The translations under genes were made by a program, and so were the position numbers. A stretch of 64,000 bases of DNA, taken from positions 1 through 64,000 of the forward strand of contig CAJNDD010000005.1 of the NCBI GenBank assembly GCA_905221435.1, in the 5' to 3' direction. This DNA is from a bacterium (GTDB lineage Bacteria > Bacillota > Bacilli > Lactobacillales > Streptococcaceae). The notes under the pieces are model-generated. The model made no database searches. It had not been told where the DNA came from and was given only the letters and a program-made list of their open reading frames with translations. The stretch's first letter is position 1. The number at the start of each line of letters is the position of its first letter. Shown piece by piece: positions 1 through 64,000 of the stretch.

Positions 1-920
1 TGTACGTGTGAAGGCTGCTTCTTGAGTTACTGGAGCTTTCAGAGCTGGTCGACCTTCTGGTTTACCATCTGCGTATTGGTACTTGATCGTACGAGTAACC
101 TTGCTATTCAATTTAGCTGGGTCTGTTACTGGCTCTTTACCTTGACGAAGAGTAACCACGAATTGTTGGTCTTTCTTATCATCATTGTCAAAGTTCTTAG
201 GTCCCTTGAACTCATCGTTCACAACTTCGTAGCCCTTGTCTGTCAATTCTTTCAGACGTGCTGCGTAGTTAGTCGTTCCGATTGGCTCACCTGACTTACC
301 GCTTTCAACAACCTTACCAACTTCCTTGTTGTTATCATCTTGGTCTACGAAGGTAATAATCGCTTTTTGACCATCTTTCACATAACTAATTGGCGTATCT
401 TGAGTTGGATCGCTTGGAATTGGTGGTGGGTTGTAACCCTTGCTTGGATCGCTCGGATCTTTCGGTGTCAATGGTGTTGTACCATCTGGACCTACTGGTG
501 TAGTACCTGGTACATGTGGTACCACTGGAAGATCTGTTCCCGGTTTAGTTGGGTTGTTTGGATCGTTTGGATATGGAAGATTTGGTACTTTTGGAAGTCC
601 TTCTGGTACATTTGGTACGTATGAACCAAGTTTCTTGTACTGAACAACTTCTTCGCTGTTAGCGTCGCCAGCTTTCACTGTCTTCGCTGCTACATTGGCC
701 TTATCTGCCACGAATCCAGTTACGACTGGTGTGCCTTCTTGTGCCAATTCTTTCGTAGCTGGTGTCCATGGAGTGAAAGTCTTTTCTCCAGTAACAGCAT
801 TCACCTTACCTGTACGTGTGAAGGCTGCTTCTTGAGTTACTGGAGCTTTCAGAGCTGGTCGACCTTCTGGTTTACCATCTGCGTATTGGTACTTGATCGT
901 ACGAGTAACCTTGCTATTCA
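1..920 (-). repeat. Long direct repeat in the adhesin gene (810-bp period)
   Basis: Bases 1-110 are identical to 811-920 and diverge just after (atttagc against ctcagc). The repeated DNA encodes the start of a Muc_B2-like unit. The 810-bp spacing equals 270 codons, so the frame is kept. The left limit is not visible, so the repeat may be much longer and may occur in more copies outside the window. Confidence 0.9.
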
Positions 921-3900
921 ACTCAGCTGGATTCGTATTGTCATCCAAGCGTGGTGTTACAACAACTGTCCAAGTTTGATCTTGTGTTTTATCTTTGTCA
1001 AACGTTTGACCATTTGGTTGAGTGAAGCCATCGCTTACAAGCGTGTAACCAGCTTGTTTCAATTGTTCAATACGAGCTACTGTTGAGTAGGCTACTGGTT
1101 CACCTGACTTACCAGTTACAGAGTCTGTGTAAAGAGTTTTAACAGGGACACCGTTTTTGCCATCTGTTACATACTTGATAGAACCACGTTGCTCATCCAA
1201 ATTGTATTTAACAACTTCTGTTGAATCAGGGGAAGCAGGAGTTACAGTGATAGTTGGAACGCTCGCTCTGTCTGGAGTAAATCCTGTAATAGCAGGAGAA
1301 GTTACTTCTGGTAGAGTTCCACTTCGTCTGCTCCAAGCACCCGGAGTTTCAACACCTGTCGCTTTGTTTACAGAGACTTGTCTGTTAAATGTTGCTGGTT
1401 GAGTGACAGTAGGAGGAAGTGCTGGACGTCCTGCTGTTACACCATCGCCATATTGGTATTCAATAGTACGAAGAACTCGTTTTGTCTCACTTCTTGTCTC
1501 AATAATTGGAGTAACGACAACTTTCCAGACTTGATCTTGTGTCTTGTCAGTATCGAATTTTTGACCATTTGGTTGAGTGAAGCCATCACTTACAAGTTTG
1601 TAGCCAGCTTGTTTCAATTGCTCAATACGAGCAGTAGTTGTATAGTCAACATTCTCACCTGACTTACCAGTTACAGAGTCTGTGTAAAGAGTCTTAACCG
1701 GAACACCGTTTTGACCATCTGTCACGTACTCGATTCGACCACGTTGCTCATCTTGGCTATAGTTTACCACTTCATCTACGTTTGGAGATGTTGGAGTAAC
1801 GCTTGTAGCCGGAACGTTTGGTTTATCTGGTGTGAAACCAGTAACAGCTGGAGAGTCAACTTTTGGAAGGTTCTCAGTGTTCTTATTCCAAGCACCTGGA
1901 GTTTCAACACCTGTCACCTTGTTGACAGAAATTGGGCGAGTAAATGTTGTTGTTTGAGTAACATTTTGAGGAAGTGTTGGACGACCTGCTGTCACACCAT
2001 CCTTGTATTGGTAACGAACGTTACGAGTAACAGTTTTCGTTTCTTGTTTTGTCTCAATACGTGGAGTTAAAACAACTTCCCATGTTTGGTCTACATTATT
2101 ATTGCTGTCAAATCTTTGACCACCAGCTTTAGTAAAGCCATCGCTAACAAGATCATAACCTTGTTGTTTGAATTCATTGATTTTAGCAGTTGTAGTGTAG
2201 TTTACAGGTGTATCTGATTGGCCTGATACGTTATCTGTGTGGAGAGTCTTAGCTGGAACACCGTTTCTACCATCTGTACGGTAAACAATAGTTCCTCGTT
2301 GAGTAGCCGGTGCATAGCTTACAATTTCACGCCAGCTTGGATCTGTTGGTGAAACAGAGGCTGAATTTACACGTGGTTTACTTGGTGTAAAGCCTGCTAC
2401 TTCTGGGCTGTCAACTGCACCCACAGTTTGACGACTTGGTGTCCAATTGCCGTATGTCTTTTGACCAGTCACTGGGTCTTCTGACACTTGACGAGTAAAT
2501 TGAACTGTTTGCTCAACAGGTTGTGGAAGAGCTGGACGATTTCTAGTCACACCGTCTGCATATTCGTAAGCGACTGTACGAGTAACATCCTTAGTTTCAG
2601 TTGTTACTTTCGGATCATTCTTACGGTATGAAACGATTTCACGCCAGCTTGGGTCTGTTGGCGAAACAGAGGCTGAATTTACACGAGTTTTATTTGGTGT
2701 AAAGCCTTTAATCGCTGGTGTATCAACCGCATCTACAGTTTGACGACTTGGTGTCCAATTGCCGTATGTCTTCTGACCAGTTACTGGATCTTCTGACACT
2801 TGACGAGTGAATTGAACATTTTGTTGCACTTCACGTGGAAGGGCTGGACGACCTGAAGTCACACCATCTTCATATTCGTAAGCGATTGTACGAGTAACGT
2901 CTTTTGTTTCAGTCGTTACTCTAGGAGCAATCTTGTCATAGTAAACGATTTCAGTTCCTGGATTAGATGTTGCATTGACAGTCGTAGCATCTACACGAGT
3001 TTTATCTGGTGTGAAACCAGTAATGCTTGGTGTGTTTACTGCAGCTAGATTTTGGCTAGATGGGCTCCATGGTCCAGGTCTACCACCTGTAACTGTTCGA
3101 GTAAACTCAGCTGTTTGAGTAACTGTTTGTGGAAGTGCTGGACGTCCCGCTGTTTGACCATCTCTATAGCGGTATTCGATTTTACGGGTAACAGTTTGTC
3201 TTTCTGTCTTAACATCGGAAGCACCTCTACGATAAACGTAGGTTACTGTACCGTTTGTTCCCCAGTCAGCCAGAGTTCCTGAAGGCGGCAAGCTACCTCT
3301 CTTCATTCCAATGAAACCATAGCCAGAAATTCTCTTCTGTTCGGTAGTATAAGCCTTACCTTTAAAGGCACCTTGTGGATAAGTTACTGAACCTTCTGCA
3401 AGTTCTCGGCCTTGCTCATCTTCATAACGTACATCGACAGAGGCACTTTGGTAGAAATCAAAACGTTTAATCTTGAACTGTTGCAAGTTCTTGTAGTTAC
3501 CAGTCGTCGCTGTAACCACCATAGACATCAGTTGTTCTGGAGTAGAAACTTTCTTCTTCCATTGCTTGACACCAAGGTTACTTCTGTAAGCAACTGTCAA
3601 TTCCTTAGTTACACCATCATACTGAATAGCAAAGTCATGGAATCGACCGTCTAGGTCACTTGAGTCCAAACGCTGTGCACTACCAGCGTCTGTCTCAGCC
3701 CACCAGCGCTCATATGTGCCACTAGGTCCGAAGAAACCACGAGCACCAGGAACTTGTTTATGAGTGGTATTTACCCAAGCACCAAATTGTCCCAAACGAG
3801 GGTCTTCAGCCCAACCATATTGGAATGAGTCCGTGTTGCTAGTATCAAAACGGTTCCCTTTTGGCGGGGTGTGGACGTTCCAGAAAGTATCCAGCTTGAA

Positions 3901-4881
3901 ACCATTCGCGTTACGCAAACCACCAATACCAAGGTTACCACCATCGGCACCTAGGTCTGTTGTATTCCCTGTGTGGAAGGCAAAACCGATACCATCGGCA
4001 CCATAGCGTTCTTGCGTCTTATCACCAAGGTTCACCCAACCAGTCAGCTTAAAGCTTTGGTTCATATTGATCTTACTCTTCAGACTGAAGTTACCTGTCT
4101 TAGAGGTTTCATCTGGAGTAAGGGTTACGATACCATCATATTGGTTGTAGGTAGCTGAACCATTCAATCTAAAGTAATCAAGGAAGTTTTCCTTTGTTAC
4201 AGTAGTCTTCCCTGTTTGTGGGTCAAACGAACGGAAACCACTTTCTCCTGATTTACGGAAATCAGCATAACCTTTATCTACTTCGCGTTGGGCAGCAGCC
4301 AATGTAGAATTTGCTTCGCTTCGTGCTATTGCAGTCGAAGTTTGGCTAGTAGTCGCAAGACTAGCCGCTTTGCTCGTCACGTTCTCAATTGAAGACTTGC
4401 CAGATTCTACAGCAGTAGATTGTGCAACAGCCTCAGACGAAGAAGCAGTTGACGTCGCTTCTGATGTAGCTTCAGATTTAGCTGCTGAAGTTGCTGATTG
4501 GCTATTTGCAACTGAAGCCTCTGACACTTGAGAAGTTGCTTCTTTTAAAGCAGCCTCACTCTTTGAAGTCGCCTCTGACTTCACAGCTTTATCTGCCACT
4601 TGGCTAGATGGGGCTTCAGAGCTTACTGCAGACTCTGCGGTAGACTTAGAAGTATCTGGACCCGATTTCCCTTCCGAATCTGGTACAGTTCCCGTCTTCT
4701 CTGTAGAAGTGCTCGGGGAATCCGTTTTAGCTAATGTGTTTGCTGCAACAGCATTCCCACCCAAGAACATGAAAGCTGCGACGGCTACGGAAGCCACACC
4801 TACATTAAACTTACGCACTGAGTATCGAAGTCGTTTCTCAGCACTCGCTCTGTGTAATCTGCGTCGCGCATTTTTATCCAT
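1..4881 (-). CDS. Giant YSIRK-type lectin/MucBP-repeat surface adhesin (partial, C-terminus beyond left edge)
   Basis: The reading frame is open for 1,627 codons from ATG 4881 (GGAG eight bases upstream) to base 1 and has no stop inside the window. The N-terminus carries a YSIRK-like signal (YSVRKFNVGVASVAVAA), so export and cell-wall anchoring are likely, but the LPXTG end is outside. Residues about 50-185 are Ser/Ala/Glu/Thr-rich. Residues about 190-440 resemble an L-type (legume-like) lectin domain (GADGIGFAFH, GNLGIGGLRN, GFKLDTFWN, FGAWV). From about residue 470 there are alternating Muc_B2-like units (VTRTI.Y.Y.DG...RPALP..V.Q...FTR) and MucBP_2-like units (DG..GVPVKTLYTDSVTGKSG). A Pro-rich linker lies at about bases 400-640. 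Inferred role: binding of host glycans or mucin. The ligand cannot be read from the sequence. Confidence 0.9.
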   Translation of the reverse strand, partial: MDKNARRRLHRASAEKRLRYSVRKFNVGVASVAVAAFMFLGGNAVAANTLAKTDSPSTSTEKTGTVPDSEGKSGPDTSKSTAESAVSSEAPSSQVADKAVKSEATSKSEAALKEATSQVSEASVANSQSATSAAKSEATSEATSTASSSEAVAQSTAVESGKSSIENVTSKAASLATTSQTSTAIARSEANSTLAAAQREVDKGYADFRKSGESGFRSFDPQTGKTTVTKENFLDYFRLNGSATYNQYDGIVTLTPDETSKTGNFSLKSKINMNQSFKLTGWVNLGDKTQERYGADGIGFAFHTGNTTDLGADGGNLGIGGLRNANGFKLDTFWNVHTPPKGNRFDTSNTDSFQYGWAEDPRLGQFGAWVNTTHKQVPGARGFFGPSGTYERWWAETDAGSAQRLDSSDLDGRFHDFAIQYDGVTKELTVAYRSNLGVKQWKKKVSTPEQLMSMVVTATTGNYKNLQQFKIKRFDFYQSASVDVRYEDEQGRELAEGSVTYPQGAFKGKAYTTEQKRISGYGFIGMKRGSLPPSGTLADWGTNGTVTYVYRRGASDVKTERQTVTRKIEYRYRDGQTAGRPALPQTVTQTAEFTRTVTGGRPGPWSPSSQNLAAVNTPSITGFTPDKTRVDATTVNATSNPGTEIVYYDKIAPRVTTETKDVTRTIAYEYEDGVTSGRPALPREVQQNVQFTRQVSEDPVTGQKTYGNWTPSRQTVDAVDTPAIKGFTPNKTRVNSASVSPTDPSWREIVSYRKNDPKVTTETKDVTRTVAYEYADGVTRNRPALPQPVEQTVQFTRQVSEDPVTGQKTYGNWTPSRQTVGAVDSPEVAGFTPSKPRVNSASVSPTDPSWREIVSYAPATQRGTIVYRTDGRNGVPAKTLHTDNVSGQSDTPVNYTTTAKINEFKQQGYDLVSDGFTKAGGQRFDSNNNVDQTWEVVLTPRIETKQETKTVTRNVRYQYKDGVTAGRPTLPQNVTQTTTFTRPISVNKVTGVETPGAWNKNTENLPKVDSPAVTGFTPDKPNVPATSVTPTSPNVDEVVNYSQDEQRGRIEYVTDGQNGVPVKTLYTDSVTGKSGENVDYTTTARIEQLKQAGYKLVSDGFTQPNGQKFDTDKTQDQVWKVVVTPIIETRSETKRVLRTIEYQYGDGVTAGRPALPPTVTQPATFNRQVSVNKATGVETPGAWSRRSGTLPEVTSPAITGFTPDRASVPTITVTPASPDSTEVVKYNLDEQRGSIKYVTDGKNGVPVKTLYTDSVTGKSGEPVAYSTVARIEQLKQAGYTLVSDGFTQPNGQTFDKDKTQDQTWTVVVTPRLDDNTNPAELNSKVTRTIKYQYADGKPEGRPALKAPVTQEAAFTRTGKVNAVTGEKTFTPWTPATKELAQEGTPVVTGFVADKANVAAKTVKAGDANSEEVVQYKKLGSYVPNVPEGLPKVPNLPYPNDPNNPTKPGTDLPVVPHVPGTTPVGPDGTTPLTPKDPSDPSKGYNPPPIPSDPTQDTPISYVKDGQKAIITFVDQDDNNKEVGKVVESGKSGEPIGTTNYAARLKELTDKGYEVVNDEFKGPKNFDNDDKKDQQFVVTLRQGKEPVTDPAKLNSKVTRTIKYQYADGKPEGRPALKAPVTQEAAFTRT
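2320..2880 (-). repeat. Tandem 312-bp Muc_B2-like repeat pair in the adhesin gene
   Basis: Two nearly identical blocks (for example gccagcttgg at 2331 and 2643, ctgacacttg at 2481 and 2793) lie 312 bp, or 104 codons, apart. They encode adjacent units that share VSEDPVTGQKTYGNWTPSRQ and RVNSASVSPTDPSWREIVSY. The high DNA identity points to recent duplication or gene conversion. Confidence 0.85.
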
Positions 4882-5229
4882 GAACGTTTCTCCTTGTTTT
4901 AAATATAGTCCAACCACCTACTACGCAATATTTTAAACGTTCGATATTTAAAACATATAATAATATGTGGTTGCTGATTATAATGCCAAACTTTCGACAC
5001 TAAACCATACTTATCATTATACCTGTTTTTCCCTATTATATCAAGAGTTTTACCATCAAATTTCTCTTTGTAACAAAAGTGTAACATCCTATTGCAAATA
5101 ATTAAATACAGACTTTATGCAAAAAATGCATATTATTCATTCGCCAAAAAACAATCGGCCTATTCCTTGGCTCAAAAACTGAAAAGATTCATTTAGCTGA
5201 AGCAAAATGAAATCTAACTCAACTACTAG

Positions 5230-5256
5230 TCAAACCTCTCAACTCTAGAGGTTTGA
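5230..5256. other. Perfect 10-bp hairpin in the non-coding stretch between the surface-protein genes
   Basis: Arms at 5230-5239 (tcaaacctct) and 5247-5256 (agaggtttga) pair perfectly around a 7-base loop. Neither side has a strong T-run, so a terminator call would be weak. The whole 4882-6160 stretch has no convincing intact gene; apart from this hairpin, a decayed coding remnant and the terminator near 6.1 kb, I see nothing in it. Confidence 0.5.
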
Positions 5257-5495
5257 CATCTTTGTATACAAAAGAGGAGAAAACCGAAACGATCTTCTCC
5301 ACAATCACTCTTTTTATCCAAATAACCAGAAATATAAAAAAGACATCTTTAAACATACTCGATAGAAATAGGCAAACACATATCAAAATTGCTCAATATA
5401 CCATTGATTCTAGTATAAGAAAAAATATACGTCTTTTTCTGAGACTTTTTACTAAATGAATCAATAACTCTTTATCAAGACTGTCTTTTGAAGTT

Positions 5496-5883
5496 CTAAC
5501 TTTGATTGATCATTTTATAATCCATTAGACTAATAGCATGATAGCACTTACCCTTATAAACATCTAATCTGCGATTGTCTTCTGTCCAGATTTGGTCTCT
5601 CACATCGTCCGCAAGCGAAATTTCTTCAAGACTCATCTCATTAGCCTATTCATAACTCATCAAAAGAACATCCTCATGCTGATTTTTAAATTTCTCCACA
5701 CTTAACCTGCTCTCTTTATCACCTTCGCTAATCTGACCATCAATGGTAGTCGACAATTTCAATGGTCATAATATAGAAAACTTGCTTATTAACAGTCAAA
5801 ATCTACAGATGTTTTGTTAAAATACGGAGATAGCCCCTTTTTCATTGTAAGCTGTAGCGAATGCATCTTCAAATTCCCCTTTT
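5496..5883 (-). pseudogene. Decayed coding remnant, family not recognised
   Basis: On the minus strand a coding-like frame (residues TTIDGQISEGDKESRLSVEK, then EDVLLMSYE, stop, ANEMSLEEISLADDV, then IWTEDNRRLDVYKGKCYHAI) runs to a TAG at 5496 and is broken once by an in-frame TAG. A further upstream piece at about 5817-5883 reads EFEDAFATAYNEKGAISVF before a TAA. The amino-acid composition looks like real protein, but there is no intact start or continuous frame. I read it as the remains of one gene damaged by a frameshift and stop codons. I do not recognise the family. Confidence 0.4.
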
Positions 5884-6078
5884 TAATTATATATTGACCA
5901 TATCATAACACAAAAATACCATAATTTCACTCTAAAACAGGGAGATTTATCATCTCCTATCTTTCACGCGCTCTATCCTCTAAGAGATTTCAACGCTCTT
6001 GCTCCATCAAATACTACCCTTATAAATACCCAAATCACAAGAAAGCACTAGGAAGTATAAATCTACCTTTGTCAATCT

Positions 6079-6110
6079 AAAAAAAGAGAGAGAACAAACT
6101 CGTTCTCCCC
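6079..6110 (-). terminator. Rho-independent terminator after the vWA surface-protein gene
   Basis: The 6-bp stem GAGAAC/GTTCTC (6090-6095 with 6102-6107, 6-base loop) is followed on the minus strand by a run of seven T (A-run 6079-6085). It lies about 50 bases past the stop codon. Confidence 0.7.
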
Positions 6111-6160
6111 TGTTTTTAATCCTTCATCAACATGACTAAGATTGATAAAAAGATAATATT

Positions 6161-7546
6161 TTATTTCTCTTCTTTCTTGGTCACTACAGTCAATCCTGAG
6201 ACTGCTGCTAGCAAAACTAAGCCAACTGCAGCCAATCCTGAAGAAGCTTGAGCACCTGTTTTTGGTAATTCAGCCTTTTTAGTCTCAGTATGATAAACCG
6301 GTGTAGTATTTCCTACAGGTTTCACTTCTACCGGATCTTGAACTGGTGCTTTTGGTTTAAGTACCACATGCGCCTCTGCCAAGAAATCGTATTTTTCATT
6401 TACGACACGGTAAACACGCCCTTCTTGGACAGTCTTAACAACATGATTTGTAAAATCACGATTTAAAAGACTAGAAAATTCTTGACTCATATCAAGGTAA
6501 AGGCCTTTTGTGCCTTCAACTAAAGGTTTAAAAGTCGCTTCTTTGTATTTCATTCCTACAACTGATAGGGAAATATTTGCCGCCTTAAGTGCCTTGATTG
6601 TTTCGTCTACTGTTGGAATGCCTGGAGTACTGAAATCAATACCTTCATCAGTAATCAAGAAAGCAAAACGACGATTATTAGAAGCTGTAGACCAATCGTA
6701 ATCTTTTGAAGTTGCAATATGATGAAGAGGAGCTGTAGGTTCTTCTGTTCCACCGCCTGTTCGAATAGACTTAAGAGCCTTAATGTATTCCTCCACATTC
6801 TTAGTGAATTTAGAACCATTAAAATCGAAATATTGAACATCCTTAGCAGACTCATACGCTATTAAACCAAGACGAGCATCAACCTTTTTATTAGCCAAAT
6901 CACGAACAAAAGTTTCGATATTTTGCATAACATTTCGAATAGATGTATCCATCGAAATTGATTTATCAATAGCAAAAACGATATCCGCAGTACCAGATTG
7001 TTGTTTCGTGATTGTCACATCTGCTTCTTTCAAAACTTTTTCGATTCGAGTTTTCTTGACAGTCTGAGTTACATCCGCTACATAATCATCAGTCTCGATA
7101 TGATCAGATGCAGTCTTTGTAGTGACAACTGGCGCTTTTTCTCCGACAGGAGTTCCTTTGGCAGCTAAGATAGTTGTCTCAACATTTACAGAAGCTTCTG
7201 CTTTAGCTACAGCTTCTGTGCCAGTTTCATTTTCTTTAGTATCAACTTTAAGTTCTGTAGAGGTTGTAGCCACCTTAACAACATCACCAGGTTGAGCTTT
7301 ATCAGCTGGTACCACCGGAGTAGTTGCCTTAGCTTGGATTTCCTTTACAGTTTCATCAGCTAATTTGCTAGACGGAGTTTGCTTGGCCGTATCTGAACTT
7401 GTTTGAGCCAAATCGTTAGCTGTCTGACTAGGGTTTTTTACTTCATCAGCGCCGACTTGTCCCACTGCTACAACTACAGATGCTAATGCTGCTGTAAGTA
7501 AAGCCGACTTGCATTTCCAAAATAAAGAACGTTTATAACTTTTCAT
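6161..7546 (-). CDS. LPXTG-anchored surface protein with von Willebrand factor A domain
   Basis: The product is 461 aa from ATG 7546, chosen because AGGGGAAGG lies just upstream and the N-terminus then begins with a signal peptide (residues about 12-33). Longer frames upstream would put non-signal sequence first. Residues about 35-180 are a Thr/Ala/Lys-rich stalk. The vWA domain spans about 185-390 and keeps the MIDAS motif DxSxS (D194, S196, S198), the Thr in GGGTEEP and the Asp in FLITDEG, so metal-dependent ligand binding is plausible. It ends with LPKTG at about 427-431, a hydrophobic segment and KKEEK, the sortase A anchor. Likely role: host-matrix adhesion. The neighbouring gene also encodes a surface adhesin. 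Confidence 0.88.
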   Translation of the reverse strand: MKSYKRSLFWKCKSALLTAALASVVVAVGQVGADEVKNPSQTANDLAQTSSDTAKQTPSSKLADETVKEIQAKATTPVVPADKAQPGDVVKVATTSTELKVDTKENETGTEAVAKAEASVNVETTILAAKGTPVGEKAPVVTTKTASDHIETDDYVADVTQTVKKTRIEKVLKEADVTITKQQSGTADIVFAIDKSISMDTSIRNVMQNIETFVRDLANKKVDARLGLIAYESAKDVQYFDFNGSKFTKNVEEYIKALKSIRTGGGTEEPTAPLHHIATSKDYDWSTASNNRRFAFLITDEGIDFSTPGIPTVDETIKALKAANISLSVVGMKYKEATFKPLVEGTKGLYLDMSQEFSSLLNRDFTNHVVKTVQEGRVYRVVNEKYDFLAEAHVVLKPKAPVQDPVEVKPVGNTTPVYHTETKKAELPKTGAQASSGLAAVGLVLLAAVSGLTVVTKKEEK

Positions 7547-7754
7547 AAAAGCCTTCCCCTTTTTTAACCAATATTTATTAGAAATATGATAGCAATTTAA
7601 GAGCATTTTGTCAAATAGAATGTTTGAATCATCACGACCTATAGAATGGCCAGTCAAAATCATTCCCAAACGTTTCGTAGAAAACTGAGATGGCATCTTC
7701 GTTAGCAGTTTAGGACCTATCATCGGTCACATCAAACACCTTTAATTTTGTTTC

Positions 7755-9287
7755 TTATAACATGGGTGCAAACAACTGGACAATTTCCTTGATGAGGCTT
7801 TGATACCAGCTGGTTTTGATGGTGTGGGGATAAATTTCTTGAGAAACTTTAAAAATTTCTTCGAAGTCCCTTTCAATATCTAAAATAGATTGTGTTCTAT
7901 AAAGCACGACGGCATTTTCATAGTGATGAAGCAAGCTTCGATAGTCAAAATTGATGGTCCCTACAGTAGCTGCCTCTCCATCGACAAGCATTTGCTTGCT
8001 ATGAAGAAATCCGGGACTGTACTCGTAAATGCGAACTCCCGCAGATAGCAAGTCTGGATAGGCTCCTCGAGTAACTAACTGAATAACCTTCTTATCTGGG
8101 ATACACGGCGTAACAATTCGCACATCTACCCCTCTCAATGCTGCATTTTTGATACTCTCGGTTAGATCATAGTCAGCGATCAGATAGGGAGTCGTGATGT
8201 AGACGTAATCTGTAGCTTGATTGATAAGATTTTGGTAGACCGTTTTCCCAACCTGGGATCGGTAGATGGGCTTTGGTCCACTACTATAGGGAATACAGAG
8301 CCCCATCCCGTCTCTAGGTTGATTTTCAAGATGGTATTGGTCAAAGTCACTAATTTCCCCACGGTTGATATACCAAGTTGATAAAAAGAGCCTAGTAAAA
8401 GCCTTAACTGCCGATCCATCTAGGCGAATACCACTATCCTTCCAATAACCAAAGCGCTCGATATGGTTGATATACTCATCGGCCAGATTGACACCACCTG
8501 TATAGGCAATTTGACCATCGATAATCATGATTTTACGGTGATCACGGTTGTTATAAGCAACAGTCAAACGTGGAATCACCTTGTTAAATTTGTGGGCTTC
8601 AATCCCTCGACCACGAAGCTGGATGGTATAATCTCCAGGCAAGGTTGCCATACAACCAATATCATCATAGAGAAGCTTCACTTCTACTCCTTGGGCTGCC
8701 TTTTCTTCCAAAATCTCCAAAATACTATTCCACATCAAACCTTCTTCTATGATATAGTATTCGAGAAAGATAAATTTCTCGGCTTTTTTGAGATCCTCCA
8801 ACATCTGACGCCACATGCTTTCACCAGATGCAAAAAATTGTGTATCCGTTCGATCATAGACATCGGCATTCGTGTCCATGCTGAGGAGAGATTTGATAAC
8901 TCCGTAAGCCGACTTGTCCTGCTCTTTTAACTCCAAACGGAGAGCTCTGCTATTGTCCTCTCGATCAACCATTGATTGGAGCTGCTTTAGCTGCTTCATT
9001 TCTTTTTTAGATAAACGACGCTCTCCAAACATGATATAGAGTAAGGGACCAAACACTGGCACAAAGGCTACTAACAGCCATGTCACCTTGCTTTCCGGAT
9101 TCATTGACCGATTGACAATCGATACAATGGTCGCTAAGCTCACTAAAATGACTAGGATAATCCAGATAATCGGTGCCATCTGCCCTAGATAGAGAAATAA
9201 ACCAAAGACGATAAACAACTCTGCCAACATGATGGTAATACTAAAACCATATTTGGACATGAGTAGCTGCATTTTTCTAGCTGTCAT
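7755..9287 (-). CDS. cls: Cardiolipin synthase (phospholipase D family)
   Basis: The 510-aa protein is read from ATG 9287 (AAGGGGATGT upstream). Two N-terminal membrane segments (residues about 15-65) are followed by a cytosolic PLD-type enzyme with both HKD motifs: HRKIMIIDG near residue 250 and HSKQMLVDG near residue 430. Length and architecture match bacterial cardiolipin synthases, which join two phosphatidylglycerols into cardiolipin and glycerol at the membrane. It stands alone on the minus strand, between the five-gene lipid-like operon and the surface-protein genes. Nothing looks damaged. Confidence 0.92.
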   Translation of the reverse strand: MTARKMQLLMSKYGFSITIMLAELFIVFGLFLYLGQMAPIIWIILVILVSLATIVSIVNRSMNPESKVTWLLVAFVPVFGPLLYIMFGERRLSKKEMKQLKQLQSMVDREDNSRALRLELKEQDKSAYGVIKSLLSMDTNADVYDRTDTQFFASGESMWRQMLEDLKKAEKFIFLEYYIIEEGLMWNSILEILEEKAAQGVEVKLLYDDIGCMATLPGDYTIQLRGRGIEAHKFNKVIPRLTVAYNNRDHRKIMIIDGQIAYTGGVNLADEYINHIERFGYWKDSGIRLDGSAVKAFTRLFLSTWYINRGEISDFDQYHLENQPRDGMGLCIPYSSGPKPIYRSQVGKTVYQNLINQATDYVYITTPYLIADYDLTESIKNAALRGVDVRIVTPCIPDKKVIQLVTRGAYPDLLSAGVRIYEYSPGFLHSKQMLVDGEAATVGTINFDYRSLLHHYENAVVLYRTQSILDIERDFEEIFKVSQEIYPHTIKTSWYQSLIKEIVQLFAPML

Positions 9288-9422
9288 ACATCCCCTTCCT
9301 TTTCTATCATTCTCCCTCACCGATTGATAAACTAATGTTTCTACTAGTATACCTCAGTTCAGGGGTAGATAGCAACCTTTTACCTTTGCTCATGCTCCAG
9401 TCGTTCCGTGTTTAGATGATTA

Positions 9423-10367
9423 TTACAATTTCAGAGCCAACATATTGACCGTCATACCAGCTGCAGTCCCCATAAGGTAGACGACATCTCCCTCCTTGAT
9501 AAGTCCATGCTCCAAAGAATAAGCCAAGCCAAACGGTACAGAGACTGACACCATATTTCCATAGTCAGTGACGAGATTGAGGTACTGATCCTCAGCCACA
9601 CCTAGTTTTTCCATGACCAAAGGAAGAGCACGACTTGCTTGGTGAGGAATGATATAGTCCACGTCTGCCAAGGCTAGCTGTGTTTTTTCTTGAAACTCTT
9701 CAAACATGACTGGGATTTTACGAGCAGACAAGAGGAGGATTTTCTTCCCCTTCATGTCAAACATATAGTTGGTCTTAGTCGCTTCAGAGTACTCTTTTGG
9801 TTGAAAAGAAGTCAGACCTCCACGAATCTCCGTATCGTGAGCCCCTTCTGACCAAGTACGTTGGAGACTTGCAATGACCCCTTTTTCCTGATGACTTTTT
9901 TGGAAAATAAAGGCTGCTGCCCCATCACTAAAGAGTTCAAAACTTTCTTTTTGCTTGGGATTTAGCCCTAAACTTCCAACCTCACTAGACACAATCAAGA
10001 CACGATTGTATTCGCCCGCCTCAATCAAGTGGGACATGGTCGATAGAGCAGAAATAAAGCTGGTACAGGTCGTATTGATATCCATAGCCGGGATTGAGAG
10101 TCCTTTTGCCACGCGCTCATGAATCAAGGCAGCCGTACAAGGAATAGGCTGAACACCAACTGCACTAGCTGATACAAGACAATCGATATCTTTAATATCC
10201 AGATTTGCATGTTCAAGTGCACGCTGGATAGCTCCTTCTGCCAAGTCAAGTTGCGTTTCTTCATTTTCAACTACACGATAACGGGTCTGGTCTTTAAATT
10301 GCACTGTATGCTTTGGAAGGCAAATGCCATAACCTGCTATTTCTACATGTCTTTTTACTTCTGTCAT
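9423..10367 (-). CDS. KASIII/OleA-like thiolase-fold condensing enzyme
   Basis: The 314-aa product starts at ATG 10367, favoured over the ATG at 10385 because AAAGGA lies about ten bases before it. The thiolase-fold triad is visible: Cys in DINTTCTSF, His in IPHQAS and Asn in DYGNMVSVS, as in FabH and OleA enzymes that condense an acyl thioester with another acyl group. It is the last gene of a five-gene operon with an OleD-like reductase and an adenylate-forming enzyme. It is far from any fatty-acid synthesis cluster, so it is probably not the housekeeping FabH. The substrate is unknown. Confidence 0.8.
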   Translation of the reverse strand: MTEVKRHVEIAGYGICLPKHTVQFKDQTRYRVVENEETQLDLAEGAIQRALEHANLDIKDIDCLVSASAVGVQPIPCTAALIHERVAKGLSIPAMDINTTCTSFISALSTMSHLIEAGEYNRVLIVSSEVGSLGLNPKQKESFELFSDGAAAFIFQKSHQEKGVIASLQRTWSEGAHDTEIRGGLTSFQPKEYSEATKTNYMFDMKGKKILLLSARKIPVMFEEFQEKTQLALADVDYIIPHQASRALPLVMEKLGVAEDQYLNLVTDYGNMVSVSVPFGLAYSLEHGLIKEGDVVYLMGTAAGMTVNMLALKL

Positions 10368-10381
10368 TGTCTTTTTTCCTT

Positions 10382-11644
10382 TCATAAACGTTGGATACGT
10401 TTGAGTTTACGGCTAGTATCCCAGTGATAATCTGAAAATTGGATTTGAGGAACTATGAACTCTTTTTGCTGGGCCAAGAGTTGGAACTGTGCTAAAATTG
10501 CTGTCTCTACGTCCTCATCTCGTTGGCTTAGACAAACTTCCACTAATTTCTCGGAATGTTGCTTAACTTGGTAATCTCCTACATTCTCCACAAAGAGGAT
10601 GCAACGTCTGATAAAGTCTGGATAAATCGTTACCTGCCCCCCATTCTGCCCTTCAAAGTAGAAGATATCATCAGAACGTCCTTCGACCTTGTCAATCCGT
10701 GTATAGTAGGAGCCACAGGGACAAGGCTCCGGATTTTCAACCAAAATGTCATTGAGCTGGTAGCGATAAACAGGCTGACTGCTTCGTTTAAAGTCCGTAA
10801 TCACTGGATAAAAACGGCGGTCGTCTAGATACTGCTTTTCCACAAAGATAATGTCTTCATTGAGATGTAGATTACCAGCTGAGCAAGTGCAGGCTAGGAA
10901 ACCTTCTGTCGCCTGATAAACTTGGTCAATAATGGATAGAGAAAAGGCTTCTGCAATCCGTTCCCTATCACTATCTTCCAAGATTTCTGCCACCGAAACG
11001 ATTTTTTTGGGGTGAATAGCTAACTCTCCAGCCGTGAGACGCTTGCTCAATTCAATCAACATCGAAGCTGGTGCCACAATAATCGTTGGTTGATAGTTGT
11101 TGAGTCGCTCGATATGCTCATCTGTATGTTTGAAAATATCAAAATACTCTAGACGAATGAGCGCCGTATTGATGGTCTGATAAAGTTCATTATCAGCTCT
11201 CAGGAAAAAGGCGATGCGGTGTCCAAAAAGTTGACCTTTGGGCAACATCTTTGCCAAGATAGCTGCAGCCCACATACTTCGCTCTTTCTCTGTTGTGATA
11301 AAGAGCCCTCGATGTCCAGACGTCCCTGAAGACAGACCGACGGCCACTTCCCCTTTAAGTTCAGTGAAATCACGGGTCTTCTCACTTTCAATAGCCAAGC
11401 TCAAGGCTTCATCTCGATCCACTCCTTGGGTGTTGAGCTCATTGAAATGTTCCATCATAAAAGCCTTGTCCATATGGTCAAAGTTGCTAGGAACTCCATT
11501 TTTAAAGTAGGGCGACTCTCGCTTTAAAAAGTCCATATAGTTGGTTAATCGCTTTTTCTGATAGTTTTCTAAAGCTTCTCGAGATTTGAAATGATGAAGC
11601 CATCGAGTTTGGATAAAGGTTTTAAGAAAGGTTATTTTTTTCAT
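10382..11644 (-). CDS. Adenylate-forming enzyme (F390 synthetase-related/PaaK-like)
   Basis: The 420-aa product has the AMP-forming superfamily signatures: the Ser/Thr/Gly loop VGLSSGTSGHRG near residue 110, the YQATEG motif near 240, and RSDDIFYFEG near 330. It is shorter than typical acyl-CoA ligases and fits the group annotated as F390 synthetase-related, a putative adenylate-forming family. It should activate a carboxylic acid as an acyl-adenylate. It overlaps the upstream hydrolase gene by 23 bases. Its stop overlaps the first possible ATG of the condensing-enzyme gene by 4 bases, so translation is probably coupled. In the Ole pathway the equivalent step (OleC) closes a beta-lactone; that role here is inference. 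Confidence 0.78.
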   Translation of the reverse strand: MKKITFLKTFIQTRWLHHFKSREALENYQKKRLTNYMDFLKRESPYFKNGVPSNFDHMDKAFMMEHFNELNTQGVDRDEALSLAIESEKTRDFTELKGEVAVGLSSGTSGHRGLFITTEKERSMWAAAILAKMLPKGQLFGHRIAFFLRADNELYQTINTALIRLEYFDIFKHTDEHIERLNNYQPTIIVAPASMLIELSKRLTAGELAIHPKKIVSVAEILEDSDRERIAEAFSLSIIDQVYQATEGFLACTCSAGNLHLNEDIIFVEKQYLDDRRFYPVITDFKRSSQPVYRYQLNDILVENPEPCPCGSYYTRIDKVEGRSDDIFYFEGQNGGQVTIYPDFIRRCILFVENVGDYQVKQHSEKLVEVCLSQRDEDVETAILAQFQLLAQQKEFIVPQIQFSDYHWDTSRKLKRIQRL

Positions 11645-12437
11645 GTAAGATTGACTCTATCCTTTCTACAGGATCATGGCTAACAACTACCTCGATACCG
11701 GCCTTTAAAACTTTCTCCAGAAACTCTGTCCCCCTGATATAGTCGGCCCTATTATCCTGGACCAAGGAAGGAATCAGGTGCATCTGCTTGGTGTAAGGTA
11801 AGAGGTCAATTCCCCAACAGAGGTCCGCTGCAATGAGGAGATTAAGGTCTGGAAAATATAGACAGGCTTGCCCCCTAGCATGCCCGTCAACAGAGGCTAC
11901 TAGGATACTGCCATCTCCAAAAAGATCACAAATCGGACGATAGGGAAAAGTTGAATCTTGCCGATCAGCTCTGATAATGGTTAGATTTTTCTCAAAAGAA
12001 GCTGGTAAAAACTCCTTGAAAATCAAGTCTTTCAACTTGGGTTTTTGGTAGACTTCATATACTTCTTTTGTCAAGATAAAGGTTGCACGAGGAAAGAAAC
12101 TAGCTCCTCCCAGATGATCTGGATGTAGGTGCGACAGAAGAACATAGTTAATTTCTTCTGGTTTGATTCCCTTGGCTTCCAGCAAACGTGAAATCTGGTC
12201 CTTCTCCATCATTTGAACGGGCGTTCCTAGCCGATAGAAACCATAGCGAAGCTGGGTCTTAATATCGTAATGATAGCCTGTGTCATAGAGGAGATAGCCC
12301 TTGTCCCTGTGTTTGATAAGAAAAACACCTGCTGGAAAGGTTATCTTTTGATTCTTGACTCCCTTAAATAGCAAACCTGTGTAGCTGGTACAATAGCCTG
12401 CTGGGAAATAATCAATGCTTTCGATAATCTTGGACAT
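11622..12437 (-). CDS. Metallo-beta-lactamase-fold hydrolase, AHL-lactonase-like
   Basis: The 271-aa product starts at ATG 12437 behind GGAAGGG; a TTG three codons upstream is less likely. It has the dinuclear-metal motif SHLHPDHLGG, a further His in DGHARGQ, the bridging Asp in AADLCWG and a C-terminal VVSHDP. This matches the HxHxDH-H-D-H pattern of the AiiA-type N-acyl-homoserine lactonase branch. Streptococci make no acyl-homoserine lactones, so it more likely hydrolyses a lactone or ester made by its own operon. It overlaps both neighbours (26 bases with the reductase gene, 23 with the adenylating gene). Confidence 0.8.
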   Translation of the reverse strand: MSKIIESIDYFPAGYCTSYTGLLFKGVKNQKITFPAGVFLIKHRDKGYLLYDTGYHYDIKTQLRYGFYRLGTPVQMMEKDQISRLLEAKGIKPEEINYVLLSHLHPDHLGGASFFPRATFILTKEVYEVYQKPKLKDLIFKEFLPASFEKNLTIIRADRQDSTFPYRPICDLFGDGSILVASVDGHARGQACLYFPDLNLLIAADLCWGIDLLPYTKQMHLIPSLVQDNRADYIRGTEFLEKVLKAGIEVVVSHDPVERIESILHEKNNLS

Positions 12438-13392
12438 ATTGTTCAATCCCTTCCGAAATACTGATTTGAGGGTGATACCCCAAGTCTCGCTCCGCCTTGC
12501 TGATGTCCAGCGTCTGACTATAACGGAGCAGATAATAGGTATAGCATGTCAGAGGCGGTTCACCTTTGAGTTTCAAGACCTTATACAGAAACTCTAAACT
12601 ACTGGCAATAACTGAAAGAAGAGGAGCTGGAACTTTTCTGTACGTTATTGGATAACCCAATCCTCTCAAGGTTTCTTCTATCAAATCCTTAAAGGCTCTT
12701 GGTTCCCCATTGGTAATATTATAAACCTCGCCACTAGCTTGAGGGGCCTCTAGTGCCAAGCGGATTGCCAGAGCGACATTTTCCACACAGGTCATATCCA
12801 TGAGCTGACGACCGTCCCCTATTAAGGGAATGCCAATCTTCTGACTGAGTTTGAGAACTCGGGGCAAAATACTGGTATCCCCAATCCCAAAAAGCCCACG
12901 AGGTCGTAAAATAATACTCGGAACATCGGGATAATCCTTAAACAGCTTCTCCGAAGCCAGCTTACTACGAATGTAGTTGTTCAGATTATTTTCCTGAGGC
13001 GCAGCACTTTCTTTGATAGCTAGCTGATCTCGAGGCGCAGCATAGATGCTAGGCGAGGACACATAAACCAAACGCTGAATACCAGCCTCTCGGCAAGCAT
13101 CCAGAACATACTTGGTCCCTAAGACATTTGTCTGGTAGAAATCCTCCCAAGGTCCCCAAACGGTAGAAAGAGCACCCGCATGCACAACCATGTCCATCCC
13201 CTGACAAGCCCGAGCCAAGTCCTCTTGCTTGGTCAAATCTCCCTGAAAAAATGCCACAGAGGAGTTCTCTAAAGACTGACCCACCTTGCGATTGCGTCCA
13301 AAAGCACGTACCTGATAGCCCTGCTGACTGAGCTCTTCAACAACATACTTGCCTAGAAAGCCCGTAGCACCTGTCACCAATACTTTCTTCAT
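12412..13392 (-). CDS. NAD(P)-dependent epimerase/3-beta-HSD family reductase, OleD-like
   Basis: The 326-aa short-chain dehydrogenase has the Rossmann motif TGATGFLGKYVVEE at the N-terminus, HAGALSTVWGPWEDFYQTN after the second strand, and the catalytic set YVSSPSIY plus YIRSK (Ser, Tyr, Lys). The run from the WGPWEDFY motif to the SSPSIY motif closely resembles OleD-type 2-alkyl-3-ketoalkanoate reductases and 3-beta-hydroxysteroid dehydrogenases. In the operon it could reduce a beta-keto product of the condensing enzyme. The start has GGAG nine bases upstream. The gap to the glycosyltransferase gene is three bases. Confidence 0.8.
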   Translation of the reverse strand: MKKVLVTGATGFLGKYVVEELSQQGYQVRAFGRNRKVGQSLENSSVAFFQGDLTKQEDLARACQGMDMVVHAGALSTVWGPWEDFYQTNVLGTKYVLDACREAGIQRLVYVSSPSIYAAPRDQLAIKESAAPQENNLNNYIRSKLASEKLFKDYPDVPSIILRPRGLFGIGDTSILPRVLKLSQKIGIPLIGDGRQLMDMTCVENVALAIRLALEAPQASGEVYNITNGEPRAFKDLIEETLRGLGYPITYRKVPAPLLSVIASSLEFLYKVLKLKGEPPLTCYTYYLLRYSQTLDISKAERDLGYHPQISISEGIEQYVQDYRKH

Positions 13393-13395
13393 TTT

Positions 13396-14664
13396 TTACT
13401 TCTCCTTGTCCCCTAAGAGCCGATGTATTTCGCTCTTCAGAATCTCTGTTGGCTGATAGATTTGAGCTGCACGACTAAGTCTGTTCAAGTCTGGCCAGTC
13501 ATCTCTAGCCAACAACTCATCAAAGGCACGTCCAATCGCTTCCGTATCCTCTCGTTTAGCAGTCAAGGCAATCCCTGCCTCTAAGCCACGAACCGCATAG
13601 TCATACTGATCATAGTCATGGGGGAGAATCAAGGCAGGCTTGTCATAGATAATACATTGGTAAAAAATGCCCGCACCGCCATGATGAATCACATAGTCCA
13701 TCTGAGGAATGTATTCCTTATAGGGAAGATAGGATACCACAGAAACATTGTCCATGAGCTCTTCACATTGGAAGTCTTGTCCGCCAAACCCCAGAGTCAC
13801 AAAGAAGTGACAGTCCGGATGGGCTTTTGCCAATTGTTGGGTCTGGTAGAGGAGATTGTCTTTGGCCCATGCTAGCTGAGTGCCGCAGGATACAAGGACC
13901 TTCTTATAACCTGCATAAGGAGACAAATCGAAAGGATAATTTTCTGCCCTCTCAATCGAAGAGCCAAAAGGTCCCACCCAAAGGTAGTGCTCTGGAAAAC
14001 CACTTTTCAGCTCCAACTCTTTCATCCCAATTCCCAAGATGGAATAGGGTGAATAGATGGTTTCCTGACCTTTCTGATTGTAAAGCTTAAAATCGTAACG
14101 TTTTAAGCGTTCTCTCAATAAAAAGGTTACGATTCGTTTCCCTAAACGAGTCCCTTTTCTTCCTAGCCATTGCAGACCAGATTGGAAAGATGTTTTTGGA
14201 CTGCCCATTCCTCCAAAGAAACAAGGCGGTCCATCTGTCGTTTCAATGGCAAACTGTGTCGCCATCGTGGTAATCCAGGGAATATTCAACTGTTCCGCAA
14301 CAAGTCCTCCAGAGAGGGTTATAAAGTCCGCAATCACAATATCCGGTCTATTTTCCTGCCACTCTTGCACTAATTGATCTGAAACCACATTGATCAAATC
14401 AAGACTAGCTGACAACTGTCGATAAGCAGAAAAAAGGTTTAATTGCCCTTCATTATTGGCTACACGCTCAAACTCATCTACACAATTTTCTAAAATGGGA
14501 ATCACCCGAAATCCCATCTCCTCTGCTACAGTTTTTCGTTGTGGTCCTGTAAATAATCGAATCTCATACAAGGGATCCTTCAACAAGGGTGCAAGTAAAT
14601 TCAGTGTTGGGAAGAGATGCCCACTCAAGGGAACTACAACCACATCAATTTTGATTTTTCTCAT
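13396..14664 (-). CDS. GT1-family glycosyltransferase (MGT/UGT-like), first gene of the lipid-like operon
   Basis: The 422-aa product has a GT-B fold. The N-terminal half opens with VVVPLSGHLFPTLNLL. The C-terminal donor-binding half has VLVSCGTQLAW, the IHHGGAG motif near residue 335 and LPHDYDQYDYA. These resemble macrolide and carotenoid glycosyltransferases that move a sugar from a nucleotide donor to a small lipophilic acceptor. The start at 14664 gives the normal family N-terminus but has no clear Shine-Dalgarno sequence. An ATG at 14724 would add 20 hydrophobic residues and would put the terminator hairpin inside the coding region. It probably glycosylates the product of the downstream enzymes. 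Confidence 0.8.
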   Translation of the reverse strand: MRKIKIDVVVVPLSGHLFPTLNLLAPLLKDPLYEIRLFTGPQRKTVAEEMGFRVIPILENCVDEFERVANNEGQLNLFSAYRQLSASLDLINVVSDQLVQEWQENRPDIVIADFITLSGGLVAEQLNIPWITTMATQFAIETTDGPPCFFGGMGSPKTSFQSGLQWLGRKGTRLGKRIVTFLLRERLKRYDFKLYNQKGQETIYSPYSILGIGMKELELKSGFPEHYLWVGPFGSSIERAENYPFDLSPYAGYKKVLVSCGTQLAWAKDNLLYQTQQLAKAHPDCHFFVTLGFGGQDFQCEELMDNVSVVSYLPYKEYIPQMDYVIHHGGAGIFYQCIIYDKPALILPHDYDQYDYAVRGLEAGIALTAKREDTEAIGRAFDELLARDDWPDLNRLSRAAQIYQPTEILKSEIHRLLGDKEK

Positions 14665-14670
14665 ATGTCT

Positions 14671-14679
14671 AGGATAGCA
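14671..14679 (-). promoter_or_regulatory. Candidate extended -10 promoter right before the glycosyltransferase ATG
   Basis: TGCTATCCT ends six bases before ATG 14664, directly after the terminator of the upstream gene. No good -35 is visible. If used, transcription would start about at the A of the start codon, giving a leaderless message, which fits the missing Shine-Dalgarno sequence. Read-through of the terminator is the alternative. Confidence 0.35.
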
Positions 14680-14686
14680 AATTTTT

Positions 14687-14717
14687 AAAAAAAGAACTAC
14701 CAAAATGATAGTTCTTT
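14687..14717 (-). terminator. Rho-independent terminator between the alcohol dehydrogenase and the lipid-like operon
   Basis: The 8-bp stem AAGAACTA/TAGTTCTT (14692-14699 with 14709-14716) is followed on the minus strand by a run of seven T. It ends transcription of the alcohol dehydrogenase locus. Confidence 0.85.
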
Positions 14718-14750
14718 CCAGCATTATTTAGCTTCTTTTCACTTTACGAA

Positions 14751-15901
14751 TTAGAAGAGTTCTTTGTAGAGAGCAATTGTTTCTTCCAAGGTCGGCATAA
14801 ATGGATTTCCAGGTGCACAAGCATCAATCAAGGCATTCTTAGAAAGGTAGTCAAAGTCAAAGTCTTTTTCTTGGATACCTAGTTCAGTGAGTTTCTTAGG
14901 AATACAACGGTTTCAGATAGTTTTTCAATTTCAGCAATAGCATAGTCAGCACATTCTTGGTCTGTTTTCCCTTCAACATGGAGACCCAAAGCCTTGGCTA
15001 CATTGCGGAAAGCTTCTGGTACACGTTTGGCATTTTCACGTTCTACAACTGGGAGAAGCATGGCACAGCAGACACCATGTGGCAAGTTATATACCGCACC
15101 GAGTTGGTGAGCCATAGAATGAACATAGCCCAAACCAGCATTGTTAAAGCTCATACCACCGAGGAAGATGGCATTGACCATCGCCTCACGCGCTTCAATA
15201 TCATGGCCATTTGCCACAGCACGAGGAAGATACTCCTTGATGAGTTCAATCGCTCCGATAGAAAGTTTCTTGGTCACATTATAAGCACCTGGTGTTACCA
15301 AGGCTTCGACAGCGTGGGTAAGAGCATCCATCCCTGTCGCTGCTGTCAATCCTTTCGGTTTTGAAAGCATGAGTTCTGGATCATTGACAGAGATAAGGGC
15401 GAGACTGTTCTTATCAACCATTACCATCTTGACCTTGCGTTCTTCGTCAGTAATGACATAGTTAATGGTAATTTCTGCAGAAGTTCCAGCTGTTGTATTG
15501 ATCGCAACCACTGGCAACCCTTTTTTAGCAGACTTGTGAAGTCCTTCGTAGTCCTGTGGTTTTCCACCATTTGTAGCGATGATAGAGATACAACTAGCCG
15601 CATCCTGAGGAGATCCTCCTCCAAGACTGATGATGAAGTCGCATCCACGCTCTTTCAGGGCAGCCACTCCGTCTGTGACGTTCTTGCAAGTCGGATTTGG
15701 CTCCACATCGCTAAAGATCACATATTCAATCCCTTCAGCATCTAGTGGTTTTAGGACCTTAGGTAAAATATCACTTTCCTCGATGAACTTGTCTGTCACC
15801 AAAAGGGCTTTCTTATACCCCAGTTCCTTGATATACGGACCTACTTCATTTACAACACCTTTACCAATAAGGTTAACTGATGGAACATAAAATGTAGCCA
15901 T
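14751..15901 (-). pseudogene. Iron-containing alcohol dehydrogenase, broken by a one-base frameshift
   Basis: From ATG 15901 the frame encodes a group III Fe-dependent alcohol dehydrogenase (FucO/AdhB type): the NAD loop GGGSPQDAA, TTAGTSAE, and the metal ligands in MDALTHAVE, HSMAHQLG and NLPHGVCC. After residues KLSETV the frame goes wrong and stops at 14879. Restoring one C after base 14905 (a second G in the gene) recovers the normal ending GIPKKLTELG...FMPTLEETIALYKELF with a stop at 14751. The intact protein would have about 383 residues. The frameshifted product (340 aa) keeps all metal ligands but loses the last 50 or so residues. A sequencing error cannot be excluded. Confidence 0.85.
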
Positions 15902-15946
15902 ATGCTTTTCCTCCTGCGCCTTTGCGCTATTTGATTATTTACCATA

Positions 15947-15994
15947 AGTATACGACCTTATAAAAAGTTTTACAAATATTTGTAAGCGCTTTAA
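15947..15994 (-). promoter_or_regulatory. Promoter and cre site of the iron alcohol dehydrogenase gene
   Basis: TTGTAA (15970-15975), a 17-base spacer and TATACT (15947-15952) form the promoter. Just upstream at 15980-15994, ttgtaagcgctttaa matches the CcpA cre consensus (WTGNAANCGNWNNCW) with one mismatch. The position immediately upstream of -35 suggests control of this fermentation gene by carbon catabolite regulation. Confidence 0.65.
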
Positions 15995-16031
15995 GTAAAA
16001 AGTTAGTAAAGAATAGCCAGCCACTTTCTCA

Positions 16032-16077
16032 AGAAAAAAAGTTCCAAAAAGATGGATTTCATCTCATTGGAACTTTT
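16032..16077 (-). terminator. Terminator after the 16.1-kb lipoprotein gene
   Basis: The outer stem AAAGTTCCAA/TTGGAACTTT (16038-16047 with 16067-16076) encloses an inner AGATG/CATCT pair. A T-rich tail follows on the minus strand. Confidence 0.85.
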
Positions 16078-16086
16078 ACTTAATGA

Positions 16087-16542
16087 TTATTGTTTCGTTA
16101 AGACTACTCGGTCAGATGCCTCTCGATCCATATCGTCGATAATCAATTGATTACCATTAACTGCGTAAATCTTGACATCATCACCAATAATGATACGTTG
16201 ATTTTCTGGTTCAAAGCTGACTTGCTTGATTTCCTTATCTCCATCTGGCTCGACTTCAGTCCATGTACCAGTTTTACCTGTTACAACAAGAGTGATTTGG
16301 TCATTCTCATCTTTTCCAGTATAGGTACCATCGATGTTCGTAGGTTGAGCTACAGTAGCGTCCTGACTTGAGGATGCCTGTGGTTGACTAGCACTTGTCG
16401 CAACGCTAGAAGATGATTCTTGTTGAGTAGATGGTTGCTGAGCAGATTGCTGGGTAGGTGCTTGTGTCTTAGATCCACAAGCTGCTAAAAGACTAAGAAT
16501 TGCTAGGGAAGCAATAGAAAGTGTGAATATTTTTGTTTTCAT
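16087..16542 (-). CDS. Small secreted lipoprotein, function unknown
   Basis: The 151-aa product is read from ATG 16542 (AAAGGAAAT upstream). The signal peptide ends in a lipobox, LLAAC, with Cys22 as the lipidated residue. A Ser/Gln/Pro/Thr-rich linker (about 25-75) leads into a small C-terminal domain starting IDGTYTGKDENDQITLVVTG, probably a beta-barrel-like module of about 75 residues. It lies downstream of folC, as in pneumococcus. I know no assigned function. Confidence 0.8.
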   Translation of the reverse strand: MKTKIFTLSIASLAILSLLAACGSKTQAPTQQSAQQPSTQQESSSSVATSASQPQASSSQDATVAQPTNIDGTYTGKDENDQITLVVTGKTGTWTEVEPDGDKEIKQVSFEPENQRIIIGDDVKIYAVNGNQLIIDDMDREASDRVVLTKQ

Positions 16543-16632
16543 AGCGATTTCCTTTCTTTTGTGCCAATGTTTTGCTGGAATCGTTTCCAGAAACACCTCC
16601 TACCTCCAGTATAGCAACTTAAACCTAGAAGG

Positions 16633-17883
16633 TCAACTAATCCCATCGCTTCCTACTAAACTCGATCGTACTTCCGAGATAAAGTAGAGTGACCCCGTCA
16701 CGAAAAGCAAGTCCTGGTCATTGGCTCTTTCTTCAAATTCGCTGATAAAATCGCCATAGGAAGGAATCAAATCGTAACCCGTCACATCCTTCTCATCCAA
16801 AGAACCTTGGTAGTCAAAGCCCGTTACCTTAAGTTCCACCTCAGGTAACTGCTCTGTTAGATAGCCTAACATTCCTTGATAATCCTTGCGTTTAAGGGCA
16901 CCAAAAAGAATGCGAACTTGATAGCCTTGCTGGATTTTCCCTTGAATAAACTCGACCAGACGAATTAAGGCTGGAAGATTGTGAGCCCCGTCTAGGTAGA
17001 TATGCGGACGAATCCGTTCCAATCGACCTTCCCAGCGAGTTTCTTTGAAGGCCTGTCTGACAAGTTCTTCTTCGACACCTTCACCTCTTGACGCCATAAA
17101 CAGAAGAAAAGTTTGTAAAGCCAAGGCGGCATTTTCTTGCTGATAGGTGCCTTCCAAACCGATTTTAAGCTGTGAAAAGCTTTCTAGCTTACTTGAGAAA
17201 TTTCCAGCTTTCAAAGCGAAGTCTTGTCCAGCTTGATAAAGATCTACGTCTAACTCTCTCGCTTTACTTTGGCAGACAAGCTCCGCTTCTGGAGTAAGCT
17301 TAGCAATGACCGCCTTCTTGCCAGTCTTGAAAATACCAGCTTTCTGCTCTGCTATTTCCTCCAGACTATCGCCCAAGGTCTCCTGATGATCTAGACCAAT
17401 CGAAGTAATAACTGCAATCTCGCCTGTTACGACATTAGTCGTGTCAAGCAAACCACCAATCCCCACTTCTAGCAGGACTAGGTCAACTCTTTGCTCTTTA
17501 AAATAGATCAAAGCAATCAAGGTCAACAACTCAAAGAAAGACAATTGATCATGTGTTTCTAAGAGAGTTTTCTCCATCTCCTTGACTTGGTTGGCTATAC
17601 GGACAAAGTCTTCACCAGCGATTGGTTGCCCATTAATACAGATTCGATCATGGATACTGATGATATGAGGAGAGGTAAAAGTACCAACTTTTTTACCATG
17701 AGCAACAAACAACTCTCTCATAAAGGCAATAGTTGACCCTTTACCGTTAGTCCCTGTTACGTGGATAATGGGATAAGTCTTCTCAGGATTCCCCAGCAAA
17801 TCCACTGCTCGTTGCATTCGTCCAAGACCAGATCTAAAGTTTAAACCAATCCGACTATGGAGCCACTCTTCTACTTCAAACAT
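16633..17883 (-). CDS. folC: Bifunctional folylpolyglutamate/dihydrofolate synthase
   Basis: The 416-aa Mur-ligase-family enzyme has the ATP loop VTGTNGKGST near residue 45, the FTSPH motif near 75, and the C-terminal domain with LDGAHN near 285. These are the hallmarks of FolC, which adds glutamate to folates. Pneumococcal genomes usually also carry a second folC with the other folate genes, so this may be the paralogue. The start is internally consistent with the family N-terminus (FEVEEWLHSRI). Confidence 0.92.
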   Translation of the reverse strand: MFEVEEWLHSRIGLNFRSGLGRMQRAVDLLGNPEKTYPIIHVTGTNGKGSTIAFMRELFVAHGKKVGTFTSPHIISIHDRICINGQPIAGEDFVRIANQVKEMEKTLLETHDQLSFFELLTLIALIYFKEQRVDLVLLEVGIGGLLDTTNVVTGEIAVITSIGLDHQETLGDSLEEIAEQKAGIFKTGKKAVIAKLTPEAELVCQSKARELDVDLYQAGQDFALKAGNFSSKLESFSQLKIGLEGTYQQENAALALQTFLLFMASRGEGVEEELVRQAFKETRWEGRLERIRPHIYLDGAHNLPALIRLVEFIQGKIQQGYQVRILFGALKRKDYQGMLGYLTEQLPEVELKVTGFDYQGSLDEKDVTGYDLIPSYGDFISEFEERANDQDLLFVTGSLYFISEVRSSLVGSDGIS

Positions 17884-17946
17884 ACATATCTCCTTAACAA
17901 AAGTCCAATCAACTACCGCATCAAAGTATGATTACAAATAAAAAGT

Positions 17947-18190
17947 GAGGTCGGGACAAAAATCCCGACCTCTTACCTGGTTAGCTAATCACTAGCCACT
18001 ATGAATTTTAACGTGGGCTAAAAACGTCCCCCGGACGTTCCTGCGTTTCTAATGTCTGGCGCAGGGCTAAAAACATCCACTGGATGTTCCAACTCTCTCC
18101 AATTTCTGGGAGTTGGGCTGATACAGTCTCTGAGATTACTTGCGTTTCTAATTTCTAGCGCAGGGCTAAAAACATCCACTGGATGTTTTT
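17947..18190 (-). repeat. Array of repeated hairpins/tandem terminators between ireB operon and folC
   Basis: Seven stem-loops fill this gap. Type B hairpins: AACGTCC/GGACGTT at 18023-18039, and AACATCC/GGATGTT at 18072-18088 and 18171-18187. Each is preceded on the plus strand by gggctaaa, so on the minus strand it ends in a T-run. Type A hairpins: CTGCG/CGCAG (18041-18064), CAACTC/GAGTTG (18090-18115) and TGCG/CGCA (18141-18162), whose loops are alike (ttctaat, ttctgg). A strong 10-bp hairpin GAGGTCGGGA/TCCCGACCTC closes the array at 17947-17972. The last B hairpin begins inside the upstream gene's stop codon. Confidence 0.8.
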
Positions 18191-18494
18191 ACTCCTCCAT
18201 ATAGGTGTTGAAAACTTCTTCAATCATATTCCATTCGTCTTCTGAGTCTTCTGGAATTGGTTGCAATTCGCCTTCCGTTCCATCTTCATTTTCATTGAAT
18301 GAGTATGCTTGAATCTCAACTTCGCCATTTTCGTCTTCTTCCGCATTAACTGGCACTAGAAGAACATAGTTTTTACCAAATTCTTCCTTACCGTCAATTG
18401 TCAAAATGATTTCAAATAAGGTTTCATTGCCCTGGTCATCTACTAGTGTAATCAATTCGCGTTCTTCGTGATTATGGTTATGATCGTGTGACAT
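18189..18494 (-). CDS. DUF1292 (YrzB-like) family protein
   Basis: The 101-aa, very acidic soluble protein starts [24 protein letters not shown], a His-rich tag followed by the DUF1292 core found across Firmicutes. It is the last gene of the ireB-ruvX-DUF1292 operon, an arrangement common in this phylum. The gap to ruvX is 15 bases. The function is unknown. The His-rich N-terminus could bind metal, but this is inference. Confidence 0.9.
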
Positions 18495-18509
18495 AGTTTC
18501 TCCTCTGTC

Positions 18510-18929
18510 TTAAAATTTTCTATCTAAATAACTTTGCAAAATCAGCTGAGCAGCTAACTTATCAATGACTTTTTTTCGCTTGTTACGACTGATGTCTGCC
18601 TGCTCAATCAACATACGCTCAGCAGCAACCGTCGTCAGGCGCTCATCTTGATAGTCTACTGGCAAACCAAAAAGTTCCTCTAATTTTGCTCCGTATGCTT
18701 GACTGGCTTCTACTCGCGGACCGCTGGTATTATTCATGTTTTTAGGCAAACCTACTACAAAGCGTTCCACCTTATAACTATCAACCAATTCCTTGATACG
18801 CTCAAAGCCAAACTGGCCCTGTTCCTCATTGATTTGGATAATTTCAAGGCCTTGAGCGGTGAAACCTAGTGGGTCACTAATGGCAACGCCCACCGTTTTT
18901 GAACCGACGTCCAATCCCATAATTCTCAT
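18510..18929 (-). CDS. ruvX: Putative pre-16S rRNA nuclease / Holliday junction resolvase-like RuvX (YqgF)
   Basis: The 139-aa RNase H-fold protein has the characteristic start [16 protein letters not shown] (first catalytic Asp), [10 protein letters not shown] and the late DERLTT motif with acidic residues. YqgF proteins process the 5' end of 16S rRNA in E. coli, and a resolvase role has also been proposed. It follows ireB by three bases in a conserved operon. Confidence 0.93.
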
Positions 18930-18932
18930 AGA

Positions 18933-19199
18933 TTATAGATCGACTCCTTGTCCTTTAAGGTAGTAGCGTACCAATTCTTCAACAATTTCATCACGCTCAT
19001 ACTTGCGGATTTGATTTCGTGCATTGTTGTAACGAGGAACGTAGGCAGGGTCTCCACTCAATACATAACCGACGATTTGATTTATCGGATTATAACCCTT
19101 TTCATTCAAAGAAGCATAGACATCTGTCAACGTCTCGCTAATCTCTTTTTTATTGGAATCATCCAATTTAAACCGTACAGTTTCTTCAGTAAATCCCAT
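18933..19199 (-). CDS. ireB: IreB family regulatory phosphoprotein (DUF965)
   Basis: The 88-aa protein begins [20 protein letters not shown] and contains [28 protein letters not shown], the highly conserved IreB core. In Enterococcus faecalis IreB is phosphorylated by the PASTA kinase IreK on N-terminal threonines and restrains cephalosporin resistance. TEET at residues 4-7 offers matching positions. It is first in the operon with ruvX and DUF1292. Confidence 0.93.
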
Positions 19200-19229
19200 T
19201 CCAACACCCTCTTTCCTTAGAATAGTACC

Positions 19230-19258
19230 ATTATAACATATTTCCTTACGTTCTACAA
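19230..19258 (-). promoter_or_regulatory. Promoter of the ireB-ruvX-DUF1292 operon
   Basis: TTGTAG (19253-19258), 17 bases, then TATAAT (19230-19235), about 30 bases upstream of the ireB start. Confidence 0.7.
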
Positions 19259-19285
19259 ATAAGTCCGTCTATTTATTTGGATTTT

Positions 19286-19855
19286 CTACTCTTCTGTCGC
19301 TCCATTTGCTATTCTATCTTCGATATATTGGCTTGGTTCATTTTTCAAAAGACTCTCTAAGCCAATATTTTTTAGGTATTCTACTTGCGCCGCCTTTTTG
19401 ACATCTAAAATTTGAAAATCATAAGTCGTCGTAGTTTCCATCTCTGTCTCGCTGATTAACTGAGTCTCAACCGTAAAACCTTCTAACTTACGTGCTTCTT
19501 GGAGACTTTCATCTTTCTCCTCCGCTTCTGCAAAGGCTTTCTTTGTAGCTTCAAGACCATGATCAGCAATAAAAGACTTCATCTCTTCACTTATTGGTCG
19601 CGTCTGTCGGATAACCAATTTTAAAAATTGCTTTCCTCTATAAGTAATTGTTTGAGTTTGTTTGACACCTCCTTCTGACTCAGGGAGAAGCAAGGTTTTG
19701 GTCACAACCGTATTCTTCTCGGCATTCTCTAAAACAGGCAAAGTAGACTGGAGATCTTCTGATGACGTTTTTGAAGTGGCAGTTGTTCCCTTCTTTTGCC
19801 CACATCCTGCAAGCAGGAGAAGAAGAACCGCTGTGCTGATGACTATTTTTTTCAT
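19286..19855 (-). CDS. DUF1307 (YehR-like) lipoprotein
   Basis: The 189-aa product has a short signal peptide and lipobox LLAGC (Cys18), so it should be attached to the outer face of the membrane. The mature part contains the DUF1307 signature region (TITYRGKQFLKLVIRQTRP). ATG 19855 has GAGGAAAT upstream. The YehR family has no firm function. It sits between spx and ireB, as in pneumococcus. Confidence 0.85.
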   Translation of the reverse strand: MKKIVISTAVLLLLLAGCGQKKGTTATSKTSSEDLQSTLPVLENAEKNTVVTKTLLLPESEGGVKQTQTITYRGKQFLKLVIRQTRPISEEMKSFIADHGLEATKKAFAEAEEKDESLQEARKLEGFTVETQLISETEMETTTTYDFQILDVKKAAQVEYLKNIGLESLLKNEPSQYIEDRIANGATEE

Positions 19856-19876
19856 ATTTCCTCACATGATTATTAG

Positions 19877-19915
19877 ATTAAAAAACGAACAAGGCTAGGA
19901 AATCCCCCAGCCTTG
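19877..19915 (-). terminator. Terminator after spx
   Basis: The stem CAAGGCT/AGCCTTG (19890-19896 with 19909-19915) is followed on the minus strand by TTCGTTTTTT, five bases past the stop codon. Confidence 0.8.
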
Positions 19916-19919
19916 ACGT

Positions 19920-20318
19920 TTATAGAGCTGCACGCAAACGTGCTTCTGCATTTTCTACATTACGGACAGAGCGTGGTAAGAAAGCACGGATATCATCCTC
20001 TTTATAGCCAACTTGCAGACGCTTCTCATCCACAAGAATCGGACTTTTTAGAATCCGCGGTGTTTCCATGATTAAGTTGAGCACTTCATTGACACTCAAA
20101 TCTTCAATGTCAACTCCCAAAGCTTTCGCATAGCGGTTTTTTGATGATACAATACTAGCAATTCCATTCTCTGTTTTCATTAGAATGTCTAATAACTCTT
20201 CTCTTGTAATTCCTTCTTTACCAAGATTTTGTTCTTTATAACTTAACTGGTGGGCATTGAGCCAGGTCTTTGCTTTTTTACAGCTGGTACAACTGGAGAC
20301 TGTATAAATTTTAATCAT
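19920..20318 (-). CDS. spx: Spx/ArsC family redox regulator
   Basis: The 132-aa thioredoxin-fold protein has the CxxC redox switch at residues 10-13 (CTSC) and the usual Spx body (SSKNRYAKALGVDIEDLS, ILVDEKRLQVGY). Spx binds the RNA polymerase alpha subunit and redirects transcription under disulfide stress, and in streptococci also affects competence and H2O2 tolerance. Streptococci have two Spx paralogues; I cannot say from the sequence alone which this is. It is monocistronic, with its own promoter and terminator. Confidence 0.92.
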   Translation of the reverse strand: MIKIYTVSSCTSCKKAKTWLNAHQLSYKEQNLGKEGITREELLDILMKTENGIASIVSSKNRYAKALGVDIEDLSVNEVLNLIMETPRILKSPILVDEKRLQVGYKEDDIRAFLPRSVRNVENAEARLRAAL

Positions 20319-20359
20319 GTACCTACCCCTTTCGCTACATGTTACTATCAGTTTAATCT

Positions 20360-20368
20360 ATTATACCA
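20360..20368 (-). promoter_or_regulatory. Extended -10 promoter of spx
   Basis: TGGTATAAT, about 40 bases before the start codon. No clear -35, as is usual for extended -10 promoters. Confidence 0.6.
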
Positions 20369-20452
20369 TAAAAAACATCCGACTTGCGACCTATTTTTAA
20401 AAATTTTTGACTTTTTTCGCTATTTTCGTACTTTTTTCTTGACAAAATCAAT

Positions 20453-23113
20453 TTATAGCCAACTTTTAAATTTTTTGATATAGATTCGTTTCACAACTGT
20501 AACACTAATCATATAGAGAACGATTATCAAAAGCAAAAAGAGGAAATAAATTGGTTCCAAAGGTGTTAAATGAAGCAGGCTCGCAATTGAAGAGTAGGGA
20601 AGGAAGGTCACAAAACTAGCTGCCAACAAGGTTGTTCCAAGAACAAACCATGATGGACGACTTTGCAAGAAAGGCAATTTTGCTGAACGAAGCATATGGA
20701 TGACCATAGTTTGGGACCACATGGATTCAATGAACCAGCCTGTCTGGAACAGAATGATAAAGCCCGTTGCAGACTCTGCTCCGTGAACATAGGCTTGGCC
20801 TGTCGCCATTGGGACAATGACAAAATAGAGCAAGATAAAGGTCAAAATATCAAAGGCAGAAGAAATCGGACCCATCCAAATCATAAAACGAGTAATAGAC
20901 TTAGCCTCCCACTTATGAGGATGTTTCAAAAAGTCTTCATCCACATTATCAAATGGTAAGGCAATGCAAGAAAGGTCGTAGACGAGGTTTAACACAATCA
21001 AGTGAATCGGAGCCATAGGAAGGAAGGGTAAAAAGATACCAGACACTAACAGAGAGAAAATGTTCCCAAAATTAGAGCTGACCGTCATCTTGATGTATTT
21101 GGTCATATTAGCATAGACTTTGCGCCCTTCAACCAGCCCTTTCTCAAGCACCATCAAATCCTTATCCAGTAAAATAACATCAGCCGTTTCTTTGGCAATA
21201 TCTACTGCTGTATCAACAGAAATTCCCACATCGGCCACTTTCATAGAAGGGGCATCATTGATCCCATCTCCCATATAGCCGACACAATGTCCATTCGATT
21301 TGATTTGTAAAATGATTCGTGCTTTTTGATCCGGAGAAAGTTTGGCAAAGACCGTCACCTTCTCAACTGCTTGGGCCAACTCTTCGTCCGTCATGGCTTC
21401 AATATCAGAACCCAACAAGATTTGATCAACATCTAGACCAACTTTTTCGCAAACCGCTTGGGTTACCTTCTCATTGTCCCCCGTCAAGATCTTTGTTTGA
21501 ACACCGTGTTCTAACAAAGCTTGGATAGCAGGTGCTGCTGATGGTTTTGGTGGATCTAGAAAGGCAAGATATCCTGTTAGAATCATCTCCTTTTCATCTT
21601 CAACGGAGTATGCAAAACCTTCTTTTAGACCTGTTTTGTAGGCAACTCCCAAGACTCGCAATCCCTGTTGATTGAGTTGGTCTACTTCTTTTAAGATTTC
21701 CACTCGAATATCATCCGTCAGAGGGCTAATCTGACCTTGATATTCCACATGGGTTGAAATCGCAAGCATTTCCTCTAGGGCACCCTTGGTTACCAAACTA
21801 ACAACTTCGTTCTCATCCTTGACGATGACACTCATCCGTCTGCGTTCAAAATCAAAGGGTAATTCATCTATTTTTTGGAAGCTAGTATCCAAATTTTGTA
21901 AAATAGCGTGTTCTTTAGCTTCTTTTTCAGTTCTACTGATAATGGCACGGTCCATCAAGTTTTTCAAACCGGTTTGAAAATAGGAATTGAGGTAGGCACG
22001 TCTCAACACAGATAAATCCAAATCTCCATGTATATCCAAAGGATATTCAAGGACAATTTCGTCTTGGGTAAGGGTTCCGGTTTTATCCGTACACAGGATA
22101 TCAATAGCACCTAGGTCTTGTATGGCATTGAGTTTTTTGATGACGACTTTTTCCTTGGCCATGATAATGGAGCCTTTTGCTAGACTGGCTGTGATGATCA
22201 TAGGAAGCATCTCAGGTGTCAATCCAACACCAACACTCAGTGCAAACACACCTGCTTCCAGCCAGTCGCCATCTGTCAAGCCATTGGAGAGAAACACGAT
22301 GGGAACCATGACTAACATCAAACGGATCAAGAGCCAAGAGATGCTGTTCATCTCCCGTTCAAAAGAGGTCGGTTCGTCATAGGTATTGAGAGTCTGCTCG
22401 ATTTCTCCCATCATGGTGTCATCACCGACCGCTAGAATCAAAGCCTTGGCGCTTCCTGATATCACATTGGTTCCCATAAAAGCGAGCGCTTCTGCTTCTA
22501 GCAGACTATCAAAATTTGACTGACTCATTTTTGACAAGGCTAGTTTTTCAACCGAGTCACTTTCACCTGTCAAACCAGACTGTTGAACAAAGAAATCACG
22601 TGATTCAATTAAAATGAGGTCTGCTGGAATCATATCCCCAGCACTTAATTTGACTATATCTCCAACGACCAAATCTTCAATTGCGACCTCTAAACTCTGG
22701 CCTTCGCGGATAACTGTGGCTGTATTCACAATCATTTTTGATAGATTGGTCGCGGCCTTGTCACTCCGCAATTCTTGGACAAAGCGTATGCCACCAGAGA
22801 TTAGAACTAGAACGACGATGATGATAGAGGTCGTCGGATCTTCTTGCCCAGGCTTCGCCAACCAGACATTGGTCACCATGGAAATCATAGCGATGACTAG
22901 GAGGATGATTGTAAATGGATTGATAATAGATTCGTAAATCTTTTTGAGGATACTGTCTTCTTGACCCTTGGTGATGGTGTTTTCGCCATATAGGTCACGA
23001 TTTTTCTCCACCTGCTCCTCAGTCAAGCCTGTTAGACTTGTCTTATAAAAAGATAGAGTTTCGTTTAAGGGTGTGTGAATAGCTGTTGCTAATCTTTCTT
23101 TTGTAGTTTTCAT
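20453..23113 (-). CDS. mgtA: Magnesium-importing P-type ATPase
   Basis: The 886-aa P-type ATPase of the MgtA/MgtB class has TGES in the actuator domain (SGLTGESDSVEK), the phosphorylated Asp in CTDKTGTLTQDE near residue 340, KGALEEM in the nucleotide-binding domain and GDGINDAPSMK at the hinge. About ten membrane segments are visible. The class imports Mg2+ at low external concentration. The M-box riboswitch in its leader supports Mg2+ as the substrate and shows Mg2+-repressed expression. The start has AGGAG seven bases upstream. It is monocistronic. Confidence 0.93.
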   Translation of the reverse strand: MKTTKERLATAIHTPLNETLSFYKTSLTGLTEEQVEKNRDLYGENTITKGQEDSILKKIYESIINPFTIILLVIAMISMVTNVWLAKPGQEDPTTSIIIVVLVLISGGIRFVQELRSDKAATNLSKMIVNTATVIREGQSLEVAIEDLVVGDIVKLSAGDMIPADLILIESRDFFVQQSGLTGESDSVEKLALSKMSQSNFDSLLEAEALAFMGTNVISGSAKALILAVGDDTMMGEIEQTLNTYDEPTSFEREMNSISWLLIRLMLVMVPIVFLSNGLTDGDWLEAGVFALSVGVGLTPEMLPMIITASLAKGSIIMAKEKVVIKKLNAIQDLGAIDILCTDKTGTLTQDEIVLEYPLDIHGDLDLSVLRRAYLNSYFQTGLKNLMDRAIISRTEKEAKEHAILQNLDTSFQKIDELPFDFERRRMSVIVKDENEVVSLVTKGALEEMLAISTHVEYQGQISPLTDDIRVEILKEVDQLNQQGLRVLGVAYKTGLKEGFAYSVEDEKEMILTGYLAFLDPPKPSAAPAIQALLEHGVQTKILTGDNEKVTQAVCEKVGLDVDQILLGSDIEAMTDEELAQAVEKVTVFAKLSPDQKARIILQIKSNGHCVGYMGDGINDAPSMKVADVGISVDTAVDIAKETADVILLDKDLMVLEKGLVEGRKVYANMTKYIKMTVSSNFGNIFSLLVSGIFLPFLPMAPIHLIVLNLVYDLSCIALPFDNVDEDFLKHPHKWEAKSITRFMIWMGPISSAFDILTFILLYFVIVPMATGQAYVHGAESATGFIILFQTGWFIESMWSQTMVIHMLRSAKLPFLQSRPSWFVLGTTLLAASFVTFLPYSSIASLLHLTPLEPIYFLFLLLIIVLYMISVTVVKRIYIKKFKSWL

Positions 23114-23127
23114 TGGTTTCTCCTATC

Positions 23128-23209
23128 TGTATGAATGATGTGTTTCATACACAGAGACCAATCACTTTATAAGGGCAGAACGACACAAATCAGCGATTGG
23201 CTGTGTATG
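23128..23209 (-). promoter_or_regulatory. Two mutually exclusive hairpins in the mgtA leader
   Basis: Hairpin 1: an 18-bp arm inside the leader ORF (23192-23209) pairs with 23146-23154 plus 23158-23166, with a 3-base bulge and one G-U. Hairpin 2: 23128-23135 pairs perfectly with 23144-23151 (TGTATGAA with TTCATACA, 8 bp), five bases before the mgtA Shine-Dalgarno sequence. Both use 23146-23151, so they cannot form together. This layout resembles an attenuator in which ribosome position on the leader ORF selects the structure. Confidence 0.65.
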
Positions 23210-23238
23210 TGCGGTTCTGGGTGGTCGTCAATTTGCAT
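23167..23238 (-). CDS. 23-codon leader peptide ORF upstream of mgtA (MgtL-like candidate)
   Basis: ATG 23238 follows AAAGGAG with seven-base spacing, one of the best ribosome-binding sites in the window. The frame reads MQIDDHPEPHIH and ends ICVVLPL before TAA at 23167. It lies after the riboswitch terminator and before mgtA, and its second half forms one arm of a long hairpin. The acidic/proline N-terminus (DDHPEP) recalls Salmonella MgtL (MEPDPTP), where such residues destabilise ribosomes at low Mg2+. Translation is inferred from the ribosome-binding site and position only. A conserved hairpin without translation is the alternative. Confidence 0.6.
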   Translation of the reverse strand: MQIDDHPEPHIHSQSLICVVLPL

Positions 23239-23269
23239 CGTCTGTCTCCTTTCCCTGTTCTAAAACAGT

Positions 23270-23298
23270 AGAAAATCCTGCCATAAAATGGCAGGATT
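23270..23298 (-). terminator. Riboswitch-associated terminator in the mgtA leader
   Basis: Perfect 11-bp stem AATCCTGCCAT/ATGGCAGGATT (23274-23284 with 23288-23298), 3-base loop, followed on the minus strand by TTC and T-rich sequence. It is placed as the expression platform just after the M-box. Confidence 0.8.
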
Positions 23299-23324
23299 AA
23301 AAAACTAATTATCTGTTTTTTCGT

Positions 23325-23462
23325 TCAAGCTTTAACTCCATAGGGCAATGAAATGAGCTTAGTCTTGGCCTTCGCGACCAGGACTGTTGACCAACGAGTA
23401 GTGTCTCCACTGCTTTGCGGTAGTCATCCGTATCCCTATGGTAGCCTCACCTACCGTTTTCG
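23325..23462 (-). ncRNA. M-box (ykoK) magnesium riboswitch
   Basis: On the minus strand the leader shows the conserved M-box blocks GGTAGGTGAGGCTACC (23440-23455) and GGTCAACAG (23384-23392), and an 8-bp long-range stem CCATAGGG/CCCTATGG (23434-23441 with 23338-23345). M-box RNAs bind Mg2+ and switch off downstream Mg2+ transporter genes when Mg2+ is plentiful, which fits the mgtA gene below. Confidence 0.88.
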
Positions 23463-23468
23463 TCTATC

Positions 23469-23497
23469 AGTATAAACCTTTAAAATATAAAAGTCAA
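23469..23497 (-). promoter_or_regulatory. Promoter of the mgtA leader
   Basis: TTGACT (23492-23497), 17 bases, TATACT (23469-23474). Predicted start near 23462, so the M-box begins almost at the 5' end. Confidence 0.8.
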
Positions 23498-23515
23498 TGA
23501 TTTATCTTAATTTTC

Positions 23516-24577
23516 TTAAATAACAATTAATTCCTTCGGTGCTAGAGTCAACAATTCACAACCGTTATCTGTAATTAAGATATCATCCTCGATACGAACC
23601 CCGTATTTGCCTTCAATATAGATACCCGGTTCATCAGTCAAAACCATACCAGATTTAATGACTTCTTTCGAAGTTTGGCTAAAGTAAGGTTCTTCGTGGA
23701 TGTCCAGTCCGATACCGTGACCAATACCGTGGGTAAAGTAGTCGCCATAGCCTGCCTCTATGATAATATCGCGAGGGATTTTGTCAAAGTCACGGAAACC
23801 TAATCCTGCCTTAGCCTGGTCAATCAGGGCTTGGTTGGCTTTTAGAACCGTATTGTAAATTTCTGCCTGCTCGTCACTGACATGACCGAGGTAGATGGTC
23901 CGTGTCATATCACTGACATAGTGGTCGTAAAGACAGCCAAAGTCCATGGTAATGGCTTCTCCCGCTTCAACCGGTTTGTGCATTGGATGAGCATGGGGCT
24001 TAGAAGAGTTGATGCCACTTGCTAAAATGGTATCAAAAGACAAGCCTGCCGCTCCTAGCTCACGCATGCGGAAATCAAGGAAGTTGGCAATTTCGATCTC
24101 AGTTTTTCCTGGTTTGATAAAGTCAAGCGCATCACGGAAAGCTTGGTCTGAGATAGAACATGCCTTACGAATAGTCGCAATCTCTTTCTCATCTTTAATC
24201 ATACGAAGTGCTTCAACAAACTGCGTTTGAGGAAGCAATTCCAAACCTTCAAATGCTGCCTGCATACGGTGGTAATAAGAGACCGAAATCTCGTCCTCAA
24301 AACCGATGCGAGACAAGCCCATATCCTTGACAATGCCTGCAATAACAGCCAATTCATCACGGTCAGCCACAATTTCAAAATCTGTCACTTCTTGCTTAGC
24401 TGCAATGATATAGCGAGAGTCTGTCACCAAGACCTGACGGTCACGGCTGATAAAAACTGTTCCGTTCGAACCCCAAAAGCCGGCCAGGTAATAGACGTTT
24501 TTAAGGTTGTTGATGATGATGCCATCTAGTTCTTTTTCTTGCATTTTAGCTAAAAATGCTTGCACACGTTTATTCAT
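23516..24577 (-). CDS. pepP: Xaa-Pro aminopeptidase family protein (M24)
   Basis: The 353-aa protein has the creatinase/prolidase fold: an N-terminal domain (about 1-125) and a pita-bread catalytic domain with the five metal ligands in [16 protein letters not shown] (two Asp), THGIGHGIG (His), TDEPGIY (Glu) and VRIEDD (Glu). It is a cytosolic dipeptidase or aminopeptidase acting next to proline; PepP and PepQ are hard to tell apart by eye. It overlaps the end of uvrA by eight bases and is probably co-transcribed with it. Confidence 0.88.
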
Positions 24578-27401
24578 GATGTAACTTTCCTTTCAAATAG
24601 TGTCCTGTGTAGCTGGCTTCATTGGCCGCTACTTCTTCTGGAGTTCCTGTTGCAATGATGGTTCCTCCACCAACACCGCCTTCAGGTCCCAAGTCGATGA
24701 TATGGTCTGCCGTCTTGATGACATCCAGATTGTGTTCAATGACGAGGACAGTATTCCCATCGTCGACAAAGCGAGCCAGGACTTTAAGCAAGCGAGCGAT
24801 ATCCTCAGTATGAAGCCCGGTCGTTGGCTCATCCAGAATGTAGAATGACTTACCTGTTGAACGTTTGTGGAGTTCACTAGCCAGCTTCATACGCTGGGCT
24901 TCTCCACCTGAAAGGGTGGTAGCTGGTTGTCCTAACGTTACATAGCCCAGCCCCACATCCTTGATGGTCTGAAGTTTGCGTTGAATCTTGGGAATGTGTT
25001 GGAAGAATTCCACCGCATCGTTGACGGTCATGTCCAAGACCTGCGAGATATTTTTTTCCTTGTAGTGGACTTCTAGGGTTTCACTGTTATAGCGGGTTCC
25101 GTGGCAGACTTCACAAGCCACGTAAACATCTGGCAAGAAGTGCATCTCGATCTTGATGATCCCGTCACCTGAGCAGGCTTCGCAACGACCACCCTTGACG
25201 TTAAAACTGAAGCGGCCCTTCTTGTAGCCTCGTATCTTAGCTTCATTTGTCTGGGCAAAGAGGTCACGTATATCGTCAAAAACTCCTGTATAGGTAGCTG
25301 GGTTAGACCTTGGAGTCCGTCCGATCGGACTCTGGTCAATATCAATCAAGCGGTCTACATGCTCAATACCTGTAATAGCCTTAAACTTACCAGGTTTGTC
25401 TGAATTGCGATTGAGCTTTTGAGCAATGGCTTTTTTGAGGATACTGTTGATCAAGGTCGATTTCCCTGAACCTGACACACCTGTCACCGCAATGAATTTT
25501 CCTAATGGGAAACGAGCGGTGATATTTTGCAAGTTATTCTCACGCGCACCTGTCACTTCGATAAAACGACCATTTCCAACACGTCGCTCGTCTGGTACTG
25601 GAATCGCACGTTTTCCTGACAAATACTGACCTGTTATGGACTTGCTGTTACGAGCCACCTGCTTGGGCGTTCCTGCAGCAACAATCTCTCCACCAAAGAC
25701 CCCCGCACCAGGTCCGACATCAATCAGATAATCCGCCTCACGCATAGTATCTTCGTCGTGTTCCACCACGATGAGAGTATTTCCCAAGTCACGCATCTTT
25801 TTCAGGCTGGCAATCAGGCGGTCATTATCCCTCTGGTGAAGACCAATCGACGGCTCATCCAGGATATAGAGGACACCTGATAGGTTAGACCCAATCTGAG
25901 TCGCCAAGCGAATACGCTGACTCTCCCCACCTGAAAGGGTTCCTGCCGAACGCGACAGCGTCAGATAGTTGAGGCCTACGTTATTGAGGAAGGTCAAGCG
26001 ATCCTTGATTTCCTTGAGAATGGGACGGGCGATGATGGCTTCATTTTCAGACAAGGTCAGCTGACTCACCAACTCCAAGTGGTCTGCGATAGACAGGTCT
26101 GAGATTTCACCGATATGAGGTCCTTGCTCACCACCCACACGGACAGACAAGGCCTGGTCATTGAGACGGTAGCCGTGACAAGTTCCACAGGTTAGCTCAT
26201 TCATGTAGAGACGCATTTGGGTGCGCGTGTAGTCACTGTTAGTCTCATGGTAACGACGCTTGATATTATTGACAACTCCCTCAAAAGGAATATCGATATC
26301 GCGCACACCACCAAATTCATTCTCATAGTGGAAATGGAATTCCTTGCCATCTGAGCCGTAGAGAATCAAGTTCTTATCTTCTTCTGACAAATCCTCAAAA
26401 GGCTTATCCATATCTACTCCAAAGGCTATCATAGCCTGCTCTAGCATGTTTGGATAGTAGTTAGATGAGATAGGATTCCAAGGTGCCAGCGCTCCTTCAC
26501 GCAAAGTTTTGCTGGCATCAGGAACCACCAAATCAGTATCCACCTCCAGCTTGATGCCCAAACCGTCACACTCGCTACAAGAGCCAAAAGGAGCATTAAA
26601 GGAGAAGAGACGAGGCTCTAACTCTGGTACGGTAAAACCACAAACCGGGCAGGCATAGTGCTCAGAGAATAGCAACTCCGAATCGTCCATGGTGTCGATA
26701 ATGACATAACCTTCTGCGATACGAAGGGCAGCCTCAATGGAGTCAAAGAGACGGCTACGGATGCCCTCCTTGATGACAATACGGTCGACCACAACATCAA
26801 TATTGTGTTGCTTGCTCTTGGACAACTCTGGAACTTCAGTCACATCATAGACCTCCCCATCCACACGGACGCGGACATAACCATCTTTCTGAACCTTTTC
26901 AATGACACTCTTGTGTTGCCCTTTTTTCTTACGAATGATAGGAGCTAAAATTTGCAAACGCTGACGTTCAGGCAACTCCAAGACCTTATCCACGATTTGC
27001 TCTACAGAAGAGGCCTTGATGGCCCCGTGCCCGTTGATACAGTAAGGCGTCCCCACACGTGCGTAGAGGAGACGCAGATAATCATTGATTTCAGTCGTCG
27101 TTCCCACGGTCGAACGAGGATTTTTGCTAGTTGTTTTTTGGTCAATGGAAATAGCCGGGCTAAGGCCATCAATGGCATCCACATCTGGTTTTTCCATATT
27201 GCCCAAAAACTGGCGAGCATAAGCTGATAGACTCTCTACATAGCGACGTTGGCCCTCAGCATAGAGGGTATCAAAGGCCAGACTGGATTTCCCAGACCCT
27301 GACAAACCAGTCACAACAACCAGCTTGTCTCGCGGAATCTCCACATCAATATTTTTTAAGTTATGGGCACGCGCCCCATGAATCACAATTTTATCTTGCA
27401 T
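24570..27401 (-). CDS. uvrA: Excinuclease ABC subunit A
   Basis: The 943-aa DNA-damage recognition ATPase of nucleotide excision repair has two ABC modules, with Walker [10 protein letters not shown] near residue 35 and GVSGSGKST near 640, two LSGGE signatures, and zinc-binding CPVCG and [17 protein letters not shown] 27401 ([16 protein letters not shown]) is the family start. An ATG at 27434 would overlap the -10 box of the gene's own promoter and cannot be on the main transcript. Confidence 0.97.
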
Positions 27402-27432
27402 CTTTGTTCTTTCTAGTCCATTATTGCTTTCC

Positions 27433-27441
27433 ATTATACCA
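27433..27441 (-). promoter_or_regulatory. Extended -10 promoter of uvrA
   Basis: TGGTATAAT; the predicted transcript begins near 27426, giving a leader of about 25 bases. No LexA- or HdiR-like operator was recognised nearby. Confidence 0.65.
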
Positions 27442-27482
27442 AAAAATGTGAAATTCTATTACCCAAAAAACTGTTTTTATAG

Positions 27483-27488
27483 TATAAT
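27483..27488 (+). promoter_or_regulatory. -10 box of the corA promoter
   Basis: TATAAT about 50 bases before the corA start, divergent from the uvrA promoter. The -35 region is weak. Confidence 0.5.
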
Positions 27489-27537
27489 AGTACGGTGCAA
27501 AAAATCAAACACTGAATAGTAGGAAAGGACAGGGGAC

Positions 27538-28482
27538 ATGAAACAAGTTTTTCTCTCAACAACAACTGAATTTAAAGAGATAGACACGCTTGAACCGGGC
27601 ACTTGGATCAACCTCGTCAATCCTACACAAAATGAATCGTTGGAGATTGCTAATGCCTTTAATATTGACATTACCGACCTTCGAGCACCGCTTGATGCGG
27701 AAGAAATGTCCCGTATTACCATCGAAGATGAGTACACTTTGATCATCGTAGACGTTCCAGTCACAGAGGAGAGAAACAATCGCACCTATTACGTAACGAT
27801 TCCGCTGGGGATTATCATCACCGAGGAAACCATTATCACCACCTGCTTGGAATCCCTCCCTGTTCTTGATGTCTTTATCAATCGTAGGTTGCGTAATTTC
27901 TATACCTTCATGCGGTCACGCTTTATCTTTCAACTCCTTTATCGCAATGCCGAGCTTTATCTAACTGCCCTTCGTTCCATTGATCGCAAGAGCGAACAAA
28001 TCGAAAGTCAACTGCATAAATCCACTCGAAATGAAGAATTGATTGAACTCATGGAATTGGAAAAGACCATCGTCTATTTCAAGGCCTCACTAAAAACAAA
28101 CGAGCGCGTAATCAAGAAATTGACCAGCGCAACCAGCAATATCAAAAAATACTTAGAGGACGAGGACATACTCGAAGATACCCTGATTGAAACCCAACAG
28201 GCCATCGAGATGGCAGATATCTATGGAAACGTCCTTCACTCTATGACAGAGACCTTTGCCTCTATCATTTCCAACAACCAGAACAACATCATGAAGACCC
28301 TGGCTCTCGTGACCATTGTCATGTCTGTCCCGACCATGATTTTCTCAGCCTACGGGATGAACTTTAAGGATAATGAAATCCCTCTGAACGGTGAGCCACA
28401 CGCCTTCTGGTTAATCGTCTTTATCGCCTTTGCTATGAGTGTCTCGCTCACTCTCTATCTCATCCATAAAAAATGGTTCTAA
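27538..28482 (+). CDS. corA: CorA family magnesium/divalent cation channel
   Basis: The 314-aa protein has a large cytosolic N-terminal domain and two C-terminal membrane helices joined by the signature YGMNF (GMN motif near residue 280) and a charged loop. This is the CorA pentameric Mg2+ channel architecture. Together with mgtA upstream, the window carries two Mg2+ uptake routes. The next gene starts 11 bases after the stop. Confidence 0.93.
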   Translation: MKQVFLSTTTEFKEIDTLEPGTWINLVNPTQNESLEIANAFNIDITDLRAPLDAEEMSRITIEDEYTLIIVDVPVTEERNNRTYYVTIPLGIIITEETIITTCLESLPVLDVFINRRLRNFYTFMRSRFIFQLLYRNAELYLTALRSIDRKSEQIESQLHKSTRNEELIELMELEKTIVYFKASLKTNERVIKKLTSATSNIKKYLEDEDILEDTLIETQQAIEMADIYGNVLHSMTETFASIISNNQNNIMKTLALVTIVMSVPTMIFSAYGMNFKDNEIPLNGEPHAFWLIVFIAFAMSVSLTLYLIHKKWF

Positions 28483-28493
28483 GAGGAATCCCT

Positions 28494-29171
28494 ATGTCTC
28501 AGATTGATTTACAAAAACTAACTAAAAAAAATAAACATTTTATCCATATTGCCACACAACAGTTTCTCAAAGATGGCAAAACAGAGGCTGAAATTGATGC
28601 TATTTTCAACGAAATTATGCCAGAGATTCTTAAAGAACAGTCTAAGGGGGTTCCTGCTCGTACCCTTTACGGAGCACCAACTCAATGGGCTCATAACTTC
28701 ACTTTGAAGGAACAATATGAAAAAGAGCACCCAAAAGAAAATGATGATCCAAAACTCATGATTATGGACTCAGCCCTTTTCATCACTAGTTTATTTGCGC
28801 TCATCAGCGCCCTTACAACAACCATCTCTCCCGATCAGTCTGTCGGCTATGGTTTAATTACTCTATTGTTTGTAGGTATCGTTGGAGGAATTGCCTTTTA
28901 CTGGATGTACCACTTCATCTATCGCTACTATGGTCCCGATGTAGAGCGTAGCCAACGTCCTCCATTCTGGAAATCGTTTCTCATTATTCTAATTTCTATG
29001 CTAGTTTGGTTGGCAGTGCTCTTTGGAACAAACTTCCTACCAACCAACCTCAATCCTGTCCTTCCTCCGATTACACTTGCCATCATCGGAGCAGTGCTTC
29101 TTGCTCTTCGCTTCTATCTCAAAAAACGCTTCAATATCCGAAGTGCAAGCGCGGGCCCATCACGTTATTAA
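28494..29171 (+). CDS. DUF1129 family membrane protein
   Basis: The 225-aa protein starts at ATG 28494 (AAGAGGAA upstream). The soluble N-terminal part (about 1-90) contains LYGAPTQWAHNF, typical of DUF1129, followed by five predicted membrane segments and a basic tail. Co-transcribed with corA, an arrangement also found in pneumococcus. Function unknown. A partner role in Mg2+ transport is only suggested by context. Confidence 0.85.
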   Translation: MSQIDLQKLTKKNKHFIHIATQQFLKDGKTEAEIDAIFNEIMPEILKEQSKGVPARTLYGAPTQWAHNFTLKEQYEKEHPKENDDPKLMIMDSALFITSLFALISALTTTISPDQSVGYGLITLLFVGIVGGIAFYWMYHFIYRYYGPDVERSQRPPFWKSFLIILISMLVWLAVLFGTNFLPTNLNPVLPPITLAIIGAVLLALRFYLKKRFNIRSASAGPSRY

Positions 29172-29179
29172 AAGAATGA

Positions 29180-29209
29180 AAAAAGCAACTGCAGATGCGG
29201 TTGCTTTTT
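29180..29209. terminator. Bidirectional terminator between corA-DUF1129 and the ruvA operon
   Basis: AAAAAGCAAC (29180-29189) pairs with GTTGCTTTTT (29200-29209). T-runs on both strands let it serve both convergent operons. Confidence 0.9.
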
Positions 29210-29257
29210 GATGTCAATCTATGATTCTCCTTTTTCTCTTGTATAACTACTAAAACG

Positions 29258-29929
29258 TCACATATTACTGATAACTAAAATCATAAAAGAGAGACTGTTG
29301 CCTAGTATATGAACTAGCAAGGGATAGTAAATATTTTCTTTTTCTTTTACATAAATAATTGAAAAAACTAACCCACCATCCAAATAACTAACTGCGCTGA
29401 CCCACTCTGATAAAGACAAGTTATGCATATGAGTCAAGGAAAAAGCAAGACCGACTAAAAAAATACTCAGCCAACTTGACAGATATTTTCCTAACCAATG
29501 CAATAACACCTGACGGAAAAAGAATTCTTCTACCACAGGACCAACCACACAGGAAAAGAGCAGCAAAAGAAGGGGCTGACTGCGAAACGTATTTTGAATA
29601 TTGATCTCATTTTGCCCTACTCCACCCAATCCCAGTGTCTGCCGCAATAACCCTGATAGAAAAGCAAAGAAGAAGGTCATCAGAAAGAGAAGGAGCAAAT
29701 ATTTCAAAGCTCCTAACCAAAACTTTCTCGAGGACACTTTGATTTCATTCCACTTTTGGATCAACTCCGATTTAAACAAGAAACATCCATATAGAAAAAT
29801 TCCTATATAGGCTAGATAATTTGTAATCGAAGTCGACAACAGAAAATCAAAGAGGTGAACACCGTCAAAAACAAAGAAAACAGTATAGAGAATCACAAAA
29901 ATAAGGATTCCCTTATATTTGTTAGACAT
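29258..29929 (-). CDS. CPBP/CAAX family membrane protease
   Basis: The 223-aa integral membrane protein has about six helices and the three intramembrane protease motifs: EEFFFR (EExxxR), FSLTH (FxxxH) and HILGN (HxxxN). Members process or protect against peptides in lactic acid bacteria, though most are uncharacterised. It starts three bases after tag in the ruvA operon; AGGGGAG precedes the start. Confidence 0.85.
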   Translation of the reverse strand: MSNKYKGILIFVILYTVFFVFDGVHLFDFLLSTSITNYLAYIGIFLYGCFLFKSELIQKWNEIKVSSRKFWLGALKYLLLLFLMTFFFAFLSGLLRQTLGLGGVGQNEINIQNTFRSQPLLLLLFSCVVGPVVEEFFFRQVLLHWLGKYLSSWLSIFLVGLAFSLTHMHNLSLSEWVSAVSYLDGGLVFSIIYVKEKENIYYPLLVHILGNSLSFMILVISNM

Positions 29930-29932
29930 TAT

Positions 29933-30493
29933 TTATCTCCCCTTCCACTCACAATCATTCTCATGGTCGTCAATCAGACCTGCTGCTTGTAGAAAAGCCA
30001 AAACTGCGACTGGACCTGTAAACTTGAATCCTTGTTTTTTGAGATCTTGAGATAACTTTTCAGACAAGGCTGTTTTAGCAGGTGCCTGGTGATAGTCAGG
30101 AACATCATTCACGATAGTTTTCCCCTCAACAAAAGACCAGAGATAGGTATCAAAGGAACCGTAGTTTTTCTGGACTTGTAAAAATGCTTGAGCGTTGGCA
30201 CGCGTAGCAAAAATCTTGGCTCTATTTCGGATGATGGCTGGATTATCTAACAAAGCTTCCAACTCCTCATCTGTCATCTCTGCGACACGTTGGGCTTGGT
30301 AGTTGTGAAATACTTCTCGGAAAGCTTGGCGTTTGTTTAGTACCGTTTCCCAAGACAGACCCGACTGGTAAGTTTCCAAACAAAGTAACTCAAAGAGAGC
30401 ACGGTCATCATGAAGGGGTTGGCCCCACTCCTCATCATGATAGGCTACATATAAAGGGTTGTTCATTTTAACCCAACCACAGCGTTTTGTCAT
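29933..30493 (-). CDS. tag: DNA-3-methyladenine glycosylase I
   Basis: The 186-aa base-excision enzyme has the zinc-binding N-terminus MTKRCGWVK, YHDEEWG, the LSWETVLNKR motif and a C-terminal HENDC. It removes 3-methyladenine from alkylated DNA. ATG 30493 is used because GGAG lies right before it; the TTG at 30505 overlaps that Shine-Dalgarno sequence. It is grouped with ruvA, as in pneumococcus. Confidence 0.93.
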   Translation of the reverse strand: MTKRCGWVKMNNPLYVAYHDEEWGQPLHDDRALFELLCLETYQSGLSWETVLNKRQAFREVFHNYQAQRVAEMTDEELEALLDNPAIIRNRAKIFATRANAQAFLQVQKNYGSFDTYLWSFVEGKTIVNDVPDYHQAPAKTALSEKLSQDLKKQGFKFTGPVAVLAFLQAAGLIDDHENDCEWKGR

Positions 30494-30494
30494 A

Positions 30495-31064
30495 TTATTC
30501 TCCAATCTTTAAAACATAGCCGGGTAAGGGGATACTCGACTTATCCAATAGATTAATCCAACGATTAATATCTGGTGGTAGAGGGTTAAATCTCTCATCC
30601 GTTTGATACCTTACACCATCATCTGTTTCTATTCCAGTTAATGTTTCAATCTGTTCTCGAAGTTGGTCTACAGACATCCAATCAGTCCAACTTTCAAATA
30701 AACTTTCTGAGACCAGAGTTATACCATACCATTCTTCAAACCATCCAATGTAGTCTGCACTTAAGAGGTAGAGTTTTTCGAAAGAACAAGGTTCATCATT
30801 CACCCTTATACTATCTACTATGTTGTCATTATCTACTAAAGCAATACTTGCGCCACAAAATTCACAAGGAAATGAGCCAACTTGACCATAGCGGGAACCA
30901 CAATGCAAGAATAATCCTGTTTGGCTCTGCTGACAATTATTACAAAACAACGGAAAAACGGTACAGTGTAGCCATAGTGTATCAACCTTCCCATTTTTAA
31001 ATTTTATCTTGACATGGTTGCTACTGTTTCTTGCTTCAACTAGATTAATTCGAGCAATTCCCAT
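30495..31064 (-). CDS. Uncharacterised protein with zinc-ribbon-like cysteines
   Basis: The 189-aa soluble protein is not recognised. Residues about 35-75 contain CNNCQQ, a single HCGS and CEFCGAS, arranged like a small zinc-binding module. The C-terminal half is acidic and aromatic (YIGWFEEWYG, WTDWMSVDQLREQ). Its ATG overlaps the ruvA stop (TAATG) and its own stop is next to the tag start, so it is translationally locked into this DNA-repair operon. No signal or membrane segment. Confidence 0.7.
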   Translation of the reverse strand: MGIARINLVEARNSSNHVKIKFKNGKVDTLWLHCTVFPLFCNNCQQSQTGLFLHCGSRYGQVGSFPCEFCGASIALVDNDNIVDSIRVNDEPCSFEKLYLLSADYIGWFEEWYGITLVSESLFESWTDWMSVDQLREQIETLTGIETDDGVRYQTDERFNPLPPDINRWINLLDKSSIPLPGYVLKIGE

Positions 31065-31657
31065 TATTTTACCAACATCTTAAGAGCCGACTTGATATAG
31101 TTCTCTGCTGTATCTGTCGTTCCTTCAAAGAATTTCTTGATTTTCTTAAGTTCGGTCGCCTTGTAACCCAGTGCCAACATGGCTTCCATAGCTTCTTCCA
31201 ATTCTTGGTTCTCAGCGCTGGTTTGCACTGCGACCTTGGCAGGAAGGTCATCACTAGCCACGACTACCTTTCCTTCCAAGTCCAGCACCATCTGTTGGGC
31301 TGTTTTCTTGCCAATTTTAGGGAACTTGGTCAAGTAGGTGATGTTCTTAGTCTCGATTGCCTGAACCAAGCCAGCATTGTCATCGGCAGCGATAATAGCA
31401 AGAGCTGACACAGGACCAATCCCTGAGACCGAAATCAGACTAAGAAAGAGCTTCTTCTCGTCTTCTGAACGAAAGCCGTAAAGCAGATGGGCATCCTCAC
31501 GGACAACTTGGTGCACATAAATCTGAGTTTCTTGATTAACCTGACCTGAGTAAGCATAAGGATTGGCTACATGCAAGATATAACCGATACCATTTGCCTC
31601 AAGGACAATATATTTAGCAGTGATTTTGGTAATGATTCCTTTTAGATATTCGTACAT
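31064..31657 (-). CDS. ruvA: Holliday junction branch migration protein RuvA
   Basis: The 197-aa protein has the normal RuvA length. [12 protein letters not shown] opens domain I. The paired helix-hairpin-helix motifs of domain II are visible ([13 protein letters not shown] and [16 protein letters not shown]), and the small C-terminal domain III ([13 protein letters not shown]) binds RuvB. Start ATG 31657 has GGAG upstream. It leads the ruvA-unknown-tag-CPBP operon. Confidence 0.96.
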
Positions 31658-31736
31658 AGTTTTTTCTCCATTATTTTGCCTATCTAGTATACCATATTTC
31701 CCCAAGACAGACTGCAACAAAAGGTGCAACCTCTGG

Positions 31737-31765
31737 TTGACAAATAGTACAGGAGATTGTATTCT
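31737..31765 (+). promoter_or_regulatory. Promoter of the XRE regulator gene
   Basis: TTGACA (31737-31742), 17 bases, TATTCT (31760-31765); AAAGGAGG and the start codon follow at 31801-31816. Confidence 0.65.
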
Positions 31766-31813
31766 CATTATAAGTAAAAATTGTTAGGATAGAAGTAGAA
31801 AAAGGAGGATAGA

Positions 31814-32311
31814 ATGATGAAACTCGCAGAAAAACTATTTGAGCTCAGAAAGGAAAAAGGTTGGTCCCAGGAAAAGCTAGCAGAACAAATCAATGTTTCT
31901 CGGCAAAGCATCTCAAAATGGGAGTCTGGACAAGTTCTTCCTGAAATCGAAAAAATCATTGAATTAAGCAAGATTTTCCAAGTAACAACTGACTATCTAC
32001 TACTGGATGAAAACTCTGAAAAAGGTTCCACAGCAGTGACCTTGGAAGAAGACAAGGACAAATACTGTAAAGAGGTTAAATCCTTTGGTCTCTGGCAAAT
32101 GATTTATATTTTCGTATTGGCTCTGGCTATCTATCTTTTTTTAGCTGGTTCTAGTTTCCCAGCCGAATTCACCGCCTGGATTTGGCTGACCTTCGTTCTC
32201 TTGATTGCATCTGCAATTGCTATCAACAAGACTCTCAAAACCAAACAATTTTACCTTGATAAGATGATTAATCTCGAAAAAACTTCAGAAGAAGTCAATA
32301 GCAAAAAGTGA
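31814..32311 (+). CDS. XRE-family regulator with C-terminal membrane segments
   Basis: The 165-aa protein has an N-terminal HTH_3 domain (residues about 5-60: [25 protein letters not shown]) and two hydrophobic segments at about 95-135 ([30 protein letters not shown]). Two adjacent ATGs (31814, 31817) are both usable with AAAGGAGG. Membrane-tethered XRE proteins of this kind are common in Firmicutes and often control a neighbouring envelope gene; here it is alone. The target is unknown. Confidence 0.82.
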
Positions 32312-32396
32312 CGGAGATGGAAGTATCCAACCATCCTTTCTTTTAAAAAAGCACAAGCAACCTTGCTTCACAACTTATACAAAAATTTCCATGATA

Positions 32397-32444
32397 AAAC
32401 GCATAATACCAAGGCTTTTGAATACCTGATATTACGCGTTTTTT
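32397..32444 (+). terminator. Terminator after the XRE regulator gene
   Basis: AAAACGC..TAATA pairs with TATTA..GCGTTTT (one A-C mismatch) and is followed by TTTTTT. Confidence 0.7.
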
Positions 32445-32474
32445 CTGATTTTAAAGACTTTTGATCAGCTTCCC

Positions 32475-34325
32475 TTACTCAGCATGGGTTGTCTCATTTG
32501 CAAAGGAAATAATTGCTTCTTTGAGCTCATCTCCGCTGAGTGAACGGAACTCTTCAATCTTTTGATCAATCGCTTCTAGCGGCATGACATTTACTTTACC
32601 AACGAAAATCTTGTCCATAACTTGGTTATCAACCAGTTCGGTCGAAACCAAGAGTTCTTCATAGAGTTTTTCACCTGGGCGAATCCCAACTTCAACGATT
32701 GGAATTTCACTTTCTGTGTGTCCGCTTAGAAGGACCATTTTCTTAGCCAAGTCATAGATCTTGACTGGTTTGCCCATATCAAGGATAAAGACTTCTCCGT
32801 CCTTAGCATAAGCGCCAGCATGGATTACCAGACGACTGGCCTCTGGAATGGTCATGAAGTAACGCGTCATACGGAAGTCTGTCACCGTTACAGGACCACC
32901 TTCAGCAATCTGACGTTCAAAGACAGGAATCACGCTACCACGGCTACCGAGAACATTCCCAAAACGAACTGCACAGTAGGTTGATTTGCTACGTTGGTTA
33001 AAGCCAGTGACAATCAACTCTGCCACGCGCTTGGTTGCACCCATAACATTGGGTGGATTGACCGCTTTGTCAGTCGAAATCATGACCATCTTAGGAACTT
33101 TAGCTGCATCAACAGCCTTGGCAACATTGTAGGTCCCGAGTATATTGTTCTTGAAGGCTTCTTTTGGATTGCGCTCCATCATCGGAACATGTTTGTGGGC
33201 TGCAGCATGGTAAACGATGGCTGGTTTGTACTGTTCAAACACCTGCAAGAGACGGTCATAGTCCTGAATATCTGCAATGACAGGAACATAATCAATCCCT
33301 TGGAATGTTCGGATTAATTCATGATAAACGAGATAGATGGAATTTTCGCCATGCCCCAGCAAAATCACGCGTTCAGGATTGAAGCGACTGACCTGACGAC
33401 AAATCTCCGAACCAATCGAACCGCCGGCTCCTGTCACCAAGATGGTCTTGCCTGTAAGCTCTGCACCAAGACGGGATTCGTCGAGACGGATTTCCTGACG
33501 CCCCAAAAGGTCTGTGATGTCAATCTTCTGGAAACCACTACCTGGTTGGTGAAGCCCTTGAACAACTGTCTCAACCTTGGGCATCTTGTAACATTTGATA
33601 CCGAGTTTATTACACATCTGCAGGATACGTTCGTACTCTGACGGGTCAAGCGAAGGGATGGCTACGATGACACGCTCGATTTGGTGACGTTTAGCCAAGT
33701 CGGGTAGATTATCATAAGAGCCCAAAACTGGGATTCCACCAAGCTTTTGTCCCTTTTTCTTCTCATCATTATCCAAAATTCCCACTAACTCAAGGTCACT
33801 AGTTGGGTGTTGGTAGCTGTTCATAAAGAGGGCCCCACCATCACCAGCACCAATCAAGAAGGTACGGCGGTGTTCGCCCTCCCCACTTCCCTGCTTGCGC
33901 TTAGAATAAATCAACTGCCAAGTGATACGAGGGAGTAAGATGAGAAAAGTACTCAATAAGATAAAGAGTATGATGAACCGGATAGAAAACAGAGGAAGAA
34001 AAGCGTAGCAAATTCCATAGGAAAACACACTACTGAGCATCACTCCGAAAAAGATTTTCATAAAATCCGTAATCTTACTGTAACGACTAATACTCGCATT
34101 GAGCCCCCAAAATCCAATCATGATTTGATAGAAGAGGAAAGCCAAACCAGTATAGATAACATAGTCCACAGGCGCTGGGTTAATCAAGCCATAAAAGAGA
34201 ATGTAAGACACGATGATGGAAACCACCATACTAATAATATCAAATACACCCCAGAACACCTGCTTTTGCTGTTTATTTAAAATTTCAACCAGATCAATTA
34301 CATAATCTGTTAGTTTTTTATTCAT
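32475..34325 (-). CDS. CapD/FlaA1-like membrane UDP-sugar 4,6-dehydratase/epimerase
   Basis: The 616-aa protein has four N-terminal membrane helices (residues about 20-135), a first Rossmann region (TFLIGAGDGG) and a catalytic short-chain dehydrogenase domain with GAGGSIGSEICRQ near residue 300 and STDKAVNPPNVMGATKR, where Lys replaces the usual Tyr of the YxxxK triad as in 4,6-dehydratases of the WbpM/CapD type. It makes a modified UDP-sugar precursor for surface polysaccharide or protein glycosylation. The glycosyltransferase gene lies 79 bases upstream on the same strand. Confidence 0.88.
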   Translation of the reverse strand: MNKKLTDYVIDLVEILNKQQKQVFWGVFDIISMVVSIIVSYILFYGLINPAPVDYVIYTGLAFLFYQIMIGFWGLNASISRYSKITDFMKIFFGVMLSSVFSYGICYAFLPLFSIRFIILFILLSTFLILLPRITWQLIYSKRKQGSGEGEHRRTFLIGAGDGGALFMNSYQHPTSDLELVGILDNDEKKKGQKLGGIPVLGSYDNLPDLAKRHQIERVIVAIPSLDPSEYERILQMCNKLGIKCYKMPKVETVVQGLHQPGSGFQKIDITDLLGRQEIRLDESRLGAELTGKTILVTGAGGSIGSEICRQVSRFNPERVILLGHGENSIYLVYHELIRTFQGIDYVPVIADIQDYDRLLQVFEQYKPAIVYHAAAHKHVPMMERNPKEAFKNNILGTYNVAKAVDAAKVPKMVMISTDKAVNPPNVMGATKRVAELIVTGFNQRSKSTYCAVRFGNVLGSRGSVIPVFERQIAEGGPVTVTDFRMTRYFMTIPEASRLVIHAGAYAKDGEVFILDMGKPVKIYDLAKKMVLLSGHTESEIPIVEVGIRPGEKLYEELLVSTELVDNQVMDKIFVGKVNVMPLEAIDQKIEEFRSLSGDELKEAIISFANETTHAE

Positions 34326-34404
34326 AGGAATTTACTCTTTCTTAAAAGAATTTAAATATATATTGTTATTATAACATTTTTTGGCTATTTTATCTTTTAC
34401 AATA

Positions 34405-35235
34405 CTATTTATTTTTTCTTAATAATTTTACAAAAATAAACTGACGTACAAAGCCTGGACAAAGTGCAACAATGGCCTGAATGGCTACACTTTTAGCATA
34501 TTCCATGTAAGAAATTTGCCCTCGCTCAAGCATGCGCTGACGAGCTTGGCGATAGAGTTTAAGGTAACGCAAGCCACCTCGACGCTCAAACATCCCTGCA
34601 CCGACACGAACCTTACACAAGATTTGATCGAGGTTTCCAGTCTTGGCACCTGCGGCAATCATATTGAGCCAGAGGAGATCATCCTCCATATAAAGCCCAT
34701 CTTCGTAGTTGCCTGCCTTGAGAACCATATCCTTCTTGAACATTACTGTCATGTGGTTAAAGGCGCTTCTCATTCTCTGATAGGCCACAATGTCTGCGTG
34801 CTGAGTAGGAACACGACGGTAAGAAACAATCTCATCTGGATTGTCAATGAACTCTGCGATATGCCCACCTAAGAGATCGAGATCTTCTTTCTCCATTAGC
34901 TGAAGCTGTTTCTCAAAACGATCCGGAACGGCTAAATCATCCGTATCCATGCGGGCGATGATATCGTACTGACACTGTAAAACACCGTATCGAAGAGCCA
35001 AACCTAAACCTTGATTTTCTTCCAAGGGGCAACGCTTAACTGGAATCTCTGACTGCGCTTCTACTTCATCCAGCACCTGATAGAGTTCTGGTGTGAGAGG
35101 CCCATCCTCAACAAGAACAAGCTCACTTGGTTTCAAGGTCTGGTTTTGAACACTTTTGATGGCATCTCTCAAAAATGTCGGATTTTCCTTTACATAGACC
35201 GACATCAAGACGCTGATTTTTTGCTTTTCAGACAC
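34405..35235 (-). CDS. Family 2 glycosyltransferase
   Basis: The 276-aa GT-A enzyme begins with the GT2 signature ISVLMSVYVKENPTFL, has VEDG for nucleotide binding and the DxD-like MDTDDLA near residue 100, followed by YMEDDLLW near 190. It probably adds a hexose or deoxyhexose to a surface glycan; the acceptor is unknown. It is first in a two-gene unit with the CapD-like gene and not inside a recognisable capsule locus. Confidence 0.85.
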   Translation of the reverse strand: MSEKQKISVLMSVYVKENPTFLRDAIKSVQNQTLKPSELVLVEDGPLTPELYQVLDEVEAQSEIPVKRCPLEENQGLGLALRYGVLQCQYDIIARMDTDDLAVPDRFEKQLQLMEKEDLDLLGGHIAEFIDNPDEIVSYRRVPTQHADIVAYQRMRSAFNHMTVMFKKDMVLKAGNYEDGLYMEDDLLWLNMIAAGAKTGNLDQILCKVRVGAGMFERRGGLRYLKLYRQARQRMLERGQISYMEYAKSVAIQAIVALCPGFVRQFIFVKLLRKNK

Positions 35236-35380
35236 AGTTTTTCTCCAATTTATAGATTTCCTTCCACTATTTTATCACAAAATTTCCTAGTTTCCTATTT
35301 TTATTTTAATTCTATGAAAAACTTAGTAAAAGAGTCTGTATATTTTCAAGCAAGATGGGCTGGACTTTCTAGTCCTCTCC

Positions 35381-35409
35381 TTGACATTATAAGGAAAAAA
35401 CCTTAAAAT
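35381..35409 (+). promoter_or_regulatory. Promoter of the CynX-like transporter gene
   Basis: TTGACA (35381-35386), 17 bases, TAAAAT (35404-35409). A small AAGG/CCTT inverted repeat lies in the spacer. Confidence 0.65.
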
Positions 35410-35443
35410 AAGCTGTTATTAAAATCATCTTATCGAGGTTTTC

Positions 35444-36610
35444 ATGAAAAAACAATCACTCTTTTTTGTTCTAGGAATTGTCTTAATCGGGACTGTTTTG
35501 CGCTCTCCTTTTACTGCTCTTCCAACCATTTTAGGAGATATCGCTCAGGGGCTAGGAGTCGAGGTTAGTTCTCTCGGTATTTTAACCAGTCTCCCTCTCT
35601 TAATGTTTGCTCTTTTCTCTGCTTTTGCAAGTCGCTTGGCGCAAAAGATTGGACTAGAGCATCTCTTTACTTACTGTCTCCTCCTCTTAACTGTTGGCTC
35701 TGTCATTCGGATTTTCAATCTTCCCCTTCTCTATCTAGGAACTCTGATCATCGGAGCGAGCATCGCCATTTTCAATGTACTCCTCCCAAGTATGATCCAG
35801 GCAAATCAGCCTCAAAAAATCAGTTTCCTAACAACTCTCTATGTCACTGCCATGGGAATTTCGACAGCCATCGCTTCTTATCTTTCGGTCCCTATCACCC
35901 AAGCTAGTTCTTGGAAGGGACTCATCCTCGTTCTCAGCTTTCTCTGTCTGGTCACTCTGCTAGTCTGGTTACCAAATCATCACCACAACCACCACCTAGA
36001 AAGCCAAAAAGAAAAGCAAGTCAAAGAGAATATTCTAAAAAGTAAAGATGTCTGGGCTATCATTATCTTTGGCGGGCTTCAGTCCTTGCTCTTTTATACA
36101 AGTATGACCTGGTTGCCAACTATAGCTGTTAGTGCTGGTATTTCTAATAGTGATGCGGCTCTCCTTGCTTCTATCTTCTCACTGATCAGCATTCCTTTTT
36201 CGATGACTGTTCCAAGTCTGACGACTCGTCTATCAGATGGTCACCGTCGAATCATGCTGGTAATTATCTCTATCGCTGGGATGACAGGAATTGCCATGCT
36301 CTTGTACCCAACCAACAACTTCCTCTACTGGTTAGTCGTCCATCTCTTGATTGGAACGGCCTGCAGTGCCCTCTTCCCCTACCTCATGGTTTGTTTTTCT
36401 CTTAAAACCAGTTCTCCTGAAAAGACCGCTCAGCTATCAGGACTAGCGCAAACAGGAGGCTACATCTTAGCTGCTTTTGGACCTACCTTGTTTGGTTATA
36501 GTTTTGAGCTTTTCCAATCTTGGATCCCAGCTGTCCTTGCCCTTCTAGTCATCGATATCATCATGACCGTCTCACTCTTTATGGTGGATCGGGCGGATAA
36601 GATACTTTAA
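35444..36610 (+). CDS. MFS transporter, CynX/NimT family
   Basis: The 388-aa protein has 12 hydrophobic segments and the family start (GIVLIGTVLRSPFTALPTIL). A His-rich cytosolic loop, HHHNHHLE, lies between the two six-helix halves (residues about 185-192). CynX-like carriers move cyanate, nitroimidazole or other small anions; the substrate here is not known. It is single, with its own promoter and terminator. Confidence 0.85.
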   Translation: MKKQSLFFVLGIVLIGTVLRSPFTALPTILGDIAQGLGVEVSSLGILTSLPLLMFALFSAFASRLAQKIGLEHLFTYCLLLLTVGSVIRIFNLPLLYLGTLIIGASIAIFNVLLPSMIQANQPQKISFLTTLYVTAMGISTAIASYLSVPITQASSWKGLILVLSFLCLVTLLVWLPNHHHNHHLESQKEKQVKENILKSKDVWAIIIFGGLQSLLFYTSMTWLPTIAVSAGISNSDAALLASIFSLISIPFSMTVPSLTTRLSDGHRRIMLVIISIAGMTGIAMLLYPTNNFLYWLVVHLLIGTACSALFPYLMVCFSLKTSSPEKTAQLSGLAQTGGYILAAFGPTLFGYSFELFQSWIPAVLALLVIDIIMTVSLFMVDRADKIL

Positions 36611-36643
36611 TTTTCTAAAATCTATCACAACGATAAACAATGC

Positions 36644-36669
36644 AAAGCTAGACTCTGTCTGGCTTTTTT
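36644..36669 (+). terminator. Terminator after the CynX-like gene
   Basis: AAAGCTAGAC (36644-36653) pairs with GTCTGGCTTT (36657-36666, one G-U), followed by TTT. Confidence 0.8.
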
Positions 36670-36703
36670 GGTGCTTATACCAACAAGAATCACCATCCAT
36701 CTG

Positions 36704-36733
36704 TTAGCAGAAAAATGGTATTTTTGATATAAT
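36704..36733 (+). promoter_or_regulatory. Promoter of the DUF2971 gene
   Basis: TTAGCA (36704-36709), 18 bases, TATAAT (36728-36733). Confidence 0.55.
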
Positions 36734-36812
36734 AAAATGTATAGAAACTAATTGTCATACGAAAAATAAATCAGTTTATAAGATAGCTACTATTTTAAGT
36801 GAGGTGCACAGG

Positions 36813-39149
36813 ATGGATGAACTGAAATACAATTTGGAAGAAAGTTTAGCAGAGTTAGATCAGCTCTTTTACTTATCAGCCAAGGAGACAGATAAGACTG
36901 CCTGCGAAGCTCTAGCAGAAAAAGCAAGAATAATTTATGAACAATACCCTGAATCAGAAGAGATTGCTTTGCGGTATGCAATAACTTTACTGATTTTATC
37001 AAATAAGCAGACTGAGCTGAAGGAAATCGAAGCTACTGCTGAAAAATTAGAGAAATTGCAACAACAATTCCAGGAATCACATGATATAGCTTTGCAGTAT
37101 GCCGTGATTTTGGTCAATTTGTCAACCAAGCAGACTGGGTTGAAGGAACGGATGGCTACTGCTGAAAAATTAGAAAAATTACAGCAAAAATTCCAGGAAT
37201 CACATGATATAGCTTTGGAATATGCTAGAATTTTGGCTATTTTATCAACCAAGCAGACTGGGTTGAAGGAGCGGATGGCTACTGCTGAAAAATTAGAGAA
37301 ATTGCAACAACAATTCCAGGAATCACATGATATTGCAGAAGCATTTGCTGCTACTTTGCTCCTTTTATCATTCGAGCAGACTGGGTTGAAGGAACGGATG
37401 GCTACTGCTGAAAAATTAGAGAAATTGCAACAACAATTCCAGGAATCGCATGATTTAGCTTTGCACTATGCTAGAATTTTGGCTGTTTTATCAACCAAGC
37501 AGACTAGGTTGAAGGAACGGATGGCTACTGCTGAAAAATTAGAGAAATTGCAACAACAATTCCAGGAATCACATGATATTGCAGAAGCATTTGCTAAGAC
37601 TTTGCTCCTTTTATCAATCAAACAGACTGAATTGGAGACTACTGCTGAAAAATTAGAGAAATTGCAACAACAATTCCAGGAATCGCATGATATAACTTTG
37701 CAGTATGCCAGGTTTTTGTTCATTTTATCAACCAAGCAGACTGAATTAGAAGAATTGGAGACTACTGCTGAGAAATTGCAAGACTTGCAACAACAATTCC
37801 AAGAATCTGAAAAAATTGCTTTTTTATATAGTATATTATTAGCAAGCTTATTTAATCATCAAACGGAGTTAGATGAACGTCTTCAAACCACAAAAATAAT
37901 TAAAAAACTCTATGAACAATTCTCCAAATTTATGATACAAAATTTTGATAATCTATTTTTTAGTAATGATAATGTTTGTGACAGTAAGAAGTACATGCTA
38001 TTCAACTTTATCCTAAGGGAAGGGCTTTTAAAGAATACTAAATATGCTATTTTACAAAAATGGACAGATCGTTATAAAGAAGACTCAAGTGAACTAAAGA
38101 ACTTGCTATCTATTTATCAACTTGTTCAAAAAATCAAGTATCAACTTGGGCTAAAATACGAAGATAAAAATCAGATGCTTAAATTCGGCCATTACACCAA
38201 GGGAAGCACTCTCCAAATTATGTTAGATCAAGAAGGGAATGATAAGAAGAATTTTTCAGTATCTGGAAAAACTCGCTTGTATAATGCTAATTATATGAAT
38301 GATCCTGAAGAAGGAATCGTCATAGAACAGATATTGGGCTTAGATAGACGAGATGTTTTGGAACCAAGCTCATGGTTTTTAATGAGTTTTACAAACAAAA
38401 CGGATGATTTGGCCATGTGGTCCCAGTATGGTGATGATGCCAAAGGTGTTTGTCTGGTACTTCGAGAAGATGATTTTTCTAGATTTACTTCCTTCAATGA
38501 TGTTTCTTGGCGTCAAGAAAAAAACTTTTTAGAATTCTCTGATAAGATGTATTTACTGAAATCTGAATTAAATAGCGGTTTTGAAAAATCTATCTTTCGG
38601 AGTGAAAGTGAAAACTCAGTCGATACTGTTAATGATGAAGGAACTGAACCGAATTCTGCAGAAAAAGATAGTGATTCAAAAGGGAATTGTGATTATCTCT
38701 ACCGAATTGCCTATGTTAAGCATATAGAGGAAAATTTAAAACTAGAACAAACTGAACTATTTGAGAAGTCGGAAATAGAAGAATTAGAAAAATTGTTGAA
38801 TAGTTTAAAAGAAAAACTAGATATCGGTTCAAAAATTACGGAGGAGAACTATCAAAATGCTATTGCTGAATGTATCGAAGAAATTCGTTACTTGTTTAAA
38901 TCTGTAGATTATAAATATGAAAATGAACTGCGTATCTTACGCTATGCTAATCTAGACCCAAGTAATAAGGAAATCAAAATTGACAAAACCTCTGGAGTAG
39001 GTAAACTTTATATAGAACGAAAAAATTCAATTCAAATCGGTGAAGTCATTTTCGGTCCCAAGTTTCCGAATCCTGAATACGTAACTCCTCTATTAAAACT
39101 TTTAGATAAGGAAATTAAGTATAAGAAATCTACGATAAAATTTAGATAA
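36813..39149 (+). CDS. Helical-repeat protein with C-terminal DUF2971 domain
   Basis: The 778-aa soluble protein starts at ATG 36813 (GAGG nine bases upstream). Residues about 25-340 form a solenoid of two-helix units related to TPRs. Seven copies of a 41-residue unit (TAEKLEKLQQQFQESHDIAL..YA.IL..LSTKQT.LKERMA) start at residue 75, with weaker units before and after. Residues about 460-778 match DUF2971: HYTKGSTLQIML, RLYNANYMNDPEEG, LAMWSQYGDDAKGVCL and YENELRILRYA. An acidic insert at about 595-630 splits the domain. DUF2971 proteins are often found among accessory or defence genes, but no activity is established. The gene is AT-richer than its neighbours and sits alone. Confidence 0.8.
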   Translation: MDELKYNLEESLAELDQLFYLSAKETDKTACEALAEKARIIYEQYPESEEIALRYAITLLILSNKQTELKEIEATAEKLEKLQQQFQESHDIALQYAVILVNLSTKQTGLKERMATAEKLEKLQQKFQESHDIALEYARILAILSTKQTGLKERMATAEKLEKLQQQFQESHDIAEAFAATLLLLSFEQTGLKERMATAEKLEKLQQQFQESHDLALHYARILAVLSTKQTRLKERMATAEKLEKLQQQFQESHDIAEAFAKTLLLLSIKQTELETTAEKLEKLQQQFQESHDITLQYARFLFILSTKQTELEELETTAEKLQDLQQQFQESEKIAFLYSILLASLFNHQTELDERLQTTKIIKKLYEQFSKFMIQNFDNLFFSNDNVCDSKKYMLFNFILREGLLKNTKYAILQKWTDRYKEDSSELKNLLSIYQLVQKIKYQLGLKYEDKNQMLKFGHYTKGSTLQIMLDQEGNDKKNFSVSGKTRLYNANYMNDPEEGIVIEQILGLDRRDVLEPSSWFLMSFTNKTDDLAMWSQYGDDAKGVCLVLREDDFSRFTSFNDVSWRQEKNFLEFSDKMYLLKSELNSGFEKSIFRSESENSVDTVNDEGTEPNSAEKDSDSKGNCDYLYRIAYVKHIEENLKLEQTELFEKSEIEELEKLLNSLKEKLDIGSKITEENYQNAIAECIEEIRYLFKSVDYKYENELRILRYANLDPSNKEIKIDKTSGVGKLYIERKNSIQIGEVIFGPKFPNPEYVTPLLKLLDKEIKYKKSTIKFR
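37035..37880 (+). repeat. Seven near-identical 123-bp in-frame repeats in the DUF2971 gene
   Basis: The shared block actgctgaaaaattagagaa begins at 37035, 37158, 37281, 37404 and 37527 (exact 123-bp steps), then 37641 (114-bp step, three codons lost), with a diverged copy at 37764. Over 50 bases are almost identical between copies, so copy number can change by slippage or recombination without loss of frame. Confidence 0.92.
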
Positions 39150-39169
39150 AGTCTGACAACATCCTCTAA

Positions 39170-39197
39170 ACTTCTAGTTTTTACTAGGAGTCTTTTT
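39170..39197 (+). terminator. Terminator after the DUF2971 gene
   Basis: ACTTCTAGT (39170-39178) pairs with ACTAGGAGT (39183-39191, one G-U), followed by CTTTTT. Confidence 0.8.
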
Positions 39198-39285
39198 ATA
39201 TATAAAATTTTTACACATATTTCTTGACAGGGCTTTCAACTTGAGATACAATATATTTGAAAAGAGTATATATAAAATTTTTACA
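39197..39285 (+). promoter_or_regulatory. Promoter of the padR operon flanked by two identical 19-bp repeats
   Basis: TTGACA (39224-39229), 17 bases, TACAAT (39247-39252) is a near-ideal promoter. The 19-mer tatatataaaatttttaca occurs at 39197-39215 (just upstream of -35) and again at 39267-39285 (just after the predicted start, before the Shine-Dalgarno sequence). The placement suggests operators for the PadR protein encoded next. Confidence 0.7.
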
Positions 39286-39305
39286 TAATATAAAGGAGGT
39301 TTCCC

Positions 39306-39632
39306 ATGTACTTCCCAACATCCTCTGCCTTGATCGAGTTTCTCATCTTGGCTGTACTGGAGCAGGGGGATTCTTATGGTTATGAGATTAGCCAAACCAT
39401 TAAGCTCATCGCCAATATCAAAGAATCTACGCTCTATCCCATTCTCAAAAAATTGGAAGCCAGTGGCTTTCTGACCACCTACTCTAGAGAGTTTCAGGGA
39501 CGTATGCGCAAATACTACTCCTTGACCAATCAGGGCGTAGAGCAGCTCATTACTCTAAAGGAAGAGTGGACGCTCTATACCGACACCGTCAACGGCATCA
39601 TAGAAGGGAGTATCCGCCATGACAAGAACTGA
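39306..39632 (+). CDS. PadR-family transcriptional regulator
   Basis: The 108-aa protein has the PadR winged-helix signature (LIEFLILAVLEQGDSYGYEI, ESTLYPILKKLEASGFL, RKYYSLTNQG). It has AAAGGAGG upstream and overlaps the next gene by 14 bases. PadR followed by DUF1700 and DUF4097 genes is a common Firmicutes unit; the regulator usually represses its own operon and releases under envelope stress or drug binding. Confidence 0.92.
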   Translation: MYFPTSSALIEFLILAVLEQGDSYGYEISQTIKLIANIKESTLYPILKKLEASGFLTTYSREFQGRMRKYYSLTNQGVEQLITLKEEWTLYTDTVNGIIEGSIRHDKN

Positions 39633-40212
39633 CTATCTGACTCAGTTAGAAACCTATCTCCATAAACTGCCTGAAGCTGACCGCATCGAAGCCATGGACT
39701 ACTTTAAGGAACTATTTGACGATGCAGGTACAGAGGGTGAAGAGGAGCTCATCGCCAGTCTGGGAACTCCAAAAGAAGCAGCTCATGATGTCCTCTCTAA
39801 CCTCCTCGACAAGAAAGTCAATGAGGCACCCGCTCAAAAGAATGATCGCCAACTCCTACACATTGCCCTCTTGGCCTTACTAGCAGCCCCTATCGGCATT
39901 CCTGTTGGAATTGCAATTATCTTAACCATTATCGGGCTTTTTATCGCGGCTATCTCCGTTATTCTAGCCTTTTTCACCGTTTCGGTAACGGGAATCCTGC
40001 TGGGCGGACTCTTTATCGTAGAAAGTTTTAGCGTCCTAGTCGAAGCCAAATCTGCCTTTATCTTAATTTTCGGAGCAGGTTTGCTTGCTATCGGTGCTTC
40101 TTCTCTTGTTCTACTAGGCATCTCCTATGTAGCTCGTTTCTTTGGTCTTCTGGTCGTCCGCTTGGTGCAATGGATTCTAAAAAAAGGAAAGAGAGGTGAC
40201 AGACATGCGTAA
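39619..40212 (+). CDS. DUF1700 (HAAS-type) membrane protein
   Basis: The 197-aa protein has an N-terminal HAAS-like helical domain (residues 1-65: LETYLHKLPEADRIEAMDYFKELFDD, ASLGTPKEAAHDVL) followed by four membrane segments and a basic end. Proteins of this family accompany PadR regulators and are thought to sense or respond to the envelope state. It overlaps both neighbours. Confidence 0.88.
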   Translation: MTRTDYLTQLETYLHKLPEADRIEAMDYFKELFDDAGTEGEEELIASLGTPKEAAHDVLSNLLDKKVNEAPAQKNDRQLLHIALLALLAAPIGIPVGIAIILTIIGLFIAAISVILAFFTVSVTGILLGGLFIVESFSVLVEAKSAFILIFGAGLLAIGASSLVLLGISYVARFFGLLVVRLVQWILKKGKRGDRHA

Positions 40213-41137
40213 ATTGACGAAAGGATTTCTCATTTTTGGTGTGATTGCTACTATTCTTGGTTTTATCATGATAGTTACAGGCGCTCAGTCCAATGGTATT
40301 CAAAGTTTGCTTGCCATGTCAAAAGATCCCATCTATGATAATCGTGTCGAAGAAGTGACCTTTGGAAGTGAAGTGGAAAAACTTGATTTGACCCTTGAGG
40401 AACACAGCCTGACCATCACAGAGTCTGTAGATGACAAGATCCACATCAGCTATCATCCCTCCGTGTCTGGTCGTCACGATCTGACTACTGGCATGAGTGA
40501 CAAAACACTGAGTATCACTGACAAACAAGCCTCCCAACATCGTTTTCTCGGCTCAGGAATCGAAGGCCTTCTTCGTATTGCCAGCAGTTATTCTCACCGT
40601 TTTGACGAAGTCGTTCTCTCCCTCCCTAAAGGAAGAACTCTGAAAGCTATCAATGTCTCAGCCAATCGTGGACAGACCACTATCATAAATGCTAGCCTTG
40701 AAAATGCGACCCTCAATACAAACGGCTATCTCCTCCGAATCGAAGGAAGTCGTATCAAAAACAGCAAATTCACAACGCCCAATATCATCAATATCTTTAA
40801 AACAGAACTGACAGATAGTCAGGTCAAGACAGAAGGGGGACACATCTATGCTGAAAATATCAAGGTCCACGGCAAGGTTGAGTTAGACTCTCATAACGAC
40901 CTAACACTCTTTCTTTCTAAGACAGAATTCGATCGTATCAATTTAGACATTTCTTCTAAGCATGGCGGTATTTATCGTAAAGCATACAGAGAACACCCTA
41001 GACAAAAAGACAATGAACTTGCCAACCCCTACAAGACAGACAAAGCAGATGTTAAGGATATACTCATTATAAAAGCCAACCAGGATATCTACCTACCCAA
41101 GGAAGAAGAATACTCTGCTCCACCTAGAAACCATTGA
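40205..41137 (+). CDS. DUF4097 family membrane-anchored beta-helix protein
   Basis: The 310-aa protein is read from ATG 40205, preceded by GAGGTG. One N-terminal membrane helix (about 6-28) is followed by a DUF4097-type repetitive beta domain (RGQTTIINASLENATLNTNG, IYAENIKVHGKVELDSHNDL). DUF4097 is also found in LiaX of enterococci, which senses antimicrobial peptides, so an envelope-stress role is plausible. Third gene of the padR unit. Confidence 0.87.
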   Translation: MRKLTKGFLIFGVIATILGFIMIVTGAQSNGIQSLLAMSKDPIYDNRVEEVTFGSEVEKLDLTLEEHSLTITESVDDKIHISYHPSVSGRHDLTTGMSDKTLSITDKQASQHRFLGSGIEGLLRIASSYSHRFDEVVLSLPKGRTLKAINVSANRGQTTIINASLENATLNTNGYLLRIEGSRIKNSKFTTPNIINIFKTELTDSQVKTEGGHIYAENIKVHGKVELDSHNDLTLFLSKTEFDRINLDISSKHGGIYRKAYREHPRQKDNELANPYKTDKADVKDILIIKANQDIYLPKEEEYSAPPRNH

Positions 41138-41162
41138 CAAAAACGCTTTCATCTGCTAGTCT
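41134..41162 (+). promoter_or_regulatory. Possible internal promoter overlapping the DUF4097 stop codon
   Basis: TTGACA (41134-41139), 17 bases, TAGTCT (41157-41162). Could give separate expression of the last gene of the unit. Confidence 0.5.
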
Positions 41163-41199
41163 AAAAGTAGAAAACAACCATAAAAAAGGAGGTTCCATC

Positions 41200-42162
41200 A
41201 TGACACAAGAATGGTTTGAAAGTGCTGATCTTGAAAAGAAATCACCTCAGACAAAATCGGAAATCCAGCCCAACGAGCCAGAGACTACGGAAACCGTGGA
41301 AGCTGAACCACAAACAAGCGAAGAAACTCCTGTATCACCTAAAGAGCTGGAAACGCATGAGGAGGAAACTCCCGAAATAACTGAGGAAACCCAAACAGTG
41401 GAGCAGGAAGAAGGGAAAACTGAAGAAGAACACAAGCAAGAAAACCCTGCAAAAGAGAAAAGTATCCTCAGAAAGGCTTTAGAAAGCCCCTATATCCCAG
41501 ATATTGATCCTCGTAAAACAGCAAGATTCAAAGAAGAAATCGCACTATTTTGGGCTTGGCTGCTGGATGCTATCCAAGAACCAACTGCCAGCAAGACCAC
41601 AGATCAAAAGCATCGTTATAGTGTTTTTGCCCTGCTCACCCTGCTATCCTCGTTCAACCTTTTCTTTAGTATCTATCATATCAAGCACCTCTACTATGGC
41701 TATATGGCCTCTATTGCCAATAATTTACCTAACCAGCTCCCTCCTTTAGATCTCTTTGCTGGACTCTCCATCTTGGTCGCTAGCGCTCTATTTTACTTTT
41801 CTATCATTTTGGGAGGCTTTACTGTCCGACGTGTACTGGACCAGGAGAGCGACTTCACATTCCAAGAAGCTTGCGATCGTTACAGCCGACTCTTTGCTAT
41901 CCCGCTTGTCTTAACAGCTCTAGCAAGTTTCTTTGCACTCTTTGGTGGCTTGCGATTTGCTGGCATCCTCACTCTTCTAAGCATGGCCATCTTTGCCCTT
42001 GGAAATCTCTTTGTGATTAGCAAGCCAAGTAAGACCAATAGCCTCGACCCATTTTATCGTTTCTTACTAGCTGTCTTACTTGATGGCGCCATTCTCTTAC
42101 CATTTTTCATTGCAGAGCTCGCGCTGACAGTTGACTACCTTCGCATCCTGACCTTCTTTTAA
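41200..42162 (+). CDS. Membrane protein with acidic Glu/Thr/Pro-rich N-terminal region
   Basis: The 320-aa protein starts at ATG 41200, with AAAAGGAGG upstream. Residues about 10-100 are low-complexity and strongly acidic. Residues about 150-320 hold five to six membrane segments separated by short loops (TVRRVLDQESDFTFQEACDRYSRL between them). I do not recognise the family. It is the fourth gene of the PadR unit and probably belongs to the same envelope response. Confidence 0.8.
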   Translation: MTQEWFESADLEKKSPQTKSEIQPNEPETTETVEAEPQTSEETPVSPKELETHEEETPEITEETQTVEQEEGKTEEEHKQENPAKEKSILRKALESPYIPDIDPRKTARFKEEIALFWAWLLDAIQEPTASKTTDQKHRYSVFALLTLLSSFNLFFSIYHIKHLYYGYMASIANNLPNQLPPLDLFAGLSILVASALFYFSIILGGFTVRRVLDQESDFTFQEACDRYSRLFAIPLVLTALASFFALFGGLRFAGILTLLSMAIFALGNLFVISKPSKTNSLDPFYRFLLAVLLDGAILLPFFIAELALTVDYLRILTFF

Positions 42163-42164
42163 CC

Positions 42165-42199
42165 AAAATCCCTGCCATTTGTTAATGACAGGGATTTTT
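42165..42199. terminator. Terminator of the padR unit
   Basis: Perfect 10-bp stem AAAATCCCTG/CAGGGATTTT (42165-42174 with 42189-42198), three bases after the stop codon, with T-runs on both strands. It can also serve the convergent DUF4299 gene. Confidence 0.88.
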
Positions 42200-42223
42200 A
42201 TTCTTACTCTTTTTTAACCGTGT

Positions 42224-43075
42224 CTACTTGACGGCTGCCAATTCCTCAAAATCTTTTCCCAAGATGGCTTGTACTTCTAGTTGATTGGCATCTAGTTGGT
42301 GGTAAAATGCTGTTGGTAGTGACTCTAGGAATTTTGCATAGTCCAAGCGAGCGATGGCTTCATAGTCTTCTGCTTTTGAGCCATCATCAGAAATCTTCAC
42401 TAGGTCAATCTCCCAAACAAGTTCCTTGCCTGCCAGTTGCTCGGTATATGGAGCTGGTACAAAGGGTTCCTTTGGCAAAATCGTCTTGACTCCCTGGGCT
42501 AGGTGGTAGATACCGTGTACCTTGCCTTGAGCGTCTGGGTAAAATTTCACACTAGCAAGGTAGGCATCAGAGCCTTGAACCTTCTTGGCCAGCTCTTCAA
42601 AACGTGCCAATCCATCCTCAGTCAAAAAGCTCTCGAGGTAGTCCTTGTTGAGATAGATAGGGGACAAGATTCCTTGGCAATAGACTAAACGAACCGCTTT
42701 GTCAGATAGATAATGCTTGACCGTTTCTCGGAAATAAGCTTCAAATTCAAACCCTTCTACCACTTGCCCCAACTTGCTCGATAGGGCCTGGAGGAGAGCT
42801 TCTACAATCTCCCAGTCCGCTCTGGTAAGGAAGTCTGGAATCACCACTTGATAGCCTTTTCGACTATCCGCATAGTTCACTTTGAAGAGAAATTGCGACT
42901 TACCAACAACCCCACACTCCATGTATTCGAGACGATTGAGGGGCTGACGGAGATAGACCGCATCATAACTGTGTGACTCCAAGCCCTCCACCAAGGCTAA
43001 GATGGACTTGGCAGTCAAGACCTCCTGTTGTCCTAGAATGCTTTCTTTATTTGGGATAAAAAATGTTTTCACCAT
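42224..43075 (-). CDS. DUF4299 family protein
   Basis: The 283-aa soluble protein begins MVKTFFIPNKESILGQQEVL and contains RQPLNRLEYMECGVVGKSQFLFKV. It resembles the streptococcal DUF4299 family next to trhO in pneumococcus. No catalytic motif or signal is visible and no function is known. The start has GGAGG nearby (rc of cctcc at 43082). Confidence 0.75.
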   Translation of the reverse strand: MVKTFFIPNKESILGQQEVLTAKSILALVEGLESHSYDAVYLRQPLNRLEYMECGVVGKSQFLFKVNYADSRKGYQVVIPDFLTRADWEIVEALLQALSSKLGQVVEGFEFEAYFRETVKHYLSDKAVRLVYCQGILSPIYLNKDYLESFLTEDGLARFEELAKKVQGSDAYLASVKFYPDAQGKVHGIYHLAQGVKTILPKEPFVPAPYTEQLAGKELVWEIDLVKISDDGSKAEDYEAIARLDYAKFLESLPTAFYHQLDANQLEVQAILGKDFEELAAVK

Positions 43076-43165
43076 AACTGGCCTCCTTTGAAATCGTTTA
43101 CATACAGTATACCCTATTTTCCTGAAAGATACAGAAACAAACTTTAGATTTTTAGATAAAAAGCA

Positions 43166-43195
43166 TAGAAAAACAGCCCCTGAAGGCTGTTTGCT
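43166..43195 (-). terminator. Terminator after trhO
   Basis: AAACAGCC/GGCTGTTT (43171-43178 with 43185-43192), with a T-rich tail on the minus strand, right at the trhO stop codon. Confidence 0.85.
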
Positions 43196-44182
43196 TTATA
43201 CTGTAGCGACTTGATCCAAGCTTTCACCGATAGCGGCTAGGCGCTCGACAACTTCTGCTTGTGTCAATTCATTTTCTGAAACATAGCGGTTTCGTGGGTG
43301 AACACGGCACTCGTGTGAGCATCCACGAAGGTACTTGTCTTCATTTTCTTCTGATGTTAGGATACGACGGTTACAGAAGGGATTTCCACAGTTGACATAA
43401 CGTTCACATGGTGTTCCATCAAACCAGTCTTTCCCTACGATGGTTGGGTTGACATGGTTGACATCGACTGCGATACGCTCGTCAAAGACGTACATTTTCC
43501 CATCCCAAAGCTCACCTTGAACTTCTGGGTCTTTACCATAAGTTGCGATTCCTCCGTGCAATTGGCCGACATCTTTGTAGCCTTCACGAACCATCCAACC
43601 TGAGAATTTCTCACAGCGAACGCCACCTGTACAGTAAACCACAACACGCTTGTCCATGAATTTCTCCTTGTTGTCACGGACCCATTGTGGCAACTCACGG
43701 AAGTTGCGGATGTCTGGGCGAATAGCTCCGCGGAAGTGTCCTAGGTCGTACTCGTAATCGTTACGTGTGTCAAGAACCACTGTATCTTCGTCAAGAAGGG
43801 CTTCTTTGAACTCTTTTGGAGACAAGTAAGCGCCTGTAGTTTCAAGTGGGTTGATGTCGTTGTCGAAGTCGTTGTCTTCCAAACCAAGGTGGACAATCTC
43901 TTTCTTGTAGCGAACAAACATCTTCTTGAAGGCTTGTTCACTTTCTTCGTCAATCTTGAACCAGAGGTCTTCCATTCCTGGGAGGCTGTGAACGTAGTCC
44001 ATGTATTTTTGAGTTGTTTCGTAGTCACCTGAAACAGTCCCATTAATCCCCTCGTCAGCGACTAGGATACGACCTTTAAGACCGATTGATTTACAGAAAG
44101 CCAAGTGATCTGCCGCAAATTGCTCTGCGTTTTCAATTGGAGTATAAAGGTAGTAAAGTAAGACACGAATATCTTTTGCCAT
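43196..44182 (-). CDS. trhO: tRNA uridine(34) 5-hydroxylase, rhodanese family
   Basis: The 328-aa protein has an N-terminal YceA domain ([20 protein letters not shown]), a rhodanese domain with the active loop [14 protein letters not shown] (Cys near residue 178), and a C-terminal Cys-rich region ([23 protein letters not shown]). TrhO oxygen-dependently hydroxylates U34 of tRNAs. Start ATG 44182 gives the family N-terminus [11 protein letters not shown]; the upstream in-frame ATG at 44227 is unlikely. Confidence 0.93.
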
Positions 44183-44238
44183 AAGATTTGTTCTCTTTTC
44201 TATTCTTAAATTTTCAGAATTTTTCATTCAACTATACT

Positions 44239-44267
44239 AGTATACCCACTTGGGAAAACGAATGCAA
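44239..44267 (-). promoter_or_regulatory. Promoter of trhO
   Basis: TTGCAT (44262-44267), 17 bases, TATACT (44239-44244). Confidence 0.6.
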
Positions 44268-44313
44268 TTTATTTGACCGGAAATTGTAGAGGGAGACCTG
44301 CAACTGCACTTCA

Positions 44314-44610
44314 TCAGTAACCATACCGAATCGCAGATAATTCTCTCAATTTTTTGATTTGCTTAGCTTGACTTTCTGACAAACCCAGCTTATTGTCAAT
44401 CAACACACGTGAGATGTCAACGTTCATTTGGCTCAGAATAAATGGAGTAGAGGTCCCATCATCCTCTAATCGTTTTTTATAAATCACTAACTGATTTTTC
44501 AAGGGCGTAAGTTGAGGCACATCCTTTATATCTTCCAATAGATAATCAATGATGGTCATCGCTTCACAACGTCTTTCACTTCCTCCAGCAAACCATTTTA
44601 ATGGTGTCAT
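44314..44610 (-). CDS. Bacteriocin immunity protein, enterocin A immunity family
   Basis: The 98-aa basic-acidic helical protein fits the EntA_Immun family: helices around YLLEDIKDV, LVIYKKRLED and MNVDISRVLIDNKLGLSESQAKQIKKLRELS, ending in IRYGY. ATG 44610 is preferred over 44616 because AGGAGG is nine bases upstream. Such proteins protect the cell from class II bacteriocins that target the mannose PTS. No bacteriocin gene with a double-glycine leader is visible nearby, so it may be an orphan immunity gene. Confidence 0.75.
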   Translation of the reverse strand: MTPLKWFAGGSERRCEAMTIIDYLLEDIKDVPQLTPLKNQLVIYKKRLEDDGTSTPFILSQMNVDISRVLIDNKLGLSESQAKQIKKLRELSAIRYGY

Positions 44611-44678
44611 ACTCATTTCCCTCCTGAAATTCGCTTATAAATTGAAAAACTATAATTCCTAACTCTCCAGCCAGTATT

Positions 44679-45368
44679 TTACCCAAACACCCTATGTAAA
44701 AAAGTCAGCAAAAATGGCAAGGTCGCTACAATATTATTGATCACATGCACCACATAGGATGGATAAATGCTCTTGGTATAACGGGTCAAACCAGCAAAAA
44801 TGATTCCAGATGTTGCAAAGACGAAGATATCTAACAGACTAGGAAAGCTTGAAAAATGAGGGAGAGCAAATAAAATAGAAGGAAGAAGCAAATCAAGAGC
44901 AAATCTCGAATCTTTAAAAAAGGCGTGTTGCAGTAATCCTCTATAGATTAACTCTTCCATCAGTGGAATCAGAAAGAACAGGGCTATATAGATACCTAGC
45001 TCTGCAAAGTTAGTCCCACTATAACCAATCAATACAGCCCAACCTTCAGCAGTTGACTGAACATGTTTAGCTGTCTGAACGTTAAAAGAGATCTGGAGCA
45101 CTACCACTAATACTGTCAAAATCGAATACCAAAGCCATTTTTTTCTTGGAATGCGAAAAAGATAGCCGTGCCCTGTCTTAACCAGAATCCAAATCATGAC
45201 TCCGATAAATAGCAAACTCAAGATATTTTGAATCCAGAAGAAATTGCCAATCTGGGAAGAAAATTGCCAATAGTTTTGGACAATAAGCGTCAGCTGAGAA
45301 AGGCCAAATACGAAAAATAGGTAAGAGAAGACCGCACTCATTTTGAAAAGAAGGCGATATTTTTTCAT
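44679..45368 (-). CDS. CPBP/CAAX family membrane protease (bacteriocin-immunity type)
   Basis: The 229-aa protein has about seven membrane segments and the motifs EELIYR (EExxxR), FALPH (FxxxH) and HVINN (HxxxN). It is 68 bases upstream of the immunity gene on the same strand. CPBP proteases such as PncO or SkkI contribute to bacteriocin self-immunity in streptococci and lactobacilli, which fits the pair. GAGG precedes the start. Confidence 0.85.
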   Translation of the reverse strand: MKKYRLLFKMSAVFSYLFFVFGLSQLTLIVQNYWQFSSQIGNFFWIQNILSLLFIGVMIWILVKTGHGYLFRIPRKKWLWYSILTVLVVVLQISFNVQTAKHVQSTAEGWAVLIGYSGTNFAELGIYIALFFLIPLMEELIYRGLLQHAFFKDSRFALDLLLPSILFALPHFSSFPSLLDIFVFATSGIIFAGLTRYTKSIYPSYVVHVINNIVATLPFLLTFLHRVFG

Positions 45369-45441
45369 AATAAATCCTCTATAGATGTATGTGTATCACA
45401 TCGCATAAACCCTCAGAACCACTGTTTTCATTTTTACATCC

Positions 45442-45484
45442 TAAAAATCACTACCTCCCCTAGAGAACTAAGGAAGGCAGTGAT
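45442..45484 (-). terminator. Terminator after the ABC importer operon
   Basis: ATCACTGCCTTCC pairs with GGAGGTAGTGAT (one mismatch, some G-U) across 45447-45458 and 45472-45484; TTTTTAGG follows on the minus strand. Confidence 0.75.
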
Positions 45485-45528
45485 CACATTTTTAGGAATT
45501 AGGAATGAATACACGAAATCAATCGTTC

Positions 45529-47013
45529 TTATGATTTTTTGTTTTTCAAGAATTCGTCGTATTGTTTTTGCATTTCGTTCAATACTTTTTCGTAGGCACC
45601 TTCAGATTTCAATTTTTCCATCAATTCTGGAATAGCTTTATCTGGGTCTACAGTACCAGTGTTGATAGCTGTATCGAATTGTTGCATTGTGTTAGAAATT
45701 GCTGAAATTTCAGATTTCACACTGTCAGTGTTAAAGATGAATCCAAGTGCTGGAGATTCTTTAGCTTCTGCCAATTGTTTCTTAGAATCTGCAATTTGTT
45801 GGTCTGTAACGTTTTCGTTGATGTAAAGGATCCAGTTGTTACCAGTGTTCCAACCTGACATGTGAGTGTTTCCTTTATATCCATCAAGGACGCGGACACG
45901 GTTTTCTTTACCTTCAACTTTTTCCCAGTTCTTACCTTCTGGACCGTAAACAAGACCGTTCAAGAGTTCTGGGTTTGTGTTCAAGAGATTCAACACTTCC
46001 ATTGATTTTTCTTTGTTCTTAGAGTTGTTTGAAATGACAAAGTTAGCAACTTGTGTTGTTTGGTTTTTCTTGATAAAGTTAGTGATTGGTTTGATTTGGA
46101 TGTCTTTGTTAGCAACACGTGAAAGCAAGCTGTTACCATAGTCAGCTGGTCCTACTGTTTCTTCACGAACGAACCAAGTATCTTGTTGAAGGTCAAATGA
46201 AGTGTCGCTTGTTGCTACGTCTTTTGGAATGTATCCAGCTTCATAGAATTTGTGAAGAGTCTTCAAGTGTTCTTTGAAGCGAGGTACTTCGTAACGGTTT
46301 ACGATCTTAGTAGTGTCTCCTTCAAGGTCGATAACAAATGGAAGTCCATTTGGTACTGGGTAGTCAAAGTTATCAGATGGGATAAAGTTCTTCGTAACTG
46401 CAAATGGTACTACATCTGGAGCTTTTTCTTTGATTTGTTTCAAGACTGGTTCAAGTGTTTCGTATGAAGTGACACCTGAAATATCGATACCGTATTTAGC
46501 AAGAAGAGTTCCGTTGAAGGCAAAGTTTTGAGATGATGCAACGTTAGCTGCAACTGGTACTGCATAGATCTTACCGTTTACAGTGTTCCCTTTGATGTAA
46601 GCTGGGTCAAGTGCTTTGTAAAGCTCTGCTCCTTCTTTCTTGTACAAATCAGTCAAGTCAGCGTAAGCACCTTTTTGAGCATTTACGACATAGTTAGATG
46701 CAAATGCGATATCATAGTTTTCACCAGATGATGTGATAACTGACATTTTCTTATCATAGTCACCCCATCCAAGGTATTGGATATCCAATTTAGCACCGAC
46801 TTTTTCTTCGATGATTTTGTTTGCATTTTCTAGCAATTCATCCAAGTTGTCTGGTTTGTCACCGATTTGGTACATTTTGATTACAGGTTTTTCACCTGAA
46901 GCAGTATCTGCAGCTTTTTTGTTGTTACCTGTAAGGTTTCCACAAGCAGCAAGACCAGCAGCCAAAGCGACTACGCTAGCAGATGCGAAAGCATATTTTT
47001 TCCAGTTTTTCAT
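45529..47013 (-). CDS. ngtS: N-glycan ABC importer substrate-binding lipoprotein (NgtS-like)
   Basis: The 494-aa protein has a signal peptide and lipobox LAAC (Cys24). The mature protein is a family 1 extracellular sugar-binding protein (VIKMYQIGDKPDNLDELL, YLGWGDYDKKMSV, NSLLSRVANKDIQIKPI, TWFVREETVGPADYG). It closely resembles, from memory, pneumococcal NgtS, which binds trimmed N-glycans. The two permease genes lie upstream in the same operon and no ATPase gene is present; pneumococcal sugar importers share MsmK. The adjacent hydrolase genes strongly support glycan import. Confidence 0.88.
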   Translation of the reverse strand: MKNWKKYAFASASVVALAAGLAACGNLTGNNKKAADTASGEKPVIKMYQIGDKPDNLDELLENANKIIEEKVGAKLDIQYLGWGDYDKKMSVITSSGENYDIAFASNYVVNAQKGAYADLTDLYKKEGAELYKALDPAYIKGNTVNGKIYAVPVAANVASSQNFAFNGTLLAKYGIDISGVTSYETLEPVLKQIKEKAPDVVPFAVTKNFIPSDNFDYPVPNGLPFVIDLEGDTTKIVNRYEVPRFKEHLKTLHKFYEAGYIPKDVATSDTSFDLQQDTWFVREETVGPADYGNSLLSRVANKDIQIKPITNFIKKNQTTQVANFVISNNSKNKEKSMEVLNLLNTNPELLNGLVYGPEGKNWEKVEGKENRVRVLDGYKGNTHMSGWNTGNNWILYINENVTDQQIADSKKQLAEAKESPALGFIFNTDSVKSEISAISNTMQQFDTAINTGTVDPDKAIPELMEKLKSEGAYEKVLNEMQKQYDEFLKNKKS

Positions 47014-47121
47014 GATAAAAACTCCTTTTTTTATTTTTAAACTTATAAACGATTTAATGATTTGTAACTTCAGTCACTAAGATGAAGTTGGGAAGGGAGA
47101 AACGGTGTTTCTCAACAAGTG

Positions 47122-48045
47122 CTATTCTTTGACACCACCGATCGTCAACCCTTTAACAAAGTAGCGTTGGAAGAATGGATACAGAATCGCGATTGGAAGG
47201 GTTGCAACAACAACCATGGCCATACGACCTGTTTCTTTCGGTAGAGCGACTCCCAGTTGACCAGATAGGCCGACTGCTTTTGCAATGTAGTCCATATTTT
47301 GCTGGATTTGCATGAGCAAATATTGCAATGGATACAAGTTGTCACTCTTGATGTAAAGAAGGGCGTTGAACCAGTCGTTCCAGAAACCAAGAGCTGTCAA
47401 AAGCGTGATGGTTGCGATACCTGGAAGTGACAATGGCAAACAGATCTGGAAGAAGATCCGAGCTTCACTGGCACCATCGATACGAGCGGATTCGAGAATG
47501 GCTTCTGGAATGGTCTTCTTGAAGAAGGAACGCATCAAAATGATGTTGAATGGGGAGAGAAGCATTGGAACAATCAAGGCCCAAACGGTATCACCAAGTT
47601 GAAGCAAGCGAGTGACCACAATATAGCCTGGTACCAAACCAGCATTGAACAACATACTAAGAAGAGCGAAGATTGTGAAGAATCTGCGGTACTTAAAGGT
47701 TGTCCGTGAGATGGCGTAGGCATAAGTGGTTGTAATGAAGACGTTGGTCACTGTTCCGACTACAGTTACAAAAACTGAGATAAAGAGTGCTTGGAGGATC
47801 TTATCTTTAAACTGAGCTAGGAACTGGAATCCATCTACACCAAATTTCGAAGGGAAAAAGCTATATCCATACTGGAGGATGCTCTTTTCATCTGTCACCG
47901 AAATGATGATAACGAAGATAAAGGGCAAGATACAAGAAAGAGCTATCAAACCAGAGATGATACTAAAGAAGATATCTGCTTTCTTACTGAAGGAGTGAAT
48001 GCCGACATTATCGATTTTTTCTTTTTTAATTTTCTTTTCTGCCAT
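47122..48045 (-). CDS. Sugar ABC transporter permease (NgtP2-like)
   Basis: The 307-aa inner-membrane protein has six membrane helices and the ATPase-docking EAA loop LESARIDGASEARIFFQICLP near residue 205. Start ATG 48045 has AGGAGG upstream and gives a Lys-rich cytosolic N-terminus (AEKKIKKEKIDNV). It belongs to the MalG-type half of the importer and ends in LTIGGVKE. Confidence 0.9.
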   Translation of the reverse strand: MAEKKIKKEKIDNVGIHSFSKKADIFFSIISGLIALSCILPFIFVIIISVTDEKSILQYGYSFFPSKFGVDGFQFLAQFKDKILQALFISVFVTVVGTVTNVFITTTYAYAISRTTFKYRRFFTIFALLSMLFNAGLVPGYIVVTRLLQLGDTVWALIVPMLLSPFNIILMRSFFKKTIPEAILESARIDGASEARIFFQICLPLSLPGIATITLLTALGFWNDWFNALLYIKSDNLYPLQYLLMQIQQNMDYIAKAVGLSGQLGVALPKETGRMAMVVVATLPIAILYPFFQRYFVKGLTIGGVKE

Positions 48046-48058
48046 ATTCTCCTCCTTT

Positions 48059-48988
48059 CTAGAACAAAGCTGAGTTTGGATCGACTCGTCTTGCAAGTAA
48101 GTTTGATAGGATAACCAGAATCAAACCGACTACGGATTGGTAAAGACCGGCTGCTGAAGCCATACCGATATCTGCTGTCTGAGTCAAACCATTAAAGACA
48201 TATACGTCTAAAACGTTGGTTACATTGTAAAGCTGACCAGCATTGTGTGGAATTTGATAGAAGAGACCAAAGTCTGCACGGAAGATATTTCCGACTGCAA
48301 GGATGGTCAAGACTGTTACAAGCGGAGTCAACTGAGGAATGGTTACGTTGCGAATACGTTGCCACTTGCTAGCCCCGTCCACTGTTGCTGCTTCGTAGTA
48401 GGTTGGGTCAATTCCCATGATTGTCGCATAGTACATGACACTGCTATATCCAAAGCCTTTCCAAATACCTAGGAAAAGGAGAAGGTATGGCCAAATGCCT
48501 AAGTCAGCGTAGAAGTTGACTTCCTTCATGCCAATGGATGTTAGGAAATGGTTGAAGACCCCTTTGTCAATGTTTAGGAAGGCATCTGTAAAGAAACTGA
48601 TGATAACCCATGACAGGAAGTAAGGGAACAACATAGACGTTTGGAAAATCTTAACCATTCTCTTAGAGCGAAGCTCGCTGAGGATGATGGCAATCCCTAC
48701 TGATACAATCAAACCGATAAAGATAAAGCCAAGATTGTAGAGAACGGTATTTCGAGTGATAATAAAGGCATCTTTTGAACTAAACAAGAATCTGAAATTA
48801 TCTAACCCGACCCATTTACTATTCACAATACTATCTATGAAACCATTACTGGTCATATGGTAGTCTTTAAAGGCAACCACATTCCCAAATACTGGAATGT
48901 AAAAGAATAGAATCAACCAGAGTGCCCCTGGTAAAACCATCAAGAGAAAGATCCAGTTATCTCTCAAGGTCTTTGAAAACTTTTTCAT
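48059..48988 (-). CDS. Sugar ABC transporter permease (NgtP1-like)
   Basis: The 309-aa MalF-type permease starts MKKFSKTLRDNWIFLLMVLPG, has six membrane segments and the EAA loop YEAATVDGASKWQRIRNVTIP near residue 200. First gene of the importer operon, 13 bases before the second permease, behind a promoter overlapped by a cre site. Confidence 0.9.
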   Translation of the reverse strand: MKKFSKTLRDNWIFLLMVLPGALWLILFFYIPVFGNVVAFKDYHMTSNGFIDSIVNSKWVGLDNFRFLFSSKDAFIITRNTVLYNLGFIFIGLIVSVGIAIILSELRSKRMVKIFQTSMLFPYFLSWVIISFFTDAFLNIDKGVFNHFLTSIGMKEVNFYADLGIWPYLLLFLGIWKGFGYSSVMYYATIMGIDPTYYEAATVDGASKWQRIRNVTIPQLTPLVTVLTILAVGNIFRADFGLFYQIPHNAGQLYNVTNVLDVYVFNGLTQTADIGMASAAGLYQSVVGLILVILSNLLARRVDPNSALF

Positions 48989-49038
48989 AATTTCCTCCCT
49001 TTTTATTCCTAAAAACTGATTTCATCGAATTTTTAGGT

Positions 49039-49064
49039 TTGATAACGATTACATTATTAGTATA
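49039..49064 (-). promoter_or_regulatory. Promoter -10 and cre operator of the N-glycan importer operon
   Basis: TATACT (49059-49064) is followed on the minus strand by TGTAATCGTTATCA (49040-49053), an exact match to the CcpA cre consensus TGWAANCGNTNNCA. A cre at the transcription start blocks initiation, so the importer should be repressed while preferred sugars are present. Confidence 0.8.
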
Positions 49065-49101
49065 CTCCTATTTGAAGGCTAGGTTAAACTACTAATTATA
49101 G

Positions 49102-49148
49102 AAAAAACTCCACAAATTATTTTTTGTGGAGAAGTTTTTTATAAGAAA
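49102..49148 (-). terminator. Terminator after the DUF4767-like lipoprotein gene
   Basis: CTCCACAAA (49108-49116) pairs with TTTGTGGAG (49133-49141); T-runs follow on both strands. Confidence 0.85.
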
Positions 49149-49197
49149 TAGGTTTCACGAGAAACACTCTGCATACGATAAATGTATTTCCTCTTTA

Positions 49198-50313
49198 CTA
49201 ATTGAAAACTTGTTCCAATATTGGGTGATGAAACTCAACAAAATGAACCTGAGCATTTATGATAGCCCCTGATTCATTTTTATCAATCTCTGGCCTTCCT
49301 TCTGTGTGTAAAAGAGCAGGATTACCATCTTTGTAGCCAAAGAGAATCACCTCTGTCTCTGCTTCATTCACATAGCAAGCTAGGATATCAAACCTCCCAG
49401 AACCAGAACCAGCAATATAGCCATACCATTTAAAAGTATAATTCATCCCATCCACTTGCCCAAATTGTATTATCTGGTCTGGTACTGCTAGTCCATAGTA
49501 GTGACCATATATTGCTAAGTTAGTTGACTTGAATCTTTCACCTTTACTATCCGAGTAAGATTCCATGGCTGTTTTTATCTTGTCTATTAAAGAACTATTA
49601 TCTGTATCTGGCTCGCTCTCTGTAGTTACACTTGTTTTTAATAGAAATTCCTTAAAACGTCGCGCTAAATCTGTATTCTCAGTCTCTTCAAAATTTGCAG
49701 TAGGGATAGTTTCCAGTGTCTTATCGGTATACAAGACCCGTGTTTGCCCATACTTCAGTGTAAATAGGTAGAAATGTTTGTCCTGGTTGTCATAGTAGGC
49801 ATCCAAAACCAAGTAATCATAGGCATTGTCACTCGATACTCCAAAAACATTCCATTTGACACTTTTCTGAGAGACAGTTGTTGTTTCTAATTTTTTGATG
49901 AGGTCATTCTTTTCATCAAAGTTTGTATGCTCTAGTCTATGATAGGACTGCCCCATAGAAGAAGTCCAGCTTGCAAACTCTTCTTCCCACTTTTCGGTGT
50001 TGTATTGGATTAGCTTCTGAAAATCTGAGTAGTTCTTCATAATCAAGGCTTGATCAGTCGGATTAGATAACTGGAGTTCTTCCATGGCAGCAACTGTGGC
50101 AGCCATAGGTGACTGAACACTTGTATCCTTGGATTCTTTTTCGTGCGAAAGAGCCTTTTGATAGGAATCTGCTAAATAGTGAAAATAGTTGGTTGTTTCC
50201 TTGGTTTGTTGCTCCCTCGCTGTCGACGGACTAGTTACGCCGTCCTCTGTCGCTCTGTGGCAGGCAGATAAGACTAGCATACTAGCACCTAGGACCAGTA
50301 GTAACTTTTTCAT
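49198..50313 (-). CDS. Lipoprotein, possibly DUF4767 family
   Basis: The 371-aa protein starts at ATG 50313, seven bases after GGAGG (the ATG at 50319 is too close to it). Lipobox VLSAC (Cys18). Residues about 110-150 (EEFASWTSSMGQSYHRLEH) and 160-200 (VFGVSSDNAYDYLVLDAYYD) resemble DUF4767, and a second similar half follows (about 265-370: IAGSGSGRFDILACYV). Function unknown. It sits between the importer and the hydrolase genes but has its own promoter and terminator. Confidence 0.7.
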   Translation of the reverse strand: MKKLLLVLGASMLVLSACHRATEDGVTSPSTAREQQTKETTNYFHYLADSYQKALSHEKESKDTSVQSPMAATVAAMEELQLSNPTDQALIMKNYSDFQKLIQYNTEKWEEEFASWTSSMGQSYHRLEHTNFDEKNDLIKKLETTTVSQKSVKWNVFGVSSDNAYDYLVLDAYYDNQDKHFYLFTLKYGQTRVLYTDKTLETIPTANFEETENTDLARRFKEFLLKTSVTTESEPDTDNSSLIDKIKTAMESYSDSKGERFKSTNLAIYGHYYGLAVPDQIIQFGQVDGMNYTFKWYGYIAGSGSGRFDILACYVNEAETEVILFGYKDGNPALLHTEGRPEIDKNESGAIINAQVHFVEFHHPILEQVFN

Positions 50314-50344
50314 GGTCATACCTCCAAACTATCCTTATACTTTC

Positions 50345-50373
50345 ATTATACTCCTTCCCTATCTCCAAATCAA
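50345..50373 (-). promoter_or_regulatory. Promoter of the DUF4767-like lipoprotein gene
   Basis: TTGATT (50368-50373), 17 bases, TATAAT (50345-50350). Confidence 0.65.
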
Positions 50374-50405
50374 AAAACATCTCCATGTATTTAAAAGGAG
50401 ATGCT
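50372..50405 (-). terminator. Terminator of the GH125-GH38-ROK-GH20C operon
   Basis: CATCTCC/GGAGATG (50378-50384 with 50397-50403), followed on the minus strand by TTTTTT (A-run 50372-50377), just past the GH20C stop. It directly abuts the next promoter. Confidence 0.8.
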
Positions 50406-50425
50406 TAACTGTTTGTGATGAATGC

Positions 50426-52306
50426 CTAAGTCGTATAAATCGTCGAAGCTGTCGCAATGGTATGCCACTGGTTGGCTGTTGTGGCTGCAAAGTCCTTGTC
50501 TGTGTAGAAGTCAGTAAATGGTAGGATTTCAACTTCTAGCTCGTCGATGCGGTCAATCTGCCCTGCCAGATAAGCCTCGATACGACTTTCTGCTCGTTTG
50601 ATACGTTGCAAGAGTCCACCCATACGGATATCGACTGTATCCAAGCCAAAGACCTTGTTTTCTTTCAGCCATTGGTGGCTAAAGAGAGCATGGAGGTTTT
50701 CAATCTCGCTTCTGAGTTTTGGTAATTCTTGTCTGGCGATTTCTTGCAGACTTTCTTTATCGTTTGTTTGGTGGGCCTGACGAATGCGTCGTCCAACATC
50801 AACCTTACTACTTAAAATAGCATTCAACTGAGCCTGTGTTTCAAAGAGATAAGCATAGTTCCCAGCTTTTTCTTTAATGTCAGAGAGAATCTCAGCTGCT
50901 TGAGCGAAGTGCGGTTTGTCCTGTTCAGGTGTCATGTGTCTGTCAAGAATCGGACAGAGAACATCCTGATAAAAGACATAGCGGTTGGGATTGATCCCGC
51001 TGAGATTGCCTGGCAAGTCTGGCAAGAGGTTAGCTAGGTCGATCTGCATGAAGTCCTCAACTGATAGACCTGTATTGGTCTTGAAGTGGGCAGACAAACG
51101 GTCGAGGTTATTGCGGTAGCTGAGTTCTGCCCAGATTTGCAGACTTGGTAGGATAGAAAACTGGGCAGTTTCACCACCGTTATCCCCCCAACCCGTCACA
51201 ATGATTTCTTTGATGTCATTAGCACGACAGGCTTTATTGGCCTCGATGGCGATGAGACGGCTGAAATGGTTGTTGGGTGTGAAACCGATCCACTTCCAAG
51301 CTCCACCTGCAAAGGCGATATCCTGGCTAATCTTGTGGTGGTTGCGGAAATTACGATTGTACTTTTCTTCGCTGTCTTGATAATAATCCCAGTAAACCAA
51401 GGTCACACGGTCTTTTAGACGATCTAGGTAGACACGCGTTTCCTCTGGAATCTCCACATCACGGTCGTACTGACCATCCGCTGACATGAGTTTGAAGAAC
51501 ATATCGCTCCACATCTGGCAGTGGAAACCATACTTGTCTGCAATATCCAGCACGCGCTCCAAGTGTTGGCACATAAGGAGACTACGGTCCATAACACCGT
51601 TCAAGATAAGGTAGCGCCCCAAACCAACCAAGTGGGCTTCGTCCATCCCGATATTGACCTTACGAGTCTGCAGTTTAGACAGAGTGGCAAACATCCCGTC
51701 AATCAAATCATAAACTTTTTCTTCACCGATAAGGAGAATGTCCTCTACATCACGGAGTTCCTGCACTTCTTTGACACCCCATTTGACAAAGGCTGACAAG
51801 TGGGCCAAGGTCTGGATGCAAGGCACAAAGGTCATGTCAAACTGCTGGGCGTAGGCTTCTATTTCCTGCAACTCCTCAGCCGAATAAGCTCCACGGAAGT
51901 AACCAAAGTATGGCTGCCCTTCAATCTGGTAGGTGTCTTCCATATAGAGCTCGAAGGTTGAGTAGCCCATGAGAGCCAAGACCTCAATCATCTGCTTGGC
52001 AGAAGCGACATTCAAAACTGCATTGCGGGAACAGTCTGCCATGTAGGCTAAATCTTCATAAGCCGCCTGCTCCTCAATCGCTACTTTATCACCTTCTACT
52101 AGAGCTGTTGCCAACAAGGACAAGGCGCGGTAAAGTTGGTGAGGTTTGTCATAAGTTAGTTGATAGTGTCCACCCTCACCCTTGATAGAGATAGAGGCCT
52201 GGTCAGACTGAGTGACTGCCACTTCCACATCTGGCAAAGAGATGTGCTTTGTCAGTAAGTCAATTGCCTGCGTTTGCTTGGGACTAAGTCCTGTAAATCT
52301 TACCAT
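50426..52306 (-). CDS. Intracellular beta-N-acetylhexosaminidase, GH20 (GH20C type)
   Basis: The 626-aa protein lacks a signal peptide. It has the GH20 TIM barrel with the catalytic Asp-Glu pair in [13 protein letters not shown] (near residue 220) and aromatic substrate-site residues ([14 protein letters not shown]). From memory it matches pneumococcal GH20C, which removes terminal GlcNAc or GalNAc in the cytoplasm. AGGAGG precedes the start. It overlaps the ROK gene by seven bases and is the last of the operon. Confidence 0.87.
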
Positions 52307-53169
52307 TGGTTTTCCTCCTGTAACCAGTTGACAAGGGCACCGTAGAGATTGGCATCTGCATGATAGGTGCAGGCTTGGATAACAGGTGCGACCGTGTATT
52401 CTTCGTAGGTATCGACAAAGTTATCAACAGCTTTCTTGACGCCTTGGATAAAATCAGGATTTTGACTGATGGAGCCACCTAGGCTAATGACATCTGGATC
52501 GATGAGATACTGAATATTGAGCAGACCTTGCGCCAGATTTCGATTCATGCGTTCAATAGCTTCTTGACAAAGAGCATTTCCTGCTGCGGCCTCTTGGTAA
52601 ATCTTGCGTCCGTCCCAGTCAGTCTGACCAGATTTTTCAATCACGTATCGCACCATATTTCCAGTTGACGCTAGTTGCGACCAGTTGTTGAGCTTTTCTG
52701 CAGGCTCGATAGTTGTCATGTAGCCAAACTCTCCTCCCAAGCCGTGGCGACCTCGGTGAAGCTTGCCATTGATAATCATGGCACCGCCAATTCCTGTCCC
52801 AATCACGACACAGGCCGCATTTTCAATCTCTGGGTGAGCTAGCAATTCACTAAGTCCAACACAGTTGGCATCATTTTCTAGATGGACAGGTAGCTGATGA
52901 TGAGCAAGAGCTTCATACCAAGAAAAGCCATGGATGTAAGGTACGGCACTAATTCCCTCGATCACACCTGTTTCTTGATTAACCGCGCCTGGAACGCTCA
53001 TAGCAATCCCGCTGTAATCCTGTTCTGCCAAGCGTTGGTCTAGCCAAGCCAGTAAAGACTCCAAGTTTTCTGGTGTCGGTGTACTTGTCTTATCTAGTAT
53101 TTTTCCATCAGGAGTCAGACTGGCAAACTTAATGCCAGTTCCTCCAATATCAATGGTTGCAATCGTCAT
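52300..53169 (-). CDS. ROK-family sugar kinase
   Basis: The 289-aa protein has the N-terminal phosphate loop [12 protein letters not shown] and the ROK region [27 protein letters not shown]. The CxCGxxGC zinc motif usual after this region is absent. No helix-turn-helix, so it is a kinase rather than a repressor. It probably phosphorylates mannose, GlcNAc or glucose released by the neighbouring hydrolases; which one is not clear. Confidence 0.85.
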
Positions 53170-53264
53170 ATTTTCACCAAAAAGGGGCGAATCAGTAGTT
53201 AATCCTTACTCTTTCGCCCCTCCTTTCTATCTCATAGTATTAGTTATCAAACACTTTAAAACTG

Positions 53265-55910
53265 TTAAATGTCTTCTTTTTTAATCAATTCTGTACGAAT
53301 TTCTTGTGGAGCCAATAGTCCTGAATGAACTGGATATGGTCGTTCAAGCAAGTCCAGAATGGTTTGTTGGTGTTCTGAAATGCGCACATTTTCTTGACTC
53401 ATATTGTAGTAACGGAGTACATATCCTTCTTCATTTTCCGCCACTTTAAAGGCTGTTGGGCAAACTTGTGGTAAGCTGAGTGCCGCATGACTCAAGAGGC
53501 TACCAGTCGCAGCAACACTTCCTTCTTGTTTAGCGACCTGAAGACTAGTGAATGGTGTTTGGAAGGCTTTGGCACGACGGAAAGCTGAGAAGCGTTCTTG
53601 TGCTTGGTGGCATTCAAGCGCAAACTCGACTTCAAACTCACGCAAACACTGAGCCTCTGGCGTTGGGAAATAACCCCAGTCACCTAGTTCACCTGAGGAA
53701 CGAAGAATGGTCACTGCAATAGTATCATTGCCAAGGATTTCATACTCGTGTAATCCTTTATTGGCTACCGTCACCCCTTTTTCATCATCATAAAGGCTGA
53801 CAAAGGCTTGTTGGTGTTGTGGATTTTCAGGATTTTCCCAAGAAGCAGCTGGTTTGTTTGGTCGTGTCACCACCTCATAGATGCTTTCAGAGTCATTGCT
53901 TGGACGCGTATTATGTGTCTTAACCAAGAGACGGATACGGTGGTCCTTGGCTGTGTTAGTAAAGCGAGTCTTGAAGCGAATTTGTGGATTGTCAACAAAG
54001 ACAGTCATCTCTGTTTCAAGAAGAATGCTTGTCAATTCTTCTGAGCGCCCAGCTTCACGCGTCATAAACTCGATGATGCCTCTTTGTTCCGCATCCAGTT
54101 TTTCGTCTGCACTTACTGGAATTGTCAATTCATGCTTGAGCAAAATCTTGGCAAAACGTGCTGTATTTTCCAAGACTTCACAGCCTTTGAGTTCTGCGTA
54201 GATAGGCTCTGTTCCTTTTGGTTGGAAGTAGATGTACTCATTCCCGATGTCACCACGGTCTTCAAAGCGAACAACATCTTCATAAGCTTCATGAGTTGTC
54301 TTGTCGTAGACTGTGATGTTTTCATCCACACTTACTGTTACAAACGGCGTATCAATCACTCCATTTTGGTAAATACCGTCACGGTGTTCTTGTTCTCCTT
54401 CGAGCAATTGGAAGGTTGTCCAAGAAAGTGGTGCCAGATGAACAGGTACTGTCACGCGCACTTGTCGAGCGATACGAGCCTGACGGAACTTGTCTTTTGG
54501 CAAATCATACTCAAAATTAGCTCCCAGATCTTCGATTTTCGCTTCTACAGCATGCCCTTCCAAGTCTTCGACACGGTAGCTTGGCAAGGTCAAGGCTGCC
54601 ATCTTCTTATAGCCTTCTGTTGGGTGCAATTCTTTGAAATCACAAGTCGCCACATCAATCACGGTGCTGACCGTATCAACTTTGTCATGCAAGCCTGTGT
54701 TGATGACGGTAAAGAGATGGTCGCTTTGGGCTTCGTGGGTTGCGATTTTACCCTTCCATTCGTTGAGAAGATTGGTCTTAACAAAGTTTCCAACTTGGTT
54801 GACCTTGGCAAAACGTGTCTCCATCTCACGGTGAACCTCGTCCACGCTACAGCCACATATACTGTCATGTGGTGCATTTTGTAGAAGGACTTTCCAAGCA
54901 TAGGTCAACTGGTCCTTATGGTTGTGCCCACCAGTGATGACAGTCAATGGCTCCACCACTTGTTCTAGGAGGTTGCTATTTTCTTGGAAGGCTTGTTTGA
55001 GGTAAATCCGTGATGAAGAAGTGTTGGCAAGTGTGTACCAGCCATCTGTTTCTTGACTGGTCAACTCACCCGTAACGGTAGATAGTTGCTCTGGTAGAGC
55101 ACTTTCTACTGCATGGACATAGTCATCAAAGGAACTATGCACAAAAGTCACATCTGGGAAGAGTTCATTGGCCACACGAATGGCTTCGCTCAGATTTCGC
55201 TGTACAGGCTGGTGGTCACAGCCGTTCATCATCAACCATTGGTTGGTCGAAGCGTAATCACGTACGTCTGCCAATTTTTGTTTCCAGAAGGTCAAGGCCT
55301 CGTCTTTATCCACTGGAATTTCATTCCCATTACTGTACCAGTTGGCAAAGAGGATACCGAGGACACGACTTCCGTCTGCACCCTGCCAGTACATTTCTGA
55401 AAACTGGGAAGTAAATTGCTCATCTTCGAGGACTTGGTTGTCAAATCCAATCGGCTTGACACCACGCCCAAAGGCTGCCACGTGAATGCCTGATTTTTGA
55501 AGGATTTGGGGAGCTTGTCCCATATTTCCAAAGGTATCTGGGAAGTAACCAATCTGGGTTGATTTGCCCCATTTTGCACATTCTGCTTGACCAATCAAGG
55601 TATTGCGGACGTTGGCTTCACTTGAAATCAAGTAGTCATCCTGCAAGATGTAAAAGGGACCAATTTTGAGCTTGCCTTCGTCGATGTAACGTTGGACTTT
55701 GTCGCGATTTTCAGGGCGAATTTCCAAATAGTCATCGAGGACAATGGTTTGTCCATCTAAGTGGAAACTCTTGAACTCAGGGTCATTTTCAAAGAGATCA
55801 AAAAGATTGTCAAACAATTCCACCAGCTGCATCCGGTGGCTTTCAAAAGGCAAGTACCACTCACGGTCCCAGTGACTGTGTGAGATAATATGAACTACAA
55901 CATTTTCCAT
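53265..55910 (-). CDS. Alpha-mannosidase, GH38
   Basis: The 881-aa protein is read from ATG 55910, nine bases after GAGG. The GH38 zinc site is visible in HSHWDREWYLPFE near residue 10, and the nucleophile Asp in GYFPDTFGNMGQ near 110. The length and the beta-sandwich C-terminal half fit the family. Cytosolic; pneumococcal homologues cleave alpha-1,3-mannose from high-mannose and trimmed N-glycans. The BOX element lies in the gap before it. Confidence 0.92.
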   Translation of the reverse strand: MENVVVHIISHSHWDREWYLPFESHRMQLVELFDNLFDLFENDPEFKSFHLDGQTIVLDDYLEIRPENRDKVQRYIDEGKLKIGPFYILQDDYLISSEANVRNTLIGQAECAKWGKSTQIGYFPDTFGNMGQAPQILQKSGIHVAAFGRGVKPIGFDNQVLEDEQFTSQFSEMYWQGADGSRVLGILFANWYSNGNEIPVDKDEALTFWKQKLADVRDYASTNQWLMMNGCDHQPVQRNLSEAIRVANELFPDVTFVHSSFDDYVHAVESALPEQLSTVTGELTSQETDGWYTLANTSSSRIYLKQAFQENSNLLEQVVEPLTVITGGHNHKDQLTYAWKVLLQNAPHDSICGCSVDEVHREMETRFAKVNQVGNFVKTNLLNEWKGKIATHEAQSDHLFTVINTGLHDKVDTVSTVIDVATCDFKELHPTEGYKKMAALTLPSYRVEDLEGHAVEAKIEDLGANFEYDLPKDKFRQARIARQVRVTVPVHLAPLSWTTFQLLEGEQEHRDGIYQNGVIDTPFVTVSVDENITVYDKTTHEAYEDVVRFEDRGDIGNEYIYFQPKGTEPIYAELKGCEVLENTARFAKILLKHELTIPVSADEKLDAEQRGIIEFMTREAGRSEELTSILLETEMTVFVDNPQIRFKTRFTNTAKDHRIRLLVKTHNTRPSNDSESIYEVVTRPNKPAASWENPENPQHQQAFVSLYDDEKGVTVANKGLHEYEILGNDTIAVTILRSSGELGDWGYFPTPEAQCLREFEVEFALECHQAQERFSAFRRAKAFQTPFTSLQVAKQEGSVAATGSLLSHAALSLPQVCPTAFKVAENEEGYVLRYYNMSQENVRISEHQQTILDLLERPYPVHSGLLAPQEIRTELIKKEDI

Positions 55911-56008
55911 GAAGTAAAACCTCATTCTAACTTAAATTTTTATTTTTAACGTTTTAAATGTGAATTTGTGATTCTGACAAGAATCGGTGAAACTAAAGCG
56001 GGCTCCTT

Positions 56009-56159
56009 ATACTCAATGAAAATCAAAGAGCAAACTAGGAAGCTAGCCGCAGGCTGCTCAAAGCACTGTTTTGAGGTTGTGGATAGAACTGACGAAGTCA
56101 GTAACCATACCTGCGGCAAGGCGAAGCTGACGTGGTTTGAAGAGATTTTCGAAGAGTAT
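56009..56159 (-). repeat. BOX repeat element (boxA-boxC, no boxB)
   Basis: On the minus strand the stretch begins atactcttcgaaaatctct (boxA), continues through the accacgtcagc and cttgccgcagg block, then GACTTCGTCAGTTCTATC and a boxC-like end finishing ttttcattgagtataa. Paired segments such as gactgacgaagtc and ctcaaa..tttgag give it stable structure. BOX elements are typical of S. pneumoniae and close relatives, are mobilised in trans and can change nearby expression. It fills the GH125-GH38 gap and ends at the GH125 stop codon. Confidence 0.9.
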
Positions 56160-57439
56160 TAGCGGATATCCAGGTAATCCAAGACTAACTCACAGAACAT
56201 CATGTTAGCCCAAGAAAACCATTCACGAGAGTAGAGAGTTGGGTCATCTACGTGGAAGCTTTCATGCATGACACCTGTGCCACCATCGCAGGCAACCAGC
56301 TGATCGAGCAAGAATTTCTTCTCTGCCTTATCTCTTGTTGTCAAGCCTTGGATAGAAAGGGCGATTGGCCAGATATAGCGATAGAAGGTATGAGAACTTC
56401 CGAGACCACTAGCGTATTCTCCTTGGTAGAAGTATGGATTTTCAGGGCTCAGAATGGTACGGCGTGTGGCTTGATAAACTTCATCGTTGACATCGCAGTA
56501 GCCCAGATAAGGCGCAGCCAGCAGACTCGGTACATTTGGATCGTCCATGATGCTAGCATTTCCTAGACCATCCACTTCAAAGGCGTAAATCTTTTCGCCC
56601 TTGCTGTTGGTGGTGTAGGCATAGTTTTCGATACCTTCTTGGATCTCTGCTTGCAGACGTTTAGCGTCTGCGATAATGCTCGAGCTATCTGTTAAGTCTA
56701 GGTCTGCAAAGATTTCTTGGACATAACCCAAGACAACTACTGCAAACATATTGGACGGAATCAAATAGCTATACTGACAGCAGTCGTCACTTGGGCGGAA
56801 GGCTGACCAGGTCATGCCTGTCACTGCAAAGTTAGGTCCAAAACCATCATTTACCAGAGTATCTTCTTTTCGATCTGTGTCGCGGACAAAACGATAAGGT
56901 GAATTGTTGTGGTCTTGTTCCACCGTCCACAGATGAAGAATTTCCTTGGTCGCCGTGACAAAAGTTTCATCAAACTGACTAGTTTCCCCTGTTTCTTTCC
57001 AAAGGAGATAAGCCAGCTGCAAAGGATAGCAAAGCGAATCCACCTCGTACTTGCGCTCCCAGATCCAGCCGTTAAGGTCTGTGTGGTCTGTCTCATGGTG
57101 ACCCTTCCAGTTCTCCTCAATGTTAAAGGAGTTGGCATAAGGATCCTTGAGCACCAAGGTCATCTGACGCTTGACCAAACCTGCAATGGTCTGACGCAAG
57201 AGAGAATCTCTTTTAGCCACATGTAGGTAGGGTCTGAGTTGAGCTGTCGAATCCCGAAGCCACATAGCAGGAATATCCCCTGTCAGTACAAAAGTTGAGC
57301 CATCTTCTAGAATCTCGACCGTATTGTCCAAGGTGTCTGTATAGCAACGCTCAAAGACATCCACCCACTCCGGATGGTCCTTAGCCCGCTCCGCTACTTC
57401 GTCCAGCCATTCTCTAACAATTTCTTTCGAATAAATCAT
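56159..57439 (-). CDS. Exo-alpha-1,6-mannosidase, GH125
   Basis: The 426-aa (alpha/alpha)6-barrel enzyme starts at ATG 57439 (AGGAAA upstream). GDIPAMWLRDSTAQLRPYL near residue 60 is the GH125 signature. WVDVFERCYTDTLDNT and SSHTFYRYIWPIALS are also typical. Its length equals that of the pneumococcal enzyme that cleaves alpha-1,6-mannose. No signal peptide. First gene of the operon with GH38, ROK and GH20C. Confidence 0.92.
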   Translation of the reverse strand: MIYSKEIVREWLDEVAERAKDHPEWVDVFERCYTDTLDNTVEILEDGSTFVLTGDIPAMWLRDSTAQLRPYLHVAKRDSLLRQTIAGLVKRQMTLVLKDPYANSFNIEENWKGHHETDHTDLNGWIWERKYEVDSLCYPLQLAYLLWKETGETSQFDETFVTATKEILHLWTVEQDHNNSPYRFVRDTDRKEDTLVNDGFGPNFAVTGMTWSAFRPSDDCCQYSYLIPSNMFAVVVLGYVQEIFADLDLTDSSSIIADAKRLQAEIQEGIENYAYTTNSKGEKIYAFEVDGLGNASIMDDPNVPSLLAAPYLGYCDVNDEVYQATRRTILSPENPYFYQGEYASGLGSSHTFYRYIWPIALSIQGLTTRDKAEKKFLLDQLVACDGGTGVMHESFHVDDPTLYSREWFSWANMMFCELVLDYLDIR

Positions 57440-57574
57440 CGTGCAATTTCCTCTTTCAAACAAGTTTCATGTTCAGTATATAGTTTTTCATACAGAAAAT
57501 ACATACACAAATGATAGTCATTTTTCTACAAAATTGCTTACTTTCGAACCCCGTATCTAAAGGCCTCATTTTTC

Positions 57575-57583
57575 TGATATAAT
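57575..57583 (+). promoter_or_regulatory. Extended -10 promoter of the GH92 gene
   Basis: TGATATAAT, about 25 bases before the GH92 start (AAAGGAAA is the ribosome-binding site). On the opposite strand TATACT near 57478 is a possible -10 for the GH125 operon, so this is a divergent control region. I see no cre in it. Confidence 0.6.
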
Positions 57584-57609
57584 GTAGAAAAACAGCTAAA
57601 GGAAACACT

Positions 57610-59694
57610 ATGAAACCACTACTTGAAACCATTGACACCCGCTTTGGGACTGCTAGCAAGCATGCCTTTTCTCGAGGAAATACCCTGCCTTACACGGGCG
57701 TTCCTTTTGGGATGAATTATTTTGTTCCCCAGACCAGCGATCAGGAGGGAGCTTGGTTCTTCGATCCGCATCTGCCTATCTTTCAGGGGATTCGATTAAC
57801 CCACCAGCCCAGTCCTTGGATTGGGGACTACTCTTGGTTCCTTCTGACACCTGTCACCGGCCAGCTAGGTGGAGACAGCCTCTTCCATCGTCAGTCTTCC
57901 TATGACCTAGATAAGGCCTCCTTCCAGCCTCATTATCTGAAGATTTTCTCCCTGCGCTATCAGATTGAAATCCAGCTCACACCGACTTGCTACGGTGCCT
58001 CTATTCGTTTGGAGCAAAAGCAAGGCAAAGCCCTCTCCCTCTACCTTCACGCAGCAGATGGACTGACAGTCAAGCAAGTAGATAAGCGAACTCTTTCCCT
58101 ACGACAAGAAGGCAAAACTGAAACCAGCAAAAATCCGCTAAATCTATTCACAGCTCTACAAATGAATACGAATCTTCTTGCTATTAGCCAAGAAGGTGGA
58201 GACTGGCGAATTGACTTAGCAAGCAGTCATACTGAAATCCAGCTAGCAACTTCTTTCATCTCGCCTTCTCAAGCTCTGCTTAATCTACCTCAAAAGGACT
58301 TTGATAGCTGTAAAGCAAGTGCGAAAGCGGACTGGGAAAATCTCCTCCATCGTTTTGACGTTATCGAGACAGGAGAGGCTGACCGAACCTTCTTTGACCA
58401 CTGCCTCTACAGACTCTTCCTATTTCCGCAGACTTTTTACGAGATGAACGAGTCAGGGCAAGCCATCCATATGGACCTGACTACTGGTACTGTCAAGCCC
58501 GGTGTCCTCTTTAGCAACAATGGTTTCTGGGATACCTTCCGCACCACCTTCCCCCTCTTTGCCCTTATCATAACGGAACACTATCACCGCTTTTTAGAAG
58601 GTTTCCTCAATAGCTACCGCGATACTGGATTCCTTCCAAAGTGGCTAGCTCCAGATGAACGTGGCATGATGCCCGGTACCCTGCTAGATGGCATTATCGC
58701 AGATAGCGCCTGCAAGGACATGGCCCCTGACCTAGAAGCAGAACTGCTCCAAGCCATGCTTGAAACAGCCAGCAAGTCCGACCCTCTCGGCATCAATGGT
58801 CGCCACGGACTAGCCCAATACCAAGAACTAGGCTACCTCTCTACCGACCACCACGAAAGCGTCAGCCATACCTTAGACTACGCCTATAGTGACTTTTGTA
58901 TCGCCAACTGTGCCGAGAAACTTGGTCAGAATAGCATTGCTGAAACTTACAAGGCTACGTCACAAAATTACCGCCATCTATTTGACGCTGAGACAGGCTA
59001 CATGCGAGCGCGAGACAGTCAAGGAAACTTCCGCCCTGACTTCTCTCCTTATAGTTGGGGACGCGACTACGCCGAATGCTCTGCCATTCAAGCGACTTTA
59101 GGCGTCCTCCATGACATCTCAGGTTTGCGCCAGCTCATGGGTGGAAAAGAAACCTTTAGCAACTATCTTTTGAAAACCTGTCAGGACGCTCCTCTCTTTG
59201 AAACCACCGGCTATGGTTACGAGATTCATGAAATGAGCGAGATGGCAACAGCTCCCTTTGGACAACTCGCCATCTCTAATCAGCCTAGCTTCCACATTCC
59301 ATATCTCTTTCGCTACAGCAACTATCCAGACTACACTGCCATTCTCATCAAGACCCTGCGTCAGAAAGCCTTTCACCCAAGCTGGCAAGCCTATCCTGGC
59401 GATGAGGACAATGGCAGTCTCTCGGCTTGGTACATCTGGTCAGCTCTTGGTTTTTATCCGACCTGTCCAGGCAAGCCCAGCTACGATCTCGGAATCCCTC
59501 TCTTTGGCCACCTCCGTATCTACCTGGCTAAGGAAAATAAATGGCTGGATATCCATGCCGAGCAAAACTACAGCCATTTCAACTTTGTCAAAGAATGCCG
59601 ATTGGACCAGACCCCAGTATCTAACATTCAACACCAAGACCTCTTGAAAGCTGAGCAACTGACCTTCACTCTCAACTGGCTGCCAAGTCACTAA
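57610..59694 (+). CDS. Alpha-1,2-mannosidase, GH92
   Basis: The 694-aa, Ca2+-dependent enzyme begins MKPLLETIDTRFGTASKHAF with no signal peptide. The family landmarks are QGIRLTHQPSPWIGDY near residue 60, NGFWDTFRTTFPLF near 300 and the strong GH92 block GDEDNGSLSAWYIWSALGFYP near 600. It removes alpha-1,2-mannose from high-mannose N-glycans after import. Divergent from GH125 and the only plus-strand gene of the island. Confidence 0.93.
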   Translation: MKPLLETIDTRFGTASKHAFSRGNTLPYTGVPFGMNYFVPQTSDQEGAWFFDPHLPIFQGIRLTHQPSPWIGDYSWFLLTPVTGQLGGDSLFHRQSSYDLDKASFQPHYLKIFSLRYQIEIQLTPTCYGASIRLEQKQGKALSLYLHAADGLTVKQVDKRTLSLRQEGKTETSKNPLNLFTALQMNTNLLAISQEGGDWRIDLASSHTEIQLATSFISPSQALLNLPQKDFDSCKASAKADWENLLHRFDVIETGEADRTFFDHCLYRLFLFPQTFYEMNESGQAIHMDLTTGTVKPGVLFSNNGFWDTFRTTFPLFALIITEHYHRFLEGFLNSYRDTGFLPKWLAPDERGMMPGTLLDGIIADSACKDMAPDLEAELLQAMLETASKSDPLGINGRHGLAQYQELGYLSTDHHESVSHTLDYAYSDFCIANCAEKLGQNSIAETYKATSQNYRHLFDAETGYMRARDSQGNFRPDFSPYSWGRDYAECSAIQATLGVLHDISGLRQLMGGKETFSNYLLKTCQDAPLFETTGYGYEIHEMSEMATAPFGQLAISNQPSFHIPYLFRYSNYPDYTAILIKTLRQKAFHPSWQAYPGDEDNGSLSAWYIWSALGFYPTCPGKPSYDLGIPLFGHLRIYLAKENKWLDIHAEQNYSHFNFVKECRLDQTPVSNIQHQDLLKAEQLTFTLNWLPSH

Positions 59695-59701
59695 TAACCA
59701 A

Positions 59702-59730
59702 AAGAACCTTTGCATGATGCAAAGGTTCTT
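59702..59730. terminator. Bidirectional terminator between GH92 and GH29
   Basis: AAGAACCTTTGCA (59702-59714) pairs perfectly with TGCAAAGGTTCTT (59718-59730); 13-bp stem with T-rich tails on both strands. Confidence 0.9.
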
Positions 59731-59733
59731 CTT

Positions 59734-61416
59734 TTATGAAACTTGAACCTGAAGCTGGTCAACCAGCTGACCCTCTAGCATCAAATTCAGATAAAAGTCC
59801 AAGGTTTTATCTCCTGCAAAATACAAGGTTGGTATCGTCAGCCTTTTTTCAGTCTCGCCAACTTGAAACGCAAGAACTTGAATCTCATCCCGATAAGCGA
59901 TACCATGCACACCCGTCCCTGGTTGAATCGAAATCTTAGCTTCTAAAGGACTGCTAGATTCTCTTCGCTTCACTGTAAAGTGGACATTTTCTCCCTTGGT
60001 CACAGCTAGACTTTTTTCTGAAAACTCTAGTTGCTGAACAGTTTCTTTTTTCGACAAGGTAGGTGTTTTATAGAGTGAAATCTTGGTCAACAAAGGCAAA
60101 GCCTGTGCCTCTGTAATGGTCACGCGTATCTTCTGCGCCTCAACGACTGATCCTCGTAAGAGACGTTTGTAGCCAACAGTATAACCAGAGCCAAACTCCT
60201 GCCAGGCACCATCCAACTCTACCTGAACATGAAAAGCGGCGATGCGTTGCCCCAGCTTCAAATCTTCTCTCAGCTCAATCACATCGAAAGTTTTAGGTGT
60301 CTCTAAATCGAGCTCTAATTGGATTGGCAACTCTGCACCACTTGCCCATAAACTAGTTTCCAGTCCATCTGTCAGATGATGACAGGCAAAGTCTGGTGAT
60401 AGGGCAGGACCAGATACCTTGGCTCCCAAAGCCAAATCTTCTTTATAGAGTTCATCACGATAGGCAGCAAATTCATAGAGTCGCTGGATATCCTTTTCGT
60501 CAAAGAGACCATCTTGGTTCGGTGGGATATTGAGCAAGAGAGGGGTTCCCCGCCCTACTGAGCGAAAATAAATCTCGACCAATTCCTCGAGAGACTTGGG
60601 ATCCTGTTCCTCATGGTAAAACCAGCCTGACCTAATGGAAACATCTGCCTCCCCGATTGAAAATAGCGTCCCAGAGGGGTCTCCGTGCTGTAGATAATCT
60701 AATTCCGCCTCGGTCCCCAACTGGTCTGGCTTGACTTTTTGCCACAAGGGATCCCCTGCATAGCCTCGTTCATTTCCAATCCAGCGGATACTGGTCCCTT
60801 CAGTTGAGAAAATCAAACAATCACCCTGCAAGTCACGAATGGTTTCAAACCAGGTTTCAAACTCATAGTTGACCTTCTGGGCCCCTTCGCCTCGAGCACC
60901 ATCCATCCACACCTCAGCGAACTTTCCAGCATTGCCATAAGCAGGATTTGACAAGATTTCCTTCAATTGAGCCAGATAGTAGGCATTGTAGTCCGCTTCT
61001 CGGTCCACGTGATAGAGGGGACTGTGAGCATCCCAAGGAGACAAATACACTCCCAAATCCATGTCAAACTCAGTTGCGGCTTTGGAAACCTCAAGGAGCA
61101 AGTCCCCCTTTCCATCCCTCCAAGGACTAGTCTTGACCGAATAGTCTGTATAAGCTGTCGGATAGAGGACAAAACCATCGTGGTGCTTCACCACCAAAAT
61201 CAGTTTTTTAAAACCTGTTTCTTTGAGCACTCGAACCCATTCACGCGCATCCAACTTGGTAGGGTTAAAACGCTTGGGATCCTCTTGCCCACTTCCCCAT
61301 TCCTGGTCATAAAAGGTATTGGGACCAAAATGGATAAAGGCAGCTAGTTCATCCTCTAAATAAGCTAGTTGGGCCTGACTTGGTAATGGCCCATGAGGTT
61401 TTATTTTCGTCATCAT
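59734..61416 (-). CDS. Alpha-L-fucosidase, GH29
   Basis: The 560-aa protein starts at ATG 61416 or 61413 (MMTKIKPHG). Longer in-frame starts would translate the DnaA-box palindrome. GH29 features: FIHFGPNTFYDQEWG near residue 30, HHDGFVLYPT near 75, and the nucleophile Asp in EVWMDGARGEG near 180. A C-terminal discoidin-like/CBM region follows from about 345. No signal peptide, so cytosolic. It removes alpha-fucose from glycans and fits the adjacent N-glycan genes. Confidence 0.9.
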   Translation of the reverse strand: MMTKIKPHGPLPSQAQLAYLEDELAAFIHFGPNTFYDQEWGSGQEDPKRFNPTKLDAREWVRVLKETGFKKLILVVKHHDGFVLYPTAYTDYSVKTSPWRDGKGDLLLEVSKAATEFDMDLGVYLSPWDAHSPLYHVDREADYNAYYLAQLKEILSNPAYGNAGKFAEVWMDGARGEGAQKVNYEFETWFETIRDLQGDCLIFSTEGTSIRWIGNERGYAGDPLWQKVKPDQLGTEAELDYLQHGDPSGTLFSIGEADVSIRSGWFYHEEQDPKSLEELVEIYFRSVGRGTPLLLNIPPNQDGLFDEKDIQRLYEFAAYRDELYKEDLALGAKVSGPALSPDFACHHLTDGLETSLWASGAELPIQLELDLETPKTFDVIELREDLKLGQRIAAFHVQVELDGAWQEFGSGYTVGYKRLLRGSVVEAQKIRVTITEAQALPLLTKISLYKTPTLSKKETVQQLEFSEKSLAVTKGENVHFTVKRRESSSPLEAKISIQPGTGVHGIAYRDEIQVLAFQVGETEKRLTIPTLYFAGDKTLDFYLNLMLEGQLVDQLQVQVS

Positions 61417-61456
61417 CTCGTATCTCTTTCTCTGATTATTTCTCTTGTTCACAAAG

Positions 61457-61687
61457 TTATCCACAATCTGTGGATAAGAAAACATACCTAAAAACTAGCT
61501 TTTCTAGACTCCAGCTCTTTGACTTTGAACCTATCACCTTCAGCAAACTCTGATCAAATCCCCACTGCACTAGGATTTCTACTAGAAAGCTGGTCAGTTA
61601 CTGGTTGCCGGTACTATTTTCGAGAACCCTCTTGAATATTAGCTGAATGTCCTGCTCTCCCTAGACTTATCCACAGACTGTGAATAA
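61457..61687. other. Cluster of four DnaA boxes in two inverted pairs
   Basis: Perfect or near-perfect TTATNCACA boxes occur at 61457-61465 (TTATCCACA), 61469-61477 (TGTGGATAA), 61667-61675 (TTATCCACA) and 61679-61687 (TGTGAATAA). Each pair is an inverted repeat with a 3-base spacer; the pairs are 202 bp apart, in the gap between the fucosidase start and adcA. There is no dnaA or dnaN gene here, so this is not the origin. The palindromes could also be operators for the fucosidase gene. Confidence 0.75.
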
Positions 61688-61860
61688 ACTATTGTTCCAG
61701 ACTGCTCTCTCCTTGACTATAACAAAAAGCGATAGCAACGTCAATATGACTAAAATCCCTTCCTAAATCCCCTGAAAAGATTCTATAATTTGTACAATCG
61801 TAGCTTTTGCATTCGCCAGCTAGTGAGAATCAGCCAATAGATAATGACTGCTTTATCACA

Positions 61861-61945
61861 TTGTGAACAGTACATCTGTGATACTATAATACCTAACAAC
61901 CTAATCATTTCTAGCAAAAAATCCCGCAGATTTGCGGGATTTTCT
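61861..61945 (+). other. Possible very short RNA or orphan promoter before the adcA terminator
   Basis: TTGTGA (61861-61866), 18 bases, TATAAT (61885-61890) looks like a plus-strand promoter. About 20 bases after its predicted start the 10-bp hairpin 61918-61943 would end the transcript at about 50 bases. TATCACA/TGTGATA arms flank the -35 region. No open frame fits. May be chance. Confidence 0.3.
61916..61945 (-). terminator. Terminator of the adc operon
   Basis: AAAATCCCGC (61918-61927) pairs with GCGGGATTTT (61934-61943), 6-base loop, T-run on the minus strand, just after the adcA stop. Confidence 0.88.
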
Positions 61946-61951
61946 CTTGCA

Positions 61952-63457
61952 TCAATGCGCCAACATTTCTTGGGCGATTTCTTGACCAGATAGGTTATCT
62001 GGATAGTAGGTTGGCCAGTTATCCATCTCTTCAAAGAGGGCTTCTTGGCTGGTACCTCCAAAGAAGATATGGAAATGTTCTGCCTTAACTGGGGCGATAT
62101 TGTGGTCACTAAACTGAACATACTTGAACTGTCCAGCGTCCGCATCTGTTGCTTCAAAGAGGAAGCGCACGCCACGATTGCCTTTCTTATAAGTCAAGAT
62201 TTTCTTGCCGACATACTTGTAGGTAAATTTCTTACTTTGGCCACCTTGAACAAATTCCATAGTATTATCCGTGATGTTGATCTTAGTCACATCTGTCTGA
62301 TAGCCTTTTCTATAGTAGGCCTTGTACTCATCCTTTGTCATCTTACCAGTCAACTTAGCCTTGTAGTCAAAGACTTGATCGAAGGTTCCATCCTCAAGGA
62401 AAGGATAAACTGACTGCCAGTTGCCAGCATAGTCACTCAAGGTGCGATCCTTGACATCTCCATCCTCAAAGTAACCATTGTGAACTGTCTTGGTGTTTTC
62501 TTCCTTCTCTGGCTCAATTTCTGGTCCTTCTTGGTCTGTTGTTTGCTTCAAAGCCTTGAGGTTTTTCTCCATCACGGAGATATAGTCCTCACCAGCCTTG
62601 GTTGCTTCTTCTGTCAGACTTTCTAGCGGATTGAGCACGTCTAGTTTGACACCTGTTTCTTTTGAGAGTGTATTAGCGAGGGCTTGTGAGGCATTTTCTT
62701 CAAAGTAGATATAAGAAATCTTGTTTTTCTTGATATACTCTGTCAATTCTGCCAAACGTGCTGCCGATGGTTCTGCATCTGGTGAGAGACCTGAGATGGA
62801 TACTTGCTTGAGACCGTAGTCCAAGGCAAGGTAGTTAAAGGCAGCGTGCTGGGTCACAAAGCTCTTTTGTTTAGCTTGAGACAAGCCATCTGTGTAGGCC
62901 TTGTCCAAGGCTTGCAATTTTTCGATATAGGCAGCTGCATTCTTCTCAAAAGTCTCTTTTTTATCAGGATAATCTGCTGACAAGCTATCACGGATATGCT
63001 CTACCAGTTTGATGGCGCGTGCTGGTGAAAGCCAAACATGAGGATCGTAGTCGTGATGGTGACCCTCACCGCCATGATCATGCCCTTCCTCTTCTTCCTC
63101 AGCTCCTGGTAAGAGCAACATATCACCTGTCGCCTTGATGGTTTTCACTTTTTTCTTATCCAAGGATTCTAGCAATTTTGGAACCCAAGTTTCCATATTT
63201 TCATTTTCATAGACAAAGGTATCTGCGTCTTGGATTTTGGCAACTGCCTTGGCAGACGGTTCATACTCATGGGGTTCTGTACCAGCACCGATTAGAAGTT
63301 CTACATTAGCAGTATCTCCTGCGACTTGCTTGGTAAATTCGTAGACAGGGTAAAAGGTTGTCACGATATTTAGCTTCCCATCTGCCTGCTTTTGATTGGA
63401 ACAAGCCACTAAAAACAGGGCACATAGACTAGCTAGTAGTAAGCTAATTTTTTTCAT
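61952..63457 (-). CDS. adcA: Zinc ABC importer substrate-binding lipoprotein with ZinT domain
   Basis: The 501-aa protein has lipobox LVAC (Cys19). The N-terminal ZnuA-like domain carries the His-rich loop HDHGGEGHHHDYDPH near residues 125-140 and metal ligand motifs TEPHEYEPS and TQHAAF. The C-terminal ZinT domain (from about 320: GYFEDGDVKDRTLSDYAGNWQS, ending KAEHFHIFFG) is the fusion typical of streptococcal AdcA. It captures Zn2+ for the AdcBC importer. ATG 63457 has AGGAG upstream; nine bases separate it from adcB. Confidence 0.96.
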   Translation of the reverse strand: MKKISLLLASLCALFLVACSNQKQADGKLNIVTTFYPVYEFTKQVAGDTANVELLIGAGTEPHEYEPSAKAVAKIQDADTFVYENENMETWVPKLLESLDKKKVKTIKATGDMLLLPGAEEEEEGHDHGGEGHHHDYDPHVWLSPARAIKLVEHIRDSLSADYPDKKETFEKNAAAYIEKLQALDKAYTDGLSQAKQKSFVTQHAAFNYLALDYGLKQVSISGLSPDAEPSAARLAELTEYIKKNKISYIYFEENASQALANTLSKETGVKLDVLNPLESLTEEATKAGEDYISVMEKNLKALKQTTDQEGPEIEPEKEENTKTVHNGYFEDGDVKDRTLSDYAGNWQSVYPFLEDGTFDQVFDYKAKLTGKMTKDEYKAYYRKGYQTDVTKINITDNTMEFVQGGQSKKFTYKYVGKKILTYKKGNRGVRFLFEATDADAGQFKYVQFSDHNIAPVKAEHFHIFFGGTSQEALFEEMDNWPTYYPDNLSGQEIAQEMLAH

Positions 63458-63466
63458 TTCATTCTC

Positions 63467-64000
63467 CTATTTGATAAAACGTTTCAGTAGACTGACTAAC
63501 AAAAAGACGGCTACAAAGATAATGGTGATACTAGCGCTGGCAGGTGTTTCCGCATAGTAGGAAATATAGAGACCTGCCACCATTCCCAAAAAGCCAATAG
63601 CGCTGGCTAGTAACATAACGGATTTGAAGTTTTTCCCCAGACGAAGGGCAATACTAGCTGGCAAGACCATAATGGTCGATACCAAAAGAGCTCCTGCTGC
63701 TGGAATCATAAGGGCAATGGCCACCCCTGTCACCATGTTAAAGAGGATAGACATGGTACGAACTGGCAAGCCATCCACAAAGGCCGTGTCCTCATCAAAA
63801 GTCAGGATATACATTGGTCGCAAGAATAAGAAAGTCAAGAGTAAAACGACCGCAGCAATGGCAAAGAGGAATATCACCTGCTCCTGGCTAATGGTCACAA
63901 TCGAACCAAAGAGATATTGGTCCAAACTCATAGAACTAGAACTTTTCCCCTTACTCATGACAATCAGAGACACTGCAAGTCCTGTTGACATGAGGATGGC
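63467..64000 (-). CDS. adcB: Zinc ABC importer permease (partial, N-terminus beyond right edge)
   Basis: The last 178 residues of an ABC-3 family permease: several membrane helices (VVLLLTFLFLRPMYILTFD, MLLASAIGFLGMVAGLYISYY) and FVDGLPVRTM. The frame is open to base 64000; ATG 63991 is internal. It sits directly upstream of adcA in the adcRCBA order. AdcR control sites would lie outside the window. Confidence 0.9.
   Translation of the reverse strand, partial: AILMSTGLAVSLIVMSKGKSSSSMSLDQYLFGSIVTISQEQVIFLFAIAAVVLLLTFLFLRPMYILTFDEDTAFVDGLPVRTMSILFNMVTGVAIALMIPAAGALLVSTIMVLPASIALRLGKNFKSVMLLASAIGFLGMVAGLYISYYAETPASASITIIFVAVFLLVSLLKRFIK

Follow-up and report, generated by a model that had tools for sequence, protein, structure and literature searches.

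A conserved acidic leader ORF between an M-box riboswitch and mgtA in Streptococcus, and its probable role in a ribosome-read attenuator

The window analysed in this study is a stretch of 64,000 nucleotides of contig CAJNDD010000005.1 (assembly GCA_905221435.1; Streptococcaceae). It contains an mgtA gene (20453–23113) encoding an 886-aa Mg2+ P-type ATPase (NCBIfam TIGR01524, 1081 bits against a cut-off of 611), whose product is 97–100% identical to those of the nine best-listed relatives (six S. oralis, two Streptococcus sp. and one S. pseudopneumoniae). This gene and all the leader features described below are carried by the minus strand, where the order from 23497 to 23113 is: promoter-like site, M-box, terminator hairpin, Shine-Dalgarno (SD) sequence, 23-codon ORF and mgtA. 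The gene located upstream is PepQ/aminopeptidase-like, the best models scoring below their own cut-offs.

The sigma-70-type promoter-like site TTGACT-17-TATACT (23469–23497) is a consensus match only; three such sites were found in the 900 bases scanned, against 2.2 expected from shuffles, and the match is therefore weak by itself. It is followed by an M-box, a representative of an established family of Mg2+-responsive riboswitches, which was identified as a full-length match to the aptamer model RF00380 (23309–23460; 88.1 bits against a cut-off of 44). An intrinsic-terminator-like hairpin (23274–23298; arms 23298–23288 and 23284–23274) lies 3' of the M-box. The 55-base stretch containing it (23256–23310) gave a folding z-score of -5.4, and the hairpin was absent from the output of a simple terminator scan. 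Next come the SD sequence AAAGGAG (23246–23252), which is conserved in relatives, and the leader ORF MQIDDHPEPHIHSQSLICVVLPL (23167–23238; 23 codons plus TAA), recognized from the ORF list and by its conservation. An earlier sequence-only reading of this DNA had proposed the promoter, the M-box, the terminator and the SD-led ORF, and each of them was recovered.

The leader ORF proved to be highly conserved in Streptococcus. Of the best 80 of 121 confirmed relatives (78 Streptococcus strains, Granulicatella elegans and Abiotrophia defectiva), 79 carry an ORF that is preceded by an SD and has three or more Asp, Glu or Pro residues among its first 12. The single exception (L037) is a run of N, and the same genome carries the motif 459 nt upstream of mgtA. 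The degenerate pattern I-D-D-(H/Y)-(P/T)-E-P matched one site each in 66 of 144 Streptococcus genomes. In all 66 cases the site was found on the mgtA strand, 79–459 nt upstream of mgtA; no site elsewhere than at mgtA was detected in the 144 genomes, and a control with the reversed pattern yielded no matches in the same set. An mgtA orthologue (counted at 66% identity or more, or as a fragment) was identified in 70 of these genomes, and the four without the motif carry variant DD ORFs (MPNDDHPSQQ in two genomes, MSSDDHPISQQ and MLSDDYSEK). No acidic leader ORF was found at L154 (Streptococcus genome G016), where the MgtA homologue is only 44% identical.

The codon pattern was analysed in 38 distinct leader ORFs of the oralis/sanguinis/parasanguinis type, which represent 162 loci out of a total of 174; nine of the other 12 have variant ORFs, two (L013 and L037) are runs of N, and the last is L154. 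More than one codon is used at every position from codon 3 to codon 9, and apart from H6Y and P7T the residues there are constant. The set had been selected partly on the DD pair; E8 and P9 played no part in its selection. At codons 13–19, the nucleotide sequence itself is nearly frozen. Synonymous change at the former and invariance at the latter is the pattern expected of a coding head and a structural tail. An alignment over relatives had been named beforehand as a possible refutation of the sequence-only reading; instead, the frame, the start and the acidic/Pro codons are conserved and the third positions vary. Judged from this alignment, protein-level selection has acted on the leader ORF from Ile3 to Pro9. 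Within this segment, codons 4–9 (Asp-Asp-His-Pro-Glu-Pro; 23212–23229), which show mainly synonymous changes and coincide with a peak of the ribosome scan described below, form the proposed ribosome-destabilising motif. In S. mitis ColumbLawn (L054) MQIDDHPEP is kept, and most of the sequence from there to mgtA, including a repeat element, differs. The main text of the S. pneumoniae D39 ribosome-profiling papers makes no mention of mgtA.

The analysis was extended to 60 leaders of MgtA homologues from the same order (L174–L233; 47–72% MgtA identity), in which ORFs of 12–50 codons were considered. In 40 of them an SD-led ORF has two or more acidic residues within codons 2–6, against 1.5 expected from resampled leaders (sd 1.2, maximum 5, 200 runs); the antisense strand of the 60 stretches contained two SD-led ORFs of that length, neither of them acidic. 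Beyond this feature, most of the peptides bear no relation to one another (MDDSSQ..., MEDSEQ..., MEEEQEQ..., MGDDPQ..., MSGDDPKS...). A table of 58 loci was compiled, in which the leader ORF was chosen by hand, in some cases with no more than one acidic residue at codons 2–6. Forty of the 60 same-order loci were entered. The remaining 20 comprised, by our reading, seven near-duplicates (L177, L178, L179, L187, L194, L204, L216) and 13 others in which the ORF was missing, the SD was weak, or the acidic residues numbered only one or lay further in; among these 13 are L185 and L219, whose candidate ORF precedes a second M-box or overlaps mgtA. In the 39 non-redundant ORFs of the table, some of which were chosen with the help of the acidic criterion, acidic residues occupy 79 of the 195 positions at codons 2–6 and 84 of the 750 at codon 10 and beyond.

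Outside the order, seven of 20 phylum-level leaders passed the acidic-ORF test, which here allowed ORFs of up to 60 codons (null 0.5, maximum 3); examples are MEPESSNGSNP, MDDGGNS, MLEDGSS and MVDDGSSS. In the set comprising the class and the second MgtA lineage, 3 of 20 passed (null 0.5, maximum 3), one of which (L246) is probably the mgtA frame itself, so that this set alone displays no excess. Three leaders of the second lineage (L249, L253 and, by eye, L182) have an acidic/Ser stretch further in, at about codons 7–13 (NSDPGSQ, NPDPSSQ and NSDHSSQ, respectively).

At five loci, a small membrane-protein-like ORF of approximately 27–42 codons (e.g. MSELTIFLLFLGVGCFLWGIFYGKKVKKNDRKK) was observed between the leader ORF and mgtA (oriented-locus positions: L190 852–981, L193 888–990, L196 840–969, L206 830–935, L213 867–954). 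Two of these ORFs gave no Pfam match over the cut-off. MgtS and MgtR are small proteins that modulate MgtA, and the ORFs observed here could be candidates for a similar, MgtA-modulating role.

The M-box, which the window shares with other loci, and the leader ORF are separate elements. An M-box was present at all 20 relatives' loci tested and in 48 of the 60 same-order stretches fetched. At eight of the 20 tested loci (S. sanguinis/cristatus type) approximately 790 nt separate its end from the leader ORF, which stays at mgtA; at one locus (L079, 1229–1843) a 204-aa ORF with, by eye, a glutathione S-transferase-like start lies between the two. No M-box was detected in the fetched stretch for four of the seven phylum-level acidic-ORF cases (L263, L267, L268, L272). 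The distant or undetected M-box at such loci suggests that the leader ORF accompanies mgtA, not the riboswitch. At some other order-level loci the end of an acetyltransferase-like gene (by eye) lies between the M-box and the leader ORF. L185 carries tandem M-boxes (272–444 and 607–785) before mgtA, and its sole acidic-start candidate ORF (534–621) begins between them.

Folding and alignment pointed to six segments within the region from the leader start to the mgtA start: (i) S1, the leader start-codon region (23231–23241), (ii) S2, codons 7–11 (23208–23219), (iii) S3, codons 10–16, a lookalike of the region of the mgtA ribosome-binding site (RBS) (23193–23209), (iv) S4, codons 16–22 (23176–23191), recognized from the alignment, (v) S5, a putative anti-RBS right after the ORF stop (23146–23165), and (vi) S6, the mgtA SD AGGAG (23124–23120) with the start-codon region (23112–23135). 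Four pairings were predicted among them. In element A (-23.0 kcal/mol) S3 pairs with S5, and in element B (-15.6 kcal/mol) S5 pairs with S6 and hides it. S4 is the partner of S2 in element C and, through codons 17–22, of S1 in element D. The sequence-only reading had described two hairpins with the common bases 23146–23151; the overlap does exist and the segment is longer (about 23162–23146). Its downstream hairpin was thought to stop five bases before the mgtA RBS, which did not hold, as the best predicted form spans the SD and reaches into the start-codon region. Pairings A, C and D, which are alternatives to one another or to B, persist in the relatives, and this comparison, too, did not refute the sequence-only reading.

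In a 32-sequence alignment, 98.4% of cells were paired in A, 93.3% in C and 98.9% in D, compared with about 14–54% for controls in which the partner was slid. Changes on both sides of a pair were few (2 cells in A, both read as L102, 9 in C and 5 in D). These counts exceeded those of most of 500 shuffles, which ignore relatedness; however, C slid by -1 and D slid by +2 gave more such cells than the true versions (13 versus 9 and 7 versus 5, respectively), and thus the both-sides counts alone are weak. The alignment shows that S3 is able to pair with S5, and that this ability has been conserved, as far as base complementarity can tell. No covariation was found for stem B in the same alignment. 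In a column-wise test, eight rows lacked the apical stem and, by our own reading, the register of the SD side moves one base between groups; since the apical stem hardly varies, covariation speaks neither for nor against B.

Element D was also scored without an alignment. The score was 0.56 for the 58 loci and 0.19 for shuffles, with a set maximum of 0.25; 29 of the 58 reached p < 0.05 singly, and the window alone gave p 0.16. For 16 loci that are not part of the main set, the corresponding values were 0.36 and 0.16 (set maximum 0.29). In leaders of the MDDSS type the acidic codons sit in the start-side arm of D, so that RNA pairing could explain part of their conservation. A repeat with flanking TATGA copies adds about 106 nt to the leader at six loci (L055, L056, L063, L064, L065, L073; upstream of position 2001); it occupies the loop between S5 and the mgtA RBS, and both stem arms are kept. 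This repeat resembles the streptococcal RUP element.

The accessibility of the mgtA SD was then considered as a function of ribosome position, in a model in which only the RNA downstream of the ribosome may fold. This model was chosen after a variant allowing upstream-downstream pairing around the masked ribosome had been run and dropped, a useful signal being absent from it. In the window, the SD was unpaired with a probability of 0.68 when codon 6 was in the A site (Asp5 in the P site), of 0.31–0.46 for a ribosome at codons 1–5 and 7–23, and of 0.67 at the stop codon. When the leading-edge offset was varied from 10 to 17, the first peak remained on D4, D5 or H6 in the P site. Over the 53 scored of the 58 loci (L151, L175, L215, L218 and L223 were skipped), SD opening with an early ribosome (codons 5–7) minus that with a late one averaged +0.19, the null from 100 whole-set shuffles being -0.025 (sd 0.023, maximum 0.044); the effect size alone, recomputed for offsets 11–16, was 0.18–0.20. 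Singly, 21 of the 53 loci reached p < 0.05 (the window alone gave p 0.03), and 16 missed p 0.2 (L059, L110, L147, L180, L183, L191, L192, L200, L202, L203, L205, L209, L224, L226, L227, L233). Opening was greater early than late in 40 loci and smaller in two; compared with naked RNA, early opening was greater in 36 and smaller in nine. The loci are related by descent, and the set-level shuffles therefore overstate independence.

The scan was also applied to 16 additional loci, of which six belong to other orders of the class, nine to other classes and one to the second MgtA lineage in the order (L253 and L271 were left out). Their mean was +0.066, against a null maximum of 0.067. Because this result is borderline, the structural part is claimed for Lactobacillales only.

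Taken together, these data make it probable, in our view, that mgtA is controlled by two successive gates, the M-box followed by a translational attenuator that is read by the ribosome, with the Mg2+ step of the latter proposed by analogy. The first gate would be the M-box with its terminator, acting on transcription. The second would be read by a ribosome on the 23-codon ORF. In the predicted default fold, both the SD and the start codon of mgtA would be covered by S5. A ribosome that stops at the Asp codons is predicted to block the ORF-internal pairings C and D and to leave S3 free, which would then capture S5 and open the mgtA SD; with the ribosome further along the ORF, or with none, S5 would remain on the RBS. 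At low cytoplasmic Mg2+, pausing or drop-off at the acidic/proline codons, as reported for MgtL, might thus allow mgtA to be translated, and at ample Mg2+ the ORF would be read through, S5 would hide the RBS and mgtA would be off. Behind a ribosome that has read through, element D may hide the leader start. The overall logic would be that of a trp-type attenuator acting on translation. We infer that the ORF is translated, that it responds to Mg2+ and that regulation has this sign; Mg2+ sensing by the leader ORF is, in particular, proposed after the enterobacterial example. On the whole, the interpretation of the sequence-only reading is supported.

The output of the second gate is probably translational and Rho-dependent termination is unlikely, since no Rho (TIGR00767) over the cut-off was found in 40 Streptococcus genomes, which gave weak matches only, while eight of 14 control genomes were over it. 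The weak matches (frames of about 470 and 500 residues) resemble F-type ATPase subunits.

The same attenuator might respond to another signal, such as charged His/Pro tRNA, EF-P, the polyamine state or a general slowing of ribosomes. The oralis-type ORF does contain three His and three Pro codons, and any pause at codons 4–7 would free the SD in the scan. We nevertheless consider this unlikely, given that across lineages His and Pro are not conserved (MDDSSQ, MEDSE, MEEEQE and others) and the acidic residues are kept, and that the gene served is a Mg2+ pump located behind an M-box. Plain translational coupling, in which full translation of the ORF switches mgtA on because the terminating ribosome covers S5 and thereby exposes the mgtA RBS, is allowed by the opening of the SD at the stop codon, which climbs at the last codons not only in the window but also at other loci (e.g. 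L076, L102, L109). This explanation appears distinctly improbable: the distance from the ORF stop to the next start is 9–141 nt (non-overlapping ORFs of the 58-locus table), which is atypical of coupling, and the conserved acidic codons and the ORF-internal S3 would be left unexplained. The strong amino acid conservation of codons 3–9 could also reflect a peptide working in trans as a small protein, the RNA folds being secondary, but the remainder of the peptide varies by group and the motif never occurs away from mgtA in the 144 genomes, which makes such a role very doubtful. It is scarcely credible that RNA structure alone matters and that the ORF exists as a side effect of the demands of base pairing, for although codons 13–19 are nearly frozen and D is conserved, codons 4–6, which lie outside the counted A, C and D pairs, vary almost only synonymously, and the leader SD and start codon are kept.

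Returning to the two-gate reading, a broader proposal would be that in Lactobacillales, and perhaps more widely in Firmicutes, two independent Mg2+ sensors act in series on one mgtA mRNA, the M-box aptamer on transcription and the ribosome, through the acidic leader ORF, on translation, and that the ribosome gate either arose separately from enterobacterial mgtL/mgtQ or is ancient and older than the present peptides; the chances for and against this proposal seem to us evenly balanced. If it is true, Mg2+ sensing through ribosome stability would be a recurrent solution and no enterobacterial speciality, and a ribosome sensor stacked under a classical riboswitch would provide separate checks on transcription and translation. 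The natural sets of acidic leader peptides lend themselves to tests of which early sequences destabilise Gram-positive ribosomes, and the question of why two sensors for one ion should serve one transporter becomes testable.

A search of the titles and abstracts of the open-licence literature, most subscription papers being outside its scope, revealed no earlier description of an acidic leader ORF at mgtA in Firmicutes. The kind of mechanism proposed here is, by analogy, already known from mgtQ and MgtL, and it is the Gram-positive form below an M-box for which no earlier description was found in that literature.

Among known systems, the Mycobacterium tuberculosis pe20 leader also has a conserved small upstream ORF (uORF2/Rv1805A) after an M-box; there, in contrast, the M-box controls the uORF and a translational platform plus Rho is involved, the parts of the report available to us not describing any reading of Mg2+ by uORF2 (PMC12810186). 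Enterobacterial MgtL has an early EPDP motif, drop-off at which at low Mg2+ is described as preventing Rho-dependent termination (PMC11282234), and in mgtL/corL the SD of the uORF is hidden in a stem, comparable to element D (PMC11552253). The sequence-only reading had called the streptococcal leader MgtL-like. This is apt as regards the short ORF with an early acidic/Pro motif before mgtA, which is evident from the sequence and its conservation and whose translation is suggested by the codon pattern, and as regards the alternative folds and the sequestered uORF SD (PMC11282234, PMC11552253). It is less so as regards the output, which is Rho-dependent termination in mgtL, whereas the search for TIGR00767 in the 40 Streptococcus genomes argues against it here; moreover, the arrangement, with an RBS that is hidden or freed, is closer to that of mgtQ.

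According to the available parts of its description, mgtQ of the Salmonella mgtCBRU operon is an 8-codon ORF that precedes mgtB and has acidic residues at two positions, Asp2 and Glu5; stem 2:3 is in competition with stems 1:2 and 3:4, the RBS is covered by stem 3:4, and the acidic codons promote mgtB translation (PMC8092293). Both leaders thus combine a short ORF with early Asp/Glu codons before a Mg2+ transporter gene, competing stems and RBS hiding (PMC8092293), and in the streptococcal one the predicted folds and scans place the transporter RBS in a stem whose formation competes with that of a stem from the ORF, A being conserved and B lacking covariation. They differ in that mgtQ has eight codons and is located between mgtC and mgtB in a PhoP-driven operon (PMC8092293), whereas the ORFs described here usually have about 23–35 codons, and the streptococcal side is marked by the added start-hiding pairing D, an upstream M-box and its occurrence in Gram-positive lineages. 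By the arrangement described for each, the nearest relative in mechanism of the streptococcal leader is Salmonella mgtQ, more so than MgtL.
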